From Candidatus Rokuibacteriota bacterium (GTDB lineage Bacteria; Methylomirabilota; Methylomirabilia; Rokubacteriales; CSP1-6), in NCBI GenBank assembly GCA_016193045.1, contig JACPSW010000130.1:1-64000 (forward strand): a stretch of DNA of 64,000 nucleotides, in the 5' to 3' direction. The notes beneath the pieces were generated by a model, which saw nothing but the letters and a program-made list of their open reading frames with translations, was not told the DNA's origin and made no database searches. How positions within the stretch are numbered: the stretch's first letter is position 1; every line of letters begins with the position of its first letter. The translations under genes and the position numbers were made by a program. Shown in pieces: positions 1-64,000 of the stretch.

Positions 1-20
1 ACATAACCGATGTCATCCAT
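1..20 (-). other. possible 5' end of a gene leaving the window
   Basis: On the minus strand an ATG at 20 is preceded by a GAGAG-type Shine-Dalgarno stretch and opens the reading frame MDDIGY before the window ends. Only six codons are visible, so this may be chance. The rest of the first 141 bases holds no recognisable gene or terminator. Confidence 0.2.
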
Positions 21-141
21 TACGACTCTCTCGCGACACCCGCTGCGCTGTCAAGAAAAAACGATGCGTTTGGACAGGTTCTCACCGCGGTGACCCGCCA
101 CACATCAGGGGGAGAGCTGTCATTTTTGCACCGGAAAGTAG

Positions 142-846
142 TTAACTCTCCCCGAGGTAGGCCCGGCGGACCTCGGGATTTTCCTGGAGGTCGGCGGCCG
201 TGCCGGAGAGGACGATGGTGCCGGTCTCCAGCACGTAGCCGCGGTGGGCGATCGAGAGGGCCATGGCGGCGTTCTGCTCGACTAGCAGAATCGTGGTGCC
301 CTGGCCGTTGATGTCCCGGATCGTCTCGAAGATCTGCTCCACGAGCACGGGGGCCAGCCCCATGGAGGGCTCGTCCAGAAGCAGGATCCGGGGGGCCGCC
401 ATCAGCGCCCGGGCGATGGCCAGCATCTGCTGCTCGCCCCCCGAGAGCGTGCCGGCGACCTGGGCGCGCCGCTCCTTCAGGCGCGGGAAGAGGACGAAGA
501 CGCGCTCGAGATCCTGCCCGATCCCGGCGTCCGCCCGCGCATAGGCGCCCATTTCCAGATTCTCGAGGACCGTCAGTCGGTTGAAGATCCGCCGCCCCTC
601 GGGGACGTGGGCGATCCCCCGGAGGACGATGGCGTGGGGCGGCACGCCGAGGAGGGGCTCTCCCTCCAGCCGCACGCTTCCGCTGCGCGCGGGGAGGAGC
701 CCGGAAAGGGTCTTGAGCGTGGTGGTCTTCCCGGCGCCATTGTTGCCGAGGAGGGCGACGATCTCGCCCTCGCCCACGCCGAGCGTCACGCCCTTGAGCG
801 CGTGGATCTCGCCGTAGTAGACGTGGAGGTCCTCGACCTCAAGCAT
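142..846 (-). CDS. livF: LivF-type ABC transporter ATP-binding protein
   Basis: This is one of the two cytoplasmic ATPases that power a branched-chain amino acid (HAAT family) importer. The 234-residue protein has Walker A GNNGAGKT at 34-41, the signature LSGGEQQM near 134, and Walker B ILLLDEPSMGL near 155, followed by the H-loop region LLVEQN. The length is typical of LivF. The ATG at 846 lies inside the 3' end of livG (8-base overlap), so the two are translationally coupled. It is last in the livK-livH-livM-livG-livF order. The true substrate of such systems is often not a branched-chain amino acid (aromatics, amides and urea are known for the family), and the sequence does not decide this. 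Confidence 0.95.
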   Translation of the reverse strand: MLEVEDLHVYYGEIHALKGVTLGVGEGEIVALLGNNGAGKTTTLKTLSGLLPARSGSVRLEGEPLLGVPPHAIVLRGIAHVPEGRRIFNRLTVLENLEMGAYARADAGIGQDLERVFVLFPRLKERRAQVAGTLSGGEQQMLAIARALMAAPRILLLDEPSMGLAPVLVEQIFETIRDINGQGTTILLVEQNAAMALSIAHRGYVLETGTIVLSGTAADLQENPEVRRAYLGES

Positions 847-1633
847 CCTCGGCCTCCGCGGCCCGGCCCCACTTCCGGCGCCCCAGGTACGCCTCGATGA
901 CCCGCGCGTTCTTCTGGACCTCGCCGGGTTGGCCCTCGGCGATCTTCTCGCCGTAGTCCAGCACCGTCACCCGGTCCGACACCTCCATCACCACGCGCAT
1001 GTTGTGCTCGATCAGGAGGATCGTGAGGCCGAGTTCCTCCCGGAGCCGCCGGATGAAGGCCATCGTCTCCACGGTCTCTCCCGACGTCATCCCGGCGGTG
1101 GGCTCGTCGAGCAGCAGCAGCTTGGGCCGGCTCGCAAGCGCGCGGGCGATCTCCAGCCGGCGCTGCGCCCCGTAGGGCAGGTTCTTCGCCAGGAAATCGC
1201 CGCGCCCCTGCAGGCCGACGAAGTAGAGGAGATCTTGCGCCGCCCGGGTGGCCGACGTCTCTTCGCGCCGGGTTGACGGGCTCCTCACGACCGTCCCGAT
1301 CCAGGTTGATTGCAGGTGGGGGTGCATGCCCACCAGGATGTTTTCCAGGGCCGTCATGTTGGCGAAGAGCCGGATGTTCTGGTACGTGCGGGCGATTCCC
1401 TGGCGGGTGATCAGGTCGGGTCTCAGTCCGTCGATCTGCACGCCGTTGAAGCGGATTTCCCCCGCTTCCGGTTCGTAGAAGCCCGTCACCAGGTTGAAGA
1501 AGGTGGTCTTCCCGGCCCCGTTGGGCCCGATGATGCTGTGAACGGACTGCTCCTCGACCTCCAGGTCGAGCTCGTTCAGAGCGACGAGCCCCCCAAAGCG
1601 CTTGGTCAGGTTCCGGGAGGTGAGGAGAGCCAT
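839..1633 (-). CDS. livG: LivG-type ABC transporter ATP-binding protein
   Basis: Second ATPase of the importer, 264 residues from the chosen ATG at 1633 (MALLTSRNLTKRFGG), which has GAAGGGCG just upstream. An alternative start at 1723 would add 30 residues and run into livM, so it is not preferred. Walker A is GPNGAGKTTF. The LivG-typical stretch GIARTYQNIRLFANMTALENILVG follows, then a degenerate signature region NLPYGAQRRLEIARAL and Walker B LLLLDEPTAGM. The Y-G-A-Q form of the signature is common in LivG. The gene starts 17 bases after livM and overlaps livF. Confidence 0.93.
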   Translation of the reverse strand: MALLTSRNLTKRFGGLVALNELDLEVEEQSVHSIIGPNGAGKTTFFNLVTGFYEPEAGEIRFNGVQIDGLRPDLITRQGIARTYQNIRLFANMTALENILVGMHPHLQSTWIGTVVRSPSTRREETSATRAAQDLLYFVGLQGRGDFLAKNLPYGAQRRLEIARALASRPKLLLLDEPTAGMTSGETVETMAFIRRLREELGLTILLIEHNMRVVMEVSDRVTVLDYGEKIAEGQPGEVQKNARVIEAYLGRRKWGRAAEAEDA

Positions 1634-1650
1634 TCGCCCTTCTTCGCGGC

Positions 1651-3327
1651 TCAGCCGGCCGGCTGCGAGTCCACCGCCCGCTGGCTCTCGTGCAATTCCC
1701 GCCGGATCACCGCGGTGGGCCACAGCCCCTCCGGACGGAGCTGCATCATGAGCACGAGGGCGGCCCCGTAGACGAGGAAACGGAATTCGGCAAACTCGCG
1801 TAGCAGCTCCGGAAGCCCTACCAGAAACAGCGCGCCCACGACCACCCCGGGCATGCTGCCCATGCCGCCGACGATGATCAGGGCCAGCACGTTGATGGAG
1901 ATGAGCAACTGGAAGCTATGGGGGAACACCGAGCCGACCATGACGGCGAAGATGGCCCCGCTGAGGCCGGCGCAGGCCGCTCCCAGGCCGTAGGCGAGGA
2001 GCTTGACGTTCACCAGGTTGATTCCCATGGCCTCCGCCACGTCCTCGTCCTCGCGCAGGGCCATCCAGGCCCGCCCGAGGCGGGAGTCGCGCAGTCGCAT
2101 GGCGACAAACGCCACCAGGACGCTCGCCGCCAGCGTCAGGTAGAAGAGCTGCTCGGGCCCCCGGAGCTCGAACCCGAAGAGCGCCGGTTTGGGGATCCCC
2201 AGCACCCCCTGGGAGCCGCCGAGCCACGGCCGCAGGAAGTCCGACAGCACCAGCAGCCGGACGATCTCGCCGAACCCGAGGGTGGCGATCGCGAGGTAGT
2301 CGCCGCGGATCCTGAGCACCGGCACCCCCAGGATCACCCCGGCGATGAGCGAGACGGCGACGGCGATGGGGACCGCCGTCCAAAAGGAGAACTGGGCGAT
2401 CGCCAGTCCCCCGGCGGCGGTGAGCAGGCCAACGGTGTAGGCGCCGATGGCGAAGAAGGCCACGAAGCCGAGGTCCAGCAGGCCAGCGAAGCCCACCTCG
2501 AGGTTCAGCCCCAGGCCCATGAGCGTGTAGAGGCCCACCAGGACCAGCACCATCGAGAGGAATGGCCCCGCCCCGAGGGGCAGGAGGAGCAGCAGCACGG
2601 TCCCGAGGCCCAGGGCGAGCAGCCGGAGGGCGGTGCGTGGCGAGGCGGGGAGCTGGAGGACCCACTCGCGCACCGTGGCGCCCTGGCCGGCCCACACGGC
2701 GCTCCCGCCCCCGACCACCAGGAACGCAATCAGGGCGCCGGAGACGGAAAGCCCCTGGTCCGCGAAGAGCGCGTCCCGGACGGCCATGCCGGCGGCGGTG
2801 GCGCGCAGCACGGGGTCCAGCAGGTCCTGGAACAGGCCGAGGGCCAGGACCGAACCCAGCCCGAGGAGGAGCGGGCGGCGCGCACGTCCGGTCAGGAGCG
2901 GCCCGGCTGCCCCCAGCGCGCCGGCGGCGGCCCCTGCCGCCACGGGCAGGTACGCGCCGCCCGCGCCCTGGTCCAGGGAGAGCAGGGCGAAGAGCGTCGG
3001 CGAGGCGCTCACGAACACGCGGCGGAGGTTCAGGAGTCTCCCCGCGATGACGAGCCCCGCCACCGCCGCCCCGGCCGCCGTTCCTGCCAGGGCGCCCCGC
3101 AACAGGGCGAGCGTGGCGTGGCCGTCCGGCCGAAGCCGGGCGGCTTGGTAGCCGGACGCCAGGCCGGTCAGGAAGAGCAGGGTAAGGCCCAGGGAGACGA
3201 CGCCGGCGATGATCTGGCGCCCCGCGAAGGCCTCTACCATGCCCACGAGCGCGAGGAATACGGCCACCGCGCCCCAGACGAGGCCCGTCCGCGCCGCGCC
3301 GCCCCACAAGCGACGGGCTCCCGTCAC
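1651..3327 (-). CDS. livM: LivM-type permease with long extra N-terminal membrane region
   Basis: Inner-membrane permease that pairs with LivH. The C-terminal half (from about residue 255, MVLVLVGLYTLMGLGLNLEVG) is a standard LivM domain: VGFAGLLDLGFVAFFAIGAYT, then the cytoplasmic coupling region AWMALREDEDVAEAMGINLVNVKLLAYG, ending in LRPEGLWP. The first roughly 250 residues are Ala/Gly/Leu-rich with about six hydrophobic segments and no motif I recognise. At 558 residues it is longer than usual LivM proteins (about 300-430). The extension is in frame with no obvious internal start, so it looks genuine. It lies 21 bases after livH in the same operon. Confidence 0.9.
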   Translation of the reverse strand: MTGARRLWGGAARTGLVWGAVAVFLALVGMVEAFAGRQIIAGVVSLGLTLLFLTGLASGYQAARLRPDGHATLALLRGALAGTAAGAAVAGLVIAGRLLNLRRVFVSASPTLFALLSLDQGAGGAYLPVAAGAAAGALGAAGPLLTGRARRPLLLGLGSVLALGLFQDLLDPVLRATAAGMAVRDALFADQGLSVSGALIAFLVVGGGSAVWAGQGATVREWVLQLPASPRTALRLLALGLGTVLLLLLPLGAGPFLSMVLVLVGLYTLMGLGLNLEVGFAGLLDLGFVAFFAIGAYTVGLLTAAGGLAIAQFSFWTAVPIAVAVSLIAGVILGVPVLRIRGDYLAIATLGFGEIVRLLVLSDFLRPWLGGSQGVLGIPKPALFGFELRGPEQLFYLTLAASVLVAFVAMRLRDSRLGRAWMALREDEDVAEAMGINLVNVKLLAYGLGAACAGLSGAIFAVMVGSVFPHSFQLLISINVLALIIVGGMGSMPGVVVGALFLVGLPELLREFAEFRFLVYGAALVLMMQLRPEGLWPTAVIRRELHESQRAVDSQPAG

Positions 3328-3348
3328 CGCCGCGCCCTCCGAACGGGG

Positions 3349-4410
<1,062 letters not shown>

Positions 4411-4424
4411 GTGGCGCCCCGAGC

Positions 4425-4458
4425 AAAAGGGGGATGAGCCCTTGTCGGCTCACCCCCC
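4425..4458 (-). terminator. hairpin with T tract between livK-like gene and livH
   Basis: Read on the minus strand, GGGGGGTGAGCC pairs with GGCTCATCCCCC (one mismatch) across a 6-base loop and is followed by TTTT. The form is intrinsic-terminator-like. Placed just after the binding-protein gene and before the permease genes, it probably lets only part of the transcripts continue, giving more binding protein than membrane components. Confidence 0.7.
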
Positions 4459-4487
4459 TGGAGAATAGCCTTTTCGTCGGGAAAGCT

Positions 4488-5735
4488 TTATGGGTGGATT
4501 TTCCTTGGGTTCTTTCCGGGATCCCACTTCGCCGGGTCCGCTGACTCGAGCTGGTACACGGCGATCTTGGGGTCCGCGCAGTCGCCGTGCTTGTCGCAGG
4601 TCAGAGTGCCGGTCAGCCCCTTGAAGCCCTTCGTGGCGAACAGCGCGTCCCGGAGGGCCTTGCGCCCGATGTGGGTGTCGCCGGCCGCGTCCTTCTTGGC
4701 GACCTTCTCGATGGCGGCAAAGATCATCATCGCGGCGTCATAGGCGTGCGGGTGGAAGGGGGCCAGCGGCTTCTCCCCGTACTTCTTCTGGTGCTTGTCC
4801 AGGAAGGTCTTGTATGCCGGGCCCAGGGCCTCTGGCGACAGGTCGGGGCTCGAGTGGTACATGCCCACAGACGCATTTCCGGCGGCCTTGAGGAAGTCCG
4901 GCGAGAACATCCCGTCGGCCCCCATCAGCTTGACCGTCGCCAGCCCGGCCACTTCCCTGGCCTGTCGGGTCACGTGGCCACCCGCGGCGATAAAGATCGG
5001 GTAGTAGATCAGCTCGGGCTTTCCCGCTGCGATCTTTGTCAGCACGGGCCGCATGTCTGCGTCGGTAGGGGAGACGGCCTCCTGGGACGTGATGGTGCCC
5101 CCAAGCTTCTTGAAGGTTTCGACGAAGACCCCCACCAACCCCTCGGCGTACGGGCTTCCGTCGTGGATGGTCGCCACCTTGCTGACCTTCGGGACCTTCC
5201 GGGCAAACTCAGCCGCCACCCTTCCCTGCACCTTGTCGTTGTGCGCGGTTCTGAGGTAGCCGTCGTAGGTCGGTCCGCGGTCAGGGGCCGTGAGCTTGGG
5301 CGCCGTGTTCGACGGCGACACGGTCACCAGCCCGGCCTTCCACAGAATGGGAGCGCCCGGCACCGCCTCGCTCGAGCAGTTGGAGCCGATGGCGGCCACG
5401 ATGGCCGGGTTCGCGGCCAGCTTGGTGGCCGCCGTCACGCCCCCCTCGGCGTTGCAGGCCGAGTCCTCGCCGATCAACTTGATGGGATGGCCGAGAAGCT
5501 TGCCGCCCTTGTCATCGATGGCGATCTCCACGCCACGCCGGGTGTCAATGCCCAGGCTGGCGTCGGGTCCCGCCACGACGAACCAGTACGCGATAGTGAG
5601 GGGTCGGCCCTTGGCGATTTTCAGCACGCCGATCGGGTCGGTGACAGGCGCCTGGGCGGCAGCGGGGAGCGCCGCGAAATAGCAAAATGCGCTCACCAGG
5701 AGCACGGCTACCCCGAGGAATTTCGCGCGCTTCAT
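4488..5735 (-). CDS. livK: periplasmic branched-chain amino acid-type binding protein
   Basis: Type I periplasmic binding protein (LivK/LivJ, Peripla_BP_6 family), 415 residues. A signal peptide with basic start MKRAKFLG, hydrophobic core and AAA-QA cleavage region covers residues 1-28. The mature protein begins with IAYWFVVAGPDASLGIDTRRGVE and IDDKGGKLLGHPIKLIGED, the typical first lobe, and contains AAIGSNCSSEAVPGAPI and AEFARKVPKVSKVATIHDG. Two cysteine pairs are likely (CNAEGG/NCSS and LTCDKHGDCADP). GGGGGAGGG lies upstream of the ATG. It is first in the liv operon. The ligand cannot be read from the sequence. Confidence 0.9.
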   Translation of the reverse strand: MKRAKFLGVAVLLVSAFCYFAALPAAAQAPVTDPIGVLKIAKGRPLTIAYWFVVAGPDASLGIDTRRGVEIAIDDKGGKLLGHPIKLIGEDSACNAEGGVTAATKLAANPAIVAAIGSNCSSEAVPGAPILWKAGLVTVSPSNTAPKLTAPDRGPTYDGYLRTAHNDKVQGRVAAEFARKVPKVSKVATIHDGSPYAEGLVGVFVETFKKLGGTITSQEAVSPTDADMRPVLTKIAAGKPELIYYPIFIAAGGHVTRQAREVAGLATVKLMGADGMFSPDFLKAAGNASVGMYHSSPDLSPEALGPAYKTFLDKHQKKYGEKPLAPFHPHAYDAAMMIFAAIEKVAKKDAAGDTHIGRKALRDALFATKGFKGLTGTLTCDKHGDCADPKIAVYQLESADPAKWDPGKNPRKIHP

Positions 5736-5804
5736 AGCGTCCCTCCCCCTTCGTCTTTCTCCCCCTGTGTGGCGATGAGAGTTTCAGCCGCGGAATGCCC
5801 CCTT

Positions 5805-5839
5805 CCCGGACGCCCTCTCCCAGAAGAGGGCGTCCCGGG
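5805..5839 (-). other. strong hairpin between two binding-protein genes
   Basis: CCCGGACGCCCTCT pairs with AGAGGGCGTCCCGGG across a 6-base loop, with one bulged base. There is no T tract on either side, so it is an RNA 3'-end or processing structure rather than a clear intrinsic terminator. It lies in the 210-base gap that separates the second binding-protein gene from the livK-like gene. Confidence 0.5.
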
Positions 5840-5945
5840 TGCTACGCCACCCTCTCTACGGCCGGAACGCTACCAGGAAGGAACGGCCCTGTCAAGGATG
5901 CCGGGCGGAGTTGTCCTCCAGCCCATCCCCGGGGTCTGGCAGCGG

Positions 5946-7142
5946 TCAGTCCTGCTTCTTGAGAGGAGGCGGAGGGAGTTCCAGCCGCATCACTTCCTTG
6001 TTGTCGCCCCATTTGGCGGGGTCATCGGAGGCCACCTGGAACACGAAGTAGAGGGACTTTTTGAGATCGCCCTTCTCATCAAACTCGATGGCCCCCGTGA
6101 TCCCGGCGTGCCGGACCTTCCGAAGGGCCGCCGCGACTGCCCCCCGCGGAGATCCTCTGCCGCCGATCTCTTTGATGGCGGTCTCCAGGGCTTTCAGCCC
6201 GGTCGCCGTCGCGTCATAGGCTAGCGCCGCGACGGTGTCAGGATCGTTCTTGAACCGCTGACGGTACGCTCTGGCAAACTGCCTGGCCCCCGCGTAGGAG
6301 GAAAGGGGCCCGGCCGTCGTGGTGTAGTAGGTCCCGACGGCAACCCTGCCGGCCATCCTGACAAAGTCCGGCGAGGCCAGGGCGTCGGGACCCATGAACC
6401 TGGCCCTGACGCCCCCCTCTCGGGCTTCCCTCAGAAACCGGGCAGCCTCGTCGGGGTTGCCCGCGAGGTACATCAGGTCCGGCTGCCGGGCTCGGAGGGG
6501 GGCGACGATCCGGTCGAAGCCAGGCCTGTCTTGCATCCCCTCGAAGCCGATCACCTCGATGCCGAGCTTCGTGGCGTGCTTCCTGAAGGCCTCGGCCACC
6601 CGCCAGCCGTACGTCGTGCCATCGTGGGCGATGGAAGCAGTCTTGATCTTCAGCGTCCTGGCGAACTCCGCCCCCGCGACGCCCTGGACATCGTCGCGGC
6701 CGCTGATGCGGCTTGCGTTGGCATAGTTCAGGTCGGTCACGGCCGGCGCGGCGGCGAGCGAGATCATCGCCAGCTGGGCTTCCCTGTAGACGTCAAGGGC
6801 GGAAAGGGCGGTGCCGTCTAGGTGGCCGATAACGAGGAGGATGCTCCCCTCAGCGACGATGCGCCCGGCATTCGTCGCCGCCACATCGGGCCTGCCCTGG
6901 TCGTCGAACGGCGCCAACTCGATCTTGACTCCGAGCTTGTCGAGCGCGCCCGCGAGCTGCTCGATGGCCAACTGGGCCCCTCGCCTCACTCCCTCCCCCA
7001 GAGTCGCCTGGCCCCCAGAAAGCGGGCTCTGGGTAGCGATTTTGACGACGCCCTGAGGCCACGGTGTCGGCGCGCCCGCCTGGGGCGCCAGCGCGAGCGC
7101 GGCGAGCGGAAGGGCCCATCCGTAAATGGGGAATGCCCTCAT
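5946..7142 (-). CDS. second periplasmic amino acid-type binding protein
   Basis: Another Peripla_BP_6-type ABC substrate-binding protein, 398 residues from the ATG at 7142, which overlaps the thiE stop as ATGA. An export signal, MRAFPIYGWALPLAALALAPQAGA, fits this start; a longer frame upstream lies inside thiE and was rejected. Family features include IATQSPLSGGQATLGEGVRRGAQLAIEQL, IGHLDGTALSALDVYREA and FARTLKIKTASIAHDGTTYG. It is distinct in sequence from the livK-like protein downstream and may supply the same LivHMGF permease with another ligand. Coupling to a thiamine gene is suggestive, but a thiamine-related ligand is only speculation. Confidence 0.85.
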   Translation of the reverse strand: MRAFPIYGWALPLAALALAPQAGAPTPWPQGVVKIATQSPLSGGQATLGEGVRRGAQLAIEQLAGALDKLGVKIELAPFDDQGRPDVAATNAGRIVAEGSILLVIGHLDGTALSALDVYREAQLAMISLAAAPAVTDLNYANASRISGRDDVQGVAGAEFARTLKIKTASIAHDGTTYGWRVAEAFRKHATKLGIEVIGFEGMQDRPGFDRIVAPLRARQPDLMYLAGNPDEAARFLREAREGGVRARFMGPDALASPDFVRMAGRVAVGTYYTTTAGPLSSYAGARQFARAYRQRFKNDPDTVAALAYDATATGLKALETAIKEIGGRGSPRGAVAAALRKVRHAGITGAIEFDEKGDLKKSLYFVFQVASDDPAKWGDNKEVMRLELPPPPLKKQD

Positions 7143-7810
7143 TTGCCGGGGGCGGTCTTGGTTCGTGCGATTCTCGCCGCCCGGATACGCTCCAGCAGCA
7201 GGCGGGTAGCCATCGCAGGATCGGGCGCCCCGCAAACGGCTGAGATCACCGCCACCCCGTCGGCGCCGGCGCGGATCGCCTCTTCGGCGTTGTCGGCCGT
7301 GATCCCGCCGATCGCCACGAGGGGCGCCGCGATCGTCTGTCGCACCGTCCTGAGCAGGTCCAGCCCGACGAGCTGGAACTCAGGCTTGGTGGCGGTGGGG
7401 AAGATCGAGCCCACCGCGACGTAATCGGCCCCCTCGCGCTCGGCCTGTCTCGCCTGCTCCAGGCTGTGGGTCGAGACGCCAAGGAACATCGGGGGCGGCA
7501 GGAGCCGGCGGGCCACTGAGGCCGGAAGGTCATCCTGGCCGAGGTGCAAGCCGTCAGCCTCCACGGCCAGGGCCAGGTCCAGCCGGTCGTTGACGACGAG
7601 GCCGATCCCGGCCTGCTTCGCCCTCCGCCGCAGGTCCTCCAGGAGGGGGAGGCAGCGGCGGAGGGGCCACTCCTTTTCGCGGAACTGGACCAAGCGACCT
7701 CCTCCGGCAATGACGCCATCCAGAATCTCACGGAGGTCGCGCCCGTGGCTGGCCGTCCGGTCCAGGATCACATACAGATCGAGCTCGAATCGCCCCCTCA
7801 CCCCGCCCAA
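7139..7810 (-). CDS. thiE: thiamine-phosphate synthase
   Basis: ThiE joins HMP-pyrophosphate and thiazole phosphate to thiamine phosphate in the cytoplasm. The 223-residue TIM-barrel protein shows VQFREKEWP (pyrophosphate/HMP binding), VNDRLDLALAVEADGLHLGQDDLP, GVSTHSLEQARQAEREGADYVAVGSIFPTATK and VAIGGITADNAEEAIRAGADGVAVISAV, all signature ThiE blocks. No other thiamine biosynthesis gene is in the window. The stop codon overlaps the start of the downstream binding-protein gene, so the two are probably co-translated. A repeat element separates it from accC upstream. Confidence 0.93.
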   Translation of the reverse strand: MGGVRGRFELDLYVILDRTASHGRDLREILDGVIAGGGRLVQFREKEWPLRRCLPLLEDLRRRAKQAGIGLVVNDRLDLALAVEADGLHLGQDDLPASVARRLLPPPMFLGVSTHSLEQARQAEREGADYVAVGSIFPTATKPEFQLVGLDLLRTVRQTIAAPLVAIGGITADNAEEAIRAGADGVAVISAVCGAPDPAMATRLLLERIRAARIARTKTAPGK

Positions 7811-7818
7811 CTCAGATG

Positions 7819-7890
7819 CCCCTCACCTTTTCTCCTCTCCCCAGCGGGGAGAGGTAGGGTGAGGGGGGGGAGAGGATGAAGGTGAGGGGG
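7819..7890. repeat. dispersed CTCTCCCC palindromic element, copy 1
   Basis: About 70 bases in the thiE-accC gap, with core palindrome CCTCTCCCC-AGC-GGGGAGAGG at 7834-7854 and flanking CCTCACC/GGTGAGG arms. The reverse complement matches the element at 11771-11838 over almost its full length, so the two are inverted copies of one repeat. Confidence 0.8.
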
Positions 7891-7893
7891 AGT

Positions 7894-9228
7894 TCACAGC
7901 GTGACCTCGAGCTTCGGCAGGGGGAAACCGCCCGCGCGGAACACGGGGTCTTCGAGCAGCCGCAGGTGGAACGGGATCGTGGTCTTGACCCCTTCGACGA
8001 TGGTCTCGGAGAGCGCGCGCCGCATCCGGCCGATAGCCTCCGGGCGGTCGGTGCCGTGGACGATGATCTTGGCGATGAGGGAGTCGTAGACGGACGGGAC
8101 GGTGTAGCCGGGCATGAGGTGGCTGTCCACCCGGACTCCCGGGCCTCCGGGGGGAACCCACGCGGTGATCCGTCCTGGATTCGGCGTGAAGGTGTCGGGA
8201 TCTTCGGCGTTGATCCGGCACTCCATGGCGTGCCCGACGGGGCGGATATCGCTCTGGCTCCAGCGAAGAGGTTCTCCCGTGGCGATCAGGATCTGCTCGC
8301 GGACGAGGTCGATCCCCGTCAGCATCTCCGTGACCGGATGCTCGACCTGGATGCGGGTGTTCATCTCGATGAAGTAGAAGTTTCCCTCCCGGTCCACGAG
8401 AAACTCCATGGTGCCGGCGCTGGTGTAGTTCACGGCCTGCGCCACCGCCAGCGCGGCCTTGTGGAGGCCCGTCCGGGTCGCGGGCGGGATGGCCGACGCG
8501 GGGGACTCCTCGAGGAGCTTCTGGTACCGGCGCTGGACCGAGCAGTCGCGCTCGCCCGCATGGATGCGCGTGCCGGCCCGGTCTCCCAGGACCTGAACCT
8601 CGATGTGGCGGGCCTCCTCCACGAATTTTTCCAGATAGACGTCGGAGGAGCCGAAGGCGGCAGCGGCCTCCGCTTGGCACGTGTGGAAGGCCTGCGCCAG
8701 GGCCTCGCGCTCGCGCACAATGCGCATGCCGCGCCCGCCTCCGCCAGCGGCCGCTTTGAGCATCACCGGAAACCCGACGGCCTCGGCCGCGCTGTGGGCC
8801 TGGTCCTCGTCCTTGAGCGGGGCCTCGCTTCCGGGGATGATCGGGACCCCGGCCTGACGGGCGATCTCCCGCGCCTGGGCTTTGTCGCCCATGAGGCGGA
8901 TGGCTTCCGGGGACGGGCCGATGAACGTGATCCCGCAAGCCCGGCAGATATCCGCGAACGCGGCGTTCTCGGAAAGGAAGCCGTAGCCGGGGTGGATCGC
9001 TTCGCTGTCGGTAACGGCCGCCGCGGAGATGATGCTCGGGATGTTCAGATAGCTCGACCGGGCATCGTCGGGGCCGACGCAGATGGACTCATCGGCCAGG
9101 CGGACGGGCAGGGAGTTGGCATCCACCTTCGAATGAGCGATGACGGCGCGGATCCCCATCTCGCGGCAGGCCCGCAGGATCCGGAGGGCGATCTCACCGC
9201 GGTTCGCGATCAGTATCTTGTTAAACAC
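7894..9228 (-). CDS. accC: acetyl-CoA carboxylase, biotin carboxylase subunit
   Basis: AccC carboxylates biotin on AccB with ATP and bicarbonate, the first step of malonyl-CoA synthesis. From the GTG at 9228 the protein is 444 residues and begins VFNKILIANRGEIALRILRA, the universal AccC start; a TTG start 39 bases upstream would add repeat-encoded residues and is rejected. The ATP-grasp region KAAAGGGGRGMRIV, the EKFVEEARHIEVQ block, and FIEMNTRIQVEHPVTE with its catalytic Glu and Arg are intact. Length is normal. Usually accB and accC are adjacent; here a 464-residue peptidase-like gene lies between them. accA and accD are not in the window. Confidence 0.95.
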   Translation of the reverse strand: MFNKILIANRGEIALRILRACREMGIRAVIAHSKVDANSLPVRLADESICVGPDDARSSYLNIPSIISAAAVTDSEAIHPGYGFLSENAAFADICRACGITFIGPSPEAIRLMGDKAQAREIARQAGVPIIPGSEAPLKDEDQAHSAAEAVGFPVMLKAAAGGGGRGMRIVREREALAQAFHTCQAEAAAAFGSSDVYLEKFVEEARHIEVQVLGDRAGTRIHAGERDCSVQRRYQKLLEESPASAIPPATRTGLHKAALAVAQAVNYTSAGTMEFLVDREGNFYFIEMNTRIQVEHPVTEMLTGIDLVREQILIATGEPLRWSQSDIRPVGHAMECRINAEDPDTFTPNPGRITAWVPPGGPGVRVDSHLMPGYTVPSVYDSLIAKIIVHGTDRPEAIGRMRRALSETIVEGVKTTIPFHLRLLEDPVFRAGGFPLPKLEVTL

Positions 9229-9301
9229 GACCCACCTTCGGTGGGTGCCCGCAAAGGACTGGCCCAATCATCTGCCAGCCGCGCCTTCGGCGCGGATCCA
9301 C
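9229..9301. repeat. bipartite hairpin repeat, copy A1
   Basis: Two perfect hairpins, ACCCACC-TTC-GGTGGGT (9230-9246) and CCGCGCC-TTC-GGCGCGG (9279-9295), are joined by a conserved linker containing TGCCCGCAAAGGA and GGCCCA and end in GGATCCAC. About 72 bases match copy A2 (13676-13747, opposite orientation) with few differences. It abuts the GTG start codon of accC. Confidence 0.85.
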
Positions 9302-9316
9302 GGGGTGGGGCATTGT

Positions 9317-10711
9317 TCAGCCGCCGAGGATGCGGTGCCACTGGGCTTCGAGTTCGGCCAGCGGAAGCCCGTACACGCGCGGGACCGCGTCCGCCGCCGA
9401 TTCGCCCTTGCCGAGCCGCGCCAGCAGCTCACGCATGCGCTCCATGCCGCCGCGCTGGAGCAGGTCGCGGACGACCCAGAGCGAGACCTGGTAGCCCATC
9501 CGGGCCTTGGCCAGGTCCCCATCTCGCAGCAGCGCTTCCAGGCCCGCCAGGGTCATCCCTCCGGAGAGGTGCAGAGCGGGATCGTCGGGAATCCGCTCCG
9601 CGTGCTGGGCCAGGCCCTCCTGAAGCCAGCGGGGAGACCGGCCCCTCGCGAGGACGTGGACCACCGCGTGGGTGTACTCGTGGGTCAGCAGGCGCTCCAG
9701 CGCTCGCGTGCGCCCCCGGAGGGCTCCCACAGGGAGGCGGATCTTCCCGTCGAAGATCCCGCTCACCCAGTGATGGGTGCCGGTGACCTCTTGGAAGCGC
9801 TCGTCGGGATAGAGGATGACGGTGATCTTCTCGGAGGGGAGGAAGTCGAAGTCACGTCCGACGGCGGCGCGGATCTCTTCGAGGATCCCGAGCACCACCC
9901 AGCGGAGCTCCGGCTCCCCGCGCTCGCGGTACTTCACCACGAAGTGCGTGGTCTCGTCCTTCCGGTACCCCGCCTCCGCCCGGCGCTCCCGCTCGAGCTT
10001 GTCCAGGAGGCGGGTGGCCTCGGAGTGGGAAGGGTCGCGCTCCAGCAACCGGCGGAGATGTGCGATCGCGCGGTCGCTCCGGTCTCGCTGGTCATAGAGC
10101 CGGGCCAGCAGCAGCGTCGCTTCGGGATCCGGGGAGGCGGTGACCGCCCGCTCCAGCGGCTCGAGCGCCTCGTCGGGCCGGCCCGCGTGGATGGCGGCCA
10201 GGGCGAATCCCGTCAGGAGGGGCGAGGATTCGGGCTCCTGCTGGAGCCCCTGGCCAAAGAGAAGGCGGGCCTCCTCGGGCTTGCCGGCGCGGAGGCTCTG
10301 CCAGCCCCAGCCCTCGAAGCAGCGCGCCACGTTCTGGCGGAGGATCGAGTTCTCCCGCTCCCGCTCCAGGGCGTCGGCGAAGCGCTGGCAGGCGTCGGGA
10401 TACCGCCCGGCGCTGTAGAACCGGATTCCCTCTTCTGTCAGGAGGGAGACCTCGGGGAGTTCGGCCCGCGCGGGGGGCAGCCCGACGAGCCGGGCTCCGG
10501 GATGAGCCGCCTGGTCGGGCGGCGTGGGAGGCTTCCAGAGGAACGCGGGACCGGCGACGGAAAGGGCGAGCAACGCGAGCGCGACGGCGCTGAGCACCCC
10601 TGCGGCGCCCCTGAAGGCGCCCGACACCGGCCGCAGCGCCGGGGGCCCGCACGTCGGGCACCGGGAGCCGGCGCTGAGGAGAGTTGACCCGCAGTTGGGA
10701 CAGGTCGCCAC
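9317..10711 (-). CDS. zinc-ribbon, TPR and peptidase-MA-like membrane protein
   Basis: 464 residues from a GTG start with GAAGGAT upstream. In order: an N-terminal zinc ribbon CPNCG(x)9-CPTCG (residues 4-22), one membrane segment (about 36-58), tetratricopeptide-type helices (about 90-240), then a gluzincin-like domain with HEYTH at 344-348 and the downstream EGLAQHAE that would provide the third zinc ligand. This resembles the peptidase MA family. With the ribbon inside and the rest outside, it may be an envelope protease or scaffold. It sits between accB and accC in one transcription unit, although nothing in its sequence links it to fatty-acid synthesis. Substrate unknown. Confidence 0.75.
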   Translation of the reverse strand: MATCPNCGSTLLSAGSRCPTCGPPALRPVSGAFRGAAGVLSAVALALLALSVAGPAFLWKPPTPPDQAAHPGARLVGLPPARAELPEVSLLTEEGIRFYSAGRYPDACQRFADALERERENSILRQNVARCFEGWGWQSLRAGKPEEARLLFGQGLQQEPESSPLLTGFALAAIHAGRPDEALEPLERAVTASPDPEATLLLARLYDQRDRSDRAIAHLRRLLERDPSHSEATRLLDKLERERRAEAGYRKDETTHFVVKYRERGEPELRWVVLGILEEIRAAVGRDFDFLPSEKITVILYPDERFQEVTGTHHWVSGIFDGKIRLPVGALRGRTRALERLLTHEYTHAVVHVLARGRSPRWLQEGLAQHAERIPDDPALHLSGGMTLAGLEALLRDGDLAKARMGYQVSLWVVRDLLQRGGMERMRELLARLGKGESAADAVPRVYGLPLAELEAQWHRILGG

Positions 10712-10727
10712 TGGGATATCCTTCGGG

Positions 10728-11168
10728 TCAGGCCCGGGGTTCGATGAGGAAGAGGGGTTGGCCGTACTCGACCGGTTGACCGTTCTCGACCAGGATCTTG
10801 GAGATCCGGCCGGCCACCTTTGATTCGATCTCGTTCATGAGCTTCATGGCTTCGATGATGCAGAGGACCTGCCCTTCCTTGATGACGTCCCCCTCCCTCA
10901 CGTAGGGGTCCGCGCTCGGAGAGGGCGCGCGGTAAAACGTGCCTACCATGGGTGCCTCGACGTGGACGAGGTGGGCCCCGGCTCTCTCGGCCTGCTCCGG
11001 CGAGGTCGGCGCCACCGGCGCCGCGGCGTGGGCCACCTCCCGGCGGATCCGGATGCGGGTTCCCCCCCGGCTCACCTCCAGCTCCGACAGGCCGCGCGCC
11101 AGCGCGAGATCGATGAGCTGGCGCACCTCGTCGAGGGGAAGGCCCGAATCCTCTTTGCGCTTCGCCAC
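10728..11168 (-). CDS. accB: biotin carboxyl carrier protein of acetyl-CoA carboxylase
   Basis: AccB carries the carboxy-biotin between AccC and the transcarboxylase. The 146-residue protein starts at a GTG with GGAGGG upstream. An N-terminal helix (LDEVRQLIDLALARGLSELEVSRGGTRIRI) and a linker rich in Ala/Pro lead to the biotinyl domain with GTFYRAPSPSADPYVREGD and the biotinylation motif EAMKLMNEI, whose Lys is near residue 112. Only 4 bases separate it from efp upstream and 16 from the peptidase gene downstream. Confidence 0.95.
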   Translation of the reverse strand: MAKRKEDSGLPLDEVRQLIDLALARGLSELEVSRGGTRIRIRREVAHAAAPVAPTSPEQAERAGAHLVHVEAPMVGTFYRAPSPSADPYVREGDVIKEGQVLCIIEAMKLMNEIESKVAGRISKILVENGQPVEYGQPLFLIEPRA

Positions 11169-11172
11169 GCGC

Positions 11173-11751
11173 TTACCCTCCTCCGGCCGCCGCGGCCGTC
11201 CGAGAGATGTAGGCGCCGGTGCGGGTGTCCACCCTCAAGATATCCCCCTCGTTGATGAAGAGGGGGACGGACACCACGGCGCCCGTTTCAAGGGTGGCAG
11301 GCTTGGAGCCGCCCGAGGCCGTGTCCCCGCGGACCCCCGGCTCGGTCTTCACCACCACGAGATCCACGAAGTTCGGCAGTTCGATGCCGATGGGAGCGCC
11401 GTCCACACAGAGGACCTCCACCGGGGTGTTCTCCTGGAGGAACTGCCGCGCGTCCCCCACCTCGTCCTCGCCGAGGGCGATCTGATCGTAGGTTTCGAGG
11501 TCCATGAAGTGGAAGCGGTCGTCCCGGTACAGGAACTGCATCCGCTTCTCCTCGAAATTCACGAGCGGGACCTTCTCTTCCGCCCGGAAGGTTTTGTCGA
11601 TCACCGTCCCGAGCCGCAGGTGCTTCAGCTTCGTCCGGACGAACGCCCCTCCCTTCCCCGGCTTCACGTGCTGGAAGTCCACGATGGTGTAGGGGGCCCC
11701 GTCCACCTCGATCTTCATGCCCTTTCTGAAATCGTTGGTCGATACCTGCAT
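11173..11751 (-). CDS. efp: translation elongation factor P
   Basis: EF-P relieves ribosome stalling at consecutive prolines. At 192 residues it has the standard three-domain length: KOW-like N-terminus MQVSTNDFRKGMKIEVDGAPY, the tip loop PGKGGAF with the Lys that is modified in many bacteria, and the C-terminal signature region LEVRVDTRTGAYISR-like (ILRVDTRTGAYISR). The tip residue is Lys, not Arg, so a lysyl-type modification would be expected, though no epmA/epmB is in the window. Polyproline targets exist nearby, such as the linker of the RpiB-Pgi fusion. Confidence 0.95.
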   Translation of the reverse strand: MQVSTNDFRKGMKIEVDGAPYTIVDFQHVKPGKGGAFVRTKLKHLRLGTVIDKTFRAEEKVPLVNFEEKRMQFLYRDDRFHFMDLETYDQIALGEDEVGDARQFLQENTPVEVLCVDGAPIGIELPNFVDLVVVKTEPGVRGDTASGGSKPATLETGAVVSVPLFINEGDILRVDTRTGAYISRTAAAAGGG

Positions 11752-11770
11752 CTATCGCTCCGATCCTCTC

Positions 11771-11838
11771 TCTCACCTTCATCCTCTCCCCCCTCACCCT
11801 ACCTCTCCCCACTGGGGAGAGGAGAAGAGGTGAGGGGC
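11771..11838. repeat. dispersed CTCTCCCC palindromic element, copy 2
   Basis: Core CCTCTCCCC-ACT-GGGGAGAGG at 11802-11822 with flanking TCTCACC and GGTGAGG arms. It is the inverted, almost identical counterpart of the copy at 7819-7890. It lies in the gap between the TPR gene and efp and could act as an RNA 3'-end structure within the operon. Confidence 0.8.
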
Positions 11839-11857
11839 GTCGAGCAGGGTGAGGGGG

Positions 11858-12532
11858 CTATTCTTTCACCGCGGCGGCGCGCTTCCGGCCCCTGCCGCCC
11901 AGCGCTTCGTCCAGCCCGTCGCGCGCCCCGCGGTTCCCGGGATCCCGCTTGAGGACTCGCAGGAAGATCGCCGCCGCCTCGTCCAGGAGTCCCTGCTCGA
12001 GGCAGATGGTTCCGAAGCTGACGGTGGCGAAGGTGTCATCCTCGAGAATTTTCCTGAGCCCCGATCCTTCTCCCATCGCGCCGCCGCTCACCAGCAGATC
12101 GCGGAGCCGCGCCGCCTCGCGATCCGCCGGATCCAGGGCCACCACCCGGTCCAGGTGGCGCGCGGCGCGGTCCAGGTCGCCTCCGCGGCGATGGAGATCC
12201 GCCAGCATCCGGTGGGCCTGGAGGTCGTTCGGGCTCTGGGCGACCACCTGGTTCAGCTCGGCCAGGGCGTCCTCCTGATTGCCCTCGGACAGATACGCCT
12301 TGGCGAGGATCAGCCGGGCCGTCGCGTAGGTCGGATAGCGCCGCAGCCCGTCGCGGCAGAGGGCGATCGCGTCCCCGTTCCGCCCGACCTTGCGGTAGAG
12401 ATCGGCCAGCGGGGCGAACGCCGGCGAGGTCGGGTCTTTGGCCAGGCGCTCTTCGTAACGGCGGATTGCGCCGGCCGCCACGGCGTCCTCCGCCATGCCT
12501 CCCCCGCGGGGCCGAGGCGCGGTGTCGGCCAT
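11858..12532 (-). CDS. tetratricopeptide repeat protein
   Basis: Soluble 224-residue protein of at least four TPR units (for example PTSPAFAPLADLYRKVGRNGDAIALCRDGL, PTYATARLILAKAYLSEGNQEDALAELNQV, PNDLQAHRMLADLHRRGGDLDRAARHLDRV), with a final pair around GTICLEQGLLDEAAAIFLRVL. No signal peptide or enzyme motif is seen, so it is likely a protein-protein scaffold. The ATG at 12532 has GAGAGG upstream and a TTGACA-N18-TATAAA promoter whose -10 ends only 9 bases before the ATG. A much longer open frame upstream runs antiparallel in phase with aroB and is not real. Genes of this kind sit near pil and aro loci in some relatives, but the role is unknown. Confidence 0.8.
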   Translation of the reverse strand: MADTAPRPRGGGMAEDAVAAGAIRRYEERLAKDPTSPAFAPLADLYRKVGRNGDAIALCRDGLRRYPTYATARLILAKAYLSEGNQEDALAELNQVVAQSPNDLQAHRMLADLHRRGGDLDRAARHLDRVVALDPADREAARLRDLLVSGGAMGEGSGLRKILEDDTFATVSFGTICLEQGLLDEAAAIFLRVLKRDPGNRGARDGLDEALGGRGRKRAAAVKE

Positions 12533-12541
12533 CGCCTCTCT

Positions 12542-12571
12542 TTTATAAGTGTCGGGCGTGGTGGTTGTCAA
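12542..12571 (-). promoter_or_regulatory. sigma-70-type promoter of the TPR-efp-acc unit
   Basis: TTGACA (12571-12566), 18-base spacer, TATAAA (12547-12542) on the minus strand, overlapping the last codon of aroB. Transcription would start within a few bases of the ATG at 12532. Confidence 0.75.
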
Positions 12572-13731
12572 CCGGTCGCTTCCCGCATTTCCCCCAGCAC
12601 GCTCACGACGGCGTCGGGGGGGATATCGAAGACGAGCCGGAACTCGCCGATCCGCGGGGCCAGGACGAAAGGAACCTTGCCGTCGCGCGCCTTCTTGTCT
12701 CGAGCGATCGCCTGGACGACCGCCTCCGGCGTCGGACCCGAGAACGTGACCGGTAGCCCGAGGGCTTTGAGCAGGCCGACCTGGCGGGTCACGGTTTCCG
12801 CGTCGGCCAGGCCGAGGCGCCGGGCGATCAGTGCGGCGGCGGCGATGCCGAGCGATACCGCTTCGCCATGGAGCCACTTGGAAAAGGAGGTGGCTGCCTC
12901 CAGGGCGTGCCCCACCGTATGACCGTAGTTCAGCGCCGCCCGCGGCCCGCCTTCGCGCTCGTCGGCCTCGACGACGCGGCCCTTCAGCCGGCAGGACCCC
13001 GCGATGATCCGTTCCAGGGTCGGGAGGTCCTTGGCGAGAATCTCGCGCACGTGGGCCTCGATGTCGGCGAAGTAGGCGGCGTCCAGCGCGATCCCGTGCT
13101 TGACCACTTCCGACAGCCCCGACCGGAACTCGGCGTCGGGCAGCGTTGACAGCACCGACGGGTCCACGACCACGAGCCGGGGCTGGTGGAAGGCTCCGAT
13201 GAGGTTCTTGGCCCGCGGATGATCGATGGCGACCTTTCCCCCGATGGACGCGTCCACCTGGGCGAGGAGCGTCGTGGGGAGCTGGACGAAGGGGATTCCC
13301 CGCATGTACGTGGCGGCGACGAACCCGGCCAGATCTCCCACGGCCCCGCCCCCCAGCGCCAGGAGCGTGGAGCCGCGATCGAGGCCGGCTGCCAGGCAAT
13401 CGTCCCAGCAGCCCTCGGCCACGGCCAGGGTCTTGGCGATCTCCCCCTCCGGCACGCGGATCTCGGCCACGGAAAACCCGGAGGCGCGGAGACTCTCGAT
13501 GACGACGGGGCCGTGGAGCGCCATGACGGACCGGTCGCTCACCAGCGCGACCCGCCGCCCGGCCCCGAGGGTGGCCAGCCGCGCTCCGACCGACCGGAGA
13601 GCTCCGACCCCGACGAGGATCGGATACGACCGCGGGCCGAGGTTAACGGTAATCTCGACTATGGAGACCCTCCCCGTGGATCCGCGCCGGAGGCGCGGCT
13701 GATGAATGCTGGGCCACTCCTTTACGGGCAC
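12568..13731 (-). CDS. aroB: 3-dehydroquinate synthase, unusual start
   Basis: AroB converts DAHP to 3-dehydroquinate in the shikimate pathway. The NAD and zinc domain is complete: ALGGGAVGDLAGFVAATYMRGIPFVQLPTTLLAQVDASIGGKVAIDHPRAKNLIGAFHQP, then EVVKHGIALD, and the zinc-binding LNYGHTVGHALE. The conserved protein begins around IVEITVNLGPRSYPI. Between there and a GTG at 13731 there is no ATG, GTG, TTG or CTG; the first 22 codons from 13731 come from repeat A2 and have no Shine-Dalgarno site. However, GGGGAGGG lies 6 bases before an ATA at 13662, which would give a normal 364-residue enzyme. Either an ATA start or a repeat-derived N-terminus is therefore implied. Confidence 0.9.
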   Translation of the reverse strand: MPVKEWPSIHQPRLRRGSTGRVSIVEITVNLGPRSYPILVGVGALRSVGARLATLGAGRRVALVSDRSVMALHGPVVIESLRASGFSVAEIRVPEGEIAKTLAVAEGCWDDCLAAGLDRGSTLLALGGGAVGDLAGFVAATYMRGIPFVQLPTTLLAQVDASIGGKVAIDHPRAKNLIGAFHQPRLVVVDPSVLSTLPDAEFRSGLSEVVKHGIALDAAYFADIEAHVREILAKDLPTLERIIAGSCRLKGRVVEADEREGGPRAALNYGHTVGHALEAATSFSKWLHGEAVSLGIAAAALIARRLGLADAETVTRQVGLLKALGLPVTFSGPTPEAVVQAIARDKKARDGKVPFVLAPRIGEFRLVFDIPPDAVVSVLGEMREATG

Positions 13732-13747
13732 CCGCCGAAGGCGGGTC
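13676..13747. repeat. bipartite hairpin repeat, copy A2
   Basis: Inverted relative to A1. Hairpins CCGCGCC-GGA-GGCGCGG and ACCCGCC-GAA-GGCGGGT are separated by a linker containing TCCTTTACGGGCA, flanked by GTGGATCC. It fills the aroC-aroB gap and overlaps the only conventional start codon of aroB. Confidence 0.85.
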
Positions 13748-13748
13748 G

Positions 13749-14921
13749 CTACCAGGATTTGAGGGAGGCCTGATACGCGTCGTAGTTCCGGCGGATCTCC
13801 TCCAGGCTGTCGCCGCCGAATTTTTCCAGGAACGCCTGGGCGAGGACGATCGCCATCATGGCTTCACCGACGATGCCGGCGGCGGGGACCGCGCAGACAT
13901 CGCTCCGCTCCACCACCGCTTCCACGGCCTCCTTCGTCGCCACGTCCACGGAGCGGAGCGGCGTGCGGAGGGTGGACAACGGCTTCATGGCGGCGCGGAC
14001 CACGACGGGCTGACCGTTCGTGACGCCCCCCTCGAGGCCCCCCGCGTTGTTGGTGGTCCGCTTGAACCCCGCGTCCGCGTCGTAGAGGATTTCGTCGTGG
14101 ACCTGGGAGCCCGGGCGCCGCGCGGTCTCGAAGCCCAAGCCCACCTCGGCCCCCTTGATGGCCTGGATCGCGCAGAACGCCTGGGCGAGGCGGCCGTCCA
14201 GCCGCCGATCCCATTGGACGTAGGAGCCCAGGCCAACGGGGCAGCCGAGAGCGACGACCTCGAAGATCCCCCCCAGCGTGTCTCCCTTGGCCTTGGCGTC
14301 GTCGATGGCCTCGATGATGCGCCGCTCCGCCTCCGCATCCGCGCAGCGGACCTCCGAGGCCTCCGCGCGGCGCTGGATTTCGGCCCAGGGCAGGTCGAGC
14401 TCTCCCATCCGGACCCCGCCGATCTCGACGACGTGGCTCAGGATCCGGATGCCGAACTCGCCCAGGAGCTTCTTCGCCACCCCGGCCACGGCAACCCGCG
14501 CCGTCGTCTCACGCGCGCTCGAGCGCTCGAGGACGTTCCGGATGTCCCGGTGCCCGTACTTCATCGCCCCGGCGAGGTCGGCGTGTCCCGGCCGCGGGCG
14601 CGTGACCTGCTTGGCGGCGGCGCCCGGCTCCGGGGGGCCGACCGCCATGGTGGCCTGCCAGTTTTCCCAGTCCAGGTTGGGGATCGTCAGCGTGATGGGG
14701 CTGCCGAGGGTGACCCCCCAGCGGACTCCCGACGTCAGGTGGACCCGGTCCCGCTCGATCTTCATCCGGCCGCCGCGGCCGTAGCCGCGCTGGCGCCGGG
14801 CCAGGTCCTCGTTGATCTCCGCTTCCGTCAGGGGGAGCCCGGCCGGGACGCCGTCGATGACGGCGACCAGGGCCTCACCGTGGGATTCGCCCGCGGTGAG
14901 GAATCGAAAGGCGAGGCTCAC
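13749..14921 (-). CDS. aroC: chorismate synthase
   Basis: AroC makes chorismate from EPSP using reduced FMN. The chosen GTG at 14921 has GAGAGG upstream and gives 390 residues starting [28 protein letters not shown], the family signature. Also present are [16 protein letters not shown], the flavin/phosphate-binding [37 protein letters not shown]-like block, [21 protein letters not shown] and the C-terminal [23 protein letters not shown]. An upstream TTG-type extension is repeat sequence. aroK, often found between aroC and aroB, is absent here. Confidence 0.95.
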
Positions 14922-14963
14922 TGGATTACCTCTCGCTTCATGGAATCCTCTGTTCGAGCGCCC

Positions 14964-15042
14964 ACCCGCGCCTTGGGCGCGGGTACCCGGCCGGCGCAAC
15001 CCGAGGGGGAGGTCCGGAAGGGGGGCGGTAGCCCCCCTCCGG
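14964..15042. repeat. hairpins between pilQ and aroC
   Basis: A perfect hairpin ACCCGCGCC-TTG-GGCGCGGGT (14964-14984), followed by TACCCGG, is related to one module of the bipartite repeat. A second hairpin, CCGGAAGGGGGGC-GGTA-GCCCCCCTCCGG (15014-15042, one bulge), lies just after the pilQ stop and may end or slow transcription of the pilus operon; it has no T tract. Confidence 0.6.
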
Positions 15043-15047
15043 GAAGC

Positions 15048-17456
15048 TCATGAGCCCTTGGGCTTTTCCGTGGCTGGCTTCGTGGACTGGACCGGCCCTC
15101 CTCCCTTCAGGACGGAGGGGGTGATGAAGATGACCAGCTCCCGCTCCGGATTGACTTCCTCCGAGCGGCTCTTGAAGAGCCAGCCGAGAAGGGGGATATT
15201 GCCCAACAGGGGAACCTTCGAGACAGTTTCCCGCGACTGGCGCTGCTTCACCCCGCCGATGACGAGCGTCTCGCCTTCCTTCACGACGACCTCCGTCTCC
15301 GCCCTCCGCTTGTCGATGGCCGGAATGCCGCCGGTCACCGTGCCGCGGGAGTTATTCTCGACGATGACCCGCATCTTGATCTTGTTGCCGTCGGGCTCAC
15401 GGATCACGGTGGGGGTCACTTCGAGCTTGAGCACCGCCTCCTTGAACTGGACCTGGGTCCCCGCCGAGCTGACCGTCGAGTAGGGAATCTCCTCGCCGAT
15501 CGACATCTGAGCCGGCTTGTTCTCCACCGTGACGATCTCCGGGCGCGCCAGCGTCTTGGTCTTTTGCAGGACCTCGAGCGCCTGCAGGGCCAGGTTCAGG
15601 TTGAACCGGGTCCCGATGATCCCGAAATTGATCGAGCCGGTGGGACCGCCAGGCGACAGCGCCGACCCCGGGAAGGCGAAGGGAATGTTCACGAGGTTCC
15701 CGCCGGTGGGCAGGCCCGTGGTCGGGGCGACGGGGAGCAGCTCCGTCAGGGTGAGGGCGGGGTTCGAGAAGCCCATGGGTGCGGTGACCGGCGCGATCCC
15801 TATGGCTCCGGTGCGAGGCGAGGCTCCCTGGGCGACGAGCATATTGCGGTTGGCCCGCTTGGCTCCGGCGCCCCCCCACTGGACGCCGATGTCGAGCAGA
15901 GTCGGCCGGTCGAGGATCTCCATCCGGGCTTCGATCTTCACTTGCGGGACGGGGACGTCGAGCGTCTCGTTGATGAGCTTCTTGATCCGCGCGAGGTCCG
16001 CCTGGTAGTGGCGGATGAAGATCGTGTTGGTCGGCTTGTGGGCACGGATGGTGATCCCCTTGGCCAGGACCTCGGCGCTGACGGAGACCGGGCCGGGCGG
16101 CGGCGCCCCCGGCTGGGCGCCGTAGAGCTGCTGGAACGGCGGCTCGGCGATGGGCGGCGGGCCGCCGAGGCCGATGGCTGGCGTCACTCCGGTTTGTTTC
16201 AGCGCGGTGCCGGTCGCGGGCACCGCTCCGCCCTTGGGGAGCCCCAGAATTCCCTCGAGGGTGGTGACCACCTCGTCCGGATCGGCGTACTTCAGGCGGA
16301 TCGTCTCCTCCCGGAGGGGGCCGCGGGCCTGGGCTTCGGCGATGGCCGCCTCGGCCGCCAGCTTGCGCTGCTTGGCATCGGCCTCTTTCAGCTCAGCCTC
16401 GGCCTCCTTGGCCCGGGCCTCCGCCTCGCCCTTCCGCTTGGCCTCTTGGGCCTTGGCCAGGGCTTCCCGCTCCTTGGTGAGCTGCTCCGTGGACACGATC
16501 CGGATCACGCCATCCCTTTCCGTCTTCTGGAGCCCCCTCGCTTCCAGGATCGTATCCAGGGCGAGCTCCCACGAGACGTTCTGGAGGGAGATGGAGACCT
16601 TTCCCTTCACGTCCTCGCCGGCCACGATGTTGCGACCGCTCTCCGCCGCGAGGATCCTGAGGAGATTGACGATGTCCGCGTCCTTGAAGTCGAGCGAGAT
16701 CGGCCGCGAGCCGTTGGAGGCGGGCGGCTGAGCCTGGGGCGCCTGAGCCACGCGAATCGGGGCCGGGGCCGCCGCGGTCGCCGGCGGGGGCGGGGCCATC
16801 GCCACGACGGGCGGGCGCGCCGTCTTCGCCTTTGGCGCGGGGGCTGCGGGCCTGGCGGGCTCCGCCTTGGACGGCTCGCTCTCCTTCGCACCTTCCGCCG
16901 CCGGAGGCTCAGCCTTGGCAACGGAGGGTTCGGGGGCCCTGGGCCGTTCGGCCTTCGCGGCCGGCGAGGGCCCTGGGGCCTTGGGCGCCTCCGCCTCGGC
17001 GACTGCGGCGGACTTGGCCTCGGCCGGCGCCGGCGTCCCCGCGGTGGCCGCGGGCTCCAGCATGACGGTGAGCCCTTCCGGCCCCTCGTCGATCCGGTAG
17101 CCGACCTGCCGGCTCAGCTCCAGAACGACACGCGAGACCCCCTTCTTGAGCTGGCTTCCCCGGATCGTGCGGAGCGGGTCCATCCCCACGTTCAGCGGTG
17201 TCTTGCGCCAGCCATAGCCGGTGGATTCCAGGTCGATCACGAGGCGGGTCGGCCTGTCGATCAGAGCGGTCTCGTACGCCGCGGGTCCGCTCGTCTTGAT
17301 CTGGACCACGAGCCCGGCGTCGCGGGGCTCCACGCTGACTTCCCGAAGCTGGACGAGCGATTCACCGGTCGGAGACTCCCCGGAACCGGGAGCGGCCAGC
17401 CCGCCCACCAGGCCGAGACCGAGGAGGAAACCCCACACCCACCCAAACCGCTTCAT
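15048..17456 (-). CDS. pilQ: type IV pilus secretin PilQ
   Basis: Outer-membrane secretin through which the pilus exits. 802 residues: signal peptide (1-27), AMIN peptidoglycan-binding-type domain (about 35-130), a long Ala/Pro/Lys-rich low-complexity linker (about 135-255), an STN/N0 domain (ISLDFKDADIVNLLRILAAESGRNIVAGEDVKG), an N1-type region, and the secretin domain with the motif VENKPAQMSIGEEIPYS and C-terminal VPLLGNIPLLGWLFKSR. An Ala/Glu/Lys-rich helical insertion (about 325-377), likely coiled coil, interrupts the N-domains. It is last in pilMNOPQ and starts 12 bases after pilP. Confidence 0.95.
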   Translation of the reverse strand: MKRFGWVWGFLLGLGLVGGLAAPGSGESPTGESLVQLREVSVEPRDAGLVVQIKTSGPAAYETALIDRPTRLVIDLESTGYGWRKTPLNVGMDPLRTIRGSQLKKGVSRVVLELSRQVGYRIDEGPEGLTVMLEPAATAGTPAPAEAKSAAVAEAEAPKAPGPSPAAKAERPRAPEPSVAKAEPPAAEGAKESEPSKAEPARPAAPAPKAKTARPPVVAMAPPPPATAAAPAPIRVAQAPQAQPPASNGSRPISLDFKDADIVNLLRILAAESGRNIVAGEDVKGKVSISLQNVSWELALDTILEARGLQKTERDGVIRIVSTEQLTKEREALAKAQEAKRKGEAEARAKEAEAELKEADAKQRKLAAEAAIAEAQARGPLREETIRLKYADPDEVVTTLEGILGLPKGGAVPATGTALKQTGVTPAIGLGGPPPIAEPPFQQLYGAQPGAPPPGPVSVSAEVLAKGITIRAHKPTNTIFIRHYQADLARIKKLINETLDVPVPQVKIEARMEILDRPTLLDIGVQWGGAGAKRANRNMLVAQGASPRTGAIGIAPVTAPMGFSNPALTLTELLPVAPTTGLPTGGNLVNIPFAFPGSALSPGGPTGSINFGIIGTRFNLNLALQALEVLQKTKTLARPEIVTVENKPAQMSIGEEIPYSTVSSAGTQVQFKEAVLKLEVTPTVIREPDGNKIKMRVIVENNSRGTVTGGIPAIDKRRAETEVVVKEGETLVIGGVKQRQSRETVSKVPLLGNIPLLGWLFKSRSEEVNPERELVIFITPSVLKGGGPVQSTKPATEKPKGS

Positions 17457-17468
17457 CGCTGTCCTCCC

Positions 17469-17954
17469 TTACTCCGTTCTGAGTCGCTTCACAACCGGCG
17501 TAGGGGGCAGCCCGGGTCGAGCCGCCACCGAAAAGGTCAGGCTGTCGCGGCCGATGTCCACCACTCGGCCATCGCCGATCTGGTCTCCGGCCTTCAGGAT
17601 GTACCCCAGGCCGTCCGGGGCCTCCACCAGCGCCAGGCGTCCCTGCCGCCCGTGGACGATGCCTACGAGCTTCACGGCGGCGACGGCGAGACCCTTGGTG
17701 CCCTCGGCCGTCACCAAGGTGACGAACGGGTCGCGGCGGCCCTTCGGGTCGTAGGCAAGCGGCTCGAGCGGCTTGACCTCCGGCTCCTTGGGCATTGCCA
17801 CCGGGGGCGCCGCCGGCCTGGTGGGCGCAGCAGGGGCAGGGGCGGCCGGCGCGGTGGTCGTGGGCCGCGGCGGGGCCGGCGCGGGCGCCGGTGGGCCGCC
17901 GCAGCCTGCCAGCAGGCCGATCAGGCCGAGCGCGGCAATCCACCTGGACCTCAT
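17469..17954 (-). CDS. pilP: type IV pilus lipoprotein PilP
   Basis: Inner-membrane-anchored periplasmic lipoprotein that links PilN/PilO to the secretin. 161 residues with a lipobox-containing signal MRSRWIAALGLIGLLAGCGG (lipid Cys at 18), a Pro/Ala-rich linker, then the PilP fold LEPLAYDPKGRRDPFVTL, GIVHGRQGRLALVEAPDGLGYILKAGDQIGDGRVVDIGRDSLTF. The start overlaps the pilO stop by 4 bases (ATGA), indicating coupled translation. Confidence 0.93.
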   Translation of the reverse strand: MRSRWIAALGLIGLLAGCGGPPAPAPAPPRPTTTAPAAPAPAAPTRPAAPPVAMPKEPEVKPLEPLAYDPKGRRDPFVTLVTAEGTKGLAVAAVKLVGIVHGRQGRLALVEAPDGLGYILKAGDQIGDGRVVDIGRDSLTFSVAARPGLPPTPVVKRLRTE

Positions 17955-18586
17955 CGCGCGCCTCGTGGCGGGGGCGGTGCGGGCGGCCTGGCTCCCGGCC
18001 TCGCTCCCGGCGCCGTCGGAGGCGGCGCCCCCTCCGGACGGAAGACGTACGTCGCCAGGGTGAGGTCGGCTCGAATCGTGCCCGTGGGTCTGGAGATCCC
18101 GGTGATTTTGATGTCCGTCAGGTTCACGATTCTCGGAAGTCGGGCGATACGATCGAGGAACGTGCCCAGCTGATGAAAGCCCGCCTCGGCGGTGATGGAG
18201 ATCGGGACCTCCTGGTAGACGTCCTTCGTGGCCGGGGACCTCGGCTGGAACAGGCTGACGGCCATTCCCGTCTGGTAGGCCAGCTCCGAGACCTGTCGGT
18301 AGAGGCCGGGGATCTCCTTTTCGGACGGGAGCCGTTCCTTCGCCGTCTCCAGCCTGGCCCGGAGGGCCTCCGCCTCCTGCTTGAAACGCGCCAGGCTCGC
18401 CGCGAGCTGGCGGCTATTGTCCAGCTCCGTCTGCTTGGCCATCCGCTGGTCCCGGAGCCTGCTCACCTCCGCCATCTTCGGGGCGAGCAGGAAGTAGTAC
18501 CCGCCGCCGAGGAGGACGACGAGGAGGATGACCCCGAAGACGATCTTCTGGGGGCGCGGGGCCTGGGTGATGATCTCGAACGCCAT
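17951..18586 (-). CDS. pilO: type IV pilus inner-membrane protein PilO
   Basis: Bitopic alignment-subcomplex protein. 211 residues: short cytoplasmic N-terminus, one membrane helix (about 17-36), a periplasmic coiled coil (MAEVSRLRDQRMAKQTELDNSRQLAASLARFKQEAEALRARLE), then the ferredoxin-like domain with VPISITAEAGFHQLGTFLDRIARLPRIVNLTDIKI. The C-terminus is Pro/Gly/Ala/Arg-rich, somewhat longer than usual. It lies 4 bases after pilN and overlaps pilP. Confidence 0.93.
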   Translation of the reverse strand: MAFEIITQAPRPQKIVFGVILLVVLLGGGYYFLLAPKMAEVSRLRDQRMAKQTELDNSRQLAASLARFKQEAEALRARLETAKERLPSEKEIPGLYRQVSELAYQTGMAVSLFQPRSPATKDVYQEVPISITAEAGFHQLGTFLDRIARLPRIVNLTDIKITGISRPTGTIRADLTLATYVFRPEGAPPPTAPGARPGARPPAPPPPRGAR

Positions 18587-18590
18587 CGGC

Positions 18591-19142
18591 CTAGATGCTG
18601 AAGCGGCAGGTGACCTCGAAGGTCACCAGGCGGGGTGTTTTGGCCAGGTCCTGCTTGGAGACGATCAGGTCCACGTCCCTGAACTTCCCCGAATTTTTCA
18701 GGTTCGACATGAGGTCGGCCACCGCCGTCGTGGAGAACGCCGAGCCCGCGATCTTCAGCACCTGCTCTTTCTCTTCCACCGACGTGAGCCAGATGTCCCG
18801 GGGAACTGTGTCCGCCAGAGCGTCCAGGAGGTAAATCGGGCGGGCCTGGTTTCGGGCGATGACGTCGATGAGCGCCACGCGCCGCTCCAGGTCCTCTTTC
18901 TCCTTCTTGAAGCGCTGGCCCTCGGCAATTTCCGCCTTGTGGCGCGCGATCTGGGCTTCCATGCGCGCGATGTCCGTCGCGAGCGACCGGCCCTCCGTGC
19001 TCAGCGAGACCCAGTACCCCCCGACCAGCACGATCGCGATGACGTACAGCGCGCCGAAGAGGAGGCCGAGGCCCGGCAGGGTGGGGAGCGCGATCGCGAA
19101 CCGCCGACGCGGGCGCGCCGGGAGGAGGTTGATCTTGATCAT
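18591..19142 (-). CDS. pilN: type IV pilus inner-membrane protein PilN
   Basis: Bitopic partner of PilO. The 183-residue protein begins MIKINLLPARP, the conserved cytoplasmic INLLP motif that binds the PilM groove. One membrane helix (about 23-45) is followed by a periplasmic coiled coil and the PilN domain (YLLDALADTVPRDIWLTSVEEKEQVLKIAGSAFSTTAVADLMSNLKNSGKFRDVDLI). The ATG overlaps the pilM stop (ATGA). Longer frames upstream lie inside pilM and were discarded. Confidence 0.94.
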   Translation of the reverse strand: MIKINLLPARPRRRFAIALPTLPGLGLLFGALYVIAIVLVGGYWVSLSTEGRSLATDIARMEAQIARHKAEIAEGQRFKKEKEDLERRVALIDVIARNQARPIYLLDALADTVPRDIWLTSVEEKEQVLKIAGSAFSTTAVADLMSNLKNSGKFRDVDLIVSKQDLAKTPRLVTFEVTCRFSI

Positions 19143-20206
19143 GCGGGCTTGTCCTCCTCGCGTCGCATCCCGAGGCCGACCGCGACGGCCAGGAGGGGGC
19201 CCGCCGCGTAGAGATCGTCGGCGGGGAACCGGTTTGGATCGAACTGGACGTTCTGGAAGGGTTTGACCACTTCCACCGGGATTCCCCAGCTGGAGGAAAG
19301 GAACTCGTCGATTCCGGAGAGCTTGGCGCAGCCTCCGGAGAGGACGATCCGGCTGATCCGCTCCGATTCGGCCGTGGACGCGAAATAGTCGAAGGTGCGC
19401 TGGATCTCCAGCGACAGCTCGCGGGAGACCGCTTCGAGGGACGGCACGAGGTCGTCCCACCGGACGCCGGGGACCTCTTCCCCCTTCTTGGCGGCTTCGG
19501 CCCTGTCGAAGGGGATGTTGAGCCGCTGGGAGATCGCCCGCGTGTAGTTGTTCCCGCCGAACGCGATGTCGCGGGCGAAGATCGAAAAGCCTCCCCGGAC
19601 GACGTTCGTCTTCATGATCGAGGCGCCGATGTCGATCAGCGCCACCGCCTCCGCCGTCGTCTCCGGACTGTTCATCTCGTACTGGTTCTGGAGCGCGAAG
19701 GCGTCCACGTCCACGACGATCGGCGTGAGCCCCGATTCCTCCACCACCGCCACGTACTCGTTGATCTTGCTCTTCTTGACGGCGACCAGCATCACGTCCA
19801 TCGTTCCGCCCTGGCCGGCCGACTGTCCCACGACCTGATGATCCAGGTAGACCTCATCGATGGGAAGGTTGATGTGATGCTCCGCCTCCAGCATGATCGC
19901 GTCGCCCAACTCCTTCGCGGTGACCTTGGGGAGCTGGATCTTCTTCATGATGAGTTCACGGCCAGAGACGCTCAGGACGACGTCCTTGGTCTTGACCCGC
20001 GCCTTGCCCACGACCTCCTTGATCGCGTCCACGACCACCGGGGGGTCCTTGATCATGCCCTCGCCAATGGCGTCCGGCGGAAGCTCCACCATCGCGAAGG
20101 TCTCGAGCGCGAAGCCCTTCGAGCCCTCCTGGAGCTGGACGAGTTTCACCGCGCTCGATCCCACATCCAGTCCAAAGCCGGCCTTCTTCTTCGAAAACAA
20201 TGCCAT
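19139..20206 (-). CDS. pilM: type IV pilus assembly ATP-binding protein PilM
   Basis: Cytoplasmic actin-like protein that recruits PilN. 355 residues with the actin/FtsA-type elements GLDVGSSAVKLVQL (phosphate 1), VALIDIGASIMKTNVVRGGFSIFARDIAFGGNNYT (phosphate 2) and IVLSGGCAKLSGIDEFL (adenosine site). Length matches the family. First gene of pilMNOPQ, with an AT-rich leader and a TTGACT-N18-TATAAT promoter about 100 bases upstream plus a more distant sigma-54-type site. Confidence 0.95.
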   Translation of the reverse strand: MALFSKKKAGFGLDVGSSAVKLVQLQEGSKGFALETFAMVELPPDAIGEGMIKDPPVVVDAIKEVVGKARVKTKDVVLSVSGRELIMKKIQLPKVTAKELGDAIMLEAEHHINLPIDEVYLDHQVVGQSAGQGGTMDVMLVAVKKSKINEYVAVVEESGLTPIVVDVDAFALQNQYEMNSPETTAEAVALIDIGASIMKTNVVRGGFSIFARDIAFGGNNYTRAISQRLNIPFDRAEAAKKGEEVPGVRWDDLVPSLEAVSRELSLEIQRTFDYFASTAESERISRIVLSGGCAKLSGIDEFLSSSWGIPVEVVKPFQNVQFDPNRFPADDLYAAGPLLAVAVGLGMRREEDKPA

Positions 20207-20310
20207 CCCTTAGCCCTCTTCCTTTACCCCCTGCCGACCCGGCCGGATCGGCCTCGAACTGAGAATAACAGAACTCCTCTTAAAATAAGAAGAAATGTCA
20301 AATTGCAGTA

Positions 20311-20340
20311 ATTATAGGTAGTTCGAATTTTTAAAGTCAA
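20311..20340 (-). promoter_or_regulatory. sigma-70-type promoter of pilMNOPQ
   Basis: TTGACT (20340-20335), 18-base spacer, TATAAT (20316-20311) on the minus strand, within an AT-rich stretch unlike its surroundings. The predicted start is near 20304, giving a leader of about 98 bases before pilM. Confidence 0.75.
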
Positions 20341-20632
20341 CTTTTCTCTGGATACTCCCCTTACCACAACGGGGACTAGAGAGTCGCCCGGAAGGGGGCA
20401 AGGGCTAGGGGTTTTCCACGCCGAGAGGCGGATGAGGCCGGCGTGGCCCGTCGGCCGGGTTGGTTCTGCCGGTCCCTGGCGCCATTCCTAGGCTCGCGGG
20501 CGACGGGAATGCATCGCATGTGCCACGCCAGGAAGATGACATACCGCGGGGTTTCCAGGGGCGCCCGGCCGAGGGGAGGCAAGGGATAACTGACAGGTGT
20601 CGGGGAGCGTGTCTCGCGACTGACAGGAGTCA
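20341..20632. other. hairpin-rich intergenic region upstream of pilM
   Basis: No gene is supported in this stretch. It contains a CCACGCCG/CGGCGTGG stem around 20416-20447, further GC stems and, at 20510-20525, a sigma-54-like site reading toward pilM. If that site is used the pilM mRNA would carry a roughly 290-base leader, enough for a structured regulatory RNA. I do not recognise a known riboswitch class. Confidence 0.4.
20510..20525 (-). promoter_or_regulatory. sigma-54-like -24/-12 site upstream of pilM
   Basis: Minus-strand TGGCACATGCGATGCA has TGGCAC and TGCA with the exact sigma-54 spacing (GG to GC 10 bases). It resembles the sites before pilA and pilB. It is about 300 bases from the pilM start, so less certain than those. 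Confidence 0.5.
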
Positions 20633-20659
20633 AAGAGGGCCGGAGAGTCCGGCCCTCTT
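20633..20659. terminator. bidirectional terminator-type hairpin
   Basis: A perfect 12-base stem AAGAGGGCCGGA / TCCGGCCCTCTT with loop GAG. On the minus strand it ends in CTTTGA, which suits termination after the FimT/GspH-like gene that ends at 20773. Confidence 0.65.
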
Positions 20660-20696
20660 CACGCCGGGATTTAGCCCGGATTCTGCGCGAACGGAC

Positions 20697-20790
20697 GCCT
20701 CACCCTCACCCCCACCCTCTCCCTCACGAGGGAGAGGGAGAAGTTTGGGCACCCTCGCCCCGCGGGAGAGGGTCAGGGTGAGGGGGCCTC
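20697..20790. repeat. dispersed CTCTCCC palindromic element, compound copy 3
   Basis: Nested CCTCACCCTC / GAGGGTGAGG-type arms around CCCTCTCCCTC-ACGA-GGGAGAGGG and CGCGGGAGAGGG. It overlaps the 3' end of the FimT/GspH-like gene and provides its final codons and TGA stop. Confidence 0.65.
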
Positions 20791-21261
20791 AGTGGTGACG
20801 CGCCCGGCCGCCGACACCCTGATCGTGAGAGTGTCGCCGCTCGGACCGGTCACCTGGAATTGTCCCCCGGGGGCCGCCGCCCCGAGCGGGGTAAAGACAG
20901 GAGGACCGGCGAGGAAGGCGAGGGCGACGTTGTTCTGGAGGCGGAAGGTCCCCACTCCGTCGCTGCCGGCCATCACGATCGCCGCCCCGTCGCAGGTGTT
21001 CTGGCGAAACTGATAGCCGGGGGACGGGCCCGCGATGGGCTGGACGCAGACGTTCTGCCGCCGGGTGATCGCCAGTTGCTTCGCTTGCATCAGGGCGGTG
21101 CGCATCTCTTGGGCTCCCGCCCGCACCGTGGCGGCGCGGATGTACCCCGTGAGCACGGGGATCGTGATCGCCGCGAGAATGCTGATGACGGCGATGACTA
21201 CCAGCAGCTCCAGGAGGGTCCAACCTCCCCGGTCTAGCCGAGGAATCCTTTGAGGTACCAT
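20773..21261 (-). CDS. FimT/GspH-like pseudopilin
   Basis: Minor pilin or pseudopilin, 162 residues from the ATG at 21261, which lies inside the end of pilD. The class III signal is RIPRLDRGGWTLLELLVVIAVISILAAITIPVL: cleavage would be after Gly, leaving Trp rather than the usual Phe at +1, with Glu at +5 present. The rest matches the GspH/FimT pattern ARAGAQEMRTALMQAKQLAITRRQNVCV and ends with RVSAAGRVTTEAPSP. Two cysteines (CV...NTCDG) may form a disulfide. The last codons and stop derive from a dispersed repeat. Probably part of the pilus tip or priming complex. Confidence 0.82.
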   Translation of the reverse strand: MVPQRIPRLDRGGWTLLELLVVIAVISILAAITIPVLTGYIRAATVRAGAQEMRTALMQAKQLAITRRQNVCVQPIAGPSPGYQFRQNTCDGAAIVMAGSDGVGTFRLQNNVALAFLAGPPVFTPLGAAAPGGQFQVTGPSGDTLTIRVSAAGRVTTEAPSP

Positions 21262-21998
21262 TGCAGGATCTCCTTCCCCCAGAAGAGACTGACCGCGCCC
21301 CCCAGGGCCAGGAACGGCCCAAAGGGGATCGGATCCTTCCCGCCTTTCCGGCCGGAGGCCAGGAGCGCCATAGCGACAGCCGCTCCGACCAGGACCGCCA
21401 GGAAGAGGCCGAGGAGCAAAAGTTTCCAGCCGAGAAACGCGCCGACCATCGCGGCGAGCGTGATATCGCCTCCACCCATCCCTTCCACGCCCATCACCAA
21501 CCGGCTGCCCTGGATGATCGCGTAGATGATTCCGCCGCCCACCAGGATGCCGAGGAGCGAATCGAGCCACGAGAGCTGCCCTGTCGCCGCGCTGCCGAGG
21601 AAGCCGGCCGCGATGACCGGGAGCGTGATCCGGTCCGGGATCAGTTGGTGCTCGAGGTCGATGACAGTGACGACCATGAGGGCCGAGACGAAGACGAGAG
21701 CCAGAGCCAGCTCCCCCCTGAGCCCGAGCTGGGCGTAGGCGAGCGCGAAGAGCAGCGCCGTTCCGAGCTCCACGGCCGGATACCGCCACCCGATGGGCGC
21801 CCGGCAGTCTCGGCAGCGCCCCCGCAGGATCAGAAAGCTCAGGAGCGGCACGTTGTCGTGCCACCGGATGGGGTGCGCGCAGGCGGGGCAGGCCGAGCCG
21901 GGCCTCCAAAGACTTGCCCCCCTGGGGAGGCGGGAGGCGCAGACGTTGAGGAAGCTGCCCATGACGGCCCCGAAGAGAAAGGCGCCGGCGAAGATCAT
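21234..21998 (-). CDS. pilD: type IV prepilin peptidase
   Basis: Integral-membrane aspartyl protease and N-methyltransferase that matures PilA and the pseudopilin. 254 residues: the N-terminal methyltransferase region with two CxxC pairs (CPACAHPIRWHDNVPLLSFLILRGRCRDCRAPI), then seven to eight membrane helices with the catalytic aspartates in VTVIDLEHQLIPD and GMGGGDI. Length is typical. It is transcribed after pilA beyond a terminator and shares 28 bases with the pseudopilin gene downstream. Confidence 0.94.
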   Translation of the reverse strand: MIFAGAFLFGAVMGSFLNVCASRLPRGASLWRPGSACPACAHPIRWHDNVPLLSFLILRGRCRDCRAPIGWRYPAVELGTALLFALAYAQLGLRGELALALVFVSALMVVTVIDLEHQLIPDRITLPVIAAGFLGSAATGQLSWLDSLLGILVGGGIIYAIIQGSRLVMGVEGMGGGDITLAAMVGAFLGWKLLLLGLFLAVLVGAAVAMALLASGRKGGKDPIPFGPFLALGGAVSLFWGKEILQWYLKGFLG

Positions 21999-22090
21999 GG
22001 GTGGTTCGCGGGTAACAGGTCCCGCATGGGAATCATGATAGCAAAAAGCAAGCCACGCTCGGGAGCCCGGCCCTCCGTCCCATCCCGGAC

Positions 22091-22122
22091 AATAGAAAGA
22101 GAGGAAGCCCTGGTAGGCTTCC
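22091..22122 (-). terminator. terminator after pilA
   Basis: Minus strand: GGAAGCC-TACCAG-GGCTTCC followed by the pyrimidine/T-rich tail TCTCTTTCTATT. It lies 30 bases past the pilA stop and would make pilA largely monocistronic. Confidence 0.75.
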
Positions 22123-22151
22123 CCCCTTCGGCTCCGACGATTCGTGCTGCT

Positions 22152-22679
22152 CTAGCAGCCAGGGGCGACGACGGGAATGTTCCCCACCGTGTCGCTGTTG
22201 GTCGGGGTCCCCTGAACGTCGAAGGTCCCGGCCCCACCTGCGGGAAGTGCCCCGGCGCAGCCGTAAGCCGCGGCGGCTCCGGCCGCCCCAGCAACGTTGA
22301 TCGCATATGCGGCACCCCACCCGGCCGGGGGAAGGGGAATCTGGTTAAAGAAGGGACCAGCTACCGCGCCCTGGGTGTTCGTTACCTGCGTGGTCAGCCC
22401 CACGTTGACGCTTGCGACGGGCGTACCGCCGGCGCCACACGTATCGCCCGGCTGTGTGGGGTAGTCCCCGCAGTGAGCCGCGAACTGAACGATCGCCGAG
22501 GCAATCGACCGGGTATCCGCCTGGGCCTTGGAGATGCGCGCCCGGGACTGGATGTTCGTGAAGAGCGGCACGGCGATCGCCGCCAGGATCCCGATGATGG
22601 CCACGACGATCATCAGCTCGATGAGCGTGAAGCCCCGTCGGTTTCCGAGGGTGAGTCGTTTCTTCCACCACTTCATCAT
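22152..22679 (-). CDS. pilA: type IV major pilin
   Basis: 175-residue prepilin. The leader ends in RRG and mature sequence starts FTLIELMIVVAIIGILAAIAVPLFTNIQSRARISKAQAD, with the invariant Phe1 and Glu5. The C-terminal domain is Gly/Ala-rich with four cysteines (HCGDYP, DTCG, YGCAG and the C-terminal residue itself), suggesting two disulfides including a D-loop closed by the last residue. Two ATGs (22679, 22676) are possible. It is too long for the short Geobacter-type conductive pilin and lacks its aromatic spacing. A sigma-54 promoter lies about 100 bases upstream and a terminator follows. Confidence 0.93.
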   Translation of the reverse strand: MMKWWKKRLTLGNRRGFTLIELMIVVAIIGILAAIAVPLFTNIQSRARISKAQADTRSIASAIVQFAAHCGDYPTQPGDTCGAGGTPVASVNVGLTTQVTNTQGAVAGPFFNQIPLPPAGWGAAYAINVAGAAGAAAAYGCAGALPAGGAGTFDVQGTPTNSDTVGNIPVVAPGC

Positions 22680-22779
22680 GTGAGTCGTCCTCCTTTTCTC
22701 TTTTCGTTAATCCGAGGACCCCTTGTCCTCCGAGCGTTTGAGGGAGCCGATGAGTTCCCTCCTCCCTGCTCCGTCATCG

Positions 22780-22795
22780 TGCAGGTTCGATGCCA
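22780..22795 (-). promoter_or_regulatory. sigma-54 promoter of pilA
   Basis: Minus-strand TGGCATCGAACCTGCA fits TGGCACG-N4-TTGCW with exact spacing and three substitutions. Transcription would begin near 22769, about 90 bases before pilA. The sigma-54 activator gene pilR lies directly upstream. Confidence 0.75.
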
Positions 22796-22936
22796 GGGAT
22801 CAGGGATACGCTCCGGTGGGGGGGGCTAAGAGTAAGTGGTGGGAAAGACGAGTGATTTTGAAATCCCCCGGGATGGGTCCGGGTCCATTCCGGTCCGAGC
22901 GCTGACGCAATCTGTTGGCAGTCCCGTCAAAAAACG

Positions 22937-24334
22937 TCACTTCTCGGGCTCGGCGTCCCGGTCCTTTCCCAGCCTGTGCTTCTGAAGTTTGTAGCGGAAC
23001 TGGCGGAAGCTGAGCCGGAGGAGCTCGGCGGCCCGGGTCTGCACCCCCCCGGTCCGCTCGAGCGCTTTCGTCAGGAGCCGCGCCTCGATCTGGTCGAGCG
23101 TGGCGTCCAGGTCCATCCCCTCGTCCGGGAGATCGAGGTCGACCCCCCGGGGGTGGCGCTGGCGGCGGACCGACTCCGGCAGGGCGTCAACGCCGAGGAT
23201 CTCCCCCGTTCCGAGGACGACGGCGCGCTCCACCACGTTTTCCAGTTCCCGGATGTTTCCGGGCCAGTGGTACTGCTCCAGCAGCGCCAGCGCCTCCGGG
23301 GACAGGCCGCGCACCTCCTTGCCGAGCTCCTTGCCGTACTTCTGGAGGAAGTGCGCGACCAGCAACGGGATGTCCTCCCGGCGCTCGTGGAGCGCCGGGA
23401 GATGGATGGGGATCACGTTCAACCGGTAGAAGAGGTCCTCCCGCAGCGTGCCGTCGCCGACGGCGGCCTCCAGGTCTTTGTTGGTGGCGGCGATGAGGCG
23501 CACGTCCACCTTCATGTCCTTGGTGTCCCCCACCCGCCGGATCTCGCGCTCCTGGATGGCGCGCAGGAGCTTGACCTGGAGCAGGGCCGGGATCTCGGTG
23601 ATCTCGTCGAGGAACAGCGTCCCCCCGTCGGCGGCGGAGAAGAGGCCGACCTTGTTGGCCACCGCGCCCGTGAAGGCGCCCTTGACGTGCCCGAAGAGCT
23701 CGGACTCCATGAGCCCTTCCGGGATGGCCCCACAGTTGACGGAGATGAACGGCTTGTCCCGCCGATGGCTGTTGAAGTGGATGGCCTGGGCCACCAGCTC
23801 CTTGCCGGTGCCGCTTTCGCCCGTGACCATCACCGTCGAGTGGCTGTCGGCGATCTTCCGGATCGTGTCGAAGACCGCCACGATCTTGGGGCTCTTGCCG
23901 ATGATGTTCTCGAACCGGTACTGGGTCTCCAGCTGGCGTTTGAGGTTGAGGTTCTCGTCGCGGAGGCGTTTCCGCTCCAGCGCCCGCTTGATGTTCAGCG
24001 TGACCTCGTCGTACTTGAACGGCTTGGTGATGTAGTCGTAGGCGCCGAGCTTCATCGCCTCCACGGCGGTCTCCGACGAGCCGAAGGCCGTGATCATGAT
24101 GACCACCGTGGTCGGCGAAAGCTCCTTGACGGCCTTCAGCACCTGAAGGCCGCCCACCTTGGGCATGCGGACGTCCGTGATGATCGCGTCGAAGCCCTCC
24201 CGCCGGACCGCCTCGATGGCGGCCTCGCCGCCGTCCGCGACCGCCACGTCGTACCCCTCCTTCTTGAGGATGCTGAAGAGCACTTCCCGCATGCTGCGTT
24301 CGTCGTCCACCACGAGGATGCGCGCGTCGGCCAT
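22937..24334 (-). CDS. pilR: sigma-54-dependent response regulator PilR
   Basis: NtrC-type activator, 465 residues. Receiver domain (1-120) with DDE-type acidic residues and phospho-acceptor in IITDVRMPK; AAA+ domain with Walker A GESGTGKE and the sigma-54 contact loop GAFTGA; C-terminal Fis-type helix-turn-helix (GGVQTRAAELLRLSFRQFRYKLQKH). All functional motifs are intact. It sits 11 bases downstream of pilS and ends the pilBTCSR unit. By analogy with known PilR it activates pilA; sites upstream of pilB and possibly pilM suggest wider control including its own operon. Confidence 0.94.
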   Translation of the reverse strand: MADARILVVDDERSMREVLFSILKKEGYDVAVADGGEAAIEAVRREGFDAIITDVRMPKVGGLQVLKAVKELSPTTVVIMITAFGSSETAVEAMKLGAYDYITKPFKYDEVTLNIKRALERKRLRDENLNLKRQLETQYRFENIIGKSPKIVAVFDTIRKIADSHSTVMVTGESGTGKELVAQAIHFNSHRRDKPFISVNCGAIPEGLMESELFGHVKGAFTGAVANKVGLFSAADGGTLFLDEITEIPALLQVKLLRAIQEREIRRVGDTKDMKVDVRLIAATNKDLEAAVGDGTLREDLFYRLNVIPIHLPALHERREDIPLLVAHFLQKYGKELGKEVRGLSPEALALLEQYHWPGNIRELENVVERAVVLGTGEILGVDALPESVRRQRHPRGVDLDLPDEGMDLDATLDQIEARLLTKALERTGGVQTRAAELLRLSFRQFRYKLQKHRLGKDRDAEPEK

Positions 24335-24345
24335 GATCGGGTCCC

Positions 24346-25992
24346 TCAGGCGTCGCGGGTGGATTCGGCCAGGGGCAGCCGAAGGGTGAACGTGGTCCCG
24401 ACGCCGGGTTCGCTCCGCACTTCGATGTCGCCCCCGTGGTCCTGGATCACCCGATGGACCAGCGCGAGGCCGATCCCGCTGCCCTCGGGCTTGGTGGAAA
24501 AGAAGGGCTCGAAGACGTGCGGGAGGCTCTCCGGGTCGATCCCGGTCCCGGTGTCGGCCACCCAGATCTCCAGCTTCCGGGTCTTCCGCTCGGTCACCAT
24601 CCCGGCCCCGATGCGGAGCTCACCTCCCGCCGGCATGGCCTCCAGGGCGTTGAGGCAGAGGTTCCAGATGGCCTGGCGGAACTGCTGGGGATCCACGAGC
24701 GCGGTCCCCGCGCCGTCGTACTCCCGCGCGATCTTCAGATCCGGGGGGAGGGCCCGGTGCTCGAGCAGCAGCAGGACCTCGTCGAGCACCTCCCCCACGT
24801 TGATCCGGATGGGATGCAGGGGAGCCGGCCGCGCGTATTCGAGGAACTCCTTGACGATCTGATTCAGCCGGTCCGACTCGCGCAGCACGATTTCGACGAG
24901 CCGGTCATGGGACCCGCCGCTGGGCAGCTCGCGGGTCAGCACCTCGATGGCGCCCGACAGCGACGCCAGGGGATTCCGGATCTCGTGGGCGATGTTGGCC
25001 GCCAGCCGGCCGACCGTCGCAAGGCGGTCCGCCTGGCGCATCCGCTCCTCCAGCTGCTTGATGCTCGAGAGATCCTGGAAGACGCCGATGATCCCGGCCA
25101 GCTCTCCCCTCCCCGATCGGAGGGGCCAGAACGAGATCCCGAGGGGGACGTCCCGCCCGTCCTTTCGCCGGAGCCGTATCTCGTAGCGCCGCACCTGCCA
25201 GCCCTCCATTCCCGTGGCGAGGTCGATCTCCTCGGGGGGGATCCCGTCACCGAAGACGGATTCCCAGCGGCATCCCACGGCTTCGGCGGCGTGGTGGCCG
25301 GTGATCTCCTCCGCGGCGCGGTTGAGGGCCGTGATGCGCCGCTCGAGGTCCATCCCGACGAGGCCGGACCCCAGCGACTCGAACATGAGGTCCTTGAAGG
25401 CCTGGAGGTCGGAGAGGTTCTTGCTCTGGTCCGACAGGGTGCGATGCATGACGTGGTACCGCTCCCCGAGTGATCCTGCGAGGATGCCGACGACCAGGAA
25501 GGCCGCCGTGTTGAGGAAGATGGTCATGACCTCCAGGGCGATCGTTTCCGTGGGCTCGACGAGCTGGGAGAGCGGGGTACGGCTCAGCACGAGCGCCGTG
25601 TACAGGAGGCTGGATAAGGCCGCGATGACGAGCCCTCCCGGGCGCGCCAGGACCACGGAGGCCGCCGTCACGACGAGCACGTACAGGAACGTGAAGATGC
25701 TCCGGGGCCCTCCGCTGAACGCCACGATGGCCGTCACCACGGCGCTGTCGAGGATCAGCTGCAGCCAGGCGAACCGCCGAAGGTGTCCCGCCGCGGGCTG
25801 GAGGAACAGGTAGATCGCGGAGGCCGTCCCGGCGCCCGCGAAGCACAGCGCGAGGGGAAGGAACGGCTGAAGCAGGCCCCCCCAGAGGCTGATGAGGGCC
25901 CCGATCCCCAGGAGCAGGCCGGCCGCCAGCAGGCGCGCGACGCTGAGTCCGCGCAGGGCTGCTGAGAGGTTGGGCACCTCGAGCACTGCCAC
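24346..25992 (-). CDS. pilS: PilS-type sensor histidine kinase
   Basis: 548-residue membrane kinase partner of PilR. Six hydrophobic segments fill residues about 20-190, as in PilS, where they sense pilin in the membrane. A PAS domain follows (MDLERRITALNRAAEEITGHHAAEAVGCRWESVFG), then HisKA with phospho-accepting His in IAHEIRNPLASLSG, and an HATPase_c domain with NLCLNALEAMPAGG (N box), VADTGTGIDPESLPHVFEPFFSTKPEGSGIGLALV (G1, F, G2). The gene starts 3 bases after pilC. Confidence 0.93.
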   Translation of the reverse strand: MAVLEVPNLSAALRGLSVARLLAAGLLLGIGALISLWGGLLQPFLPLALCFAGAGTASAIYLFLQPAAGHLRRFAWLQLILDSAVVTAIVAFSGGPRSIFTFLYVLVVTAASVVLARPGGLVIAALSSLLYTALVLSRTPLSQLVEPTETIALEVMTIFLNTAAFLVVGILAGSLGERYHVMHRTLSDQSKNLSDLQAFKDLMFESLGSGLVGMDLERRITALNRAAEEITGHHAAEAVGCRWESVFGDGIPPEEIDLATGMEGWQVRRYEIRLRRKDGRDVPLGISFWPLRSGRGELAGIIGVFQDLSSIKQLEERMRQADRLATVGRLAANIAHEIRNPLASLSGAIEVLTRELPSGGSHDRLVEIVLRESDRLNQIVKEFLEYARPAPLHPIRINVGEVLDEVLLLLEHRALPPDLKIAREYDGAGTALVDPQQFRQAIWNLCLNALEAMPAGGELRIGAGMVTERKTRKLEIWVADTGTGIDPESLPHVFEPFFSTKPEGSGIGLALVHRVIQDHGGDIEVRSEPGVGTTFTLRLPLAESTRDA

Positions 25993-25995
25993 CCG

Positions 25996-27210
25996 CTATT
26001 TGATCAGGGTCACCAGCCTGAAGATCGGAAGGTACATGGCGATGACCAGGCCGCCGATGACCACGCCCAGGAACACGATCATCATCGGCTCGAGCAGGGC
26101 CGTGAGCGCGGTGACGGCCGTGTCCACCTCGTCATCGTAGAAGTCGGCGATCTTGTTCAGCATGGCGTCGAGGGCGCCCGTCTGCTCGCCCACGGAGATC
26201 ATCTGCACCACCATGGGGGGAAAGACCGTGGAAGCCTTCAAGGGCTCCGCCAGCGTCTTGCCGGCGGTGACGGAGGCGCGGGTCTCCAGCACCGCCCGCT
26301 CCACGACCCGGTTGCCCGCCGTTCGGGCGGTGATGCGAAGACCCTCCAGGATCGGGACGCCGGAGGAGACCAGCGTGCCGAGGGTGCGGGTGAAGCGGGC
26401 CACCGCCACCTTCCGGATCAGCGTGCCGAACACGGGGAGCTTGAGCACGAGGGCGTCGATGAGCGACCGCCCTCCCTCTGTCCTGTAGTAGGCGCGGATC
26501 CCGGCCACGATGCCGACGGCGCCCCCGATGATGAGCCACCAGAAGCGGGTCGCAAAGTTGGAGAGCCTGATGACGATCAGCGTGGGCAACGGGAGGTCCG
26601 CCCCCATGCTGGTGAACATCTTGGCGAAGGTGGGAATGACGAAGGTGAGCATGAAAATGATCACGATGAACGCGACGCCGACAATGGTCAGGGGGTAGAT
26701 CATGGCGGACTTGACCTTCCGCTTCAGGGCTGCCGCCTTTTCGATGTAGACGGACAGCCGCTGGAGGACCGTGTCCAGAATACCGCCTGCCTCTCCGACC
26801 TCGACCAGGTTCACGTAGAGCTCGTCGAAGGTCTTCGGGTGCCGCCGGAGGGCGTCGGCGAGGGTGGACCCCGCCTCCACGCTCCCGGCCACCTTGGATG
26901 TCACGCTGCGCAGGGTCTTCGATTCGCTTTGCTCGGCCAGGATGGTCAGGCACTGGACCAGGGGAAGCCCCGCGTCCACCATCGTGGAGAACTGGCGGGT
27001 GAAGATCGCCATCTCCTTGTCCTTGACCCTGCCGCCGAAGCGCCCGGCGGCGCCGGCGGCCCGCGCTAACCCGCCGGCCTTTTCCTTGATCTGGGTGACC
27101 AGGATGGCCTTGCGGCGCAGCTCCGCGACGGCGGCCGTGCGGTCGGGCGCTTCGATCTCGCCCGCGGTGGAGCCCTGGGTGGTGCGACCCTGATAGGCGA
27201 AGACCGGCAT
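25996..27210 (-). CDS. pilC: type IV pilus inner-membrane platform protein PilC
   Basis: 404-residue polytopic membrane protein on which the PilB/PilT motors act. It starts MPVFAYQGRTTQGSTAGEIEAPDRTAAVAELRRKAILVTQI, the family N-terminus, and has two T2SF repeats: FTRQFSTMVDAGLPLVQCLTILAEQSESKTLRSV and RFTRTLGTLVSSGVPILEGLRITARTAGN, each with the following ...VGEQTG/VGEAGG-type motif. Three membrane segments. Only 16 bases separate it from pilT. Confidence 0.95.
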   Translation of the reverse strand: MPVFAYQGRTTQGSTAGEIEAPDRTAAVAELRRKAILVTQIKEKAGGLARAAGAAGRFGGRVKDKEMAIFTRQFSTMVDAGLPLVQCLTILAEQSESKTLRSVTSKVAGSVEAGSTLADALRRHPKTFDELYVNLVEVGEAGGILDTVLQRLSVYIEKAAALKRKVKSAMIYPLTIVGVAFIVIIFMLTFVIPTFAKMFTSMGADLPLPTLIVIRLSNFATRFWWLIIGGAVGIVAGIRAYYRTEGGRSLIDALVLKLPVFGTLIRKVAVARFTRTLGTLVSSGVPILEGLRITARTAGNRVVERAVLETRASVTAGKTLAEPLKASTVFPPMVVQMISVGEQTGALDAMLNKIADFYDDEVDTAVTALTALLEPMMIVFLGVVIGGLVIAMYLPIFRLVTLIK

Positions 27211-27226
27211 CGGGACTCCCTCCTCC

Positions 27227-28336
27227 TCAGTGTCTCGCGAACGGCGTCGCTTCCGCCGCGACGCGCGACGCCATTCCGGCGAGGAGCTGGTTGAGCTCGT
27301 CGGGAAGCGTCGACCGGTTCACGGCATCGTCGCGGGTGATGAGACCCCGCTGCACCAGAGTGGCAAGGGACTGGTTCAGGGTCTGCATCCCGAACTTCGT
27401 CCCCGCCTGCATGGCGGAGTAAATCTGGTGGATCTTCTCTTCCCGGATCAGGTTTCGGATGGCGGGGGTGTTGATCATGATCTCCAGCGCCATCACCCGC
27501 CCCCGGCCGTCGGCGCGGGGAATCAGGGTCTGGGAGAGGACGCCCTCGAGCACCAGCGAGAGCTGGGACCGGACCTGGGGCTGCTGGTGGGGGGGGAAGA
27601 CGTCGATGACTCGGTTCATGGTTTGGGCGCAGGAGTTCGTGTGCAGCGTGGCCAGGGTGAGGTGGCCGGTCTCGGCGATCGTGAGGGCGGCGGCGATCGT
27701 TTCCAGGTCCCGCATCTCGCCGATGAGCACGACGTCGGGATCCTGGCGGAGGACATACTTGAGCGCCTGGGTGAAGGAGTGGGTGTCCGAGGTGACCTCG
27801 CGCTGGTTCACCATGCACTTCTTGTGCTGGTGAACGAACTCGATGGGATCCTCGATGGTGACGATATGGTCCGAGCGTTCGTCGTTGATCTTGTCGATCA
27901 TGGCCGCCAGCGTCGTGGACTTCCCGGAGCCCGTCGGACCCGTCACGAGGACGAGTCCTTTCGGGCGCTCCGCGAGCTGCGCCACCACCGGGGGCAGCCC
28001 CAGCTCGTCGAAGGAGCGGATCTTGAAGGGGATCACGCGGATCGCGCCCGCCACCGCCCCCCGCTGGCGGAAGACGTTGCACCGGAAGCGGGCCAGCCCC
28101 TGGATGCCGAAGGACAGGTCCAGCTCGTTCTCCTCCTCGAACTTCTGCTTCTGGCCTTCGTTGAGGACGCTATAGGCCAGGCGTTGCGTGTCCTGCGGCG
28201 TCAGGACTTCGAATTCGGTGAGCGGGACGAGCCTCCCGTGCAGCCGTATCTGCGGGTACGTGCCGGTGGTGAGGTGGAGGTCAGATCCCCCCCGGTCGAT
28301 CAGGATGGTCAGCAGCTCGTGCATCGTCGCGGCCAT
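27227..28336 (-). CDS. pilT: twitching motility retraction ATPase PilT
   Basis: Hexameric ATPase that drives pilus retraction. 369 residues with DLHLTTGTYPQIRLHGRLVPL at the N-terminus, Walker A GPTGSGKSTTL, Asp box (IVTIEDPIEFVH), Walker B VVLIGEMRDLETI, His box (HLTLATLHTNS) and the PilT hallmark AIRNLIREEKIHQIYSAMQAG. This AIRNLIRE motif separates it from PilB. It is between pilB and pilC. Confidence 0.96.
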   Translation of the reverse strand: MAATMHELLTILIDRGGSDLHLTTGTYPQIRLHGRLVPLTEFEVLTPQDTQRLAYSVLNEGQKQKFEEENELDLSFGIQGLARFRCNVFRQRGAVAGAIRVIPFKIRSFDELGLPPVVAQLAERPKGLVLVTGPTGSGKSTTLAAMIDKINDERSDHIVTIEDPIEFVHQHKKCMVNQREVTSDTHSFTQALKYVLRQDPDVVLIGEMRDLETIAAALTIAETGHLTLATLHTNSCAQTMNRVIDVFPPHQQPQVRSQLSLVLEGVLSQTLIPRADGRGRVMALEIMINTPAIRNLIREEKIHQIYSAMQAGTKFGMQTLNQSLATLVQRGLITRDDAVNRSTLPDELNQLLAGMASRVAAEATPFARH

Positions 28337-28396
28337 GTGTCACCGTTCCTTTAGTCTCAAGTCGGAGATTCCCCGGATCTCGGGTTTCCGGCTCGC

Positions 28397-30136
28397 CTAG
28401 CCGATCGTCACGCGGAGAATCTCCTCCGCCGTGGTGGCCCCCTCGAGCGTCTTCAGCAGTCCCGCCTGGCGGAGGGTTTTCATCCCCTGTTGCTGCGCCA
28501 GATCGCGGAGCTCAGTGGTGCTGGAGCCGCGCAGGATCAGCTCCCGGATCTCGGAGCTGACCGGCATGACTTCGTAGATAGCGGTCCGGCCCTTCATCCC
28601 GGTGAAGTTGCACGCCTGGCACCCCTTGCCCTTGTACAGCGTGACCCTCCCCAGCCCCTGGGGGACGTGGCCGTAGGGCGTCAGGCTCTCCTCGTCAACC
28701 TCGTAGGGCTCCCGGCATTCCTTGCAGACCCGGCGAGCCAGGCGCTGGGCCAGCACGAGAAGGATGGATGAGGCCACCAGGAACGGCGGGATCCCCATGT
28801 CCTGGAGCCGGGCGATCGTGCTGGGGGCATCGTTGGTATGGAGGGTGGAGAAGACGAGGTGGCCCGTGAGGGCGGCGCGGATGGCGATCTGAGCGGTCTC
28901 GAGGTCGCGGGTCTCGCCCACCAGGATGACGTCGGGGTCCTGGCGGAGGAAGGACCGGAGGACCGCCGAGAATGTGCGCCCGATCTCCTCGTTGACCTGG
29001 ACCTGGTTGATCCCCTTCAGGTTGTATTCCACCGGGTCCTCGGCGGTCATGATGTTGATGTCCGGCGAGTTGATGGTGTGGACGGCGGAGTACAGCGTCG
29101 TCGTCTTGCCGGATCCGGTGGGCCCCGTGATCAGGATCATGCCGTAGGGCTGGTGGATCACCTTCTTGAAGTTCTCCATGCTCCAATCGTCGAACCCGAG
29201 CTTCGCCAGGTCGAGCGTGAGAGCCTCTTTGTCGAGGATCCGCATCACGATCTTCTCGCCGAAGATCGTCGGCAGCGTGGAGACGCGGAGGTCGATCTCC
29301 CGGCTCGAGTAGCGGATCTTGATCCGCCCGTCCTGGGGGAGCCGGCGCTCGGCGATGTCCAGGTTGGACATGATCTTCACGCGGGAGAGCAGCGCGGCCT
29401 CGAGCCGCTTCGGCGGCGCCATCATTTCCTGCAGCACGCCGTCAATGCGGTAGCGGACCCGGAACACCTTTTCGTATGGCTCCAGGTGGATGTCGGAGGC
29501 CCCCCGGCGGATGGCGTCGGTCAGGATGAGGTTGACCAGCTTGACGACCGGCGCCTCCTCGGACGCGTCCTTCAGCTCGAAGATGTCGACCTTTGACGGC
29601 GCGACATCCTCTCCGCCTTCCACGACCTCCACGTCGGGGGCTTCCCCCTCCATGGCGGTGATGACCTCGCTGAAGGCGGAGGCTTGCGGCTCGTACAGGC
29701 GCTCGATGGTCTGGCGGATGGCCCCCTGGGAGGCCACCACCGGGAGGACCTGGAGGTTCGTCATGAAGGCGACATCGTCGAGGGCGAAGACGTTCGTCGG
29801 GTCGGCCATGGCCAGCGTCAGGGCGTTGCCCGTCCGCTTGACGGGAAGCACCTCGTACTTCTTGGCGATCTGGGCCGGGACGAGCTTGACGACCTCGGGG
29901 TCGATGTCGAGTTGGGAGAGCGTGATGGAGGGGATGCCGTACTGCCGGGACAGGAACCCGATCAACTGGTCTTCCTGGATAAGCGCGAGCCGGACGAGGA
30001 TCGAGCCGAGCTTCTCGTTCGAGCCCTTCTGCTCGGCGAGCGCGCGCTGGAGGTTTTCCTGGGTGATCAGGCCCTCGTTGACGAGGAGATCCCCCAGGCG
30101 CCGGCTAACTGGCTGTCCGACTTTGCTTTCTGCCAT
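28397..30136 (-). CDS. pilB: type IV pilus extension ATPase PilB
   Basis: 579-residue assembly ATPase. The N-terminal MshEN domain (RRLGDLLVNEGLITQENLQRALAEQ followed by KLGSILVRLALIQEDQLIGFLSRQYGIP) matches the two 22-residue motifs that bind c-di-GMP in related ATPases. The motor has Walker A GPTGSGKTTTL, Asp box AEDPVEYNLKGINQVQVNE, Walker B VILVGETRDLETA, His box VFSTLHTND and a four-Cys zinc site (CKEC...CQAC). It heads pilB-pilT-pilC-pilS-pilR. Pilus extension may therefore respond to c-di-GMP (inference from the motif). Confidence 0.95.
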   Translation of the reverse strand: MAESKVGQPVSRRLGDLLVNEGLITQENLQRALAEQKGSNEKLGSILVRLALIQEDQLIGFLSRQYGIPSITLSQLDIDPEVVKLVPAQIAKKYEVLPVKRTGNALTLAMADPTNVFALDDVAFMTNLQVLPVVASQGAIRQTIERLYEPQASAFSEVITAMEGEAPDVEVVEGGEDVAPSKVDIFELKDASEEAPVVKLVNLILTDAIRRGASDIHLEPYEKVFRVRYRIDGVLQEMMAPPKRLEAALLSRVKIMSNLDIAERRLPQDGRIKIRYSSREIDLRVSTLPTIFGEKIVMRILDKEALTLDLAKLGFDDWSMENFKKVIHQPYGMILITGPTGSGKTTTLYSAVHTINSPDINIMTAEDPVEYNLKGINQVQVNEEIGRTFSAVLRSFLRQDPDVILVGETRDLETAQIAIRAALTGHLVFSTLHTNDAPSTIARLQDMGIPPFLVASSILLVLAQRLARRVCKECREPYEVDEESLTPYGHVPQGLGRVTLYKGKGCQACNFTGMKGRTAIYEVMPVSSEIRELILRGSSTTELRDLAQQQGMKTLRQAGLLKTLEGATTAEEILRVTIG

Positions 30137-30391
30137 GAACTGCTGTCACCCTACCCGAGTGTCATTCTCGCTAGTTTACCGCAGGCGGGCCGGTCTAGGT
30201 ATTTGGAAATCCACGTGGCGCAAAGACAGGTTCCCGCATTCGGCCTCGGAATGTGCAGGGAGGATGCCAGCAACAGTCGAAAATTGTAACAATCAGGAAA
30301 CATTAAATTTTTAGACTTTTTATGCCCGAAATCTTCGCTGGATTATGCCGTTGTGACACAATAATGGACCGACATGTCACAGCGGGAACCG
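30137..30391. other. intergenic region upstream of pilB
   Basis: 255 bases with an AT-rich central part (30285-30370) and the pilB sigma-54 site at 30254-30269. It also lies beyond the stop of the macro-domain gene. No gene is seen. Confidence 0.6.
30254..30269 (-). promoter_or_regulatory. sigma-54 promoter of pilBTCSR
   Basis: Minus-strand TGGCATCCTCCCTGCA has exact -24/-12 spacing and shares TGGCAT and CTGCA with the pilA site. Predicted start near 30243, about 107 bases before pilB. Confidence 0.72.
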
Positions 30392-30919
30392 TTACACCAG
30401 CCTCTTCAGCGTGTCCGTAAAGGCCTTCCACGCCTCTTCTTGATACAGCACAAACGCGATCTTGCGGAGGCTGGTGGTCCCCTCTTTGAGGTGGGCCACT
30501 ACGGCGCCGAGCATCGCCTCGGCGGCCGCAGCGGCCGGAAAGCCCCCAACCCCGGTGCCCAGGGCGGGGAAGGCGATGGAGGTGAGCTTGCGCTTGTCGG
30601 CCAGGGCCAAGCTCGAGCGGGTCGCCTGGGCGATCTTCGGGGCGTCGGGCTTCAAATCCTGACCCATGGCAGCCGCGTGGATGACGTGGGTGGCGGGAAG
30701 GTTGCCGGCGGTCGTGATCACGGCCTCCCCCGCCTCGATCGGACCCTGGCGGACCGCTTCTTCCTCGATGATCACTCCGCCCTTTCGCTTGATGGCCCCG
30801 GCGACACCCGCTCCCATCCAGAGGTGAGAGTTGGCGGCGTTGACGATGGCGTCCACCTCCCAGTCGGTGAGATCTCCCCGCTCGATGACAACGTCGGTAT
30901 TCCCGATCCGCGCCTTCAT
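30392..30919 (-). CDS. macro domain protein (ADP-ribose binding)
   Basis: 175-residue single macro domain of the MacroD/YmdB/Af1521 type that binds ADP-ribose and often removes ADP-ribosyl or O-acetyl-ADP-ribose groups. Motifs: VDAIVNAANSHLWMGAGVAGAIKRKGG (NAAN..L.GG-like loop 1), GEAVITTAGNLPATHVIHAAAM and SIAFPALGTGVGGFPAAAAAEAML (loop 2). The ATG at 30919 overlaps the mazG stop (ATGA). Its pairing with MazG suggests a joint house-cleaning function on nucleotides or ADP-ribose metabolites. Confidence 0.9.
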   Translation of the reverse strand: MKARIGNTDVVIERGDLTDWEVDAIVNAANSHLWMGAGVAGAIKRKGGVIIEEEAVRQGPIEAGEAVITTAGNLPATHVIHAAAMGQDLKPDAPKIAQATRSSLALADKRKLTSIAFPALGTGVGGFPAAAAAEAMLGAVVAHLKEGTTSLRKIAFVLYQEEAWKAFTDTLKRLV

Positions 30920-31740
30920 GGCCGCCCGCTCTCCGATCCGCCCGCGTCCCTCTCCCGAGCCTTTGCCGCCTCCCAGGATCGGTCCATCTGCTCCAGGGGG
31001 GCCTCCGAGGGGCTCTTCCCCTCGGCGGCGAGGGCGCCTTCCATGAGCATGAAGCGGCGGCGGAACTTGTCCGCCGCTCGCCGGAGGCATCCTTCCGCGT
31101 CCAGACCGCGCAGGCGCGCGACGTTGACGACGGCGAAGAGCAGGTCCCCCAGTTCCTCCTGGAGGTGGGCGCCGTCGCCGCCGGCGAGGGCTTCGTTGAC
31201 CTCCCCGACCTCTTCTTTGACCTTGGCCCACGCCCCCGCCGGGTCCTTCCAGTCAAAACCGGTGCGGGCCGCCTTCTCCTGGAGGCGCTGGGCCCGGAGG
31301 AGCGCCGGCAGGCTCTGCGGCACGCCGTCCAGCACGGAGCGGGGCGCCCCGCCCTGGGTCGCTTCCTCGTGCTTGATGCGTTCCCACTGGGAAAAGGCCT
31401 CCCCGGCGGTGGAGACCTTCGCTTCGCCGAAGACGTGAGGATGGCGCCGCACCATTTTTGCGACCAGCCGCTCGAGCAAGTCGGCCATGCTGAACTCGCC
31501 CAGCTCGCGGGCGACCTGTGCGTGGAACACCACCTGAAAGAGCACGTCCCCCAGCTCCTCCATCATGGCGTCCCGCTTGCCGCCTTCGAGCGCCTCGAGA
31601 GCCTCATAGGCCTCTTCGATCAGGTAGGGTGTGAGCGAGACGTGGGTCTGCTCGCGGTCCCAGGGACAGCCCTGCTCTCCCCTGAGACGGGCCATCACGT
31701 CGAGGAGGGAGTCAAAGAGGGTTCCGGGAGAGTCGGCCAT
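30916..31740 (-). CDS. mazG: nucleoside triphosphate pyrophosphohydrolase MazG
   Basis: Hydrolyses NTPs to NMP and PPi, clearing aberrant nucleotides. 274 residues from the ATG at 31740, preceded by AGGTG; a GTG nine bases upstream is also possible. Two tandem MazG domains are present: EEAYEALEALEGGKRDAMMEELGDVLFQVVFHA and EEVGEVNEALAGGDGAHLQEELGDLLFAVVNVAR, both with the EExxE/ExxD metal sites. The CPWDREQTH motif and domain order match E. coli MazG. A promoter TTGGAG-N18-TATAAT lies upstream. Confidence 0.94.
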   Translation of the reverse strand: MADSPGTLFDSLLDVMARLRGEQGCPWDREQTHVSLTPYLIEEAYEALEALEGGKRDAMMEELGDVLFQVVFHAQVARELGEFSMADLLERLVAKMVRRHPHVFGEAKVSTAGEAFSQWERIKHEEATQGGAPRSVLDGVPQSLPALLRAQRLQEKAARTGFDWKDPAGAWAKVKEEVGEVNEALAGGDGAHLQEELGDLLFAVVNVARLRGLDAEGCLRRAADKFRRRFMLMEGALAAEGKSPSEAPLEQMDRSWEAAKARERDAGGSESGRP

Positions 31741-31766
31741 GTCCGGCACCTGGGAATGGTAAGCGC

Positions 31767-31796
31767 ATTATACACAAGGGGAAATCCAGGCTCCAA
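31767..31796 (-). promoter_or_regulatory. promoter of mazG-macro operon
   Basis: Minus strand TTGGAG (31796-31791), 18-base spacer, TATAAT (31772-31767). Predicted start near 31760. It is back to back with the promoter of the DUF1844 gene. Confidence 0.65.
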
Positions 31797-31814
31797 GCCT
31801 ATTGGTCCCGCGCC

Positions 31815-31844
31815 TTGTTCCGCCTCCGCTCGGTGTGGTAGGCT
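31815..31844 (+). promoter_or_regulatory. promoter of the DUF1844 gene
   Basis: TTGTTC (31815-31820), 18-base spacer, TAGGCT (31839-31844), ending 7 bases before the proposed TTG start. The string GTGGTAGGCTC recurs in the leader of the lipoprotein gene at 50781. Confidence 0.5.
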
Positions 31845-31851
31845 CGGAGCG

Positions 31852-32250
31852 TTGCCTCCCCAGGACGCCTCCGAGGAAGGGTTTACCGTCAGAGATCGCC
31901 GGGGCCGGGGCGTCGAGCCCGAAGCCGCCCAGCCTCTTGAGCGCGCCGCCCCCGTCCCGCGGGAAGGGGTTCCCGCGTCGCCGGGAGCTGCCGAGGTGGC
32001 GCCGGAGGCGGATCTCGCCGCGCTGTTCCTCCTGCTGGCGAACTCGGCCCTCTTTCAACTGGGCGAGGGCACGGAGACGGCGGCGGAGGCGGCCCCCGTG
32101 GACCTGGCCCAGGCTCAATTCAGCATCGACCTGTTGCGGCTGCTGAGGGAAAAGACCGAGGGGCACCGGTCGCCCGACGAAAGCCGGCTTCTCGAAGGGA
32201 TTCTCTACGACCTGGAGATGCGCTTCGTCCGGGCGGCGCGCTCGCGCTGA
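31852..32250 (+). CDS. DUF1844 family protein
   Basis: Small soluble protein, 132 residues from a TTG start at 31852. The family part is LAALFLLLANSALFQLGEG, then DLAQAQFSIDLLRLLREKTEGHRSPDESRLLEGILYDLEMRFV, the typical DUF1844 ending. The short N-terminal FTVRDRRGRG is also typical of the family and supports this start even though the frame is open for hundreds of bases upstream. A stretch rich in Ala, Pro and Glu links the two parts. Function unknown; family members are small helical proteins common in deltaproteobacteria-like genomes. Confidence 0.82.
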   Translation: MPPQDASEEGFTVRDRRGRGVEPEAAQPLERAAPVPREGVPASPGAAEVAPEADLAALFLLLANSALFQLGEGTETAAEAAPVDLAQAQFSIDLLRLLREKTEGHRSPDESRLLEGILYDLEMRFVRAARSR

Positions 32251-32263
32251 CCCTGGGCAGGAA

Positions 32264-32911
32264 TTACGGTCTCGGCGTGATGACCACCCTTCCCTGCTCG
32301 ATTGTGATGCCGTCCACCGCCGGCGGTAGCTGCCACCGCAGTAGGGACTCTCGCTTTCCGCCGAGCATCCACGACAGGACCCAGGAACCCAGGTCCTGAT
32401 TGCCCAGGCTGAAGTCGCTGACGACGAGTTGCCCATACGGGCGCTCGGTTCCGGATCGCCGCTTCTGCACCTGGATGGTCCCGCTCAACGTCACCCAGAC
32501 GGGACGCTCCAGCGCGGAGGGGGGGAGGTACTCTGCCAGCAGGGGAAAGGGGAACCCCTGGAAGAGGTTGACGACTGTCGTCCGACCCTGCACCTCGATC
32601 GTGCCCGGCAGGAGCCGAACGACGATCGGCGAGAAGGGGAGGTCCGCGCTCTCTTCCAGGTGCCGGGCCAGGAAGGCGTTCACCTCGCGCTCGGTGAGCA
32701 CCACGGGCTCCGCGGAGCGCTTGGAGTCCCGTGTGGCCAGTTCGAACAGCTTTTGCTGGGCTCGGTAGCCGTCAGAGGGGGTGTATTCGACCCTGGGGAT
32801 AACCGGCATGTCGAACACCGACCCCGCGTAGTAAAGCGCTGCCGCCCCCCCGATGAGGGCCACGGCCAAGATCAGAAGCAGGACAAAACAGCCCATACAT
32901 CCGAACTTCAT
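32264..32911 (-). CDS. membrane-anchored protein of unknown function
   Basis: 215 residues with an N-terminal uncleaved signal anchor (residues 3-28, CMGCFVLLLILAVALIGGAAALYYAG) and a soluble part predicted outside the membrane. Recognisable features are VVLTEREVNAFLARHLEE, VRLLPGTIEVQGRTTVVN and the C-terminal LPPAVDGITIEQGRVVITPRP, a pattern of beta-strands reminiscent of lipid-binding (BPI/TULIP-like or AsmA-like) domains, but I do not recognise the family with certainty. The promoter TTGATC-N18-TAGGGT ends 6 bases before the ATG. Confidence 0.75.
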   Translation of the reverse strand: MKFGCMGCFVLLLILAVALIGGAAALYYAGSVFDMPVIPRVEYTPSDGYRAQQKLFELATRDSKRSAEPVVLTEREVNAFLARHLEESADLPFSPIVVRLLPGTIEVQGRTTVVNLFQGFPFPLLAEYLPPSALERPVWVTLSGTIQVQKRRSGTERPYGQLVVSDFSLGNQDLGSWVLSWMLGGKRESLLRWQLPPAVDGITIEQGRVVITPRP

Positions 32912-32917
32912 AACCGC

Positions 32918-32947
32918 ACCCTAGCACCGGCGCCTTGTAAAGATCAA
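32918..32947 (-). promoter_or_regulatory. promoter of the 32911 gene
   Basis: Minus strand TTGATC (32947-32942), 18-base spacer, TAGGGT (32923-32918), only 6 bases before the ATG at 32911, so the mRNA would be leaderless. Confidence 0.5.
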
Positions 32948-32992
32948 TAAAAAAAGGGAATATTGCCAGCAACCCGAATTTTATGGGGAGTA

Positions 32993-33013
32993 CTTGACAA
33001 GCTTAGACTCATA
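32993..33013 (+). promoter_or_regulatory. HAIR-like HspR operator on the dnaK promoter
   Basis: CTTGACA-N7-ACTCATA matches the HspR-associated inverted repeat CTTGAGT-N7-ACTCAAG in five of seven bases in each half with the correct 7-base gap. It covers the -35 element. HspR is encoded in the same operon. Confidence 0.55.
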
Positions 33014-33022
33014 AGATATAAG
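32994..33022 (+). promoter_or_regulatory. dnaK operon promoter
   Basis: TTGACA (32994-32999), 17-base spacer, TATAAG (33017-33022): near-perfect sigma-70 consensus. Predicted start about 33029, immediately before a GGCTCA-AGCA-TGAGCC palindrome (33030-33045) that could form a small 5' hairpin or a second operator. Confidence 0.85.
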
Positions 33023-33078
33023 GTAATAAGGCTCAAGCATGAGCCAAAATTCAGTCGCTATGCAAGGAGGAGATCCGT

Positions 33079-33239
33079 ATGACGTTGGAGCGTTGGCATT
33101 CGTTCGGACATGGACGAGACGAAGGATGACCTCGTCGTTTCGTTGGAGCTCCCCGGCGTCAGCGAAAAGGAGATCCAGGTTTCGATCACGGACGACGTCC
33201 TGACGCGCCGTTCTTTAATCGGAGAAAAGGAGAACCTCC
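33079..33239 (+). pseudogene. Hsp20 remnant upstream of dnaK
   Basis: After a strong AGGAGGAG site, an ATG at 33079 opens MTLERWHSFG, like the start of Hsp20 proteins, and stops at 33129. In another frame from about 33107 the sequence reads DMDETKDDLVVSLELPGVSEKEIQVSITDDVLT, the start of an alpha-crystallin domain, then loses similarity and runs into dnaK. It therefore looks like a small heat-shock protein gene reduced by internal deletion, frameshift and loss of its 3' two thirds. The ribosome site and short frame may still be translated as a leader peptide. Confidence 0.75.
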
Positions 33240-35153
33240 ATGGCGAAGGTAATCGGCATCGACCTGGGGACGACGAACTCCGTGGTGGCGGTGATGGAAG
33301 GCGGTGACCCCACGGTCATCTCCAACCAGGAAGGGAGCCGCCTCACCCCGTCGGTGGTGGGGTTCACCAAGGACGGGGAAATCCTCGTCGGGCAGGTGGC
33401 GAAGCGCCAGGCCATCACCAACCCCGAGAACACGGTCTTTTCCATCAAGCGCTTCATGGGGCGCCGGTACGATGAGGTGCTGCAAGAGACCAAGCTCGTC
33501 CCGTACAAGGTCATCAAGGCGGATAACGCGGACGCGCGCGTCGAGGTGCGCGGCAAGGTGTACTCGCCCCCGGAGATCTCGGCCATGATCCTTCGCAAGC
33601 TCAAGGAGGCCGCCGAGGCCTACCTCGGGGAAAAGGTCACCAAGGCGGTCATCACCGTCCCGGCCTACTTCAACGACAGCCAGCGTCAGGCTACCAAGGA
33701 GGCGGGGCAGATCGCCGGCCTGGAGGTGCTCCGGATCATCAACGAGCCGACCGCCGCGGCGCTCGCCTATGGGATGGACAAGAAGAAAGACGAGACCATC
33801 GCGGTGTATGACCTGGGCGGCGGCACGTTCGACATCTCGATCCTCGAGATCGGCGAGGGCGTGTTCGAGGTGAAGGCCACCAACGGCGACACGCACCTGG
33901 GGGGCGACGACTTCGACCAGCGGGTGATCGAGTGGATCGCCGAGGAGTTCAAGCGGGAGAACGGCATCGACCTGAAGAAGGACCGGATGGCGCTGCAGCG
34001 GCTGAAGGAAGCCGCGGAGAAGGCCAAATGCGAGCTGTCCACGACGCTCCAGACCGAGATCAACCTTCCCTTCATCACCGCCGACGCCAGCGGGCCCAAA
34101 CACCTCGTGCTGACGCTGACGCGCGCCAAACTCGAATCGCTGGTGGCCGAGCTGATCGAGCGCACCCTGGGTCCCTGCCGGCAGGCCATGCAGGATGCGG
34201 GCGTCACCCCGAAGGACATCGACGAGGTGATCCTGGTGGGCGGTCAGATCCGGATGCCGAAGGTCCAGGAGATGGTGAAGGCCCTCTTCGGGAAGGAGCC
34301 GCATAAGGGCGTGAACCCGGACGAGGTGGTGGCAGTGGGCGCGGCGGTGCAGGCGGCGGTCTTGACCGGCGAGGTGAAGGACCTGCTCCTGCTCGACGTC
34401 ACGCCGCTGTCGCTCGGCATCGAGACGCTCGGGGGCGTAATGACGAGACTCATCGAGCGCAACACCACGATTCCCACAAAAAAGTCCGAGGTCTTCACGA
34501 CCGCCGCCGACAGCCAGACCTCCGTGGAGGTGCACGTGCTCCAGGGCGAGCGGCCCATGGCGCGCGACAACCGGACGCTGGGCAAGTTCCACCTGGTTGG
34601 GATCCCGCCCGCCCCGCGCGGCGTGCCGCAGATCGAGGTGACATTCGACATCGACGCGAACGGAATCGTCAACGTGTCGGCCAAGGACACGGCGACCGGC
34701 AAGCAGCAGAACATCACGATCACGGCCTCCTCCGGCCTCAGCAAGGAGGAGATCGACCGGATGATGAAGGAAGCGGAGGCGCACTCGGCCGAGGATGCCC
34801 AGCGCAAGCAGGAGATCGAGGCCCGCAACCAGGCGGACTCGCTGGTCTACACGACCGAGCGCACCCTCCGGGAGCATGGCGACAAGGTTCCCGAGGGCGA
34901 GCGCAAGGCCGTCGAGGATGCGCTCAACGAGGCCCGCGAGGCGCTGAAGGGAGACGACATCAACCGGATCACGCGCGCCCAGGAGAGCCTGATGAAGGCC
35001 TCGCACAAGCTGGCGGAAATCATGTACCGCGAGGCTCAGCCCAAGGCCGGGGCCACCAGCGCCGAAGGCGGGGCGACGGGTCAGGCGAAGTCCAAGGCCC
35101 CCGAGGGGGACGTGGTGGATGCCGAGTTCGAGGATCTCGGCGAGAAGAAGTAA
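33240..35153 (+). CDS. dnaK: chaperone DnaK (Hsp70)
   Basis: ATP-dependent Hsp70 chaperone, 637 residues. Nucleotide-binding domain with [76 protein letters not shown] and [14 protein letters not shown]; the linker [19 protein letters not shown]; substrate-binding beta domain and helical lid; C-terminus [15 protein letters not shown]. The QI in VGGQIRMP, where MT or ST is usual, is a small oddity. AAGGAG precedes the ATG. grpE, a usual partner, is not here. First intact gene of the heat-shock operon; the next gene starts directly after its stop. Confidence 0.97.
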
Positions 35154-36026
35154 ATGAGGCGGGACTACTATGCGGTGCTGGGCATCGGCATCGGCGCCAG
35201 CCAGCGGGAGATCCGCCAGGCCTACCGCCGGTTGGCCCGCCAGTACTCCCCCGACGTCAACTTGTGGGATGTCGAGGCGCAGGGGCTGTTCGACGAGATC
35301 TCTGAGGCCTATCGGATTCTCAGTGATCCCGGTGGGCGCTCTTTGTACGATCGCTTCGGCCACCGCGCATTCCGCCGCCCAGCGGCCGAGGCGCCTGGGC
35401 AGCGGGGGGACGATGTGTACGTCCCCGTGGAGCTCTCGTTTGCCGATGCGGCGCGCGGCGTCGGGCTGACGCTGAGCGTGGAGCGCTTCGGGTCGTGCCA
35501 GGAATGCGCGGGGGCGGGGTGCCCAGCGTGCCGAGGCCGCGGCCTGCGGCCGGAGGTCGCGGAGGTGCCGGTTGCGTTCCCCCCGGGGGTAGACACCGGG
35601 GCGCAGCTCCGCGCGCCGGGGGAGGGCCATGCGGGGCCGTTCGGCGGCCCGCGGGGCGACCTGATCGTGATCACGCGCGTCGCGGAACATCCATTCTTCA
35701 TCCGCAAGGGGGACAACATGCACTGCGAGGTGCCCGTGACGCTTGGCGAGGCGGTGCTCGGCGCACGGATTCGGGTGCCGACGCTCGACGGCGAGACGGC
35801 ACTGGTCCTGCCGCCCGGCACCCAGAGCGGCCAGGTGTTCCGCCTCCGCGGCAAGGGCATGCGGCGTCTGCACGGCGAGGGCGCCGGGGACCTGTACGTC
35901 ACGGTTCGCGTGAGCATCCCACGAGGGCTGGATGCGCGGACCCAGGGGATCTTCCGCGAGCTCGAGCGTCTGCTGCCGGAAACGCCGCGCGCCGGCTACG
36001 AGCGCTTTCGAGGGGGGACAGCGTGA
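35154..36026 (+). CDS. divergent DnaJ/CbpA-like protein with SPD in place of HPD
   Basis: 290-residue J-domain protein. The J domain (1-70) has RRDYYAVLGIGIGASQREIRQAYRRLARQY and then SPD at 32-34 where HPD is invariant; the His is required for stimulating DnaK ATPase in characterised J-proteins. There is no long Gly/Phe region. The zinc finger is cut down to CQECAGAGCPACRGRG (about 118-133), about half of the normal DnaJ set. The two C-terminal substrate-binding subdomains are present (GDLIVITRVAEHPFFIRKGDNMHCEVPVTLGEAVLGARIRVPTLDG, then LPPGTQSGQVFRLRGKGM). It starts at the dnaK stop and its TGA overlaps the hspR GTG. It may be a substrate-holding or regulatory paralogue, with a canonical DnaJ elsewhere. 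Confidence 0.88.
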   Translation: MRRDYYAVLGIGIGASQREIRQAYRRLARQYSPDVNLWDVEAQGLFDEISEAYRILSDPGGRSLYDRFGHRAFRRPAAEAPGQRGDDVYVPVELSFADAARGVGLTLSVERFGSCQECAGAGCPACRGRGLRPEVAEVPVAFPPGVDTGAQLRAPGEGHAGPFGGPRGDLIVITRVAEHPFFIRKGDNMHCEVPVTLGEAVLGARIRVPTLDGETALVLPPGTQSGQVFRLRGKGMRRLHGEGAGDLYVTVRVSIPRGLDARTQGIFRELERLLPETPRAGYERFRGGTA

Positions 36027-36409
36027 CGAACAGGGGCAAGCCGCTCTACATGATCGGCGTGGTGTCCGACATGCTCAAGCTTCACCCTCAGACCCTGCGG
36101 TTCTACGAGAAGAAGGGCTTGATCCAGCCGAGCCGCACCGTGGGCCGAACCCGGATGTACTCCGCGGAGGACGTGGAGGAAATTTCCCGCGTCGTCCGCC
36201 TCACGCGCGACCTCGGAGTGAATCTCGCGGGGGTCGAGACCATCCTAAAGATGAGGCGCCGGATGCTGGAAATGCAGAAGCAGATCGAGGACCTGCTGGC
36301 CTATGTCCGCGAGGACGCCGGCCCATCCCGGGAGCACCGGGATCGGGGACCCGGCGAGGCGCTGGTTCGCGCGGCCTCAGGCCAGCTGCGCCCGCTCGAC
36401 GTGTTTTGA
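36023..36409 (+). CDS. hspR: HspR-type MerR family heat-shock repressor
   Basis: 128-residue regulator starting at a GTG that overlaps the dnaJ-like stop (GTGA). The MerR helix-turn-helix and wing are LYMIGVVSDMLKLHPQTLRFYEKKGLIQPSRTVGRTRMYSAEDVEEISRVVRLTRDLGVNLAGVETILKM, strongly HspR-like, followed by a coiled coil (RRRMLEMQKQIEDLLAYV). HspR represses dnaK operons by binding HAIR sites with DnaK as co-repressor in actinobacteria; the HAIR-like site over this operon's promoter fits autoregulation. Confidence 0.88.
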   Translation: MTNRGKPLYMIGVVSDMLKLHPQTLRFYEKKGLIQPSRTVGRTRMYSAEDVEEISRVVRLTRDLGVNLAGVETILKMRRRMLEMQKQIEDLLAYVREDAGPSREHRDRGPGEALVRAASGQLRPLDVF

Positions 36410-36425
36410 CGGTAGGGGGCCGACC

Positions 36426-38840
<2,415 letters not shown>

Positions 38841-38884
38841 CACCGAGCCGAGGCTAACCTCTCGACTTCTCGATCCGTCGCCCC

Positions 38885-38900
38885 TGGCACGTCCCTTGCT
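38885..38900 (+). promoter_or_regulatory. sigma-54 promoter before lytic transglycosylase
   Basis: TGGCACGTCCCTTGCT agrees with the sigma-54 consensus TGGCACGrNNNTTGCW at every fixed position except the purine at position 8. Predicted start near 38911, about 40 bases before the gene. Confidence 0.75.
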
Positions 38901-38921
38901 TTTAGATCAGCTTCCAAAAAC

Positions 38922-38951
38922 TTGACAGGCCGGAGCGCGGCCTACTACGAT
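38922..38951 (+). promoter_or_regulatory. possible sigma-70 promoter of lytic transglycosylase
   Basis: TTGACA (38922-38927), 18-base spacer, TACGAT (38946-38951). It would start transcription near 38958, after the ATG at 38950 but just before a GTG at 38962, so it is only useful if the GTG is the start. Confidence 0.4.
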
Positions 38952-39636
38952 GGAGCGTACTGTGCAACGCTCGTTCCTTTCTCTGTTCATTGCGGCGCTG
39001 GGATTCCTGGGCTGGGCCGACCCGGCGCCGGCGTCGTCTTTTCGGATGGTGGACAAGGATGGAGTGGTCCACCTCACCAACGCTCCCACCAATTCCCGCT
39101 ACCGCCCCCAGCCCGACTGGAGCGGCACGGCGTCGGGCTGGCTGGCGATCCCAGACGCCGTGCGGGGGCGGTACGCCCAGGAGATCGTGGACGCGGCTGA
39201 CCGTTACGGCCTCGACCCGAGCCTCGTCCAGTCGGTGATCCGGGTCGAGTCGGCCTTCAACCCGTGGGCGGTCTCGCGCAAGGGGGCGCGGGGGCTCATG
39301 CAGCTCATGCCCAAGACGGCATCCTCGCTGGGGGTCCGTGACGCCTTCAACCCGGCCCAGAACATCGACGGCGGCGTGCGCCACCTGCGGAGCCTGATGG
39401 ATCGCTACGAGGGGAATCTGCTGCTGGCGCTGGCCGCCTACAACGCCGGCGCCCAGGCCGTCGATTGGTACCGGGGGATCCCGCCGTACCCCGAGACGCA
39501 GCAATATGTCCGGCGCATCCTCTCCCTCTACGGCGGAGGCTCGGGCGCGGGCGCCTCCCAGATCATCTACCGGTACGAGGACTCTCAGGGCAGCATCGTC
39601 TATACGAACATCCCGCCCGTTTTTCCCAGCCGTTAG
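38950..39636 (+). CDS. lytic transglycosylase, SLT domain
   Basis: Exported peptidoglycan lytic transglycosylase, 228 residues from ATG 38950 (or 224 from GTG 38962, which has GGAG upstream). A signal peptide (about 1-29) is followed by a DUF4124-like segment (FRMVDKDGVVHLTNAP), repeated in form at the C-terminus (IIYRYEDSQGSIVYTNIPPVFPSR), and a central SLT domain: catalytic Glu100 in VIRVESAFNPWAVS, GARGLMQLMPKTASSLGV, NIDGGVRHLRSLMDRY and ALAAYNAGAQAV. With a sigma-54 site upstream it may work with pilus assembly, since transglycosylases open the cell wall for such machines (inference). Confidence 0.92.
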   Translation: MERTVQRSFLSLFIAALGFLGWADPAPASSFRMVDKDGVVHLTNAPTNSRYRPQPDWSGTASGWLAIPDAVRGRYAQEIVDAADRYGLDPSLVQSVIRVESAFNPWAVSRKGARGLMQLMPKTASSLGVRDAFNPAQNIDGGVRHLRSLMDRYEGNLLLALAAYNAGAQAVDWYRGIPPYPETQQYVRRILSLYGGGSGAGASQIIYRYEDSQGSIVYTNIPPVFPSR

Positions 39637-39651
39637 CGCGCCCGCCCGGCC

Positions 39652-40080
39652 TCAGGCGCGGCGCCAGACCAGGTCCAGGAACCGATCCAGGAAGCCGTCG
39701 TTCACGAAGACGTCCACGGCCTCGCGGGTGGACCGGTGATCCATGCCCCAGATGGCGGCGCGCTTGCCGGACTCCGGGTTCATCTGGATGAAGAGCTGCT
39801 GGTCCCGCGTGAACGCCACCGGCAGGTCCTCGTAGATCTGCGCCGTGAAGGCGTTGACGCCGGGACCGCCGATGGAGATGGCGGGAAAGAACTCGGCCAT
39901 TTCCTGATTCATCACCCACATGTCCGTGAGGACCACCGCCGAGCGGTTCTCCGCCCCCCCGGCGCGCGAGTTGACGAGACCCTTCAGTTCGTACGCGATG
40001 GGCCGATCCTCCTCTTCGGGCAGGATGCCGTACCCCACCACGATGAGGATCGTGGAGCGGATGTCGAAGTAGCGGGCCAT
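39652..40080 (-). CDS. conserved protein of unknown function
   Basis: 142 residues, soluble, no signal peptide. It starts MARYFDIRSTILIVVGYGILPEEEDRPIAYELKGLVNSRAG and contains RSAVVLTDMWVMNQEMAEFFPAISIGGPGVNAFTAQIY, a Rossmann-like pattern with a Gly-rich loop, and GKRAAIWGMDHRSTREAVDVFVNDGFLDRFLDLVW. I do not recognise the family. The ATG overlaps the last base of the isochorismatase-family stop (TAATG), so the two are co-translated and probably functionally tied. It is convergent with the transglycosylase gene, 15 bases away. Confidence 0.8.
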   Translation of the reverse strand: MARYFDIRSTILIVVGYGILPEEEDRPIAYELKGLVNSRAGGAENRSAVVLTDMWVMNQEMAEFFPAISIGGPGVNAFTAQIYEDLPVAFTRDQQLFIQMNPESGKRAAIWGMDHRSTREAVDVFVNDGFLDRFLDLVWRRA

Positions 40081-40640
40081 TACCTGATCAAATTGGCGAG
40101 GACGCGGAAGTCGTCCGTGTCGGCTTTCTGGAGGAGCTGGAAGAGGACGCTTTCGGTCGTGGTGATGACTGCGCCGGCCTGCCGGAGCTGTTCCACGCCC
40201 ATCCGCCAGCTCCCCTGGGTGCGCGAGGTCACGGCGTCGGCCGCCACGTGCACCGTGTAGCCATCCGCCAGGAGGTCGAGGCCGGTCAGTAAGACGCAGA
40301 CATGGGCCTCGATCCCCGCCAGGATCACCTGCCTCCGACCGGCCGCCCGGAGCCGCGCGCTGAACCCCTCGGCGTCGCAGCAGGAGAACGCCACCTTTTC
40401 GACCGGCTCCACGGGCCCGAGCGCCTCCTTGAGCTCTGGCAGCGTGTGACCGAGCCCCTTGGGGTACTGCTCGGTAATCAGGATCGGCAGGCCGAGTCGC
40501 CGGGCAGCCGTCGCGAGCACCTTGAGGTTCTTCACCACTTCCTCCCGGTGCTCGGCGTCCATGGCGGCGAAGAGCCGTTCCTGCACGTCCACGACGACGA
40601 GGGCACTCCCGTCGCGAGTGAGCTTCATCGGGTGCGGCAT
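40080..40640 (-). CDS. isochorismatase-like cysteine hydrolase
   Basis: 186-residue cytoplasmic hydrolase of the isochorismatase/nicotinamidase superfamily. The catalytic triad is visible: Asp in ALVVVDVQERL, Lys in EKVAFSCC and Cys in LAGIEAHVCVLLT, with the usual cis-peptide region next to it. The shape matches the YcaC-like/hydrolase 'isochorismatase domain' group rather than nicotinamidase, and the substrate is unknown. AGGAGGGAGG precedes the ATG. Coupled to the 142-residue gene downstream; ComM lies upstream on the same strand. Confidence 0.88.
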   Translation of the reverse strand: MPHPMKLTRDGSALVVVDVQERLFAAMDAEHREEVVKNLKVLATAARRLGLPILITEQYPKGLGHTLPELKEALGPVEPVEKVAFSCCDAEGFSARLRAAGRRQVILAGIEAHVCVLLTGLDLLADGYTVHVAADAVTSRTQGSWRMGVEQLRQAGAVITTTESVLFQLLQKADTDDFRVLANLIR

Positions 40641-40661
40641 GCCTCCCTCCTCGCGGAACCA

Positions 40662-42182
40662 TCAGAGCCACCGATCGAGGCCCCGGTACTGGATCGCCTC
40701 GGCAAGGTGCTCGGCGGCTATTGTCTCACGACCCTCCAGGTCCGCAATAGTGCGCGCCACCTTCAAGATCCGGTCGTGGCCGCGGGCCGAGAGCCCGAGC
40801 CGCTCCACGGCCAGGGCGAGGAGCTTCTGCCCCTCGGCGGGGATGGCGCAGAATCGCCGGAGCTGGCCGGCGCTCATGCGCGCATTCACGCGGGTCGCCG
40901 ATTTCGCGAAGCGTTGCCCCTGGATCGCGCGCACGGCGAGGACGCGCTCGCGGATAGCCGCCGACGTTTCCCCGACCGCGTCCTGGGAGAGCTCGCGAAA
41001 GGGGACCGCCGGGACGTCCAGGTGGAGGTCGATCCGGTCCAGCAAAGGGCGCGAGAGGCGGGCCAGGTAGCGCTCGCGCTCGCCGGGAGTGCAGAGGCAG
41101 GCCTGGAGGCTGGGGCAGCCCCGGCGGCAGGGATTGGCGGCCCCCACGAGCTGGAAGCGCGCGGGAAAGCGCGAAGCCCCCGCGGCGCGCGCCACGACTA
41201 CGGCGCCGTCTTCGAGGGGCTGGCGGAGGCCTTCGAGCACGTGCTGGGAAAACTCGGGCATCTCGTCCAGGAAGAGCACGCCCGAGTGCGCGGCACTCAC
41301 TTCCCCCGGGTGGGGTACGCTCCCGCCGCCGATGAGGCCGGCCTCCGAGATCGTGTGGTGGGGCGCCCGGAAGGGACGAACCCTCAGCAGCCCTTCGTTG
41401 GGAGCCAGGAGCCCGGCCACGCTCCACACGGTGGAGACCTCGATGGCTTCCTCCAACGCGAGGGGGGGCAGGATCGTGGGAAGCCGACGGGCGAGCATGG
41501 TCTTTCCCGCGCCGGGGGGCCCGATCATGAGGACGTTATGGGATCCGGCGGCGGCGATCTCGAGCGCCCGCTTGGCGTGGGCCTGGCCCCGGACCTCGGA
41601 GAAGTCCACGTCGTCCGCGCTCGCCTGACCGGCCAGCGCCTCGGGGTCCACGCGGGCCGGCTCGATCGCCCGCCCGCCGGCCAGCCACTCGACCGCCTCG
41701 CTCAAGCGTCGAAGCGGGAGGGCCGTGAGGGTGGCGACCACGGCAGCCTCGCGGCAGTTCGCGGCGGGGAGGAGGAGGCCGTCGAGCCCTTCGCGGCGGC
41801 AGGCGAGCGCGATGGGGAGGACGCCCCGGACGGGCTGGACCTCGCCGTCGAGTGAGAGCTCGCCGATCAGGAGGAAGCGCCGGAGGGCGTCGCCCTTGAC
41901 CAGCCCCGTGGCGGCGAGGATCCCCAGCGCGATCGGGAGGTCGAAGGCCGCCCCTTCCTTCCTGAGATCGGCGGGGGCGAGGCTGACGGTGATGCGCTCC
42001 ATGGGGAAGGTGTAGCCCGCATTCCGGATCGCGCTCCTGACGCGGTCGCGGCTCTCCCGGATGGTGGAGTCGGGGAGCCCGACCATGTTGAAGGCGGGCA
42101 GGCCCGACGCGACGTCCACCTCCACGGAGACGAGCGCGGCCTCGATCCCGGTCACGGCGGCCGAGAGCACCCGGGCCAGCAT
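40662..42182 (-). CDS. comM: YifB/ComM family Mg-chelatase-like ATPase
   Basis: 506 residues from ATG 42182; the longer open frame upstream overlaps the divergent gene and is rejected. ComM is a hexameric helicase that promotes branch migration of incoming DNA during natural transformation. Features: ChlI N-terminal domain (VEVDVASGLPAFNMVGLPDSTIRESRDRVRSAIRNAGY), Mg-chelatase ATPase with Walker A GPPGAGKT (Lys227) and Walker B VLFLDEMPEF, and the C-terminal domain RVNARMSAGQLRRFC ending in AEAIQYRGLDRWL. With the type IV pilus locus nearby, DNA uptake competence is plausible. Confidence 0.94.
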   Translation of the reverse strand: MLARVLSAAVTGIEAALVSVEVDVASGLPAFNMVGLPDSTIRESRDRVRSAIRNAGYTFPMERITVSLAPADLRKEGAAFDLPIALGILAATGLVKGDALRRFLLIGELSLDGEVQPVRGVLPIALACRREGLDGLLLPAANCREAAVVATLTALPLRRLSEAVEWLAGGRAIEPARVDPEALAGQASADDVDFSEVRGQAHAKRALEIAAAGSHNVLMIGPPGAGKTMLARRLPTILPPLALEEAIEVSTVWSVAGLLAPNEGLLRVRPFRAPHHTISEAGLIGGGSVPHPGEVSAAHSGVLFLDEMPEFSQHVLEGLRQPLEDGAVVVARAAGASRFPARFQLVGAANPCRRGCPSLQACLCTPGERERYLARLSRPLLDRIDLHLDVPAVPFRELSQDAVGETSAAIRERVLAVRAIQGQRFAKSATRVNARMSAGQLRRFCAIPAEGQKLLALAVERLGLSARGHDRILKVARTIADLEGRETIAAEHLAEAIQYRGLDRWL

Positions 42183-42266
42183 GGCCGCGATTGTCTGGCG
42201 CTGATCCTCTGGCGTCAACGTCCAGAATCCGATACATTGCTCGGGGCGCAGCCCCTGGAGGTAAAC

Positions 42267-43256
42267 ATGAAGATCCGAGCAGCCGGCCTTGTCACCACCG
42301 TCGCCCTCGGCCTCCTTTTGGCGCCGCTGGCCACCCAGGCCCAGCCGCCAGGAAAGGCGCCCCGGATAGGGTTCCTCGGGAACTCCACCGCGGCCCTGGA
42401 GGCCAATCTCGTCGGGCCATTCCGCGACGGATTGCGCGAGCTGGGTTACGTCGAAGGGCAAAACGTCCTGATCGAGTATCGATGGGCTGAAGGGAAGTAT
42501 GACCGGTTTCCCGCTCTCATCGCCGAGCTGATCGCCCTGAAGGTGGACGTGATCGTGACCGCCGGCACGCCCGCCACCCTCGCCGTCAAGAAGGCCACAA
42601 CCTCGGTGCCCCTCATCATGATCGCCGTCGGCGATCCCGTGGGCACGGGTATCGTCGCGAGCCTCAACCGGCCCGGTGGGAACATCACCGGGCTGACCTC
42701 GATCTCACCGGAACTGGAAGGGAAACGGCTGGAGCTGCTCAGGGAAGTGGTTCCCAAACTCTCGCGCGTCGCCGTGCTCTGGAATCCGGTGAGTCCGTTT
42801 CAGGTGATCGCGGAGAAGGAGGTGCGGGCTGCAGCCCAGGTGTTGAGGATGAACGTGATGTCCCTGGGGGTGCGGACCCTGGAAGAGCTCGAGGACGCGC
42901 TCGCCGCACTCGCCAGGGAGCGGCCGGGGGCGCTCCTCGTGCTGGCGGATCGCCTGTTCCTTCATAACCGCGCGCGCATCATGGAGTTCGCCGCCCAACA
43001 CCGCCTGCCCGGGGTGCATGCGTACCGGGAGTTGGTCGAGGCGGGCGGGTTGATGTCCTATGGGCCGAGCTATGGGGGCATGCACCGGCGCGCCGCCTAC
43101 TACGTGGACAAGATTCTAAAAGGTGCCAAGCCCGCCGACCTGCCCGTGGAGCGACCAGCGACGTTCGAGCTGGTCGTCAATCTCAAGGCTGCAAAAGCCC
43201 TGGGCCTTGCGATGCCGCAGTCCGTTCTCCTCCGGGCGACGGACGTGATCCAGTAA
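42267..43256 (+). CDS. ABC transporter substrate-binding protein (TrpX-like)
   Basis: 329-residue exported binding protein of the ABC_sub_bind family. Signal peptide MKIRAAGLVTTVALGLLLAPLATQAQ; then RIGFLGNSTAALEANLVGPFRDGLRELGYVEGQNVLIEYRWAEGKYDRFPALIAELIALKVDVIVTAGTPA, PLIMIAVGDPVGTGIVASLNRPGGNITGLTSIS and LPGVHAYRELVEAGGLMSYGPS, all family signatures. GGAGGTAAAC precedes the ATG. No permease or ATPase accompanies it, which is usual for this family in soil bacteria, where it often occurs in many orphan copies. Ligand unknown. Confidence 0.9.
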   Translation: MKIRAAGLVTTVALGLLLAPLATQAQPPGKAPRIGFLGNSTAALEANLVGPFRDGLRELGYVEGQNVLIEYRWAEGKYDRFPALIAELIALKVDVIVTAGTPATLAVKKATTSVPLIMIAVGDPVGTGIVASLNRPGGNITGLTSISPELEGKRLELLREVVPKLSRVAVLWNPVSPFQVIAEKEVRAAAQVLRMNVMSLGVRTLEELEDALAALARERPGALLVLADRLFLHNRARIMEFAAQHRLPGVHAYRELVEAGGLMSYGPSYGGMHRRAAYYVDKILKGAKPADLPVERPATFELVVNLKAAKALGLAMPQSVLLRATDVIQ

Positions 43257-43271
43257 GCGAGCGGATACACC

Positions 43272-43703
43272 CTACAGAACCAGGACGATGTAGGCCGTCG
43301 CGATGTGGTCGAGCAGCCACCAGGAATACGGCAGCCACACTTCGCTCTCGGCATAGACCGCGCCCGAGGCCGCCGCGCCAAGGACCAGCACGAGAAGCCA
43401 GTCGGGCAACCCCACGAGGCGAACGAGCGGGCCCAGGGTGATCGCGAGGATCACCATGACGAACAGGAGCATGAAGAGCGCGACCATGCCGGCGAGCGGG
43501 GTCAGCAGGAGCAGCGAGACCAAGCCGACGAGGGCTTCCGCTTGGAGGAGGCTGGCATCCCGACCGACGTTGAGCAGTCCCGGCTGGTGTTGAAGCCGCT
43601 GGATCGCTTCGTCGATCGGCCCCCACGACCACAGGCTGAGGTAGGCGACCACAAAGAGGGGTCCAACCAACAGAAGGACCCAGTGGGTCCACCGCCACGG
43701 CAA
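43272..43703 (-). CDS. small integral membrane protein, unknown function
   Basis: 143 residues with about four membrane segments (near 8-28, 57-76, 76-100, 103-122) and a short C-terminal hydrophobic tail. It starts at a TTG with no clear ribosome site, and no ATG is available in the conserved-looking N-terminus, so the start is uncertain. No motif is recognised. Composition (Leu, Val, Ala, Trp-rich) is that of a real membrane protein rather than a shadow frame. It is convergent with the binding-protein gene, 15 bases apart. Confidence 0.55.
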   Translation of the reverse strand: MPWRWTHWVLLLVGPLFVVAYLSLWSWGPIDEAIQRLQHQPGLLNVGRDASLLQAEALVGLVSLLLLTPLAGMVALFMLLFVMVILAITLGPLVRLVGLPDWLLVLVLGAAASGAVYAESEVWLPYSWWLLDHIATAYIVLVL

Positions 43704-43828
43704 GAGATTGAAGATCTGCGATCATCTTAAGTCCGCGCAACCACCAGCACAAAATTTCACCGGCCGCCTCCCCTGTCGCTTCGTCGGCTGAGGCGAGACA
43801 ATCTCCCGCTTTTCGTTTATGCTCCTTG

Positions 43829-43845
43829 CCGGGAATAGTTCCCGG
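43829..43845 (+). other. hairpin in leader of SDR gene
   Basis: Perfect CCGGGAA-TAG-TTCCCGG, directly followed by the GGGGAGGAG ribosome site of the SDR gene at 43859. A possible TATGCT -10 element lies at 43818-43823. It may protect the mRNA 5' end or modulate ribosome access. Confidence 0.4.
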
Positions 43846-43858
43846 GGAGGAGTCTCTC

Positions 43859-44656
43859 ATGCGACTGGCCGACAAGGTGGCGATGGTGACGGGCGGGGGG
43901 AGCGGGATCGGGCGGGGGATCGTCCGTTGCATGGCCCGGGAGGGCGCGGACATCGTCATCCCGGACATCCAGGCGGCCAACGCCGCCCGGGTGGCCGACG
44001 AGGTGAAGGGGCTCGGCCGCCGGGCCCTGGCCCTCGAGTGCGACGTGACCCGGCAGACGGATATTGACCGTATCGTCAGCAAAGCGCTTGAGACCTTCGG
44101 CAGGCTGGACATTCTCGTGAACAACGCCGGCGTCGCCTCGCGCCCCGGGATGCCCTTCACGAACAACACGGAGGCGGACTGGGACCAGGTCTTCGCGGTG
44201 AACGTCAAGTCCATTTTCCTGCTCGCGAAGGCCCTAGCCCCCCACTTCATGGAGCGGCGGCAGGGGCGGATCATCAACATCGCCTCCATCGCGGGGCCGA
44301 TCGCGGCCGTGACGATGCCACCCTACAGCGTGTCGAAGATGGGGGTGATCACCTTCACCCGGATCCTCGCCAAGGAACTGGCCCCGTACGACGTCACGGT
44401 GAACGCCCTCTGCCCGGGGGTGCTCTGGACCGATTTCTGGCAGGGGCTGGCGGCCTACATCGCCGAAACGAATCCCGCCTTCAAGGGGATGACGCCCCGC
44501 CAGGTGTTCGACAAGCGGGTGAAGGATCTGATCCCGATGGGGCGGGAGCAGACGCCGGAGGATATCGGCTGGGCGGCCGTCTTCCTGGCCTCGGACCAGG
44601 CGCGGAACATCACGGGGCAGGCGCTCAACGTCGATGGCGGCACCGTCATGCAGTAG
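43859..44656 (+). CDS. short-chain dehydrogenase/reductase
   Basis: 265-residue classical SDR using NAD(P)H. Gly-rich motif TGGGSGIGRG near residue 13, NNAG at about 90, catalytic Ser in NIASIAG, YxxxK as YSVSK, and the C-terminal GQALNVDGGTVMQ. The start at 43859 follows a strong GGGGAGGAG. Asp at the end of beta-2 (IVIPDIQAAN) favours NAD over NADP. Substrate cannot be assigned; similar proteins oxidise secondary alcohols or 3-hydroxyacyl compounds. Confidence 0.92.
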   Translation: MRLADKVAMVTGGGSGIGRGIVRCMAREGADIVIPDIQAANAARVADEVKGLGRRALALECDVTRQTDIDRIVSKALETFGRLDILVNNAGVASRPGMPFTNNTEADWDQVFAVNVKSIFLLAKALAPHFMERRQGRIINIASIAGPIAAVTMPPYSVSKMGVITFTRILAKELAPYDVTVNALCPGVLWTDFWQGLAAYIAETNPAFKGMTPRQVFDKRVKDLIPMGREQTPEDIGWAAVFLASDQARNITGQALNVDGGTVMQ

Positions 44657-44895
44657 TGCCGTGGCGATAACCGTCGCACGACCCGCTTCGCGGGTGCCCG
44701 CCAAGGATCGCCTTCGGCGACTGATCATCGCTCGGTCGTCGGCGGTCGTTCCTTTGCGGGCGCCGAGTCCCGCCGCAGGCGGGCTTGGCCGTACGCCTCC
44801 GGCCGCCTCCTCCCTCGGGCCTCCCGCACCTTCGGTGGGTACCCGGCTCGGTTCTCGCCACGGCACGAGACACGTCGGACTCAGGAGACTGGCTG
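44657..44895. repeat. cluster of hairpin repeats between two SDR genes
   Basis: This gap holds several modules related to the bipartite repeat: GACCCGC-TTC-GCGGGTGCCCGCCAAGGA (44680-44707), an inverted CCTTTGCGGGC (44751-44761), TCCCGCC-GCA-GGCGGGCT (44768-44785) and GCACC-TTC-GGTGGGTACCCGG (44826-44845). No gene is supported. It is the densest repeat region in the window. Confidence 0.7.
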
Positions 44896-45660
44896 ATGAG
44901 CGGATTTGACCTGAAAGGCAAGGTGGCCATCGTCACGGGCGGCAACGGCGGGATCGGCTTGGGGATGGCCCGGGGGCTGGCCGCGGCGGGGGCGAGCGTG
45001 GCGGTGGCGGCGCGCGATATGGCCAAGAGCGCCACCGCGGTGAAGTCGCTGGAGGCCATGGGGGCTCAGGCGTGGGCGGTCGAAGTGGACGTCAGCCTGG
45101 AATCATCCGTGACCGCGATGGTCCAGGCGGTGACCGACCGCTTCGGCCGGCTGGACATCCTAGTGAACAATGCGGGGATCAACATCCGCAAGTCGCCCGA
45201 AACCTACACGCTCGATGAGTGGCGCCGGATCCTCGACACCAACCTCACGAGCGCGTTCATGTGCTCCCAGGCCGCCTATCCCCACATGAGGAAGGCCGGC
45301 GGAGGAAAGATCATCAACGTCGGCTCGATGACATCCATCTTCGGCGCCTCCTTTGCGGTCCCCTACGGCGCCAGCAAGGGCGGGATCGTCCAGCTCACCC
45401 GGGGGCTCGCCTCCGCGTGGGCCAAGGACGGGATCCAGGTCAACGCCGTCCTGCCCGGCTGGATCGACACCGAGCTAACCCTCCAGGCCCGCAAGGACGT
45501 CCCCGGGCTCCACGACCGCGTCCTGGCCCGCACGCCTGCGGGCCGCTGGGGGGTGCCCGACGACCTCTCGGGCGTCGCGGTGTTCCTGGCCAGCCCTGCC
45601 TCCGATTTCGTCACCGGCGCCGCCATCCCGGTGGACGGGGGCTATTCCATCCAGGGCTAG
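44896..45660 (+). CDS. short-chain dehydrogenase/reductase
   Basis: 254-residue classical SDR. TGGNGGIGLG cofactor loop, NNAG at about 91, catalytic Ser in NVGSMTSIFG and YxxxK as YGASK; C-terminal TGAAIPVDGGYSIQG. Arg after beta-2 (VAARDM) suggests NADPH. It resembles gluconate 5-dehydrogenase and related sugar or 3-oxoacyl reductases but no substrate can be fixed. It is a separate family member from the upstream SDR (not a recent duplicate). Weak AGGAGAC precedes the ATG. Confidence 0.92.
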   Translation: MSGFDLKGKVAIVTGGNGGIGLGMARGLAAAGASVAVAARDMAKSATAVKSLEAMGAQAWAVEVDVSLESSVTAMVQAVTDRFGRLDILVNNAGINIRKSPETYTLDEWRRILDTNLTSAFMCSQAAYPHMRKAGGGKIINVGSMTSIFGASFAVPYGASKGGIVQLTRGLASAWAKDGIQVNAVLPGWIDTELTLQARKDVPGLHDRVLARTPAGRWGVPDDLSGVAVFLASPASDFVTGAAIPVDGGYSIQG

Positions 45661-45684
45661 GCGGGGTCAGCTAGGCGGGGTCAG
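45657..45684 (+). repeat. 14-base tandem duplication over the SDR stop codon
   Basis: CTAGGCGGGGTCAG occurs twice in a row, the first copy containing the TAG stop of the SDR gene. It is followed by GTCTTGCAATCACAC. The GGGGTCAG head is shared with the long palindrome at 63019-63079. Confidence 0.75.
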
Positions 45685-45723
45685 GTCTTGCAATCACACA
45701 TTCGCAGCCCGAGGTAGGCCGGC

Positions 45724-45849
45724 GTGCGCGTCCTGGTCATCGACACGATCGCTGGCGAGGGGATTGCCTATCTGCGCCAGCACGGCTTCGAGGTGGACGA
45801 GATCAAGAAGCCCTCCGCCCAGGAGCTGCCCCGGGACGTGAGGTGGTAG
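45724..45849 (+). pseudogene. N-terminal remnant of a D-2-hydroxyacid dehydrogenase
   Basis: A GTG frame of 41 residues reads VRVLVIDTIAGEGIAYLRQHGFEVDE and continues to QELPRDVRW before a TAG. This is the start of phosphoglycerate-dehydrogenase-like (SerA-type) proteins, in which the remaining 300 or more residues are missing. It lies amid repeat sequences, so the rest was probably lost by deletion. Confidence 0.6.
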
Positions 45850-45955
45850 ACCGCTCCCGGATATTGAACCCTGAGTGGGCGAGCCACGGCGGAACGCTAT
45901 CAGTTGAGACGGAGGAGAGCAATGTCCAAACAATGTGACACCAGCCGCCCCCACC

Positions 45956-45981
45956 GGTGTCAGACACCAGTGTCTGACACC
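45956..45981. repeat. perfect palindrome after the cyclase gene
   Basis: GGTGTCAGACAC-CA-GTGTCTGACACC, 12-base arms with a 2-base centre, 3 bases past the stop of the minus-strand cyclase gene. No T tract follows. The sequence type resembles extragenic palindromes associated with REP-type elements. Confidence 0.75.
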
Positions 45982-45983
45982 GT

Positions 45984-48900
45984 TTAGGGGGCGAGGGGTC
46001 GGCGGGCCTCGGCCTCCCACCAGGTCATCCCGAGGGACCGGAACAGGGCGGCGGCCTTCTCCAGCCACTTCCTCGCGGTCGCTTCGTCGCCGGCCTTCCT
46101 GGCCAGGAGTCCGAGGCTCATCCAGCACCGGCCGAGGAACGGCCTGAGGCCCAGAGCTTCGGCGAGGCGGATTGCTTCCCCCAGCCGGGCCTCTGCCTCT
46201 TCCCGCGCCGGTGGTGATTGCCGCGCCGCGATCTCGGCCAGCAGCCACTGCGCCCGCGCCTCGTTGGCTTCCTCGCGCTGGGCCTGGGAGTACCTCAGGG
46301 CTTGCTCCGCGGCCCGGCGCGCCTCGTCGAGGCGGCCGGCGAGGAGGAGGGCTTCGCCCAATCCCGCCCAGTGGACGCCGAAGTTGACGCGCGTGATGGT
46401 GGCCTCTTTCGTGCGGATCGCTTCCTCGTAAAGGGCGATGGCCTCGACCGGCCGCCCCGATAGCACATAGGCGTCCGCCAGGGCCGAGGCCGAGAGCATG
46501 ATCCAGCCTGCGAAGTGCTTCTCCCGGCAGACCTGAAGGGCCGCCTCCAGGATGGCGATCGCTTTCTCGAGATCCCCCCTGATGACGTACATGAGCCCCG
46601 CGCCCGTCTGGAGGAGCGCGAGGCTGTAGGGGTGGTTGGCGGCCTGCGCCACTCGGAAGCCCCGCTCGGAGAACTCCTGGGCCCGCTCGAACTCCCCCAG
46701 CCCCGCCAGCGCGCCCGCCACCCAGGCGCAGGAGACGATGTAGGGGAGTCCGGACATGCCGGGCTGCTCCGTGGTCGGCGCCCCCTCCAGCACTTCCACG
46801 TCGCGCGCGTAGTATTCCACCGCCCGGGCCATCTGGCCGAGAGAGTAGTAGCAGTGGCCGAGGTAGTAGTTCCCGATCAACCGGAGGCCGAGGTCGCCCG
46901 ACTCGTCGGCCGCGCGGAGGCAGCGCTCGCCGTACTCCATCGTGCGCTCCTGCTCGCCCATGGCCCAGTGGTATTGCATCAGGAAGCTGTAGATGTTGTT
47001 GAGGTCCTTCGGGCTGCCCAGCCGCCGAGCCAGAGTCTCCGCCTCACGAAAGAGTTCGAACAGCCGATCCAGGTTCCCGAGGCGCCAGAGGGGCGCGCGC
47101 ATCTGGAGCCGGAGGTCGATGGCCTGGCGGTCCCGCTCCGGGCCCTCCGGAAGATGGTCGAGCGCCTCGAGAGCCCGCTCGTAGAAGCCGACGGCCTCGC
47201 GGTCCACGCAGAGGGCCACCGCCTTCGTCCCGGCCTGGCGGAGGTAGTGGAACGCCTTGTCCCAGGCCTCGCCCTGGCCGAAGTGATAGGCGAGCTCCTC
47301 CAGCCGCTCCTCGATTCGGTCGGCATATACCTCCTCGATCGCCCGGCCGATGAGCGCGTGGAGCTCCTTGCGCTGGCTCACGAGGATCGAGGAGTAGGCG
47401 ACGTCGTGGGTCAGGGCGTGCTTGAAGATATATTCCGGATCGGGGAAAAGCGTTTTCTCGTAGATGAATTCCAGGCTCTTGAGCTCGGAGAGGCACCGCT
47501 CCACCTGCTCGCGGATGTCAGAGATCCGCTTGAGCAGGCGGAGCGCAAACTCGCGGCCGACGACGGAGGCGACCTGGATGGTGCGCTTCTGCTCCTCCGC
47601 CAGCCGGTCGATGCGCGCCATGATGACGTCCTGGATCGTGTCCGGGACGTGGATGTCTCCTGCTGATCTGGCCAGGACGTACCGCCCGTTGTCGCGACGA
47701 AGCGCGCCCGTCTCCACGAGCGAGCGGACGATCTCCTCGAGGAAGAACGGGTTTCCCTCGGCCTTCCGGCTCACGATGGCCCGGACCTCGTGCGGCAGGT
47801 CCGAGGCCTCGAGGAGTCCGCGTGCCATCCGCGCGCTCTCATCCTCCGAGAGCGGCTGGAGGGCGATGCGGGAGTGGAAGGTCCGGTCACCGAAGGGCTG
47901 GGAGTAGCCGGGGCGGTACGTCAGGATGAGGAGCACCGCCGCGCCGGCGAGGCTGTCGGCCAGGAACTTCAGGTATTCCTCCGAGGCCGGGTCGATCCAG
48001 TGGAGGTCCTCGATCACCATGACAATGGGGCGCAGCTGGCTGCCCCTGAGGGCGATCTGGCGGAGGGCTTCGAAGATGCGTGGGCGCCGCTGCGCCGGAT
48101 CCATGGCGGCCACCGCTGGATCCCCGGGATTCACCGACAACAGATATTTGAGGTATGGCCCGACGGTTGGGGCGTCGCCGCCCAGAAAGGTCAGTCCCCG
48201 GTCCACCTTGGCGACGATCTCGGCCTCGGAGGCCCCATCAACGATCCGAAAGTTCCGCTTCAGCATCTCGATGATCGGCAGGAAGGGAATGGACCCGCCG
48301 AAGGAGATGCACGGCCCCTCGACCCAGGTGATCTTCTCTCCTTGGAGACGACGCTTGAACTCCAGGAGGAGGCGGGACTTCCCCATGCCAGGCTCGCCCA
48401 CCACGAAGACGATCTGGCCGTGGCCATCCTTCGCCAGGCCGAACGCGCGCTCCAGGGCCGCCAGCTCCTGCTCACGGCCGACGAAGGGCGTCAGCCCTTG
48501 CTCGGCCTGCACCTCCAGCCGGGTCAGCATCCCCTTGGCCCGCACGACTTCCCAGGCATCCACGGGCTCCTGACGATTCTTGACGGTGACGCTGCCGAGG
48601 GGACGGGTCTCGAAGTAACCGTGGACGAGGCGCTGGGTGGGTTCGGCCACGATGATCTGGCCCGGCTGGGCGAGCTGCTGCATCCGGGCGGCCAGATTCG
48701 TCGTGTCCCCGACGGCCGTGTAGTCCATCCTGAGGTTGTCGCCGATGGCGCCGACCACCACGAGCCCGGTGTTGAGCCCGATCCTCATACGGAAATCTAC
48801 CCCGTGTTCCTGCTTGAGCCCCTCCCGGTAGTCGTGGAGAGCGCGCTGGATCTCGAGCGCCGCGTGCACGGCCCGCTGGGCGTGGTCTTCGTGGGCGATG

Positions 48901-49340
48901 GGCGCGCCGAAGAGCGCCATGAGGCCGTCCCCGAGGAACTGGTTTGCCGTTCCCTCGAACCGGTGGATGGCCCCGAGCATCAGCTCGAAGGCGCCGTTCA
49001 TGAGGCGGTGAACCTCCTCGGGATCGAGTTTCTCCGAGATGGCGGTGAACCCGGAGACGTCGGCGAAGAGGACGGTGACCTGCTTCCGCTCGCCCTGGAG
49101 CGCCCCGCGGGCTTTCAGAATTTTTTCCGCCAGATGGGCGGGAGTGTAGGCGCTGGGTGACGCGAAGTTTTTTTCGGGTGGCGCGGCCGGCGCCAGGGGC
49201 GCCCCGCACTGGGCACAGAACCTGGCAGCCGCCGGGACCTCGGCGCCGCACTGGGGGCAGCCGGGGGCCAGCTTCTGTCCGCACTCGACGCAGAACCTGG
49301 CGGCGGCGGCGTTCTCGTGCCGGCAGCGGGGGCAGATCAT
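45984..49340 (-). CDS. adenylate/guanylate cyclase-AAA ATPase-TPR protein
   Basis: 1118 residues. Two N-terminal zinc ribbons (CPRC...CVEC and CPQC...CAQC, residues 3-48); a class III nucleotide cyclase domain (about 80-265) with metal-binding Asp in VLFADVSGFTAISEKLD and FLGDGLMALFGAP; a STAND/AAA ATPase domain with P-loop GEPGMGKS near 318-325 and Walker B-like MVIEDLHWIDPASEEYL; a long TPR-type C-terminal half (about 690-1118). Such proteins are multi-domain signalling ATPases widespread in soil bacteria; cyclase activity and the signal are unproven. It stands alone between repeats and the M48 gene. Confidence 0.9.
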   Translation of the reverse strand: MICPRCRHENAAAARFCVECGQKLAPGCPQCGAEVPAAARFCAQCGAPLAPAAPPEKNFASPSAYTPAHLAEKILKARGALQGERKQVTVLFADVSGFTAISEKLDPEEVHRLMNGAFELMLGAIHRFEGTANQFLGDGLMALFGAPIAHEDHAQRAVHAALEIQRALHDYREGLKQEHGVDFRMRIGLNTGLVVVGAIGDNLRMDYTAVGDTTNLAARMQQLAQPGQIIVAEPTQRLVHGYFETRPLGSVTVKNRQEPVDAWEVVRAKGMLTRLEVQAEQGLTPFVGREQELAALERAFGLAKDGHGQIVFVVGEPGMGKSRLLLEFKRRLQGEKITWVEGPCISFGGSIPFLPIIEMLKRNFRIVDGASEAEIVAKVDRGLTFLGGDAPTVGPYLKYLLSVNPGDPAVAAMDPAQRRPRIFEALRQIALRGSQLRPIVMVIEDLHWIDPASEEYLKFLADSLAGAAVLLILTYRPGYSQPFGDRTFHSRIALQPLSEDESARMARGLLEASDLPHEVRAIVSRKAEGNPFFLEEIVRSLVETGALRRDNGRYVLARSAGDIHVPDTIQDVIMARIDRLAEEQKRTIQVASVVGREFALRLLKRISDIREQVERCLSELKSLEFIYEKTLFPDPEYIFKHALTHDVAYSSILVSQRKELHALIGRAIEEVYADRIEERLEELAYHFGQGEAWDKAFHYLRQAGTKAVALCVDREAVGFYERALEALDHLPEGPERDRQAIDLRLQMRAPLWRLGNLDRLFELFREAETLARRLGSPKDLNNIYSFLMQYHWAMGEQERTMEYGERCLRAADESGDLGLRLIGNYYLGHCYYSLGQMARAVEYYARDVEVLEGAPTTEQPGMSGLPYIVSCAWVAGALAGLGEFERAQEFSERGFRVAQAANHPYSLALLQTGAGLMYVIRGDLEKAIAILEAALQVCREKHFAGWIMLSASALADAYVLSGRPVEAIALYEEAIRTKEATITRVNFGVHWAGLGEALLLAGRLDEARRAAEQALRYSQAQREEANEARAQWLLAEIAARQSPPAREEAEARLGEAIRLAEALGLRPFLGRCWMSLGLLARKAGDEATARKWLEKAAALFRSLGMTWWEAEARRPLAP

Positions 49341-49397
49341 CGGGTGGCTCCGATTGTACCAGGGAGGCGGTAGGCCTGGCCGGGGCTGCGCGACGCC

Positions 49398-50684
49398 TTA
49401 GCGGTCGAGCTCAAGGAGATACTCCTTGATGCGGCGGGCGTCGGGGGCATCGGGCTTGAGGCGGAGGTACGTCTGGAACGCCTCGCGCGACCGGTCCCGC
49501 TCCTCCTGCTGGTAGTAGAGGAAGCCGAGCTGGCGGAACGGGTCCGGATACGCGGGGTCGAGCCGGGCGGCCTCGGCGTACTCCTCGATGGCGCGCCGAA
49601 CCAGGCCTTCCTTGTCGGCCAGCGCCCTCGCCCGCTGGGACTGGATCCGGTAGAGGTCACCGTAGTAGAGATGCGCGACGGGATCGCGCGGGGTGATGGC
49701 CAGCACCCGGTCGAGCTGCGCCTTGGCCAGGTTGAAGCGGCCGGCGCGGATGTCCAGCGCGGCGTTCTCCCTCACCACCGTGCGAATTCGCAGGTTGAAC
49801 TCCGAGGTATCGACGATCCGGTCGGGTGCCTGGGCCTCGGCGGCGTAGCGGCTGGCGAGCAGCGCGCTGGTGGTCTCGATGCGCTCGTCCAGGCGCGGGT
49901 GGTTGCCGAAGAAGAAGTTCTCGAGGCGAGTCGGATCACCTCCGTCCTTCTTGAGCAGCTGGTAGACCCGCGAGGCCTGCTTCGGATCGTAGCCGGCCTC
50001 GACCATCCGCGCCAGGCCTTCCTCGTCGGCCTGGCGCTCGATGTCACGCCCGTACCCGTTGATGGCGGCCAGGGCCGCGAGCTGGAGCCCGAGACCGAGG
50101 ATCGCGTTGGCGGTCTGGCTCAGCACCGCGGCGCCCACCACGTTCCCGCGCTCGGCCTGCTTGCCGGCCGCCACGGCCACGCCGATGCTCGCCGCGATGG
50201 CCAGCACGTTGAGCGCGATCATCTTGTTGGTGGCGTCCCGCTGGAAGCGGAGCGCGTCTCGGTTGGTCACGTGGGTCAGCTCGTGGCCGAGGACCGTGGC
50301 GAGCTGGGCCTCGTTCTCGAGCCGCGCGAGGAGCCCGGTGTGGAGGTACACCCGCCCGTTCGGCATCGCGAAGGCGTTGAGGCTGGGGTCGCGGAAGACG
50401 GTGAAGCGGAGGCCCACCCCGGCCTCCCTGACCTCGCCCCCCACCAGCCGGTCGCCGATCCGGCCCAGGTACTCCTCGAGCAGCGGGTCGTCGTAGACCT
50501 TCCCCGACTTCTCGAGTTTGGCCTCTTCCTTTTCCGCGGCCGCCCAGATCCGGCGCTCGTCCGCCTCGATCTGAAACGGCCGCCCCGCCCCGATCGGCGG
50601 CACCCTGCTGCTCGCGCAGCCGGCCAGCAAAACCGTCACGAGGCCCCACGCGACGCGCCGGAAGAATGGGTGACGGGGGCTCAT
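49398..50684 (-). CDS. M48 family metalloprotease with TPR tail (BepA-like)
   Basis: 428-residue envelope protease. Lipoprotein signal with lipobox LLAGC (Cys about 22); M48 domain with zinc motif HELTH (134-138) in VLGHELTHVTNRDALRF and the distal Glu in RQADEEGLARMVEAG; C-terminal TPR helices (about 300-428). The arrangement matches BepA/YfgC, which assists or degrades outer-membrane assembly proteins such as LptD and BamA. The -10 TATAAT ends 7 bases before the ATG, implying a leaderless mRNA. It is divergent from a small lipoprotein gene. Confidence 0.9.
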   Translation of the reverse strand: MSPRHPFFRRVAWGLVTVLLAGCASSRVPPIGAGRPFQIEADERRIWAAAEKEEAKLEKSGKVYDDPLLEEYLGRIGDRLVGGEVREAGVGLRFTVFRDPSLNAFAMPNGRVYLHTGLLARLENEAQLATVLGHELTHVTNRDALRFQRDATNKMIALNVLAIAASIGVAVAAGKQAERGNVVGAAVLSQTANAILGLGLQLAALAAINGYGRDIERQADEEGLARMVEAGYDPKQASRVYQLLKKDGGDPTRLENFFFGNHPRLDERIETTSALLASRYAAEAQAPDRIVDTSEFNLRIRTVVRENAALDIRAGRFNLAKAQLDRVLAITPRDPVAHLYYGDLYRIQSQRARALADKEGLVRRAIEEYAEAARLDPAYPDPFRQLGFLYYQQEERDRSREAFQTYLRLKPDAPDARRIKEYLLELDR

Positions 50685-50691
50685 CGGGGCG

Positions 50692-50697
50692 AATTAT
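50692..50697 (-). promoter_or_regulatory. -10 element of the M48 protease gene
   Basis: Minus-strand TATAAT, 7 bases upstream of the ATG at 50684. No good -35 hexamer is seen at the usual distance. Confidence 0.5.
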
Positions 50698-50780
50698 ACC
50701 ACCGGGCAAGAAATCTCTTGGGAGGCGCCCCGCCAGCCGTGGTAGGCTCACGGTGAACCCCCATGAAGGGAGGATCGAGC

Positions 50781-51188
50781 ATGCGGTATCTAGGCATTGC
50801 CGTCATTCTGCTCACCATCGTGGGTTGTGCGTCCACGCCGCGGCGGCCGGTGCAGAGCGGCTTCGAGGACATCCCGGTTCCGAAGGGCCTCGAGTTCAAG
50901 GCGGGAAAGTCCACGATCATCGAATCCCCGAGCGTCAAGGCGGCGCGCCAGGTGTACGCCGGACGGATCGAGCCGGAAAGTCTCGGGACCGCCTTCCGGA
51001 CGACGCTCGAGGCCAACGGCTGGCGGCATATCAGCTCCACCAGCGCGCCCGGTCACGGGACGACCCAGGTCTACGAGAAGGGTGGCAACTCGCTCCAGGT
51101 CCTGATCTACGAGGGTTGGTGGAACACCCTGGTGGAGGTGACGACCACCCGCGTCCTCGCCGCCCCCGGTTCCACGACCACTCGCTGA
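50781..51188 (+). CDS. small lipoprotein of unknown function
   Basis: 135 residues from ATG 50781, chosen because AAGGGAGGATC lies upstream; an ATG 18 bases earlier would remove that site. Lipobox: MRYLGIAVILLTIVGCAS (Cys16). The mature part contains DIPVPKGLEFKAGKSTIIESPSVKAARQVYAGRIEPESLGTAFRTTLEANGWRHIS, a pattern seen in uncharacterised deltaproteobacterial lipoproteins, and ends with VYEKGGNSLQVLIYEGWWNTLVEVTT. Possible promoter TTGGGA-N19-TAGGCT at 50718-50748. Function unknown. Confidence 0.85.
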   Translation: MRYLGIAVILLTIVGCASTPRRPVQSGFEDIPVPKGLEFKAGKSTIIESPSVKAARQVYAGRIEPESLGTAFRTTLEANGWRHISSTSAPGHGTTQVYEKGGNSLQVLIYEGWWNTLVEVTTTRVLAAPGSTTTR

Positions 51189-51207
51189 CCTCTCAGCCCC
51201 GCCCCGG

Positions 51208-51236
51208 ATTCCCCTCTCCCCACGCGGGGAGAGGTC
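51208..51236. repeat. dispersed CTCTCCCC palindromic element, core copy 4
   Basis: CCTCTCCCC-ACGC-GGGGAGAGG, the core of the element at 7819 and 11771 without its outer arms, sitting between convergent genes and touching the pgl stop codon. Confidence 0.75.
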
Positions 51237-51996
51237 AGCCTCTTTTCGTGTCGGCGAGACCGGTGGCGGCCGCGCGGTCCGCGATCCAGTGGAGCGTGCC
51301 GCGCTCGGGCCGCACCATGGAGGCCGGTGCGGCGTGCGAGGGCTTGCCCGCCAGCACCGCCCGGAGCCGCTCGGCCTTGTCGCTCCCGCTGACCAGAAAG
51401 AGGACGGCGGCGGCGTTGTTCAGCACAGGAAGCGTCAGCGTGATCCGGTAGCCCTTGACGGCGTCCACGTACACCGCCACCGCCAGGCGCGTGACTTCCC
51501 GGAGGGCGGGGGAGTGGGGGAAGAGCGAGGCGGTGTGGCCGTCGGCTCCCATGCCCAGGAGAATCAGATCGAACCGCGGGCGTTCGCCCCGCTTCAGGCC
51601 GAACGCCGTCTGAAGCTCGCCCGCATACTCGGCCGCCGCCAGGTCGGGGTCGGTGGCCTCGCCGCGCATCCGGAAAACGTTATCGGGGCGGACGGGAACC
51701 CGGGAGAGGAGCAGCTCCCGGGCGAGGCGGTAGTTGGAGTCGGTGTGGTCCGGCGGGACGCAGCGCTCATCGCCCCAAAACACCTGGACGCGCTCCCAGT
51801 CTACCCGCGAGCGAAAGGGCTCGGCCGCCAGCCGCGCGAAGAGGCCCTGCGGCGTCGTGCCGCCCGAGAGGCCGACGCGGAAGGTTCCGAGGTCGGCCAG
51901 CGCTTTGGTCGCGGCCCCGACGAAGCGGTCGGCGGCGTGCTCAGCCAGAGCCGCCGGAGTGGCAACAACAACGACATCCGCTACGGGCGGCGCCAT
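51235..51996 (-). CDS. pgl: 6-phosphogluconolactonase
   Basis: DevB/Pgl-type enzyme of the oxidative pentose phosphate pathway, 253 residues. Motifs: GLSGGTTPQGLFARLA, VQVFWGDERCVPPDHTDSNYRLARELLL, DLILLGMGADGHTASLFPHS and ITLTLPVLNNAAAVLFLVSGSDKAERL. The ATG lies within the last codons of zwf (16-base overlap), so translation is coupled. It is the last gene of the rpiB-pgi, gnd, zwf, pgl operon. Confidence 0.95.
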   Translation of the reverse strand: MAPPVADVVVVATPAALAEHAADRFVGAATKALADLGTFRVGLSGGTTPQGLFARLAAEPFRSRVDWERVQVFWGDERCVPPDHTDSNYRLARELLLSRVPVRPDNVFRMRGEATDPDLAAAEYAGELQTAFGLKRGERPRFDLILLGMGADGHTASLFPHSPALREVTRLAVAVYVDAVKGYRITLTLPVLNNAAAVLFLVSGSDKAERLRAVLAGKPSHAAPASMVRPERGTLHWIADRAAATGLADTKRG

Positions 51997-53474
51997 CGCC
52001 GGCCATCGCGCTCGATGAAGGCATCCGCCTCCGCCGGCCCCCAGGCGCCTGCCTCATAGATCGGGATCTTCCCCCCGGCGCTCCCGCCCCACGCCTCCAG
52101 CACCGGCGTCAGGACCTGCCAGGCCACGTCCACCCAGTCGCTCCGCGCGTAGAGGGTCGCATCGCCGTGGATGGCGTCCAATAGGAGGCGCTCATAGGCT
52201 TCGGGGGGCTCGCCCCCGAAGGCGGCGCCGTAGCGGAAGTCCATGGTGACGGGGCGGATGTTGATCTCGGGGCCGGGGAGCTTCGCGCCGAAGGTCAGGG
52301 CGATCCCCTCGTCAGGCTGGAGCCGGACGACCAGCAGGTTCGGCTGGATCCGCTCGCCGGCATCGGGCCGTCGGAACAAGAGGTGCGGGGAGCCCCAGAA
52401 CTGGATGGCGATCTCGCTGGCGCGCGTGGGCAGGCGCTTGCCCGTCCGGAGGTAGAACGGCACTCCCGCCCAGCGCCAGTTGTCCACGTGGAGCTTGAGG
52501 GCGGCGAAGGTCTCGCTCGTCGAATCCGGCGCGACGCCCTTCTCGTCGCGATAGCCGGGCACGCGGTGGGCCTCGAGGAAGCCGGGGCCGTACTGGCCGC
52601 GGACGGCCGCCTCGTCCACCTTGTCGGAGGGGATGGGGCGGATGGCGCGCAGCACTTTGGTCTTCTCGTCGCGGACGGGTTCGGCGTCGAAGGAGACCGG
52701 CGGCTCCATGGCCACCAGACAGAGCAGCTGGAGAATGTGGTTCTGGATCATGTCTCGTAGCGCGCCGGCCTCTTCGTAGTACGCGCCGCGGCTCTCCACC
52801 CCGATGCTCTCCGCCACGGTGATCTGGACGCTGTTGACGTGGTTCCGGTTCCAGAGGGGCTCGAAGATCCCGTTGGCGAAGCGGAAGACCAGGAGGTTCT
52901 GGACCGTTTCCTTCCCCAGGTAGTGGTCGATCCGGTAGACCTGATCCTCGGTGAAGACCTCCGAGACGATCCGGTTCAGCTCGCGCGCGCTCGACAGATC
53001 CCGGCCGAACGGCTTCTCGATGATGATGCGCGTCCAGCTGTTCCCTTCCCGGTGGAGCCCGGAGGTGCCCATCCGGGTGACGATGGCCGGGTAGAGGCTC
53101 GGCGGGGTGGAGCAGTAGAAGAGCCGGTTGCCGCCGGTCCCCCTGTCTCTCTCCAGCTGCCCGAGGCGCGCGCCGAGCCGCTCGTAGAGCGCGGCGTCCC
53201 CAGGATCCCCGGGGCAGTAGTAGAGGGACGAGGCGAAGCGCTCCCAGACGTGGGCCGCAGGGGGCTGGACCCGGGCGAACTCCCCCACCGCTTCCCGCAT
53301 CCGGAGGCGGAAGTCCTCGTCGGACATCTCCGAGCGCGCCACGCCGAGGATGACGAACGGCTCGGGCAGCACGCGCCCCTGGAAGAGGCTCCAGAGGGCG
53401 GGGATGAGCTTTCGCTTCGTCAGGTCGCCCGAGGCGCCGAAGATGACCAGCGCGAACGGCTCGTCCGAGGGCAT
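51981..53474 (-). CDS. zwf: glucose-6-phosphate 1-dehydrogenase
   Basis: Oxidises glucose 6-phosphate to 6-phosphogluconolactone. 497 residues from ATG 53474 (MPSDEPFALVIFGASGDLTKRKLIPALWSLF); a longer frame upstream lies inside gnd. The dinucleotide motif GASGDLTKRK, IIIEKPFGRDL, and the active-site motif RIDHYLGKETVQN are intact, as is the substrate loop around AGVPFYLRTGKRLP. It starts 7 bases after the gnd stop. Confidence 0.96.
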   Translation of the reverse strand: MPSDEPFALVIFGASGDLTKRKLIPALWSLFQGRVLPEPFVILGVARSEMSDEDFRLRMREAVGEFARVQPPAAHVWERFASSLYYCPGDPGDAALYERLGARLGQLERDRGTGGNRLFYCSTPPSLYPAIVTRMGTSGLHREGNSWTRIIIEKPFGRDLSSARELNRIVSEVFTEDQVYRIDHYLGKETVQNLLVFRFANGIFEPLWNRNHVNSVQITVAESIGVESRGAYYEEAGALRDMIQNHILQLLCLVAMEPPVSFDAEPVRDEKTKVLRAIRPIPSDKVDEAAVRGQYGPGFLEAHRVPGYRDEKGVAPDSTSETFAALKLHVDNWRWAGVPFYLRTGKRLPTRASEIAIQFWGSPHLLFRRPDAGERIQPNLLVVRLQPDEGIALTFGAKLPGPEINIRPVTMDFRYGAAFGGEPPEAYERLLLDAIHGDATLYARSDWVDVAWQVLTPVLEAWGGSAGGKIPIYEAGAWGPAEADAFIERDGRRWRRP

Positions 53475-53481
53475 GGACGGT

Positions 53482-54393
53482 TCAGGGTCCGCCGGGACCG
53501 CTCTTGCGCACGGGATGACCGCCGAAGGCCTGGCGGAGGGCGGCCAGCATCCGGTCGGCGAACGGGTCGCCCTGTCGGGAGCGGAAGCGCCGGAAGAGCG
53601 AGAGCGCGATGGTGGGAGCGGGCACGTTTTTCTCGAGGGCGTCCTCGACCGTCCAGCGCCCCTCGCCCGAGTCCTCCACGTACCCTTTGATGCCATCGAG
53701 CCGCGGGTCGGCCCTCAGGGCCAGCTCGGCGAGCTCCAGGAGCCAGGAGCGGACGACGCTCCCCTGGTTCCAGAGGTGGGCGATGGCGGTCAGGTCCAGC
53801 TGGAACTCCGAAGCGTGGAGCAGCTCGAACCCCTCGGCGTAGGCCTGCATCAGCCCGTACTCGATGCCGTTGTGGATCATCTTGACGTAGTGGCCGGCGC
53901 CGTGGCCGCCCACGTGGGCGTAGCCGTCCGGCGGTGCCAGCGCGCTGAACGCCGGCGCCAGGCGCTCGAAGATGGGCCGCTCGCCGCCGATCATCAGGCA
54001 GTAGCCGTGCTTCGGCCCCCAGACGCCTCCGCTCGTTCCCGCGTCCAGGTAGTGGATGCCTCGCGGCTGGAGCTCGCCGGCGCGGCGCGGGTCGTCCTTG
54101 TAGTGGGAGTTTCCGCCGTCGACGATCACGTCGTTCCCGGCGAGCCGCGACGCGAGGGCCCGGATGGTCTCTTCCGTGGGCTTCCCCGCAGGCACCATGA
54201 CCCACACGGCGCGGGGCGGGGTGAGGGCCCGGACGAGGTCGTCGAGGGAAGCGGCATCGGAGGCGCCTTTCGCCACGGCCGCGCGCCGGGCGTCACGGGA
54301 GAGATCATAGACGACAACGTTGTGCCCGCCAGCGAGGAGGCGCTCCACCATGCCGGCTCCCATCCGGCCGAGGCCTACGAATCCGATCTGCAC
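53482..54393 (-). CDS. gnd: 6-phosphogluconate dehydrogenase, decarboxylating (short type)
   Basis: 303 residues, the compact GndA/YqeC-like form rather than the 470-residue dimeric form. N-terminal MQIGFVGLGRMGAGMVERLLAGGHNVVVYDLSRDA (dinucleotide site; Asp after beta-2 fits NAD preference known for short forms), DGGNSHYKDD, TSGGVWG and the catalytic Lys/Asn region HYVKMIHNGIEYGLMQAYAEGFELL. It yields ribulose 5-phosphate, CO2 and NAD(P)H. 34 bases after the rpiB-pgi fusion. Confidence 0.94.
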   Translation of the reverse strand: MQIGFVGLGRMGAGMVERLLAGGHNVVVYDLSRDARRAAVAKGASDAASLDDLVRALTPPRAVWVMVPAGKPTEETIRALASRLAGNDVIVDGGNSHYKDDPRRAGELQPRGIHYLDAGTSGGVWGPKHGYCLMIGGERPIFERLAPAFSALAPPDGYAHVGGHGAGHYVKMIHNGIEYGLMQAYAEGFELLHASEFQLDLTAIAHLWNQGSVVRSWLLELAELALRADPRLDGIKGYVEDSGEGRWTVEDALEKNVPAPTIALSLFRRFRSRQGDPFADRMLAALRQAFGGHPVRKSGPGGP

Positions 54394-54427
54394 GGCGGTC
54401 GGGATGCGACGGTTATCGGCACGGCGT

Positions 54428-56995
54428 CTAGTGGGCGGGGACGGACCGGACCAGCATTGCCGCGAACTTCTTCAGGGTCTCCACCGGGTCTTTGCCTCCC
54501 AGGTGGATCCGGATCACACGGCGGCCCTTGTTCCGGAGGGCTTGGAGGTCGCCCAGGGCCTGGGCGTTCTTCAGGACGGCGAACGAATAGGGCTCGTGAG
54601 CGTCGTCAGTCGTCAGCTGGATGAAGAGGCCGTTGGCCGCGCCGCCCTTGTGGAGCTGGCCGGTGGAGTGCAGGTACCGGGGGCCCATCCCCACCGTCAC
54701 GGCGAGCTTGGTTTTGTCGCGCATCATGCGCCGCAGCTCCTGGAGCGCTTCGGGGATCTCCGGCTTGGACGGCAGGTAGGCCTGGAAGGCCAGGTAATCT
54801 CCCGGCTTCGCCAGCGCCATGTGGGCGCCGAGGCCCTCCGCCACGGTCAGAGGCTTTGTCCCAGCGCCCGTCATCAGCGCGATCCCGTCTTCCTCGCGGT
54901 CCACGGCCCACTCAGGCAGGCGGCGGCTGGTGCGATAGGCCGTGAGGAGCTTGGCGGTGATGTCCTTCGACTCCTGCACGTTGGGCTCGTCGAAGGGGTT
55001 GACCCCGAGGAGCGCGCCGATCGTGGCCGTCGCGATCTCCCAGCGATAGAACTCCGTGCCGATGTCCAGGGGGTCCCGGAGCCTGATCTTGATCACCGGG
55101 TGACCGGCCTCCTCGAGCGCGGCCAGACTGGCCTCCAGCGCGACGGCCTCGTCGGCCAGCGTCATGGCCACGAAGACGCGGTCCGGGCCATACACCGCCG
55201 GCGCGCCCAGCGGCTCGCCGTCGATTGGGATGAGGCCGCGCCCGTTCTTCCCGAGGCTCTCGGCGAGGAGCTGCTCCACCCAGACGCCGAAGGAGGCGAT
55301 GCCCGGGGAAAAGACAAGCGTGACCTTGTCGCGCCCTCCCTTGGCCAGCGCCGCGAGCTTCGCCCCGAGGACGACGCCGGGATTGTCCCTGATCGGGACC
55401 GAATCGCCCGCTTCCTCCACGGCGGCGACCGCCCGGTCCAGGATTCCCGCCACATCTATGCCCACCAGGGCCGCCGGCAGGAGGCCGAAGTACGAGAGCG
55501 CGGAATACCGGCCCCCGATCGTGGGCGGATTGAGGAAGACCTTGCGAAAGCCCTGGCTCTTGGCCAGTTTCTCGAGCAGCGTCCCGCCGTCGGTGATCCC
55601 GACGAACTGGAGCCCCGGCTTTCCGCGCGAGCCCTTCTCGATCTGTTCCCGGAAGAAGGCGTAGAAGGCCATCGTCTCGGCGGTCAGGCCGGACTTCGAC
55701 GAAACCACGATGAGCGTGCGCGGCAGGTTGATCTTGCCCAGCGCCGCCTTGACGGCCGACGGATCCGTCGAATCCAGGACGACGAGGTCCGGGAACCCCA
55801 TCTTCGGGCCAAACGTGAGCGATAGAACCTCGGGGCAGAGGACGGCCCCGCCCATTCCGAGCAGGAGGATATGGGTGTAGTGCGAGCGGCGGACCTCGTC
55901 GGCGAACTCCTTCAGGTCGTCGGCATGCTGCCGCATCAGGGTCGGTGAGGTCAGCCAGCCGAGCCGGCTGCGAATCAGCGCCTGCTGGGCGCCGTCGTCC
56001 GTCCAGAGGGACGCGTCCTTGATCCAGAGGCTCTCGATGAACCCGCGGTCCTCGAGCGTCCGGAGCGCCTCGGAGGCCATGCGGGCGAACTGCTCCGCGG
56101 GTGCGGGAGGCGGCGGCGGTGGCGGAGGCGGCAGGGGCGGTGGGGGCGGAGCCGCAGGAGGGGCCTTGGGGGCGGGCCGGGCGGGCGCTGCCGGGCGTTC
56201 GGGCGCGACTCGGGCGGCCGGCCGCGTGGGGGGCTCCTCGGCGACGCCGGCTTCACGATCGAACTCCTGGATGAACTTCGACATCTCGTCCGCCATCGAG
56301 GGCTCCAGCGAGACGGGCTCGGGCTCCCGTGGAACAGCCTGGCGCGCGGCGGGCCGCGCGGGGGCGGAGGGGCGCTCGGGCTCTCGGCCGGCCGGCCGAA
56401 CGGGGGCCGCAGGGCGCGGCGGCCGCTCCTCGACGACGGGGGCGGGGCGGGGGGCCGCCCTAGGCCTGGGCGGCGGCTCCTCTTCCCGGGGGGGCGCCGG
56501 TCGAGGGGGGGGAGGCTCGCGGCGGACGGTCTTCTCGCCGGCCCCGGCGGCGATCCCCTGCTCGAGCTCCGTGATCTTCTGGATGCGGCGCACATGCCGC
56601 TCTTCGCCGGAGAACTCGGTCGCGAGCCACTCGCGCGTGATCTCCATCGCGGTGTCCGCGTCCAGCACGCGGGCCCCCAGGCAGAGGACGTTGGCGTCGT
56701 CGTCGGCGCGGCTCTGGCGGGCCGTGAAGAGGTCGGTGCAGAGCGCGGCGCGGACGCCCCGGACCTTGTTGGCGGCGATGGCCCCGCCCACCCCGCTCCC
56801 GCACACGAGGATTCCCAGATCCACGAACCCGTTCCGCACGGCGTTGCCCACCGCGCGGGCGAAGTCCGGGTAGTCCACGGGATCGGACGAGAAGGTGCCC
56901 AGGTCCAGGACGTGGTGGCCGTCCTGCTCCAGGACCGAGATCATCGGCTCCTTGAGCGGGTGGCCTGCGTGATCGCAGCCGAAGGCCAGGCGCAT
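54428..56995 (-). CDS. RpiB-glucose-6-phosphate isomerase fusion
   Basis: 855 residues. Residues 1 to about 160 are a ribose-5-phosphate isomerase B domain (FGCDHAGHPLKEPM; catalytic Cys65 in LVCGSGVGGAIAANKVRG; SRADDDANVLCLGARVL). About 160-300 is a Pro/Arg/Ala-rich linker with a poly-proline run near 282-297. About 305-855 is a glucose-6-phosphate isomerase domain like the Pgi half of transaldolase-Pgi fusions (ILLLGMGGAVLCPEVL, VVSSKSGLTAETMAFYAFF, GGRYSALSYFGLLPAAL, GTEFYRWEIATATIGALLGVNPFDEPNVQESK). At position 98 an Asp replaces the His (E. coli H99) thought to open the sugar ring. The frame is continuous with no internal start needed. It heads the gnd-zwf-pgl operon. Confidence 0.9.
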   Translation of the reverse strand: MRLAFGCDHAGHPLKEPMISVLEQDGHHVLDLGTFSSDPVDYPDFARAVGNAVRNGFVDLGILVCGSGVGGAIAANKVRGVRAALCTDLFTARQSRADDDANVLCLGARVLDADTAMEITREWLATEFSGEERHVRRIQKITELEQGIAAGAGEKTVRREPPPPRPAPPREEEPPPRPRAAPRPAPVVEERPPRPAAPVRPAGREPERPSAPARPAARQAVPREPEPVSLEPSMADEMSKFIQEFDREAGVAEEPPTRPAARVAPERPAAPARPAPKAPPAAPPPPPLPPPPPPPPPAPAEQFARMASEALRTLEDRGFIESLWIKDASLWTDDGAQQALIRSRLGWLTSPTLMRQHADDLKEFADEVRRSHYTHILLLGMGGAVLCPEVLSLTFGPKMGFPDLVVLDSTDPSAVKAALGKINLPRTLIVVSSKSGLTAETMAFYAFFREQIEKGSRGKPGLQFVGITDGGTLLEKLAKSQGFRKVFLNPPTIGGRYSALSYFGLLPAALVGIDVAGILDRAVAAVEEAGDSVPIRDNPGVVLGAKLAALAKGGRDKVTLVFSPGIASFGVWVEQLLAESLGKNGRGLIPIDGEPLGAPAVYGPDRVFVAMTLADEAVALEASLAALEEAGHPVIKIRLRDPLDIGTEFYRWEIATATIGALLGVNPFDEPNVQESKDITAKLLTAYRTSRRLPEWAVDREEDGIALMTGAGTKPLTVAEGLGAHMALAKPGDYLAFQAYLPSKPEIPEALQELRRMMRDKTKLAVTVGMGPRYLHSTGQLHKGGAANGLFIQLTTDDAHEPYSFAVLKNAQALGDLQALRNKGRRVIRIHLGGKDPVETLKKFAAMLVRSVPAH

Positions 56996-57000
56996 CAGTC

Positions 57001-57210
57001 CATCTCCCCGAGCCCCTCTAGTATGTCAGGAGCGGGCCGATCCGACAAATCTGATCGTACAGGGAATACTGGCGCTTTCGGGCTTCTCCGTCCAGGGCCA
57101 GGATCAGTGGAGCCTCGGCCCGTGTCGGCCGGCCGGCGGTCATAGGCATTCTCTACGCTCTGACCGGCACTCTGTCCAGAAAATCCGTGCGGAAGGAGTA
57201 CCATAGCGCT
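57001..57210. other. intergenic region between divergent genes
   Basis: About 210 bases upstream of both the rpiB-pgi fusion (minus) and a small gene (plus). A weak promoter TTGTCG-N17-CATACT reads toward the fusion. No gene or repeat is seen. Confidence 0.4.
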
Positions 57211-57432
57211 ATGAGCCAGAAGCAGTGGGAACTGCTGGGCGTGAGAGGGTTGTCGGCGACCGACGAGAGCGCCGAGGAGTTCACGGGGACGTTGCTCATT
57301 CATCCCGTCGGCAGCGCCGAGCCGGTGGAGGCGATCCAGATCCGCGTAAAGCGCTCCATCCTGGCCGAGATGCAGGCCAACCTGAGTCGCCTCCTCAAGC
57401 GCTCCACGCGCTTCACCCCGCCGCCCCGCTGA
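57211..57432 (+). CDS. small protein of unknown function
   Basis: 73 residues, MSQKQWELLGVRGLSATDESAEEFTGTLL..., ending SILAEMQANLSRLLKRSTRFTPPPR. It has no signal peptide or membrane segment, and the mix of charged and hydrophobic residues looks like a genuine small domain. AAGGAG lies 12 bases upstream, rather far; a GTG at 57187 is an alternative start. No family recognised. Confidence 0.5.
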   Translation: MSQKQWELLGVRGLSATDESAEEFTGTLLIHPVGSAEPVEAIQIRVKRSILAEMQANLSRLLKRSTRFTPPPR

Positions 57433-57444
57433 GGGCGCCAGCGC

Positions 57445-58287
57445 TCAGCGGCTCTCGAGATCGAAGCTGAGCCCCTCGGTGCCGGGGATGAGCTGAAACG
57501 GGAGGTCGAAGGCGCCGCGCGCTTCGTCCACCAGGCGGTCGAGTGCCCGGTCGTCGTTTCCCGGGTCGTGGTGGAAGGTGGCGAGCCGCTTGACCCCCGT
57601 CGCCTCCGCGAATCGAAGCGTGTGGGTGATCGAGCTGTGTCCCCACCCCACGCGCTGCGGGTACTCGGCATCGCTGTACTGAGCATCATGGATGAGGAGG
57701 TCCGCGCCCGCCGCCAGATCGAAGCCCGAGGTCCAGTCCGGCTGGCCGGGAAAATGCCGCGCGCCGAGGGCTGGCTCGTGATCGGGCAGGTAGGCGACGG
57801 AGGTGCTGCCGTCGGTGATCCGGTATCCCACCGTCGGCCCGGGGTGGCAGACGAGGGCCGCGGTGACCGTGAGCCCGCCGATGACGAAGCGCTCAAGGGG
57901 GACGTCGTGGAGGGTGAGGCGGCACGGGAGGTCCCGGACCCGGACCGGGAAGAGCGGCGGCGAGAGGTAGCGGGAAAGGCGCGCCCGCAGGTCGAGGGTG
58001 GTCGACGGGGGCCCCCAGATATGCACCTCCTGACCGGGCTCGTCGAGGGGCCGGAAGAACCCGAGCCCCTGGATGTGGTCCATGTGGAGGTGGCTCAGGA
58101 GGAGATCCACGCGCATCTCAGGTCCCACCCGGCCGCCGAGCCGCCGGATTCCGGTTCCGGCGTCCAGGACGAGGAACGTCCCATCGGCGCCCCGCACCTC
58201 GACGCACGACGTATTCCCTCCGTAGCGAACGGTCTCCGGCCCCGGCGCCGCCACCGATCCCCGGGTCCCCCACAGCGTGACTCTCAC
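57445..58287 (-). CDS. metallo-beta-lactamase-fold hydrolase
   Basis: 280-residue soluble MBL-fold protein of the PhnP/RNase Z-like group. It begins MRVTLWGTRGSVAAPGPETVRYGGNTSCVEV, typical of phosphoribosyl cyclic phosphodiesterase-like members. Zinc ligands: HLHMDH (66-71), His in VCHPGPTVGYRI, Asp in LLIHDAQYSDAEY and His near the C-terminus (TFHHDPGNDD). The ATG overlaps the stop of the PAS gene upstream (ATGA). In related bacteria this MBL type is often joined to sensory domains; the coupling here suggests a signal-responsive phosphodiesterase. Confidence 0.9.
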   Translation of the reverse strand: MRVTLWGTRGSVAAPGPETVRYGGNTSCVEVRGADGTFLVLDAGTGIRRLGGRVGPEMRVDLLLSHLHMDHIQGLGFFRPLDEPGQEVHIWGPPSTTLDLRARLSRYLSPPLFPVRVRDLPCRLTLHDVPLERFVIGGLTVTAALVCHPGPTVGYRITDGSTSVAYLPDHEPALGARHFPGQPDWTSGFDLAAGADLLIHDAQYSDAEYPQRVGWGHSSITHTLRFAEATGVKRLATFHHDPGNDDRALDRLVDEARGAFDLPFQLIPGTEGLSFDLESR

Positions 58288-58679
58288 GGGCGGCTCTCTT
58301 CCCAGAAGATGACGACCGCCCCCAGGTGTCGGGCTCCCTGCCCCTCCAGCGGGAACGCCGTGGCCGCAATCCTTCTGACGATGCCGTCGAACGCCTGGAT
58401 CCGGAAGGTGCGGTGGGCGGCCTCGTGCTTCTGGAGGGCGATGACCAGCGGGCGCCCCTCGAGCGGGAGGGGCGACCCGTCCTCGGCGGTGAGCTTGACG
58501 AGGGAGTAGAACTCTTCGAGCGGGATCTGCCCCGTCTCGTCGAAGCGGCGACCGAGGATCGCCTCGGCCGGCTCGTTGTAATAGAGGAGGTTCCCGGCCG
58601 GGTCGAACAGCAGGATCGGCATGGCCAGGTAGCTCGCCAGCTGTCGCATCAGGATGAGCTCGACGGCTTTCTGGGACAT
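58284..58679 (-). CDS. single-domain PAS protein
   Basis: 131 residues from ATG 58679, with GGAGG upstream. A PAS fold occupies most of the protein: PILLFDPAGNLLYYNEPAEAILGRRFDETGQIPLEEFYSLV, then ALQKHEAAHRTFRIQAFDGIVRRIAATAFPLEGQGARHLGAVVIFWE. It has no kinase, GGDEF or helix-turn-helix. Translationally coupled to the MBL-fold hydrolase, for which it may be a separately encoded sensor or ligand-binding partner. Confidence 0.85.
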   Translation of the reverse strand: MSQKAVELILMRQLASYLAMPILLFDPAGNLLYYNEPAEAILGRRFDETGQIPLEEFYSLVKLTAEDGSPLPLEGRPLVIALQKHEAAHRTFRIQAFDGIVRRIAATAFPLEGQGARHLGAVVIFWEESRP

Positions 58680-58693
58680 ATGAGCCTCCGGCC

Positions 58694-59899
58694 TCAGGCG
58701 ACGACCCCGAGGTCGCGCAGCCAACGGATGGCCATCGCGTCGTAGCCGGCGGCGCGCAGCACCTCGTCCGTGTGCTCGCCCAGGTCCGGCGCCCGGGTCG
58801 GCGGGACCTTCGTCTGGCCCTCCACCTGGATCGGGCTCATGACGGTCCGCAGGCCCGGGATGCCCGCGCCCTCGAGGGGCGCGACCGTGCCGGTCGCCGC
58901 CATCTGGCGGTCGTCGCGAAGATCCCCGAGCCGGGCGACCGCCTCGAAGGGGATGTCAGACGCTTCCAGGGTGGCCTCCCACTGACCCCAGTCTCTCTCT
59001 CCGAACACCCCGTCGAGGATCTTGACGAGCGCGGGGGAGTTGGCGTGGCGCGCCGCCATCGTGGCGAAGCGGGAGTCGGAGATGAGGTCGGCCCGGCCGA
59101 TCGCGCGCGCGAAGCGTTCCCAATCCTTGTCCTCGGTGAGCATCGTCAGGACGAGCCAGCGCCCGTCGCGGCACTGGTAGAGGTTGACGAGGGCGTTGAG
59201 GGCCTGCTCGCGCGGCGGCCGCTCGACGAAAGTGGCCCCGCACAGCAGGGCTTGGATGAGCACGCTGTTGGCCCAGGCGCCGTTGCCCATCAGCGACGTC
59301 GAGACCTTCGCGCCCCGGCCGGTGCGCTCGCGCTGGTAGAGCCCGAGCGCGATGGCGCCGAAGAGGGCCACGGCCGTGGGGTGGTCGCCCATGCCGGGCA
59401 TGGAGCTGGTGGGTTGCGCGCCTGCGGCCCGCACGAGATCCATCAGGCCCGAGCGCGCCCACCAGGCGTTGACGTCGAAGCCGGGCTTGGCCGCCCCCTC
59501 GCCCACCTCGCCGTAGGCCGTGAGCAGGGCGTAGATCAGCCGCGGGTTCACGGCGGACAGGTCCTCCCAAGTGAGCCCCAGGCGGGCGAGCAGGGCCAGG
59601 GGGAAGTTCGTCAAGAAGACATCAGTCTTGGCCGCGAGCCGGAGCAGGACGTCGCGCCCCTCCGGTCTCGTCACGTCCAGCGCCAGGCTCTTCTTGTTGC
59701 GGGAGTCGAGCAGCCAGGAATAGTTGTGCTCGCTCACGGGCATCCCCGGCAGCCCGCCCAGGCCGCGATAGGGATCGCCTGTGCCGGGCGGCTCCACCTT
59801 GATCACCTCGGCGCCGAAGTCGGACATGATCGTCGCCGCCGCCGGGCCGGCGATCCAGCTCCCGACCTCCAGGACCTTGACGCCGTCGAGAACGCCCAT
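58694..59899 (-). CDS. class III (CaiB/BaiF) CoA-transferase
   Basis: Transfers CoA between carboxylic acids. 401 residues from ATG 59899. N-terminal GVKVLEVGSWIAGPAAATIMSDFGAEVIKVEPPGTGDPYRG is the family signature; DSRNKKSLALDVTRPEGRDVLLRL and FLTNF follow, and the region GFDVNAWWARSGLMDL holds the Asp expected to carry the acyl-CoA intermediate. Substrate unknown. Its promoter (TTGACC-N17-TAATCT) is divergent from that of the selenoprotein operon, so the two may share regulation. Confidence 0.93.
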   Translation of the reverse strand: MGVLDGVKVLEVGSWIAGPAAATIMSDFGAEVIKVEPPGTGDPYRGLGGLPGMPVSEHNYSWLLDSRNKKSLALDVTRPEGRDVLLRLAAKTDVFLTNFPLALLARLGLTWEDLSAVNPRLIYALLTAYGEVGEGAAKPGFDVNAWWARSGLMDLVRAAGAQPTSSMPGMGDHPTAVALFGAIALGLYQRERTGRGAKVSTSLMGNGAWANSVLIQALLCGATFVERPPREQALNALVNLYQCRDGRWLVLTMLTEDKDWERFARAIGRADLISDSRFATMAARHANSPALVKILDGVFGERDWGQWEATLEASDIPFEAVARLGDLRDDRQMAATGTVAPLEGAGIPGLRTVMSPIQVEGQTKVPPTRAPDLGEHTDEVLRAAGYDAMAIRWLRDLGVVA

Positions 59900-59910
59900 G
59901 GAGTGCGCCA

Positions 59911-59939
59911 AGATTAGCCCGTGGGAGGGGAGGGGTCAA
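59911..59939 (-). promoter_or_regulatory. promoter of the CoA-transferase gene
   Basis: Minus strand TTGACC (59939-59934), 17-base spacer, TAATCT (59916-59911), ending 11 bases before the ATG at 59899. Confidence 0.55.
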
Positions 59940-59959
59940 GGACGGATGAGAGCTGCCCC

Positions 59960-59989
59960 TTGAGGTTCGGCCGGGGACGGACGTAGAAT
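59960..59989 (+). promoter_or_regulatory. promoter of the selenoprotein operon
   Basis: TTGAGG (59960-59965), 18-base spacer, TAGAAT (59984-59989), 9 bases before the ATG at 59999. No Shine-Dalgarno site lies between, so the mRNA is probably leaderless. Confidence 0.6.
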
Positions 59990-59998
59990 GAACCCGCC

Positions 59999-60535
59999 AT
60001 GCCAGGTTGCATTCGCGTGCTGAGCCCGGTGGGGGAGGTGAGGCATCACGTCCTCACGGCGCCGATGCTCCCCTCGGACCTCCGCGGGAAAACCGTCGGC
60101 TTCCTTGACAACACGAAGGCCAACTTCGACAGGCTCGTCACCGACATGGGGGGGCTCCTCCGGGAGCGCTTCGGCGTCAAGGCGATCGTCCACCGGACGA
60201 AGGCGAACGCCGCGACCCCTGCGGCCCCGGAGATCCTCGAAGAGCTGGCGAAGGCGTGCGACCTGGTCTTCGCGGGCTCGGGAGACTGAGGGTCCTGCAC
60301 GTCGTGGAGTCTCCACGACGCGGTGGAGCTGGCCAAGGGCGGCACTCCCGCCGGGCTGATCGCGACCGCCACCTTCCAGCCGCTGGCCGTGAGCGAGCTC
60401 CAGGCCCTCGGCATGGGCGGCCTGCCGCTGCTCGTCATCGATCATCCGCTCGGGGGTGAGAAGCCCGAGGGCGTGCTTCGCCGCGCCCACCAGGCGGTGG
60501 AGGAGCTGGCCGCTCTCCTCGGCGTCGCGCGATGA
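59999..60535 (+). CDS. UGSC family selenoprotein with in-frame TGA (Sec97)
   Basis: One reading frame of 178 residues is interrupted only by TGA at 60287-60289. Upstream: LPSDLRGKTVGFLDNTKANFDRLVTDMGGLLRERFGVKAIVHRTKAN and ELAKACDLVFAGSGD; after the TGA: GSCTSWSLHDAVELAKGGTPAGLIATATFQPLA and VIDHPLGGEKPEGVLRRAH. The TGA thus forms U-G-S-C (Sec97, Cys100), the motif that names the UGSC family of (seleno)proteins. A perfect 9-base stem with a GTC loop lies 11 bases past the TGA, as a bacterial SECIS. The fold looks Rossmann-like with the redox motif at the end of a beta-strand. Its TGA stop overlaps the next ATG (ATGA). The reaction is unknown; a thiol/selenol redox or reductase role is inferred. 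Confidence 0.88.
60300..60320 (+). promoter_or_regulatory. SECIS-like hairpin for Sec97
   Basis: CGTCGTGGA-GTC-TCCACGACG: perfect 9-base stem, 3-base loop beginning with G, loop starting 20 nt after the TGA. Distance and the loop GTC(T) are like E. coli fdhF SECIS, whose apical loop is GGTCT. It lies inside the coding frame, as bacterial SECIS elements do. Confidence 0.75.
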
Positions 60536-61590
60536 CGCTTCGCTCCGAGGTTCTCGAGCTCCCCGACTCTCCCGACGCGGTCTACCGGGCGTTCTGCGAG
60601 CGGGAGTGGTGCGACGGGTTGCCGATCATCCCTCCCACCGCCCAGCGGGTGGAGGCGATGCTCGCGACGGTCACCGGGGACCCCGAGGAATCTCTCGGAC
60701 CGATCCCCCCGCTCTGGCGCCAGGCCACGCTCGAGAAGCTCGCGGTGAACGCCGTCATGGCCGGCTGCCTGCCGGAGCACTTCCCGGTGGTCGTGGCGGC
60801 GGTGGAGGTGATGCTGGATCCCGCCTTCAACCTCTACGGGGTGCAGGCCACCACCCACCCGGTGGCCCCCCTCCTGATCCTGAACGGCCCGTACGCGCGG
60901 ACGATCGGGATGCACGGCGGGTCGGGGTGCTTCGGCCCGGGGTTCAGGGCGAACGCGACCATCGGCAGGGCGATCCGGCTCATCTTGCTGAACGTCGGCG
61001 GCGGCTGGCCCGGCCGCCACGACATGGCGACCCACGGGAGCCCGGCCAAGTTCTCCTACGCCATCGCCGAGAACGAGGCGGCGAATCCGTGGCCGCCGCT
61101 CCACGTGGAGCTGGGCTTCGCGCCCGACCAGTCGGTCGTCACCGTCTTCGGGGGCGAGGGGCCTCACAACGTCAACGATCACGTCTCCACGAACGCCTCC
61201 GGCATCCTGAACACGGTGTCCCACACGGCGGCGACGCTGGGTTCCAACGTCAAGTGGTACCTTTCCCAGAGCCAGTTGCTGTTGGTTCTGGGGCCGGAAC
61301 ACGCGGCCACGGTCGCCGCCGACAACTTCTCCAAGGATGACGTCAAGGCGTTCGTCTTCGAGCACGCGCGCCTGCCCCTCGGCACGCTCAAGCTGGGCGG
61401 GATGTGGGGGATCCAGGACTGGCCGCGCTGGATGATGGCGGTGACGGACGACCGAGCGCTCCTGCCCGTCGTGGCTTCCCCCAGCGAGATCTTCGTCATC
61501 GTGGCGGGAGGCGCGGGGAAGCACTCGGCCGTCGTCCCGAACTGCACCTTCAGCCGCGCCGTAAGCCGACCGTTGACCCGTCTCCCATGA
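60532..61590 (+). CDS. conserved partner protein of the UGSC selenoprotein
   Basis: 352 residues, soluble, no signal peptide. The N-terminal block EREWCDGLPIIPPTAQRVEAML and the Gly-rich block HGGSGCFGPGFRANATIGRAIRLILLNVGGGWPGRHDMATHGSPAKFSYAIAENE look strongly conserved; a later FGGEGPHNVNDH segment and a C-terminal SEIFVIVAGGAGKHSAVV also suggest nucleotide or metal/cofactor contacts. Cysteines at WCDG and GSGCFG could work with the selenol of the upstream protein. I do not recognise a characterised family. Both its start (ATGA with the selenoprotein stop) and its stop (ATGA with the next gene) overlap, which argues for a stoichiometric complex. Confidence 0.85.
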   Translation: MTLRSEVLELPDSPDAVYRAFCEREWCDGLPIIPPTAQRVEAMLATVTGDPEESLGPIPPLWRQATLEKLAVNAVMAGCLPEHFPVVVAAVEVMLDPAFNLYGVQATTHPVAPLLILNGPYARTIGMHGGSGCFGPGFRANATIGRAIRLILLNVGGGWPGRHDMATHGSPAKFSYAIAENEAANPWPPLHVELGFAPDQSVVTVFGGEGPHNVNDHVSTNASGILNTVSHTAATLGSNVKWYLSQSQLLLVLGPEHAATVAADNFSKDDVKAFVFEHARLPLGTLKLGGMWGIQDWPRWMMAVTDDRALLPVVASPSEIFVIVAGGAGKHSAVVPNCTFSRAVSRPLTRLP

Positions 61591-63017
61591 ACCCGCTCGT
61601 CACCCGCATCGCCTGCGGGGACCGCCAGATCAAGGTCACTCTTCCGGAGCGGACGCGGGTCATCCGGGCTCCCGACCCGCTGCCGCCGCTTCCCGATGTC
61701 GAGAAGAGCCTGCGCGACGCCCTGGCGGTTCCGCGCGGCATGGAGCCCCTGCCGAGACTCGTGGGCCCCAAATCGCGGGTCACGATCGCCTTCGACGATC
61801 CGGCGAAGCCGCTCTATCCGATCAAGGGGGGCGATTTCAGGGAGCTGGCGATTCCCATCATCCTGGAGGAACTGGAGCGGGCGGGGGTGGAGCGGCACCG
61901 GGTTCGCCTCCTCTGCGCCAACGCGCTGCACCGCCAGTGGACGCGCAGCGAGCTCACCCGGATTCTCGGCGCGAAGCTCGTCCGGGCCTTCGGGACCTCG
62001 CGGCTCCGGTGCCACGACGCCGAGGACCCGGAGGGTCTGGTCCCCCTCGGCGAGACGGCGCGGGGGATGGAGGTCGAGGTGAACCGGGCGGTGGTGGACT
62101 CGGACCTGGTGATCTACGTGGGAGTCCCGGCCACCCCATTCAATGGCGGATGGAAATCCATCGCCGTCGGGCTCTCGTCCTGGCGGTCCATCCGCCACCA
62201 TCACCGCCCGTTCCCCCAGGCCCGGGGAATCTCCACCCAGGACCACGAGCGGTCGAGCTTCCACAAGCTGATGCGGGAGATGGGCGAGGTGATCGAGACC
62301 GCTCTCGCCCCCAGGGGGACGCGAATTCTCCAGGTCGAGGGCATCGTGAACTCGGCAATCCCCCCCCAAGTCTGCGGGGTCTTCGCGGGCTCCATCGAGG
62401 ACGCCCACAAGGCTTCGCTCGGGCTCCTGGACCGGCAGTTCGCGCTGCCGGTGACGGGGCAGGCCGACGTGGTGGTGTACGGCCTCCCCAACAACGACTA
62501 CTACTCGCGCTTCTCGGTCTTCAATCCGATCCTCCTTCGCAACCTCGCGCTCTCCTACGCCGCGGGGAGCTACCAGGGGATGCCGCTCGCCCGCGCCGGG
62601 GGGATCGCGATCTTCGCCAACCCCTGCCACCGCCAGTGGAGCGCCCAGAATCACCCCTCGTACGTCGAGCTGTTCGACAAGATCCTGCCGCGGATGCGCG
62701 ATCCCTTCGAGGTCTGGGACAAATACGCCGAGGAGTTCGCCCACCGGCCGGAGTACGTCCACCGCTACCGCACCGCCTACGCCTTTCACGGGGCTCACCC
62801 GCTGATCCTCTATGGCCAGGGCGCGTACCAGCTGAAGCACCTCTCGCGGGTCTTCCTGGCGCGGTCGGAGGATCCCGAGGTCGCGCGGCGGCTCGGCTTC
62901 GAGCCGTTCCCCACGGTGGAAGAGGCGGTCGCCGAGGCCGAGCGGACTCTCGGGCAGGACTGCTCGATCACCTACCAGGTCGTCCCGCCCTTCTTCTGGC
63001 CGCGCGTCTCCGCCTAG
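61587..63017 (+). CDS. LarA/DUF2088-like protein
   Basis: 476 residues from ATG 61587, overlapping the previous stop. It resembles the lactate racemase catalytic (DUF2088) family, whose characterised member LarA uses a nickel-pincer nucleotide. Family-like elements: RVTIAFDDPAKPLYPIKG (in place of the D-x-TRP motif), LLCANALHRQWTRSEL (like the GTHR-x-M-T-x-x-E segment), FGTSRLRCHDAEDPEGLVPLG, and HHHRPFPQARGISTQD with clustered His. Some LarA catalytic positions cannot be confirmed by eye. No larB, larC or larE is in the window. It may act on a hydroxy acid or be a non-racemase relative serving the selenoprotein pathway. Confidence 0.8.
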   Translation: MNPLVTRIACGDRQIKVTLPERTRVIRAPDPLPPLPDVEKSLRDALAVPRGMEPLPRLVGPKSRVTIAFDDPAKPLYPIKGGDFRELAIPIILEELERAGVERHRVRLLCANALHRQWTRSELTRILGAKLVRAFGTSRLRCHDAEDPEGLVPLGETARGMEVEVNRAVVDSDLVIYVGVPATPFNGGWKSIAVGLSSWRSIRHHHRPFPQARGISTQDHERSSFHKLMREMGEVIETALAPRGTRILQVEGIVNSAIPPQVCGVFAGSIEDAHKASLGLLDRQFALPVTGQADVVVYGLPNNDYYSRFSVFNPILLRNLALSYAAGSYQGMPLARAGGIAIFANPCHRQWSAQNHPSYVELFDKILPRMRDPFEVWDKYAEEFAHRPEYVHRYRTAYAFHGAHPLILYGQGAYQLKHLSRVFLARSEDPEVARRLGFEPFPTVEEAVAEAERTLGQDCSITYQVVPPFFWPRVSA

Positions 63018-63018
63018 T

Positions 63019-63079
63019 GGGGTCAGGCATGCGTTATTGCGTTATGGGCGGGGCAACGCAAATACGCATGCCTGACCCC
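63019..63079. repeat. long GGGGTCAGG palindrome between convergent genes
   Basis: GGGGTCAGGCATGCGT (63019-63034) and ACGCATGCCTGACCCC (63064-63079) are perfect 16-base inverted arms; inner sequences TATTGCGTT and AACGCAAAT extend the pairing with a slip, leaving an 11-base loop. It lies exactly between two stop codons and its last base belongs to the transporter's stop. It may serve as a two-way terminator or be a REP/MITE-like insertion. Confidence 0.85.
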
Positions 63080-63948
63080 TAGCGGCGGACGACGAGGAGG
63101 GCGATGGCGGCGAGGAGAAGAACGGCACCGAACGTGCCCGCGACACCCAGGCGCTCGCCGAAGAGGACGACCCCCAGCGTCGAGGCCGTGAGCGGCTCGA
63201 GGAGCGTGGTGATGCCCGCGACCGTGGCCGGCGTGCGCCTGAGCCCCACCGTGTAGAGCCCGTAGGCCAGCGCCGTGGGAACCAGCGCCAAGTAGAGGAA
63301 GAGCGGCCAGCCCTTCGCGAGCGGCTCGGCCACGACTGGCGCCCACCAGAGGACGGGAGCGAGCGCCAGGGCTGCCACCGTGAACGTGACCCCGGCCAGG
63401 GGGAGCGGCGCCACGCCGGCGAGGGTGGCCTTTCCAACCACCGCGTAGATCGCGTAGGATAGGCCCGCCCCCAGGGCGAGGGCGCTGCCCATGGCGAAGC
63501 CGGGGGTGATCTCGCCGAGGCCCCGCGGGCCCACGACGAGGAGGGTCGTGCCGGCCACGGCCATGGCCAGGGAGAGGCCGATGGCGGCGGTCAGTCGCTC
63601 GCGGAGAAAGATTGTGGCCAGCCCGGCAATCATGAGGGGCGCGGAGCAGATGGCCAGGAGGGCGGCCACCGCCACGCCCGTGAGCATCACGGCGCGAAAG
63701 TAGAAGACCTGGTACCCGGCCATGGCCCCGCCCATCACCAGCAAGGCGAGCAGATCGCGGCCGGTGATTCGCCAGTCCCGCGTACTCACCCGCGCGGCCG
63801 CGAGCAGGAAGGGCGCGGCGATCGCGAGGCGGGCGAAGCCGACCAGCAGCGGGTCGGCCGCAGCATGGCGGGCGAGGAGCGTCATGGTGGCGCCCGTGGT
63901 TCCCCAGGAGACGGCGGCGAGGGCGATGAGGACGAGGCCGGTGAGCAC
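63079..63948 (-). CDS. EamA/DMT family transporter
   Basis: 289-residue inner-membrane protein with ten predicted helices in two EamA repeats. It starts MLTGLVLIALAAVSWGTTGATMTLLARHAAADPLLVGFARLAIAAPFLLAA (first repeat) and the second begins near GFAMGSALALGAGLSYAIYAVVGK, with YTVGLRRTPATVAGITTLLEPLTASTLGVVLFGERL, the classic end motif. Such proteins export amino acids or other metabolites; the substrate cannot be read. GTG start with TATAAT ending 8 bases upstream, implying a leaderless mRNA. Confidence 0.92.
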   Translation of the reverse strand: MLTGLVLIALAAVSWGTTGATMTLLARHAAADPLLVGFARLAIAAPFLLAAARVSTRDWRITGRDLLALLVMGGAMAGYQVFYFRAVMLTGVAVAALLAICSAPLMIAGLATIFLRERLTAAIGLSLAMAVAGTTLLVVGPRGLGEITPGFAMGSALALGAGLSYAIYAVVGKATLAGVAPLPLAGVTFTVAALALAPVLWWAPVVAEPLAKGWPLFLYLALVPTALAYGLYTVGLRRTPATVAGITTLLEPLTASTLGVVLFGERLGVAGTFGAVLLLAAIALLVVRR

Positions 63949-63956
63949 GGTCCCCC

Positions 63957-63962
63957 ATTATA
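63957..63962 (-). promoter_or_regulatory. -10 element of the EamA transporter gene
   Basis: Minus-strand TATAAT, 8 bases before the GTG at 63948. A good -35 hexamer is not visible at 17-18 bases. Confidence 0.5.
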
Positions 63963-64000
63963 CGGGGAGGGGTGTCCGCCCGACCCTGCTCGTCGTACTG

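Follow-up and report, generated by a model that had tools for sequence, protein, structure and literature searches.

A UGSC-family selenoprotein and its constant partner in Rokubacteria as a candidate thioredoxin-dependent reductase

The window analyzed here, a stretch of 64,000 nucleotides from a Candidatus Rokuibacteriota contig, carries on its forward strand a UGSC-family gene (59999..60535) interrupted by an in-frame TGA, which raises the questions of whether this codon is read as selenocysteine (Sec) and what reaction the resulting protein might perform. The frame begins with ATG at 59999 and ends with TGA at 60533-60535; its sole internal in-frame TGA lies at 60287-60289 on the same strand. 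A first-pass annotation of this DNA had described two same-frame segments split by that codon only, and sequence and translation confirmed this. Read-through yields a 178-aa product containing AGSGD-U-GSCTSW, in which the TGA specifies Sec97 of the motif D96-U97-G-S-C100.

The annotation had also placed the product in an existing (seleno)protein family, correctly: the family is represented in Pfam (UGSC, PF24696) and has been catalogued since 2008, when it was listed as the 'UGSC-containing protein' of the GOS selenoproteome (PMC2398784). PF24696 matches the window protein with 158.1 bits (E=3e-46, cut-off 25) over residues 7-175, corresponding to model positions 2-171/172 and thus to the full family length. 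The NCBIfam model NF041046 gives 123.8 bits when C is written for Sec, below its cut-off of 125, and 125.1 bits for a paralogue in the same genome (L145); since the window copy falls 1.2 bits under the naming threshold, the NCBI pipeline might leave it unnamed. Statements about this organism's genome derive from targeted searches of its 3.86-Mb metagenome assembly.

Reading of the in-frame TGA

The Sec reading is backed on every axis tested, which supports the view that this gene truly specifies a selenocysteine protein. True Sec insertion, as the first-pass annotation had proposed, draws support from homologues beyond the TGA, Sec machinery, SECIS covariation and purifying selection. Profile and tRNA searches of the genome for the sel genes, suggested earlier as a check, located all four components: one contig carries SelA (515 bits), SelB (375 bits) and tRNA-Sec (anticodon TCA, 70.9 bits), and a different one carries SelD (334 bits). 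The selD gene (G000:C181:2176-3117, L016) has an in-frame TGA of its own, in the motif SCAG-U.

Relatives continue past the TGA position with Sec or Cys, again in line with a check proposed at the outset. The TGA is kept in 10 other Rokubacteria/Methylomirabilota loci from independent assemblies and several sites, and most other relatives, among them haloarchaea, actinobacteria and proteobacteria, carry a Cys codon (TGC or TGT); in all relatives listed the codon is TGA, TGC or TGT. A quick tree places the number of Sec-Cys exchanges at about six, and positions 97, 98 and 100 are unvarying in 90/90 aligned sequences, a set collected partly by the motif. Sequence comparison indicates purifying selection on the codons 3' of the TGA: over 75 codons of this part, the window gene and its relative L021 differ by 16 synonymous and 0 nonsynonymous changes, and 10/10 relatives compared show higher identity 3' of the TGA than 5' of it.

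The hairpin noted by the first-pass annotation, a perfect 9-bp stem with a GTC loop 11 nt after the TGA, was verified exactly. It occupies 60300..60320 on the forward strand, with stem arms CGTCGTGGA (60300-60308) and TCCACGACG (60312-60320) and an apical loop GUC (60309-60311); the distance from TGA to loop, 19 nt, is within the known range, and folding of 60284-60345 recovers the structure. Its energy z-score is weak (-1.26, with 22/200 shuffles as good), and because the energy of a single hairpin is not significant alone, this measure was replaced by covariation and by controls with Cys homologues. In an ungapped comparison of 32 distinct TGA genes, the nine stem pairs hold in 97.2% of cells, whereas the same stem is paired in 63.1% of cells in 41 Cys homologues. 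A GTN (GUN) loop is present in 32/32 TGA genes, and the Cys genes have scattered loop sequences. Compensatory change was seen in 24 cells with both sides altered (25 distinct sequences). The covariation score of 0.247 was reached by 0/500 shuffles and slid registers scored far lower; the shuffle tests are inflated by related sequences, a weakness that affects neither the slid registers nor the comparison with Cys genes. In addition, the mean synonymous-shuffle z-score was -1.82 for 47 TGA genes versus -0.55 for 43 Cys genes. An Rfam search returned no SECIS model match for the hairpin. From these comparisons the hairpin is a SECIS element, the proof being comparative and not energetic.

That the TGA is instead a true stop codon, or the product of a pseudogene mutation or of faulty sequencing, with the two segments not forming one protein, would fit the unexceptional hairpin energy in a single genome and the two short ORFs that a standard caller reports. 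Set against this are the retention of TGA in independent assemblies from several sites, the presence of seven TGA paralogues in the same genome, purifying selection past the codon, SECIS covariation and the complete Sec machinery, and we regard this explanation as highly improbable. Gene callers do split such genes, as had been predicted: in Paracoccus CP038202 the UGSC gene appears as two 'hypothetical proteins'.

Both Sec-type and Cys-type genes, and mobile copies, were encountered elsewhere. For example, a Myxococcales MAG (L046) has a Cys-type and a Sec-type UGSC gene on a single contig, separated by ~5 kb (3074-3478 and 8504-8902). A TGA-split UGSC gene with a GTG-loop hairpin lies at 7947-8500 of plasmid p2-T1 of Acidovorax sp. 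T1 (L161), an IncP conjugative plasmid, near IS1071.

Partner gene, catabolic neighbors and thioredoxin linkage

The UGSC stop overlaps, as ATGA, the start of a gene for a 352-aa protein (60532..61590, + strand), hereafter the partner. In a species-wide genome collection a partner homologue adjoins or is fused to UGSC in 52/52 related loci, from archaea to Rokubacteria, and one lies close by all seven UGSC copies of this organism's genome. The two form one open frame in 27 sequences, two of them paralogues from this genome, with fusion ORFs of ~530-600 aa (L029, L030, L050-L072 and the paralogues L144 and L145), and in other loci the partner lies 5' instead of 3' of UGSC. By this co-occurrence the partner is obligate for UGSC. 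It is without a Pfam, NCBIfam or PADLOC match, and PADLOC detected no defense families. Because the TGA splits the UGSC gene and the partner is without a family model, these genes are hidden from standard annotation.

The AlphaFold model of the partner has a pLDDT of 91.6. Its best fold match, class I fumarate hydratase (E 2e-3, TM 0.30, rmsd 12), is too weak to name the protein. Iron-sulfur hydratases would need a set of three Cys; the partner is without such a conserved set, with Cys79 kept in 54/59 sequences. Zhang and Gladyshev (2008) described UGSC fused to an unnamed 'Unknown_1' domain (PMC2398784), and this domain is probably the partner protein.

Genes beyond the partner are less constant. 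The stop of the partner gene is overlapped by a LarA-like gene (61587..63017, + strand) of the nickel-pincer nucleotide hydroxyacid racemase/isomerase family, which matches Lar_N (E=3.5e-38) and scores 418 bits against LarAH14/15/16 (cut-off 740). A LarA-like gene also follows the partner in L021 and L023, the latter copy being truncated by a contig end. Since it is the third gene of the apparent operon in the closest relatives only, we rejected LarA as a general part of the enzyme. Divergent from UGSC is a class III CoA-transferase gene (58697..59911, - strand; CoA_transf_3, E=4.2e-96), homologues of which lie at 12 of 52 further UGSC loci; the family is a common one and the evidence therefore weak, and we counted it as neighborhood and not as enzyme. 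Further upstream (54428-56995, - strand), an 855-aa frame combines, by eye, an RpiB-like N-terminus and a glucose-6-phosphate-isomerase-like part joined by a proline-rich linker, and homologous frames lie near UGSC in eight close relatives.

UGSC genes are numerous in this phylum, being found in 72/95 genomes searched with a maximum of 12 copies per genome, and every listed match contains exactly one TGA. The seven Sec-UGSC copies of this organism adjoin differing transporters and catabolic genes. ORFs of this GC-rich DNA were filtered by codon position for the clustering of UGSC neighborhoods, and the neighbors of UGSC overall include CoA-transferases, acyl-CoA dehydrogenases, enoyl-CoA hydratases, amidohydrolases and TRAP, TTT and peptide transporters. 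Such neighbors suggest that organic acids are taken up and degraded as CoA derivatives, and a single chemistry acting on several substrates would fit the seven copies with their differing transporters and CoA enzymes.

In several unrelated lineages, UGSC and its partner are flanked by thioredoxin (trxA) and/or thioredoxin reductase (trxB) genes. The gene order is trxB-trxA-partner-UGSC in Arthrobacter and partner-UGSC-trxB in Roseovarius, and trxA and/or trxB are also neighbors in L049, L050, L051, L052/L053 and L054. In Paracoccus ferrooxidans, a TGA-bearing UGSC gene and its partner have trxB, which overlaps selA, ~9 kb upstream and selB ~3 kb downstream, with sulfur-transfer genes in between. 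An informal estimate, from 1-2 such genes per several-thousand-gene genome, puts the number of trxA/trxB adjacencies expected by chance among these loci at well under one. No such linkage was seen at the loci examined in this organism's genome, where one thioredoxin reductase homologue sits on a different contig, its frame containing an internal TAG.

The P. ferrooxidans genes are carried by plasmid pFER4 (L165, 5553-22154), with trxB-selA, DsrE, TusA and cysteine desulfurase genes, UGSC, partner and selB; the UGSC gene there is TGA-split and annotated as two hypothetical proteins. ARAGORN detected no tRNA-Sec in the 16-kb portion of the Paracoccus island represented by L163. Small NifU-like proteins adjoin some UGSC-partner fusions. 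An Arthrobacter UGSC protein (L162, 7965-8780) appears to be fused C-terminally to a likely NifU-like CxxC domain; other lineages encode this domain as a small gene of its own ahead of the UGSC-partner fusion.

Relationship to GrdB and predicted fold

Profile comparison relates UGSC to the Sec-bearing C-terminal domain of GrdB, the selenoprotein B of glycine/sarcosine/betaine reductase, and we treat UGSC as a distant relative and not as a member of the GrdB/PrdB superfamily. A profile of 90 UGSC domains matched one of 12 Rokubacterial GrdB C-terminal halves with a probability of 94.3% (p 1e-7, score 53.2), with Sec aligned on Sec and conserved segments running on to the HPLG-like region; the GrdB alignment is shallow, with an effective number of ~2. 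Masking of the Sec column left 89.7% (score 45.7), the best of 59 column shuffles scored 21.4 and the reversed profile 22.4, and full-length GrdB gave 91.3%. Similarity to a PrdB-like profile was weak (18%), so that the link to proline reductase runs via GrdB. Neither PF07355 nor TIGR01918 matched the window protein, even with the threshold relaxed to E 10. The Pfam GRDB model (PF07355, 347 positions) stops right before Sec (L073, L078), leaving the catalytic C-terminal domain invisible, which may explain why standard searches miss the UGSC-GrdB link.

The resemblance does not extend to the partner, which showed no similarity to the GrdB profile (0.07%) and is unrelated to GrdE (0.11%), and the window operon has no pyruvoyl-forming gene of the GrdE/PrdA type. 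Substrate activation would thus need a mechanism other than the pyruvoyl one. Rokubacterial genomes (L073, L078, L083-L101) contain several GrdB selenoproteins of full length next to GrdE-like genes, and UGTS or UGTG replaces UGTC in some of them. This organism's genome also encodes a PrdB/GrdB-C-like selenoprotein with the motif PV-U-PVCHQS (G000:C41:34871-35245 and downstream; L076, L157:3725-4630), directly 3' of what resembles a phosphonate-type ABC transporter.

In an AlphaFold prediction of a fusion protein, the UGSC part (mean pLDDT 85.1) consists of alternating strands and helices, with the Sec position modeled at the head of helix 97-112, after the third (parallel) beta strand. Its best PDB fold matches are lumazine synthase, GH3 and PurE, and thioredoxin is absent from the top 50. 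As modeled, the UGSC fold is Rossmann-like and not thioredoxin-like, which contradicts the thioredoxin-like fold suggested when the family was first listed (PMC2398784). Sequence searches of the PDB with UGSC, the fusion profile and GrdB gave no meaningful match.

Proposed reaction and alternatives

On balance we favor the view that UGSC and its partner constitute a thioredoxin-dependent two-component reductase with a GrdB-type Sec domain, for which small organic compounds are candidate substrates. In the proposed sequence of events, the SECIS that follows the UGA would allow SelB and tRNA-Sec to insert Sec97, and UGSC and the 352-aa protein would act as two subunits of one reductase, as their natural fusion elsewhere suggests. 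The partner, the presumed binding or activating subunit, would hold a small organic substrate, in which the selenolate of Sec97 would attack, as nucleophile, a polarized carbon or heteroatom. Resolution of the selenium adduct by Cys100 would yield a selenenyl-sulfide, which thioredoxin and thioredoxin reductase would reduce again; in this organism, too, they are the putative electron donor. This chemistry is modeled by analogy on GrdB, on PrdB and on a proposal that a GrdB-like selenoprotein pair cleaves the C-F bond of monofluoroacetate (PMC13188914, PMC10838667).

Two other readings bear on this proposal. The thought that Sec97 or Cys97 and the partner carry out an isomerization, lyase or hydratase step without redox chemistry, the likeness to GrdB reflecting fold ancestry only, is consistent with the weak resemblance of the partner to class I fumarate hydratases (E 2e-3, TM 0.30), with the similarity of the UGSC fold to the non-redox enzymes PurE and lumazine synthase and with the LarA-like isomerase gene downstream. 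We consider it unlikely given that Cys100 is unvarying beside Sec97 (90/90), which suggests redox chemistry, that thioredoxin system genes are linked in several lineages, and that the partner keeps only Cys79 (54/59) and not the three-Cys set of iron-sulfur hydratases. The UxxC motif and the nearby trxA and trxB genes in some lineages could also be expected of a thiol-disulfide or peroxide oxidoreductase of the thioredoxin fold, but the Rossmann-like alpha/beta model with Sec after beta 3, the lack of thioredoxin among the top 50 PDB folds, the profile match to GrdB, and an obligate partner and catabolic context unlike those of general thiol redox proteins make such an enzyme improbable.

A broader form of the reductase reading can be put forward only tentatively, namely that UGSC and its partner represent an undescribed, widespread class of thioredoxin-dependent reductases in which a GrdB-type Sec/Cys domain works without pyruvoyl chemistry and which would reductively cleave carbon-heteroatom bonds of environmental organic compounds, with substrate-specific copies in Rokubacteria and plasmid-borne copies accompanied by Sec-insertion genes in Paracoccus. 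We found no mention, in the literature searched, of the obligate partner, the expansion to many copies in Rokubacteria, the relation to GrdB or the linkage to thioredoxin and its reductase. What appears new is thus the partner at all 52 loci, the seven copies in one genome, the relation to the GrdB domain with its Rossmann-like model and the thioredoxin linkage; the partner, the paralogues, the GrdB relation and the thioredoxin context also go beyond the first-pass annotation. This orphan family becomes open to test as an enzyme now that it has a constant partner, a mechanistic relative and a donor system. If the reductase reading is true, these copies would make soil and groundwater bacteria a reservoir of enzymes that cleave bonds by means of selenium, and haloarchaea and actinobacteria would have the cysteine counterparts.

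Comparison with known systems places these features as follows. Like the SECIS of E. coli fdhF, the window hairpin lies just 3' of the UGA and has a small loop containing G and U, but the fdhF element carries a bulged U, whereas the window type has a GUN loop closed by A-U and is without the bulge. D-proline reductase PrdB, stated to be homologous to GrdB (PMC13188914), and PrdB-like UPxC proteins (TIGR04483) resemble UGSC as single Sec-domain subunits with UxxC, and differ in that the UGSC locus is without a PrdA-like proprotein. In GrdB (PF07355, TIGR01918), the U-G-x-C/S motif after a strand, an I-x-HPLG-like segment and the following helix align with UGSC; UGSC differs in having neither the ~240-residue N-terminal part of GrdB nor a GrdE (pyruvoyl) partner at the locus. 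Finally, the window copy shares motif, size and Sec/Cys alternation with the catalogued UGSC family (PF24696, NF041046, PMC2398784).
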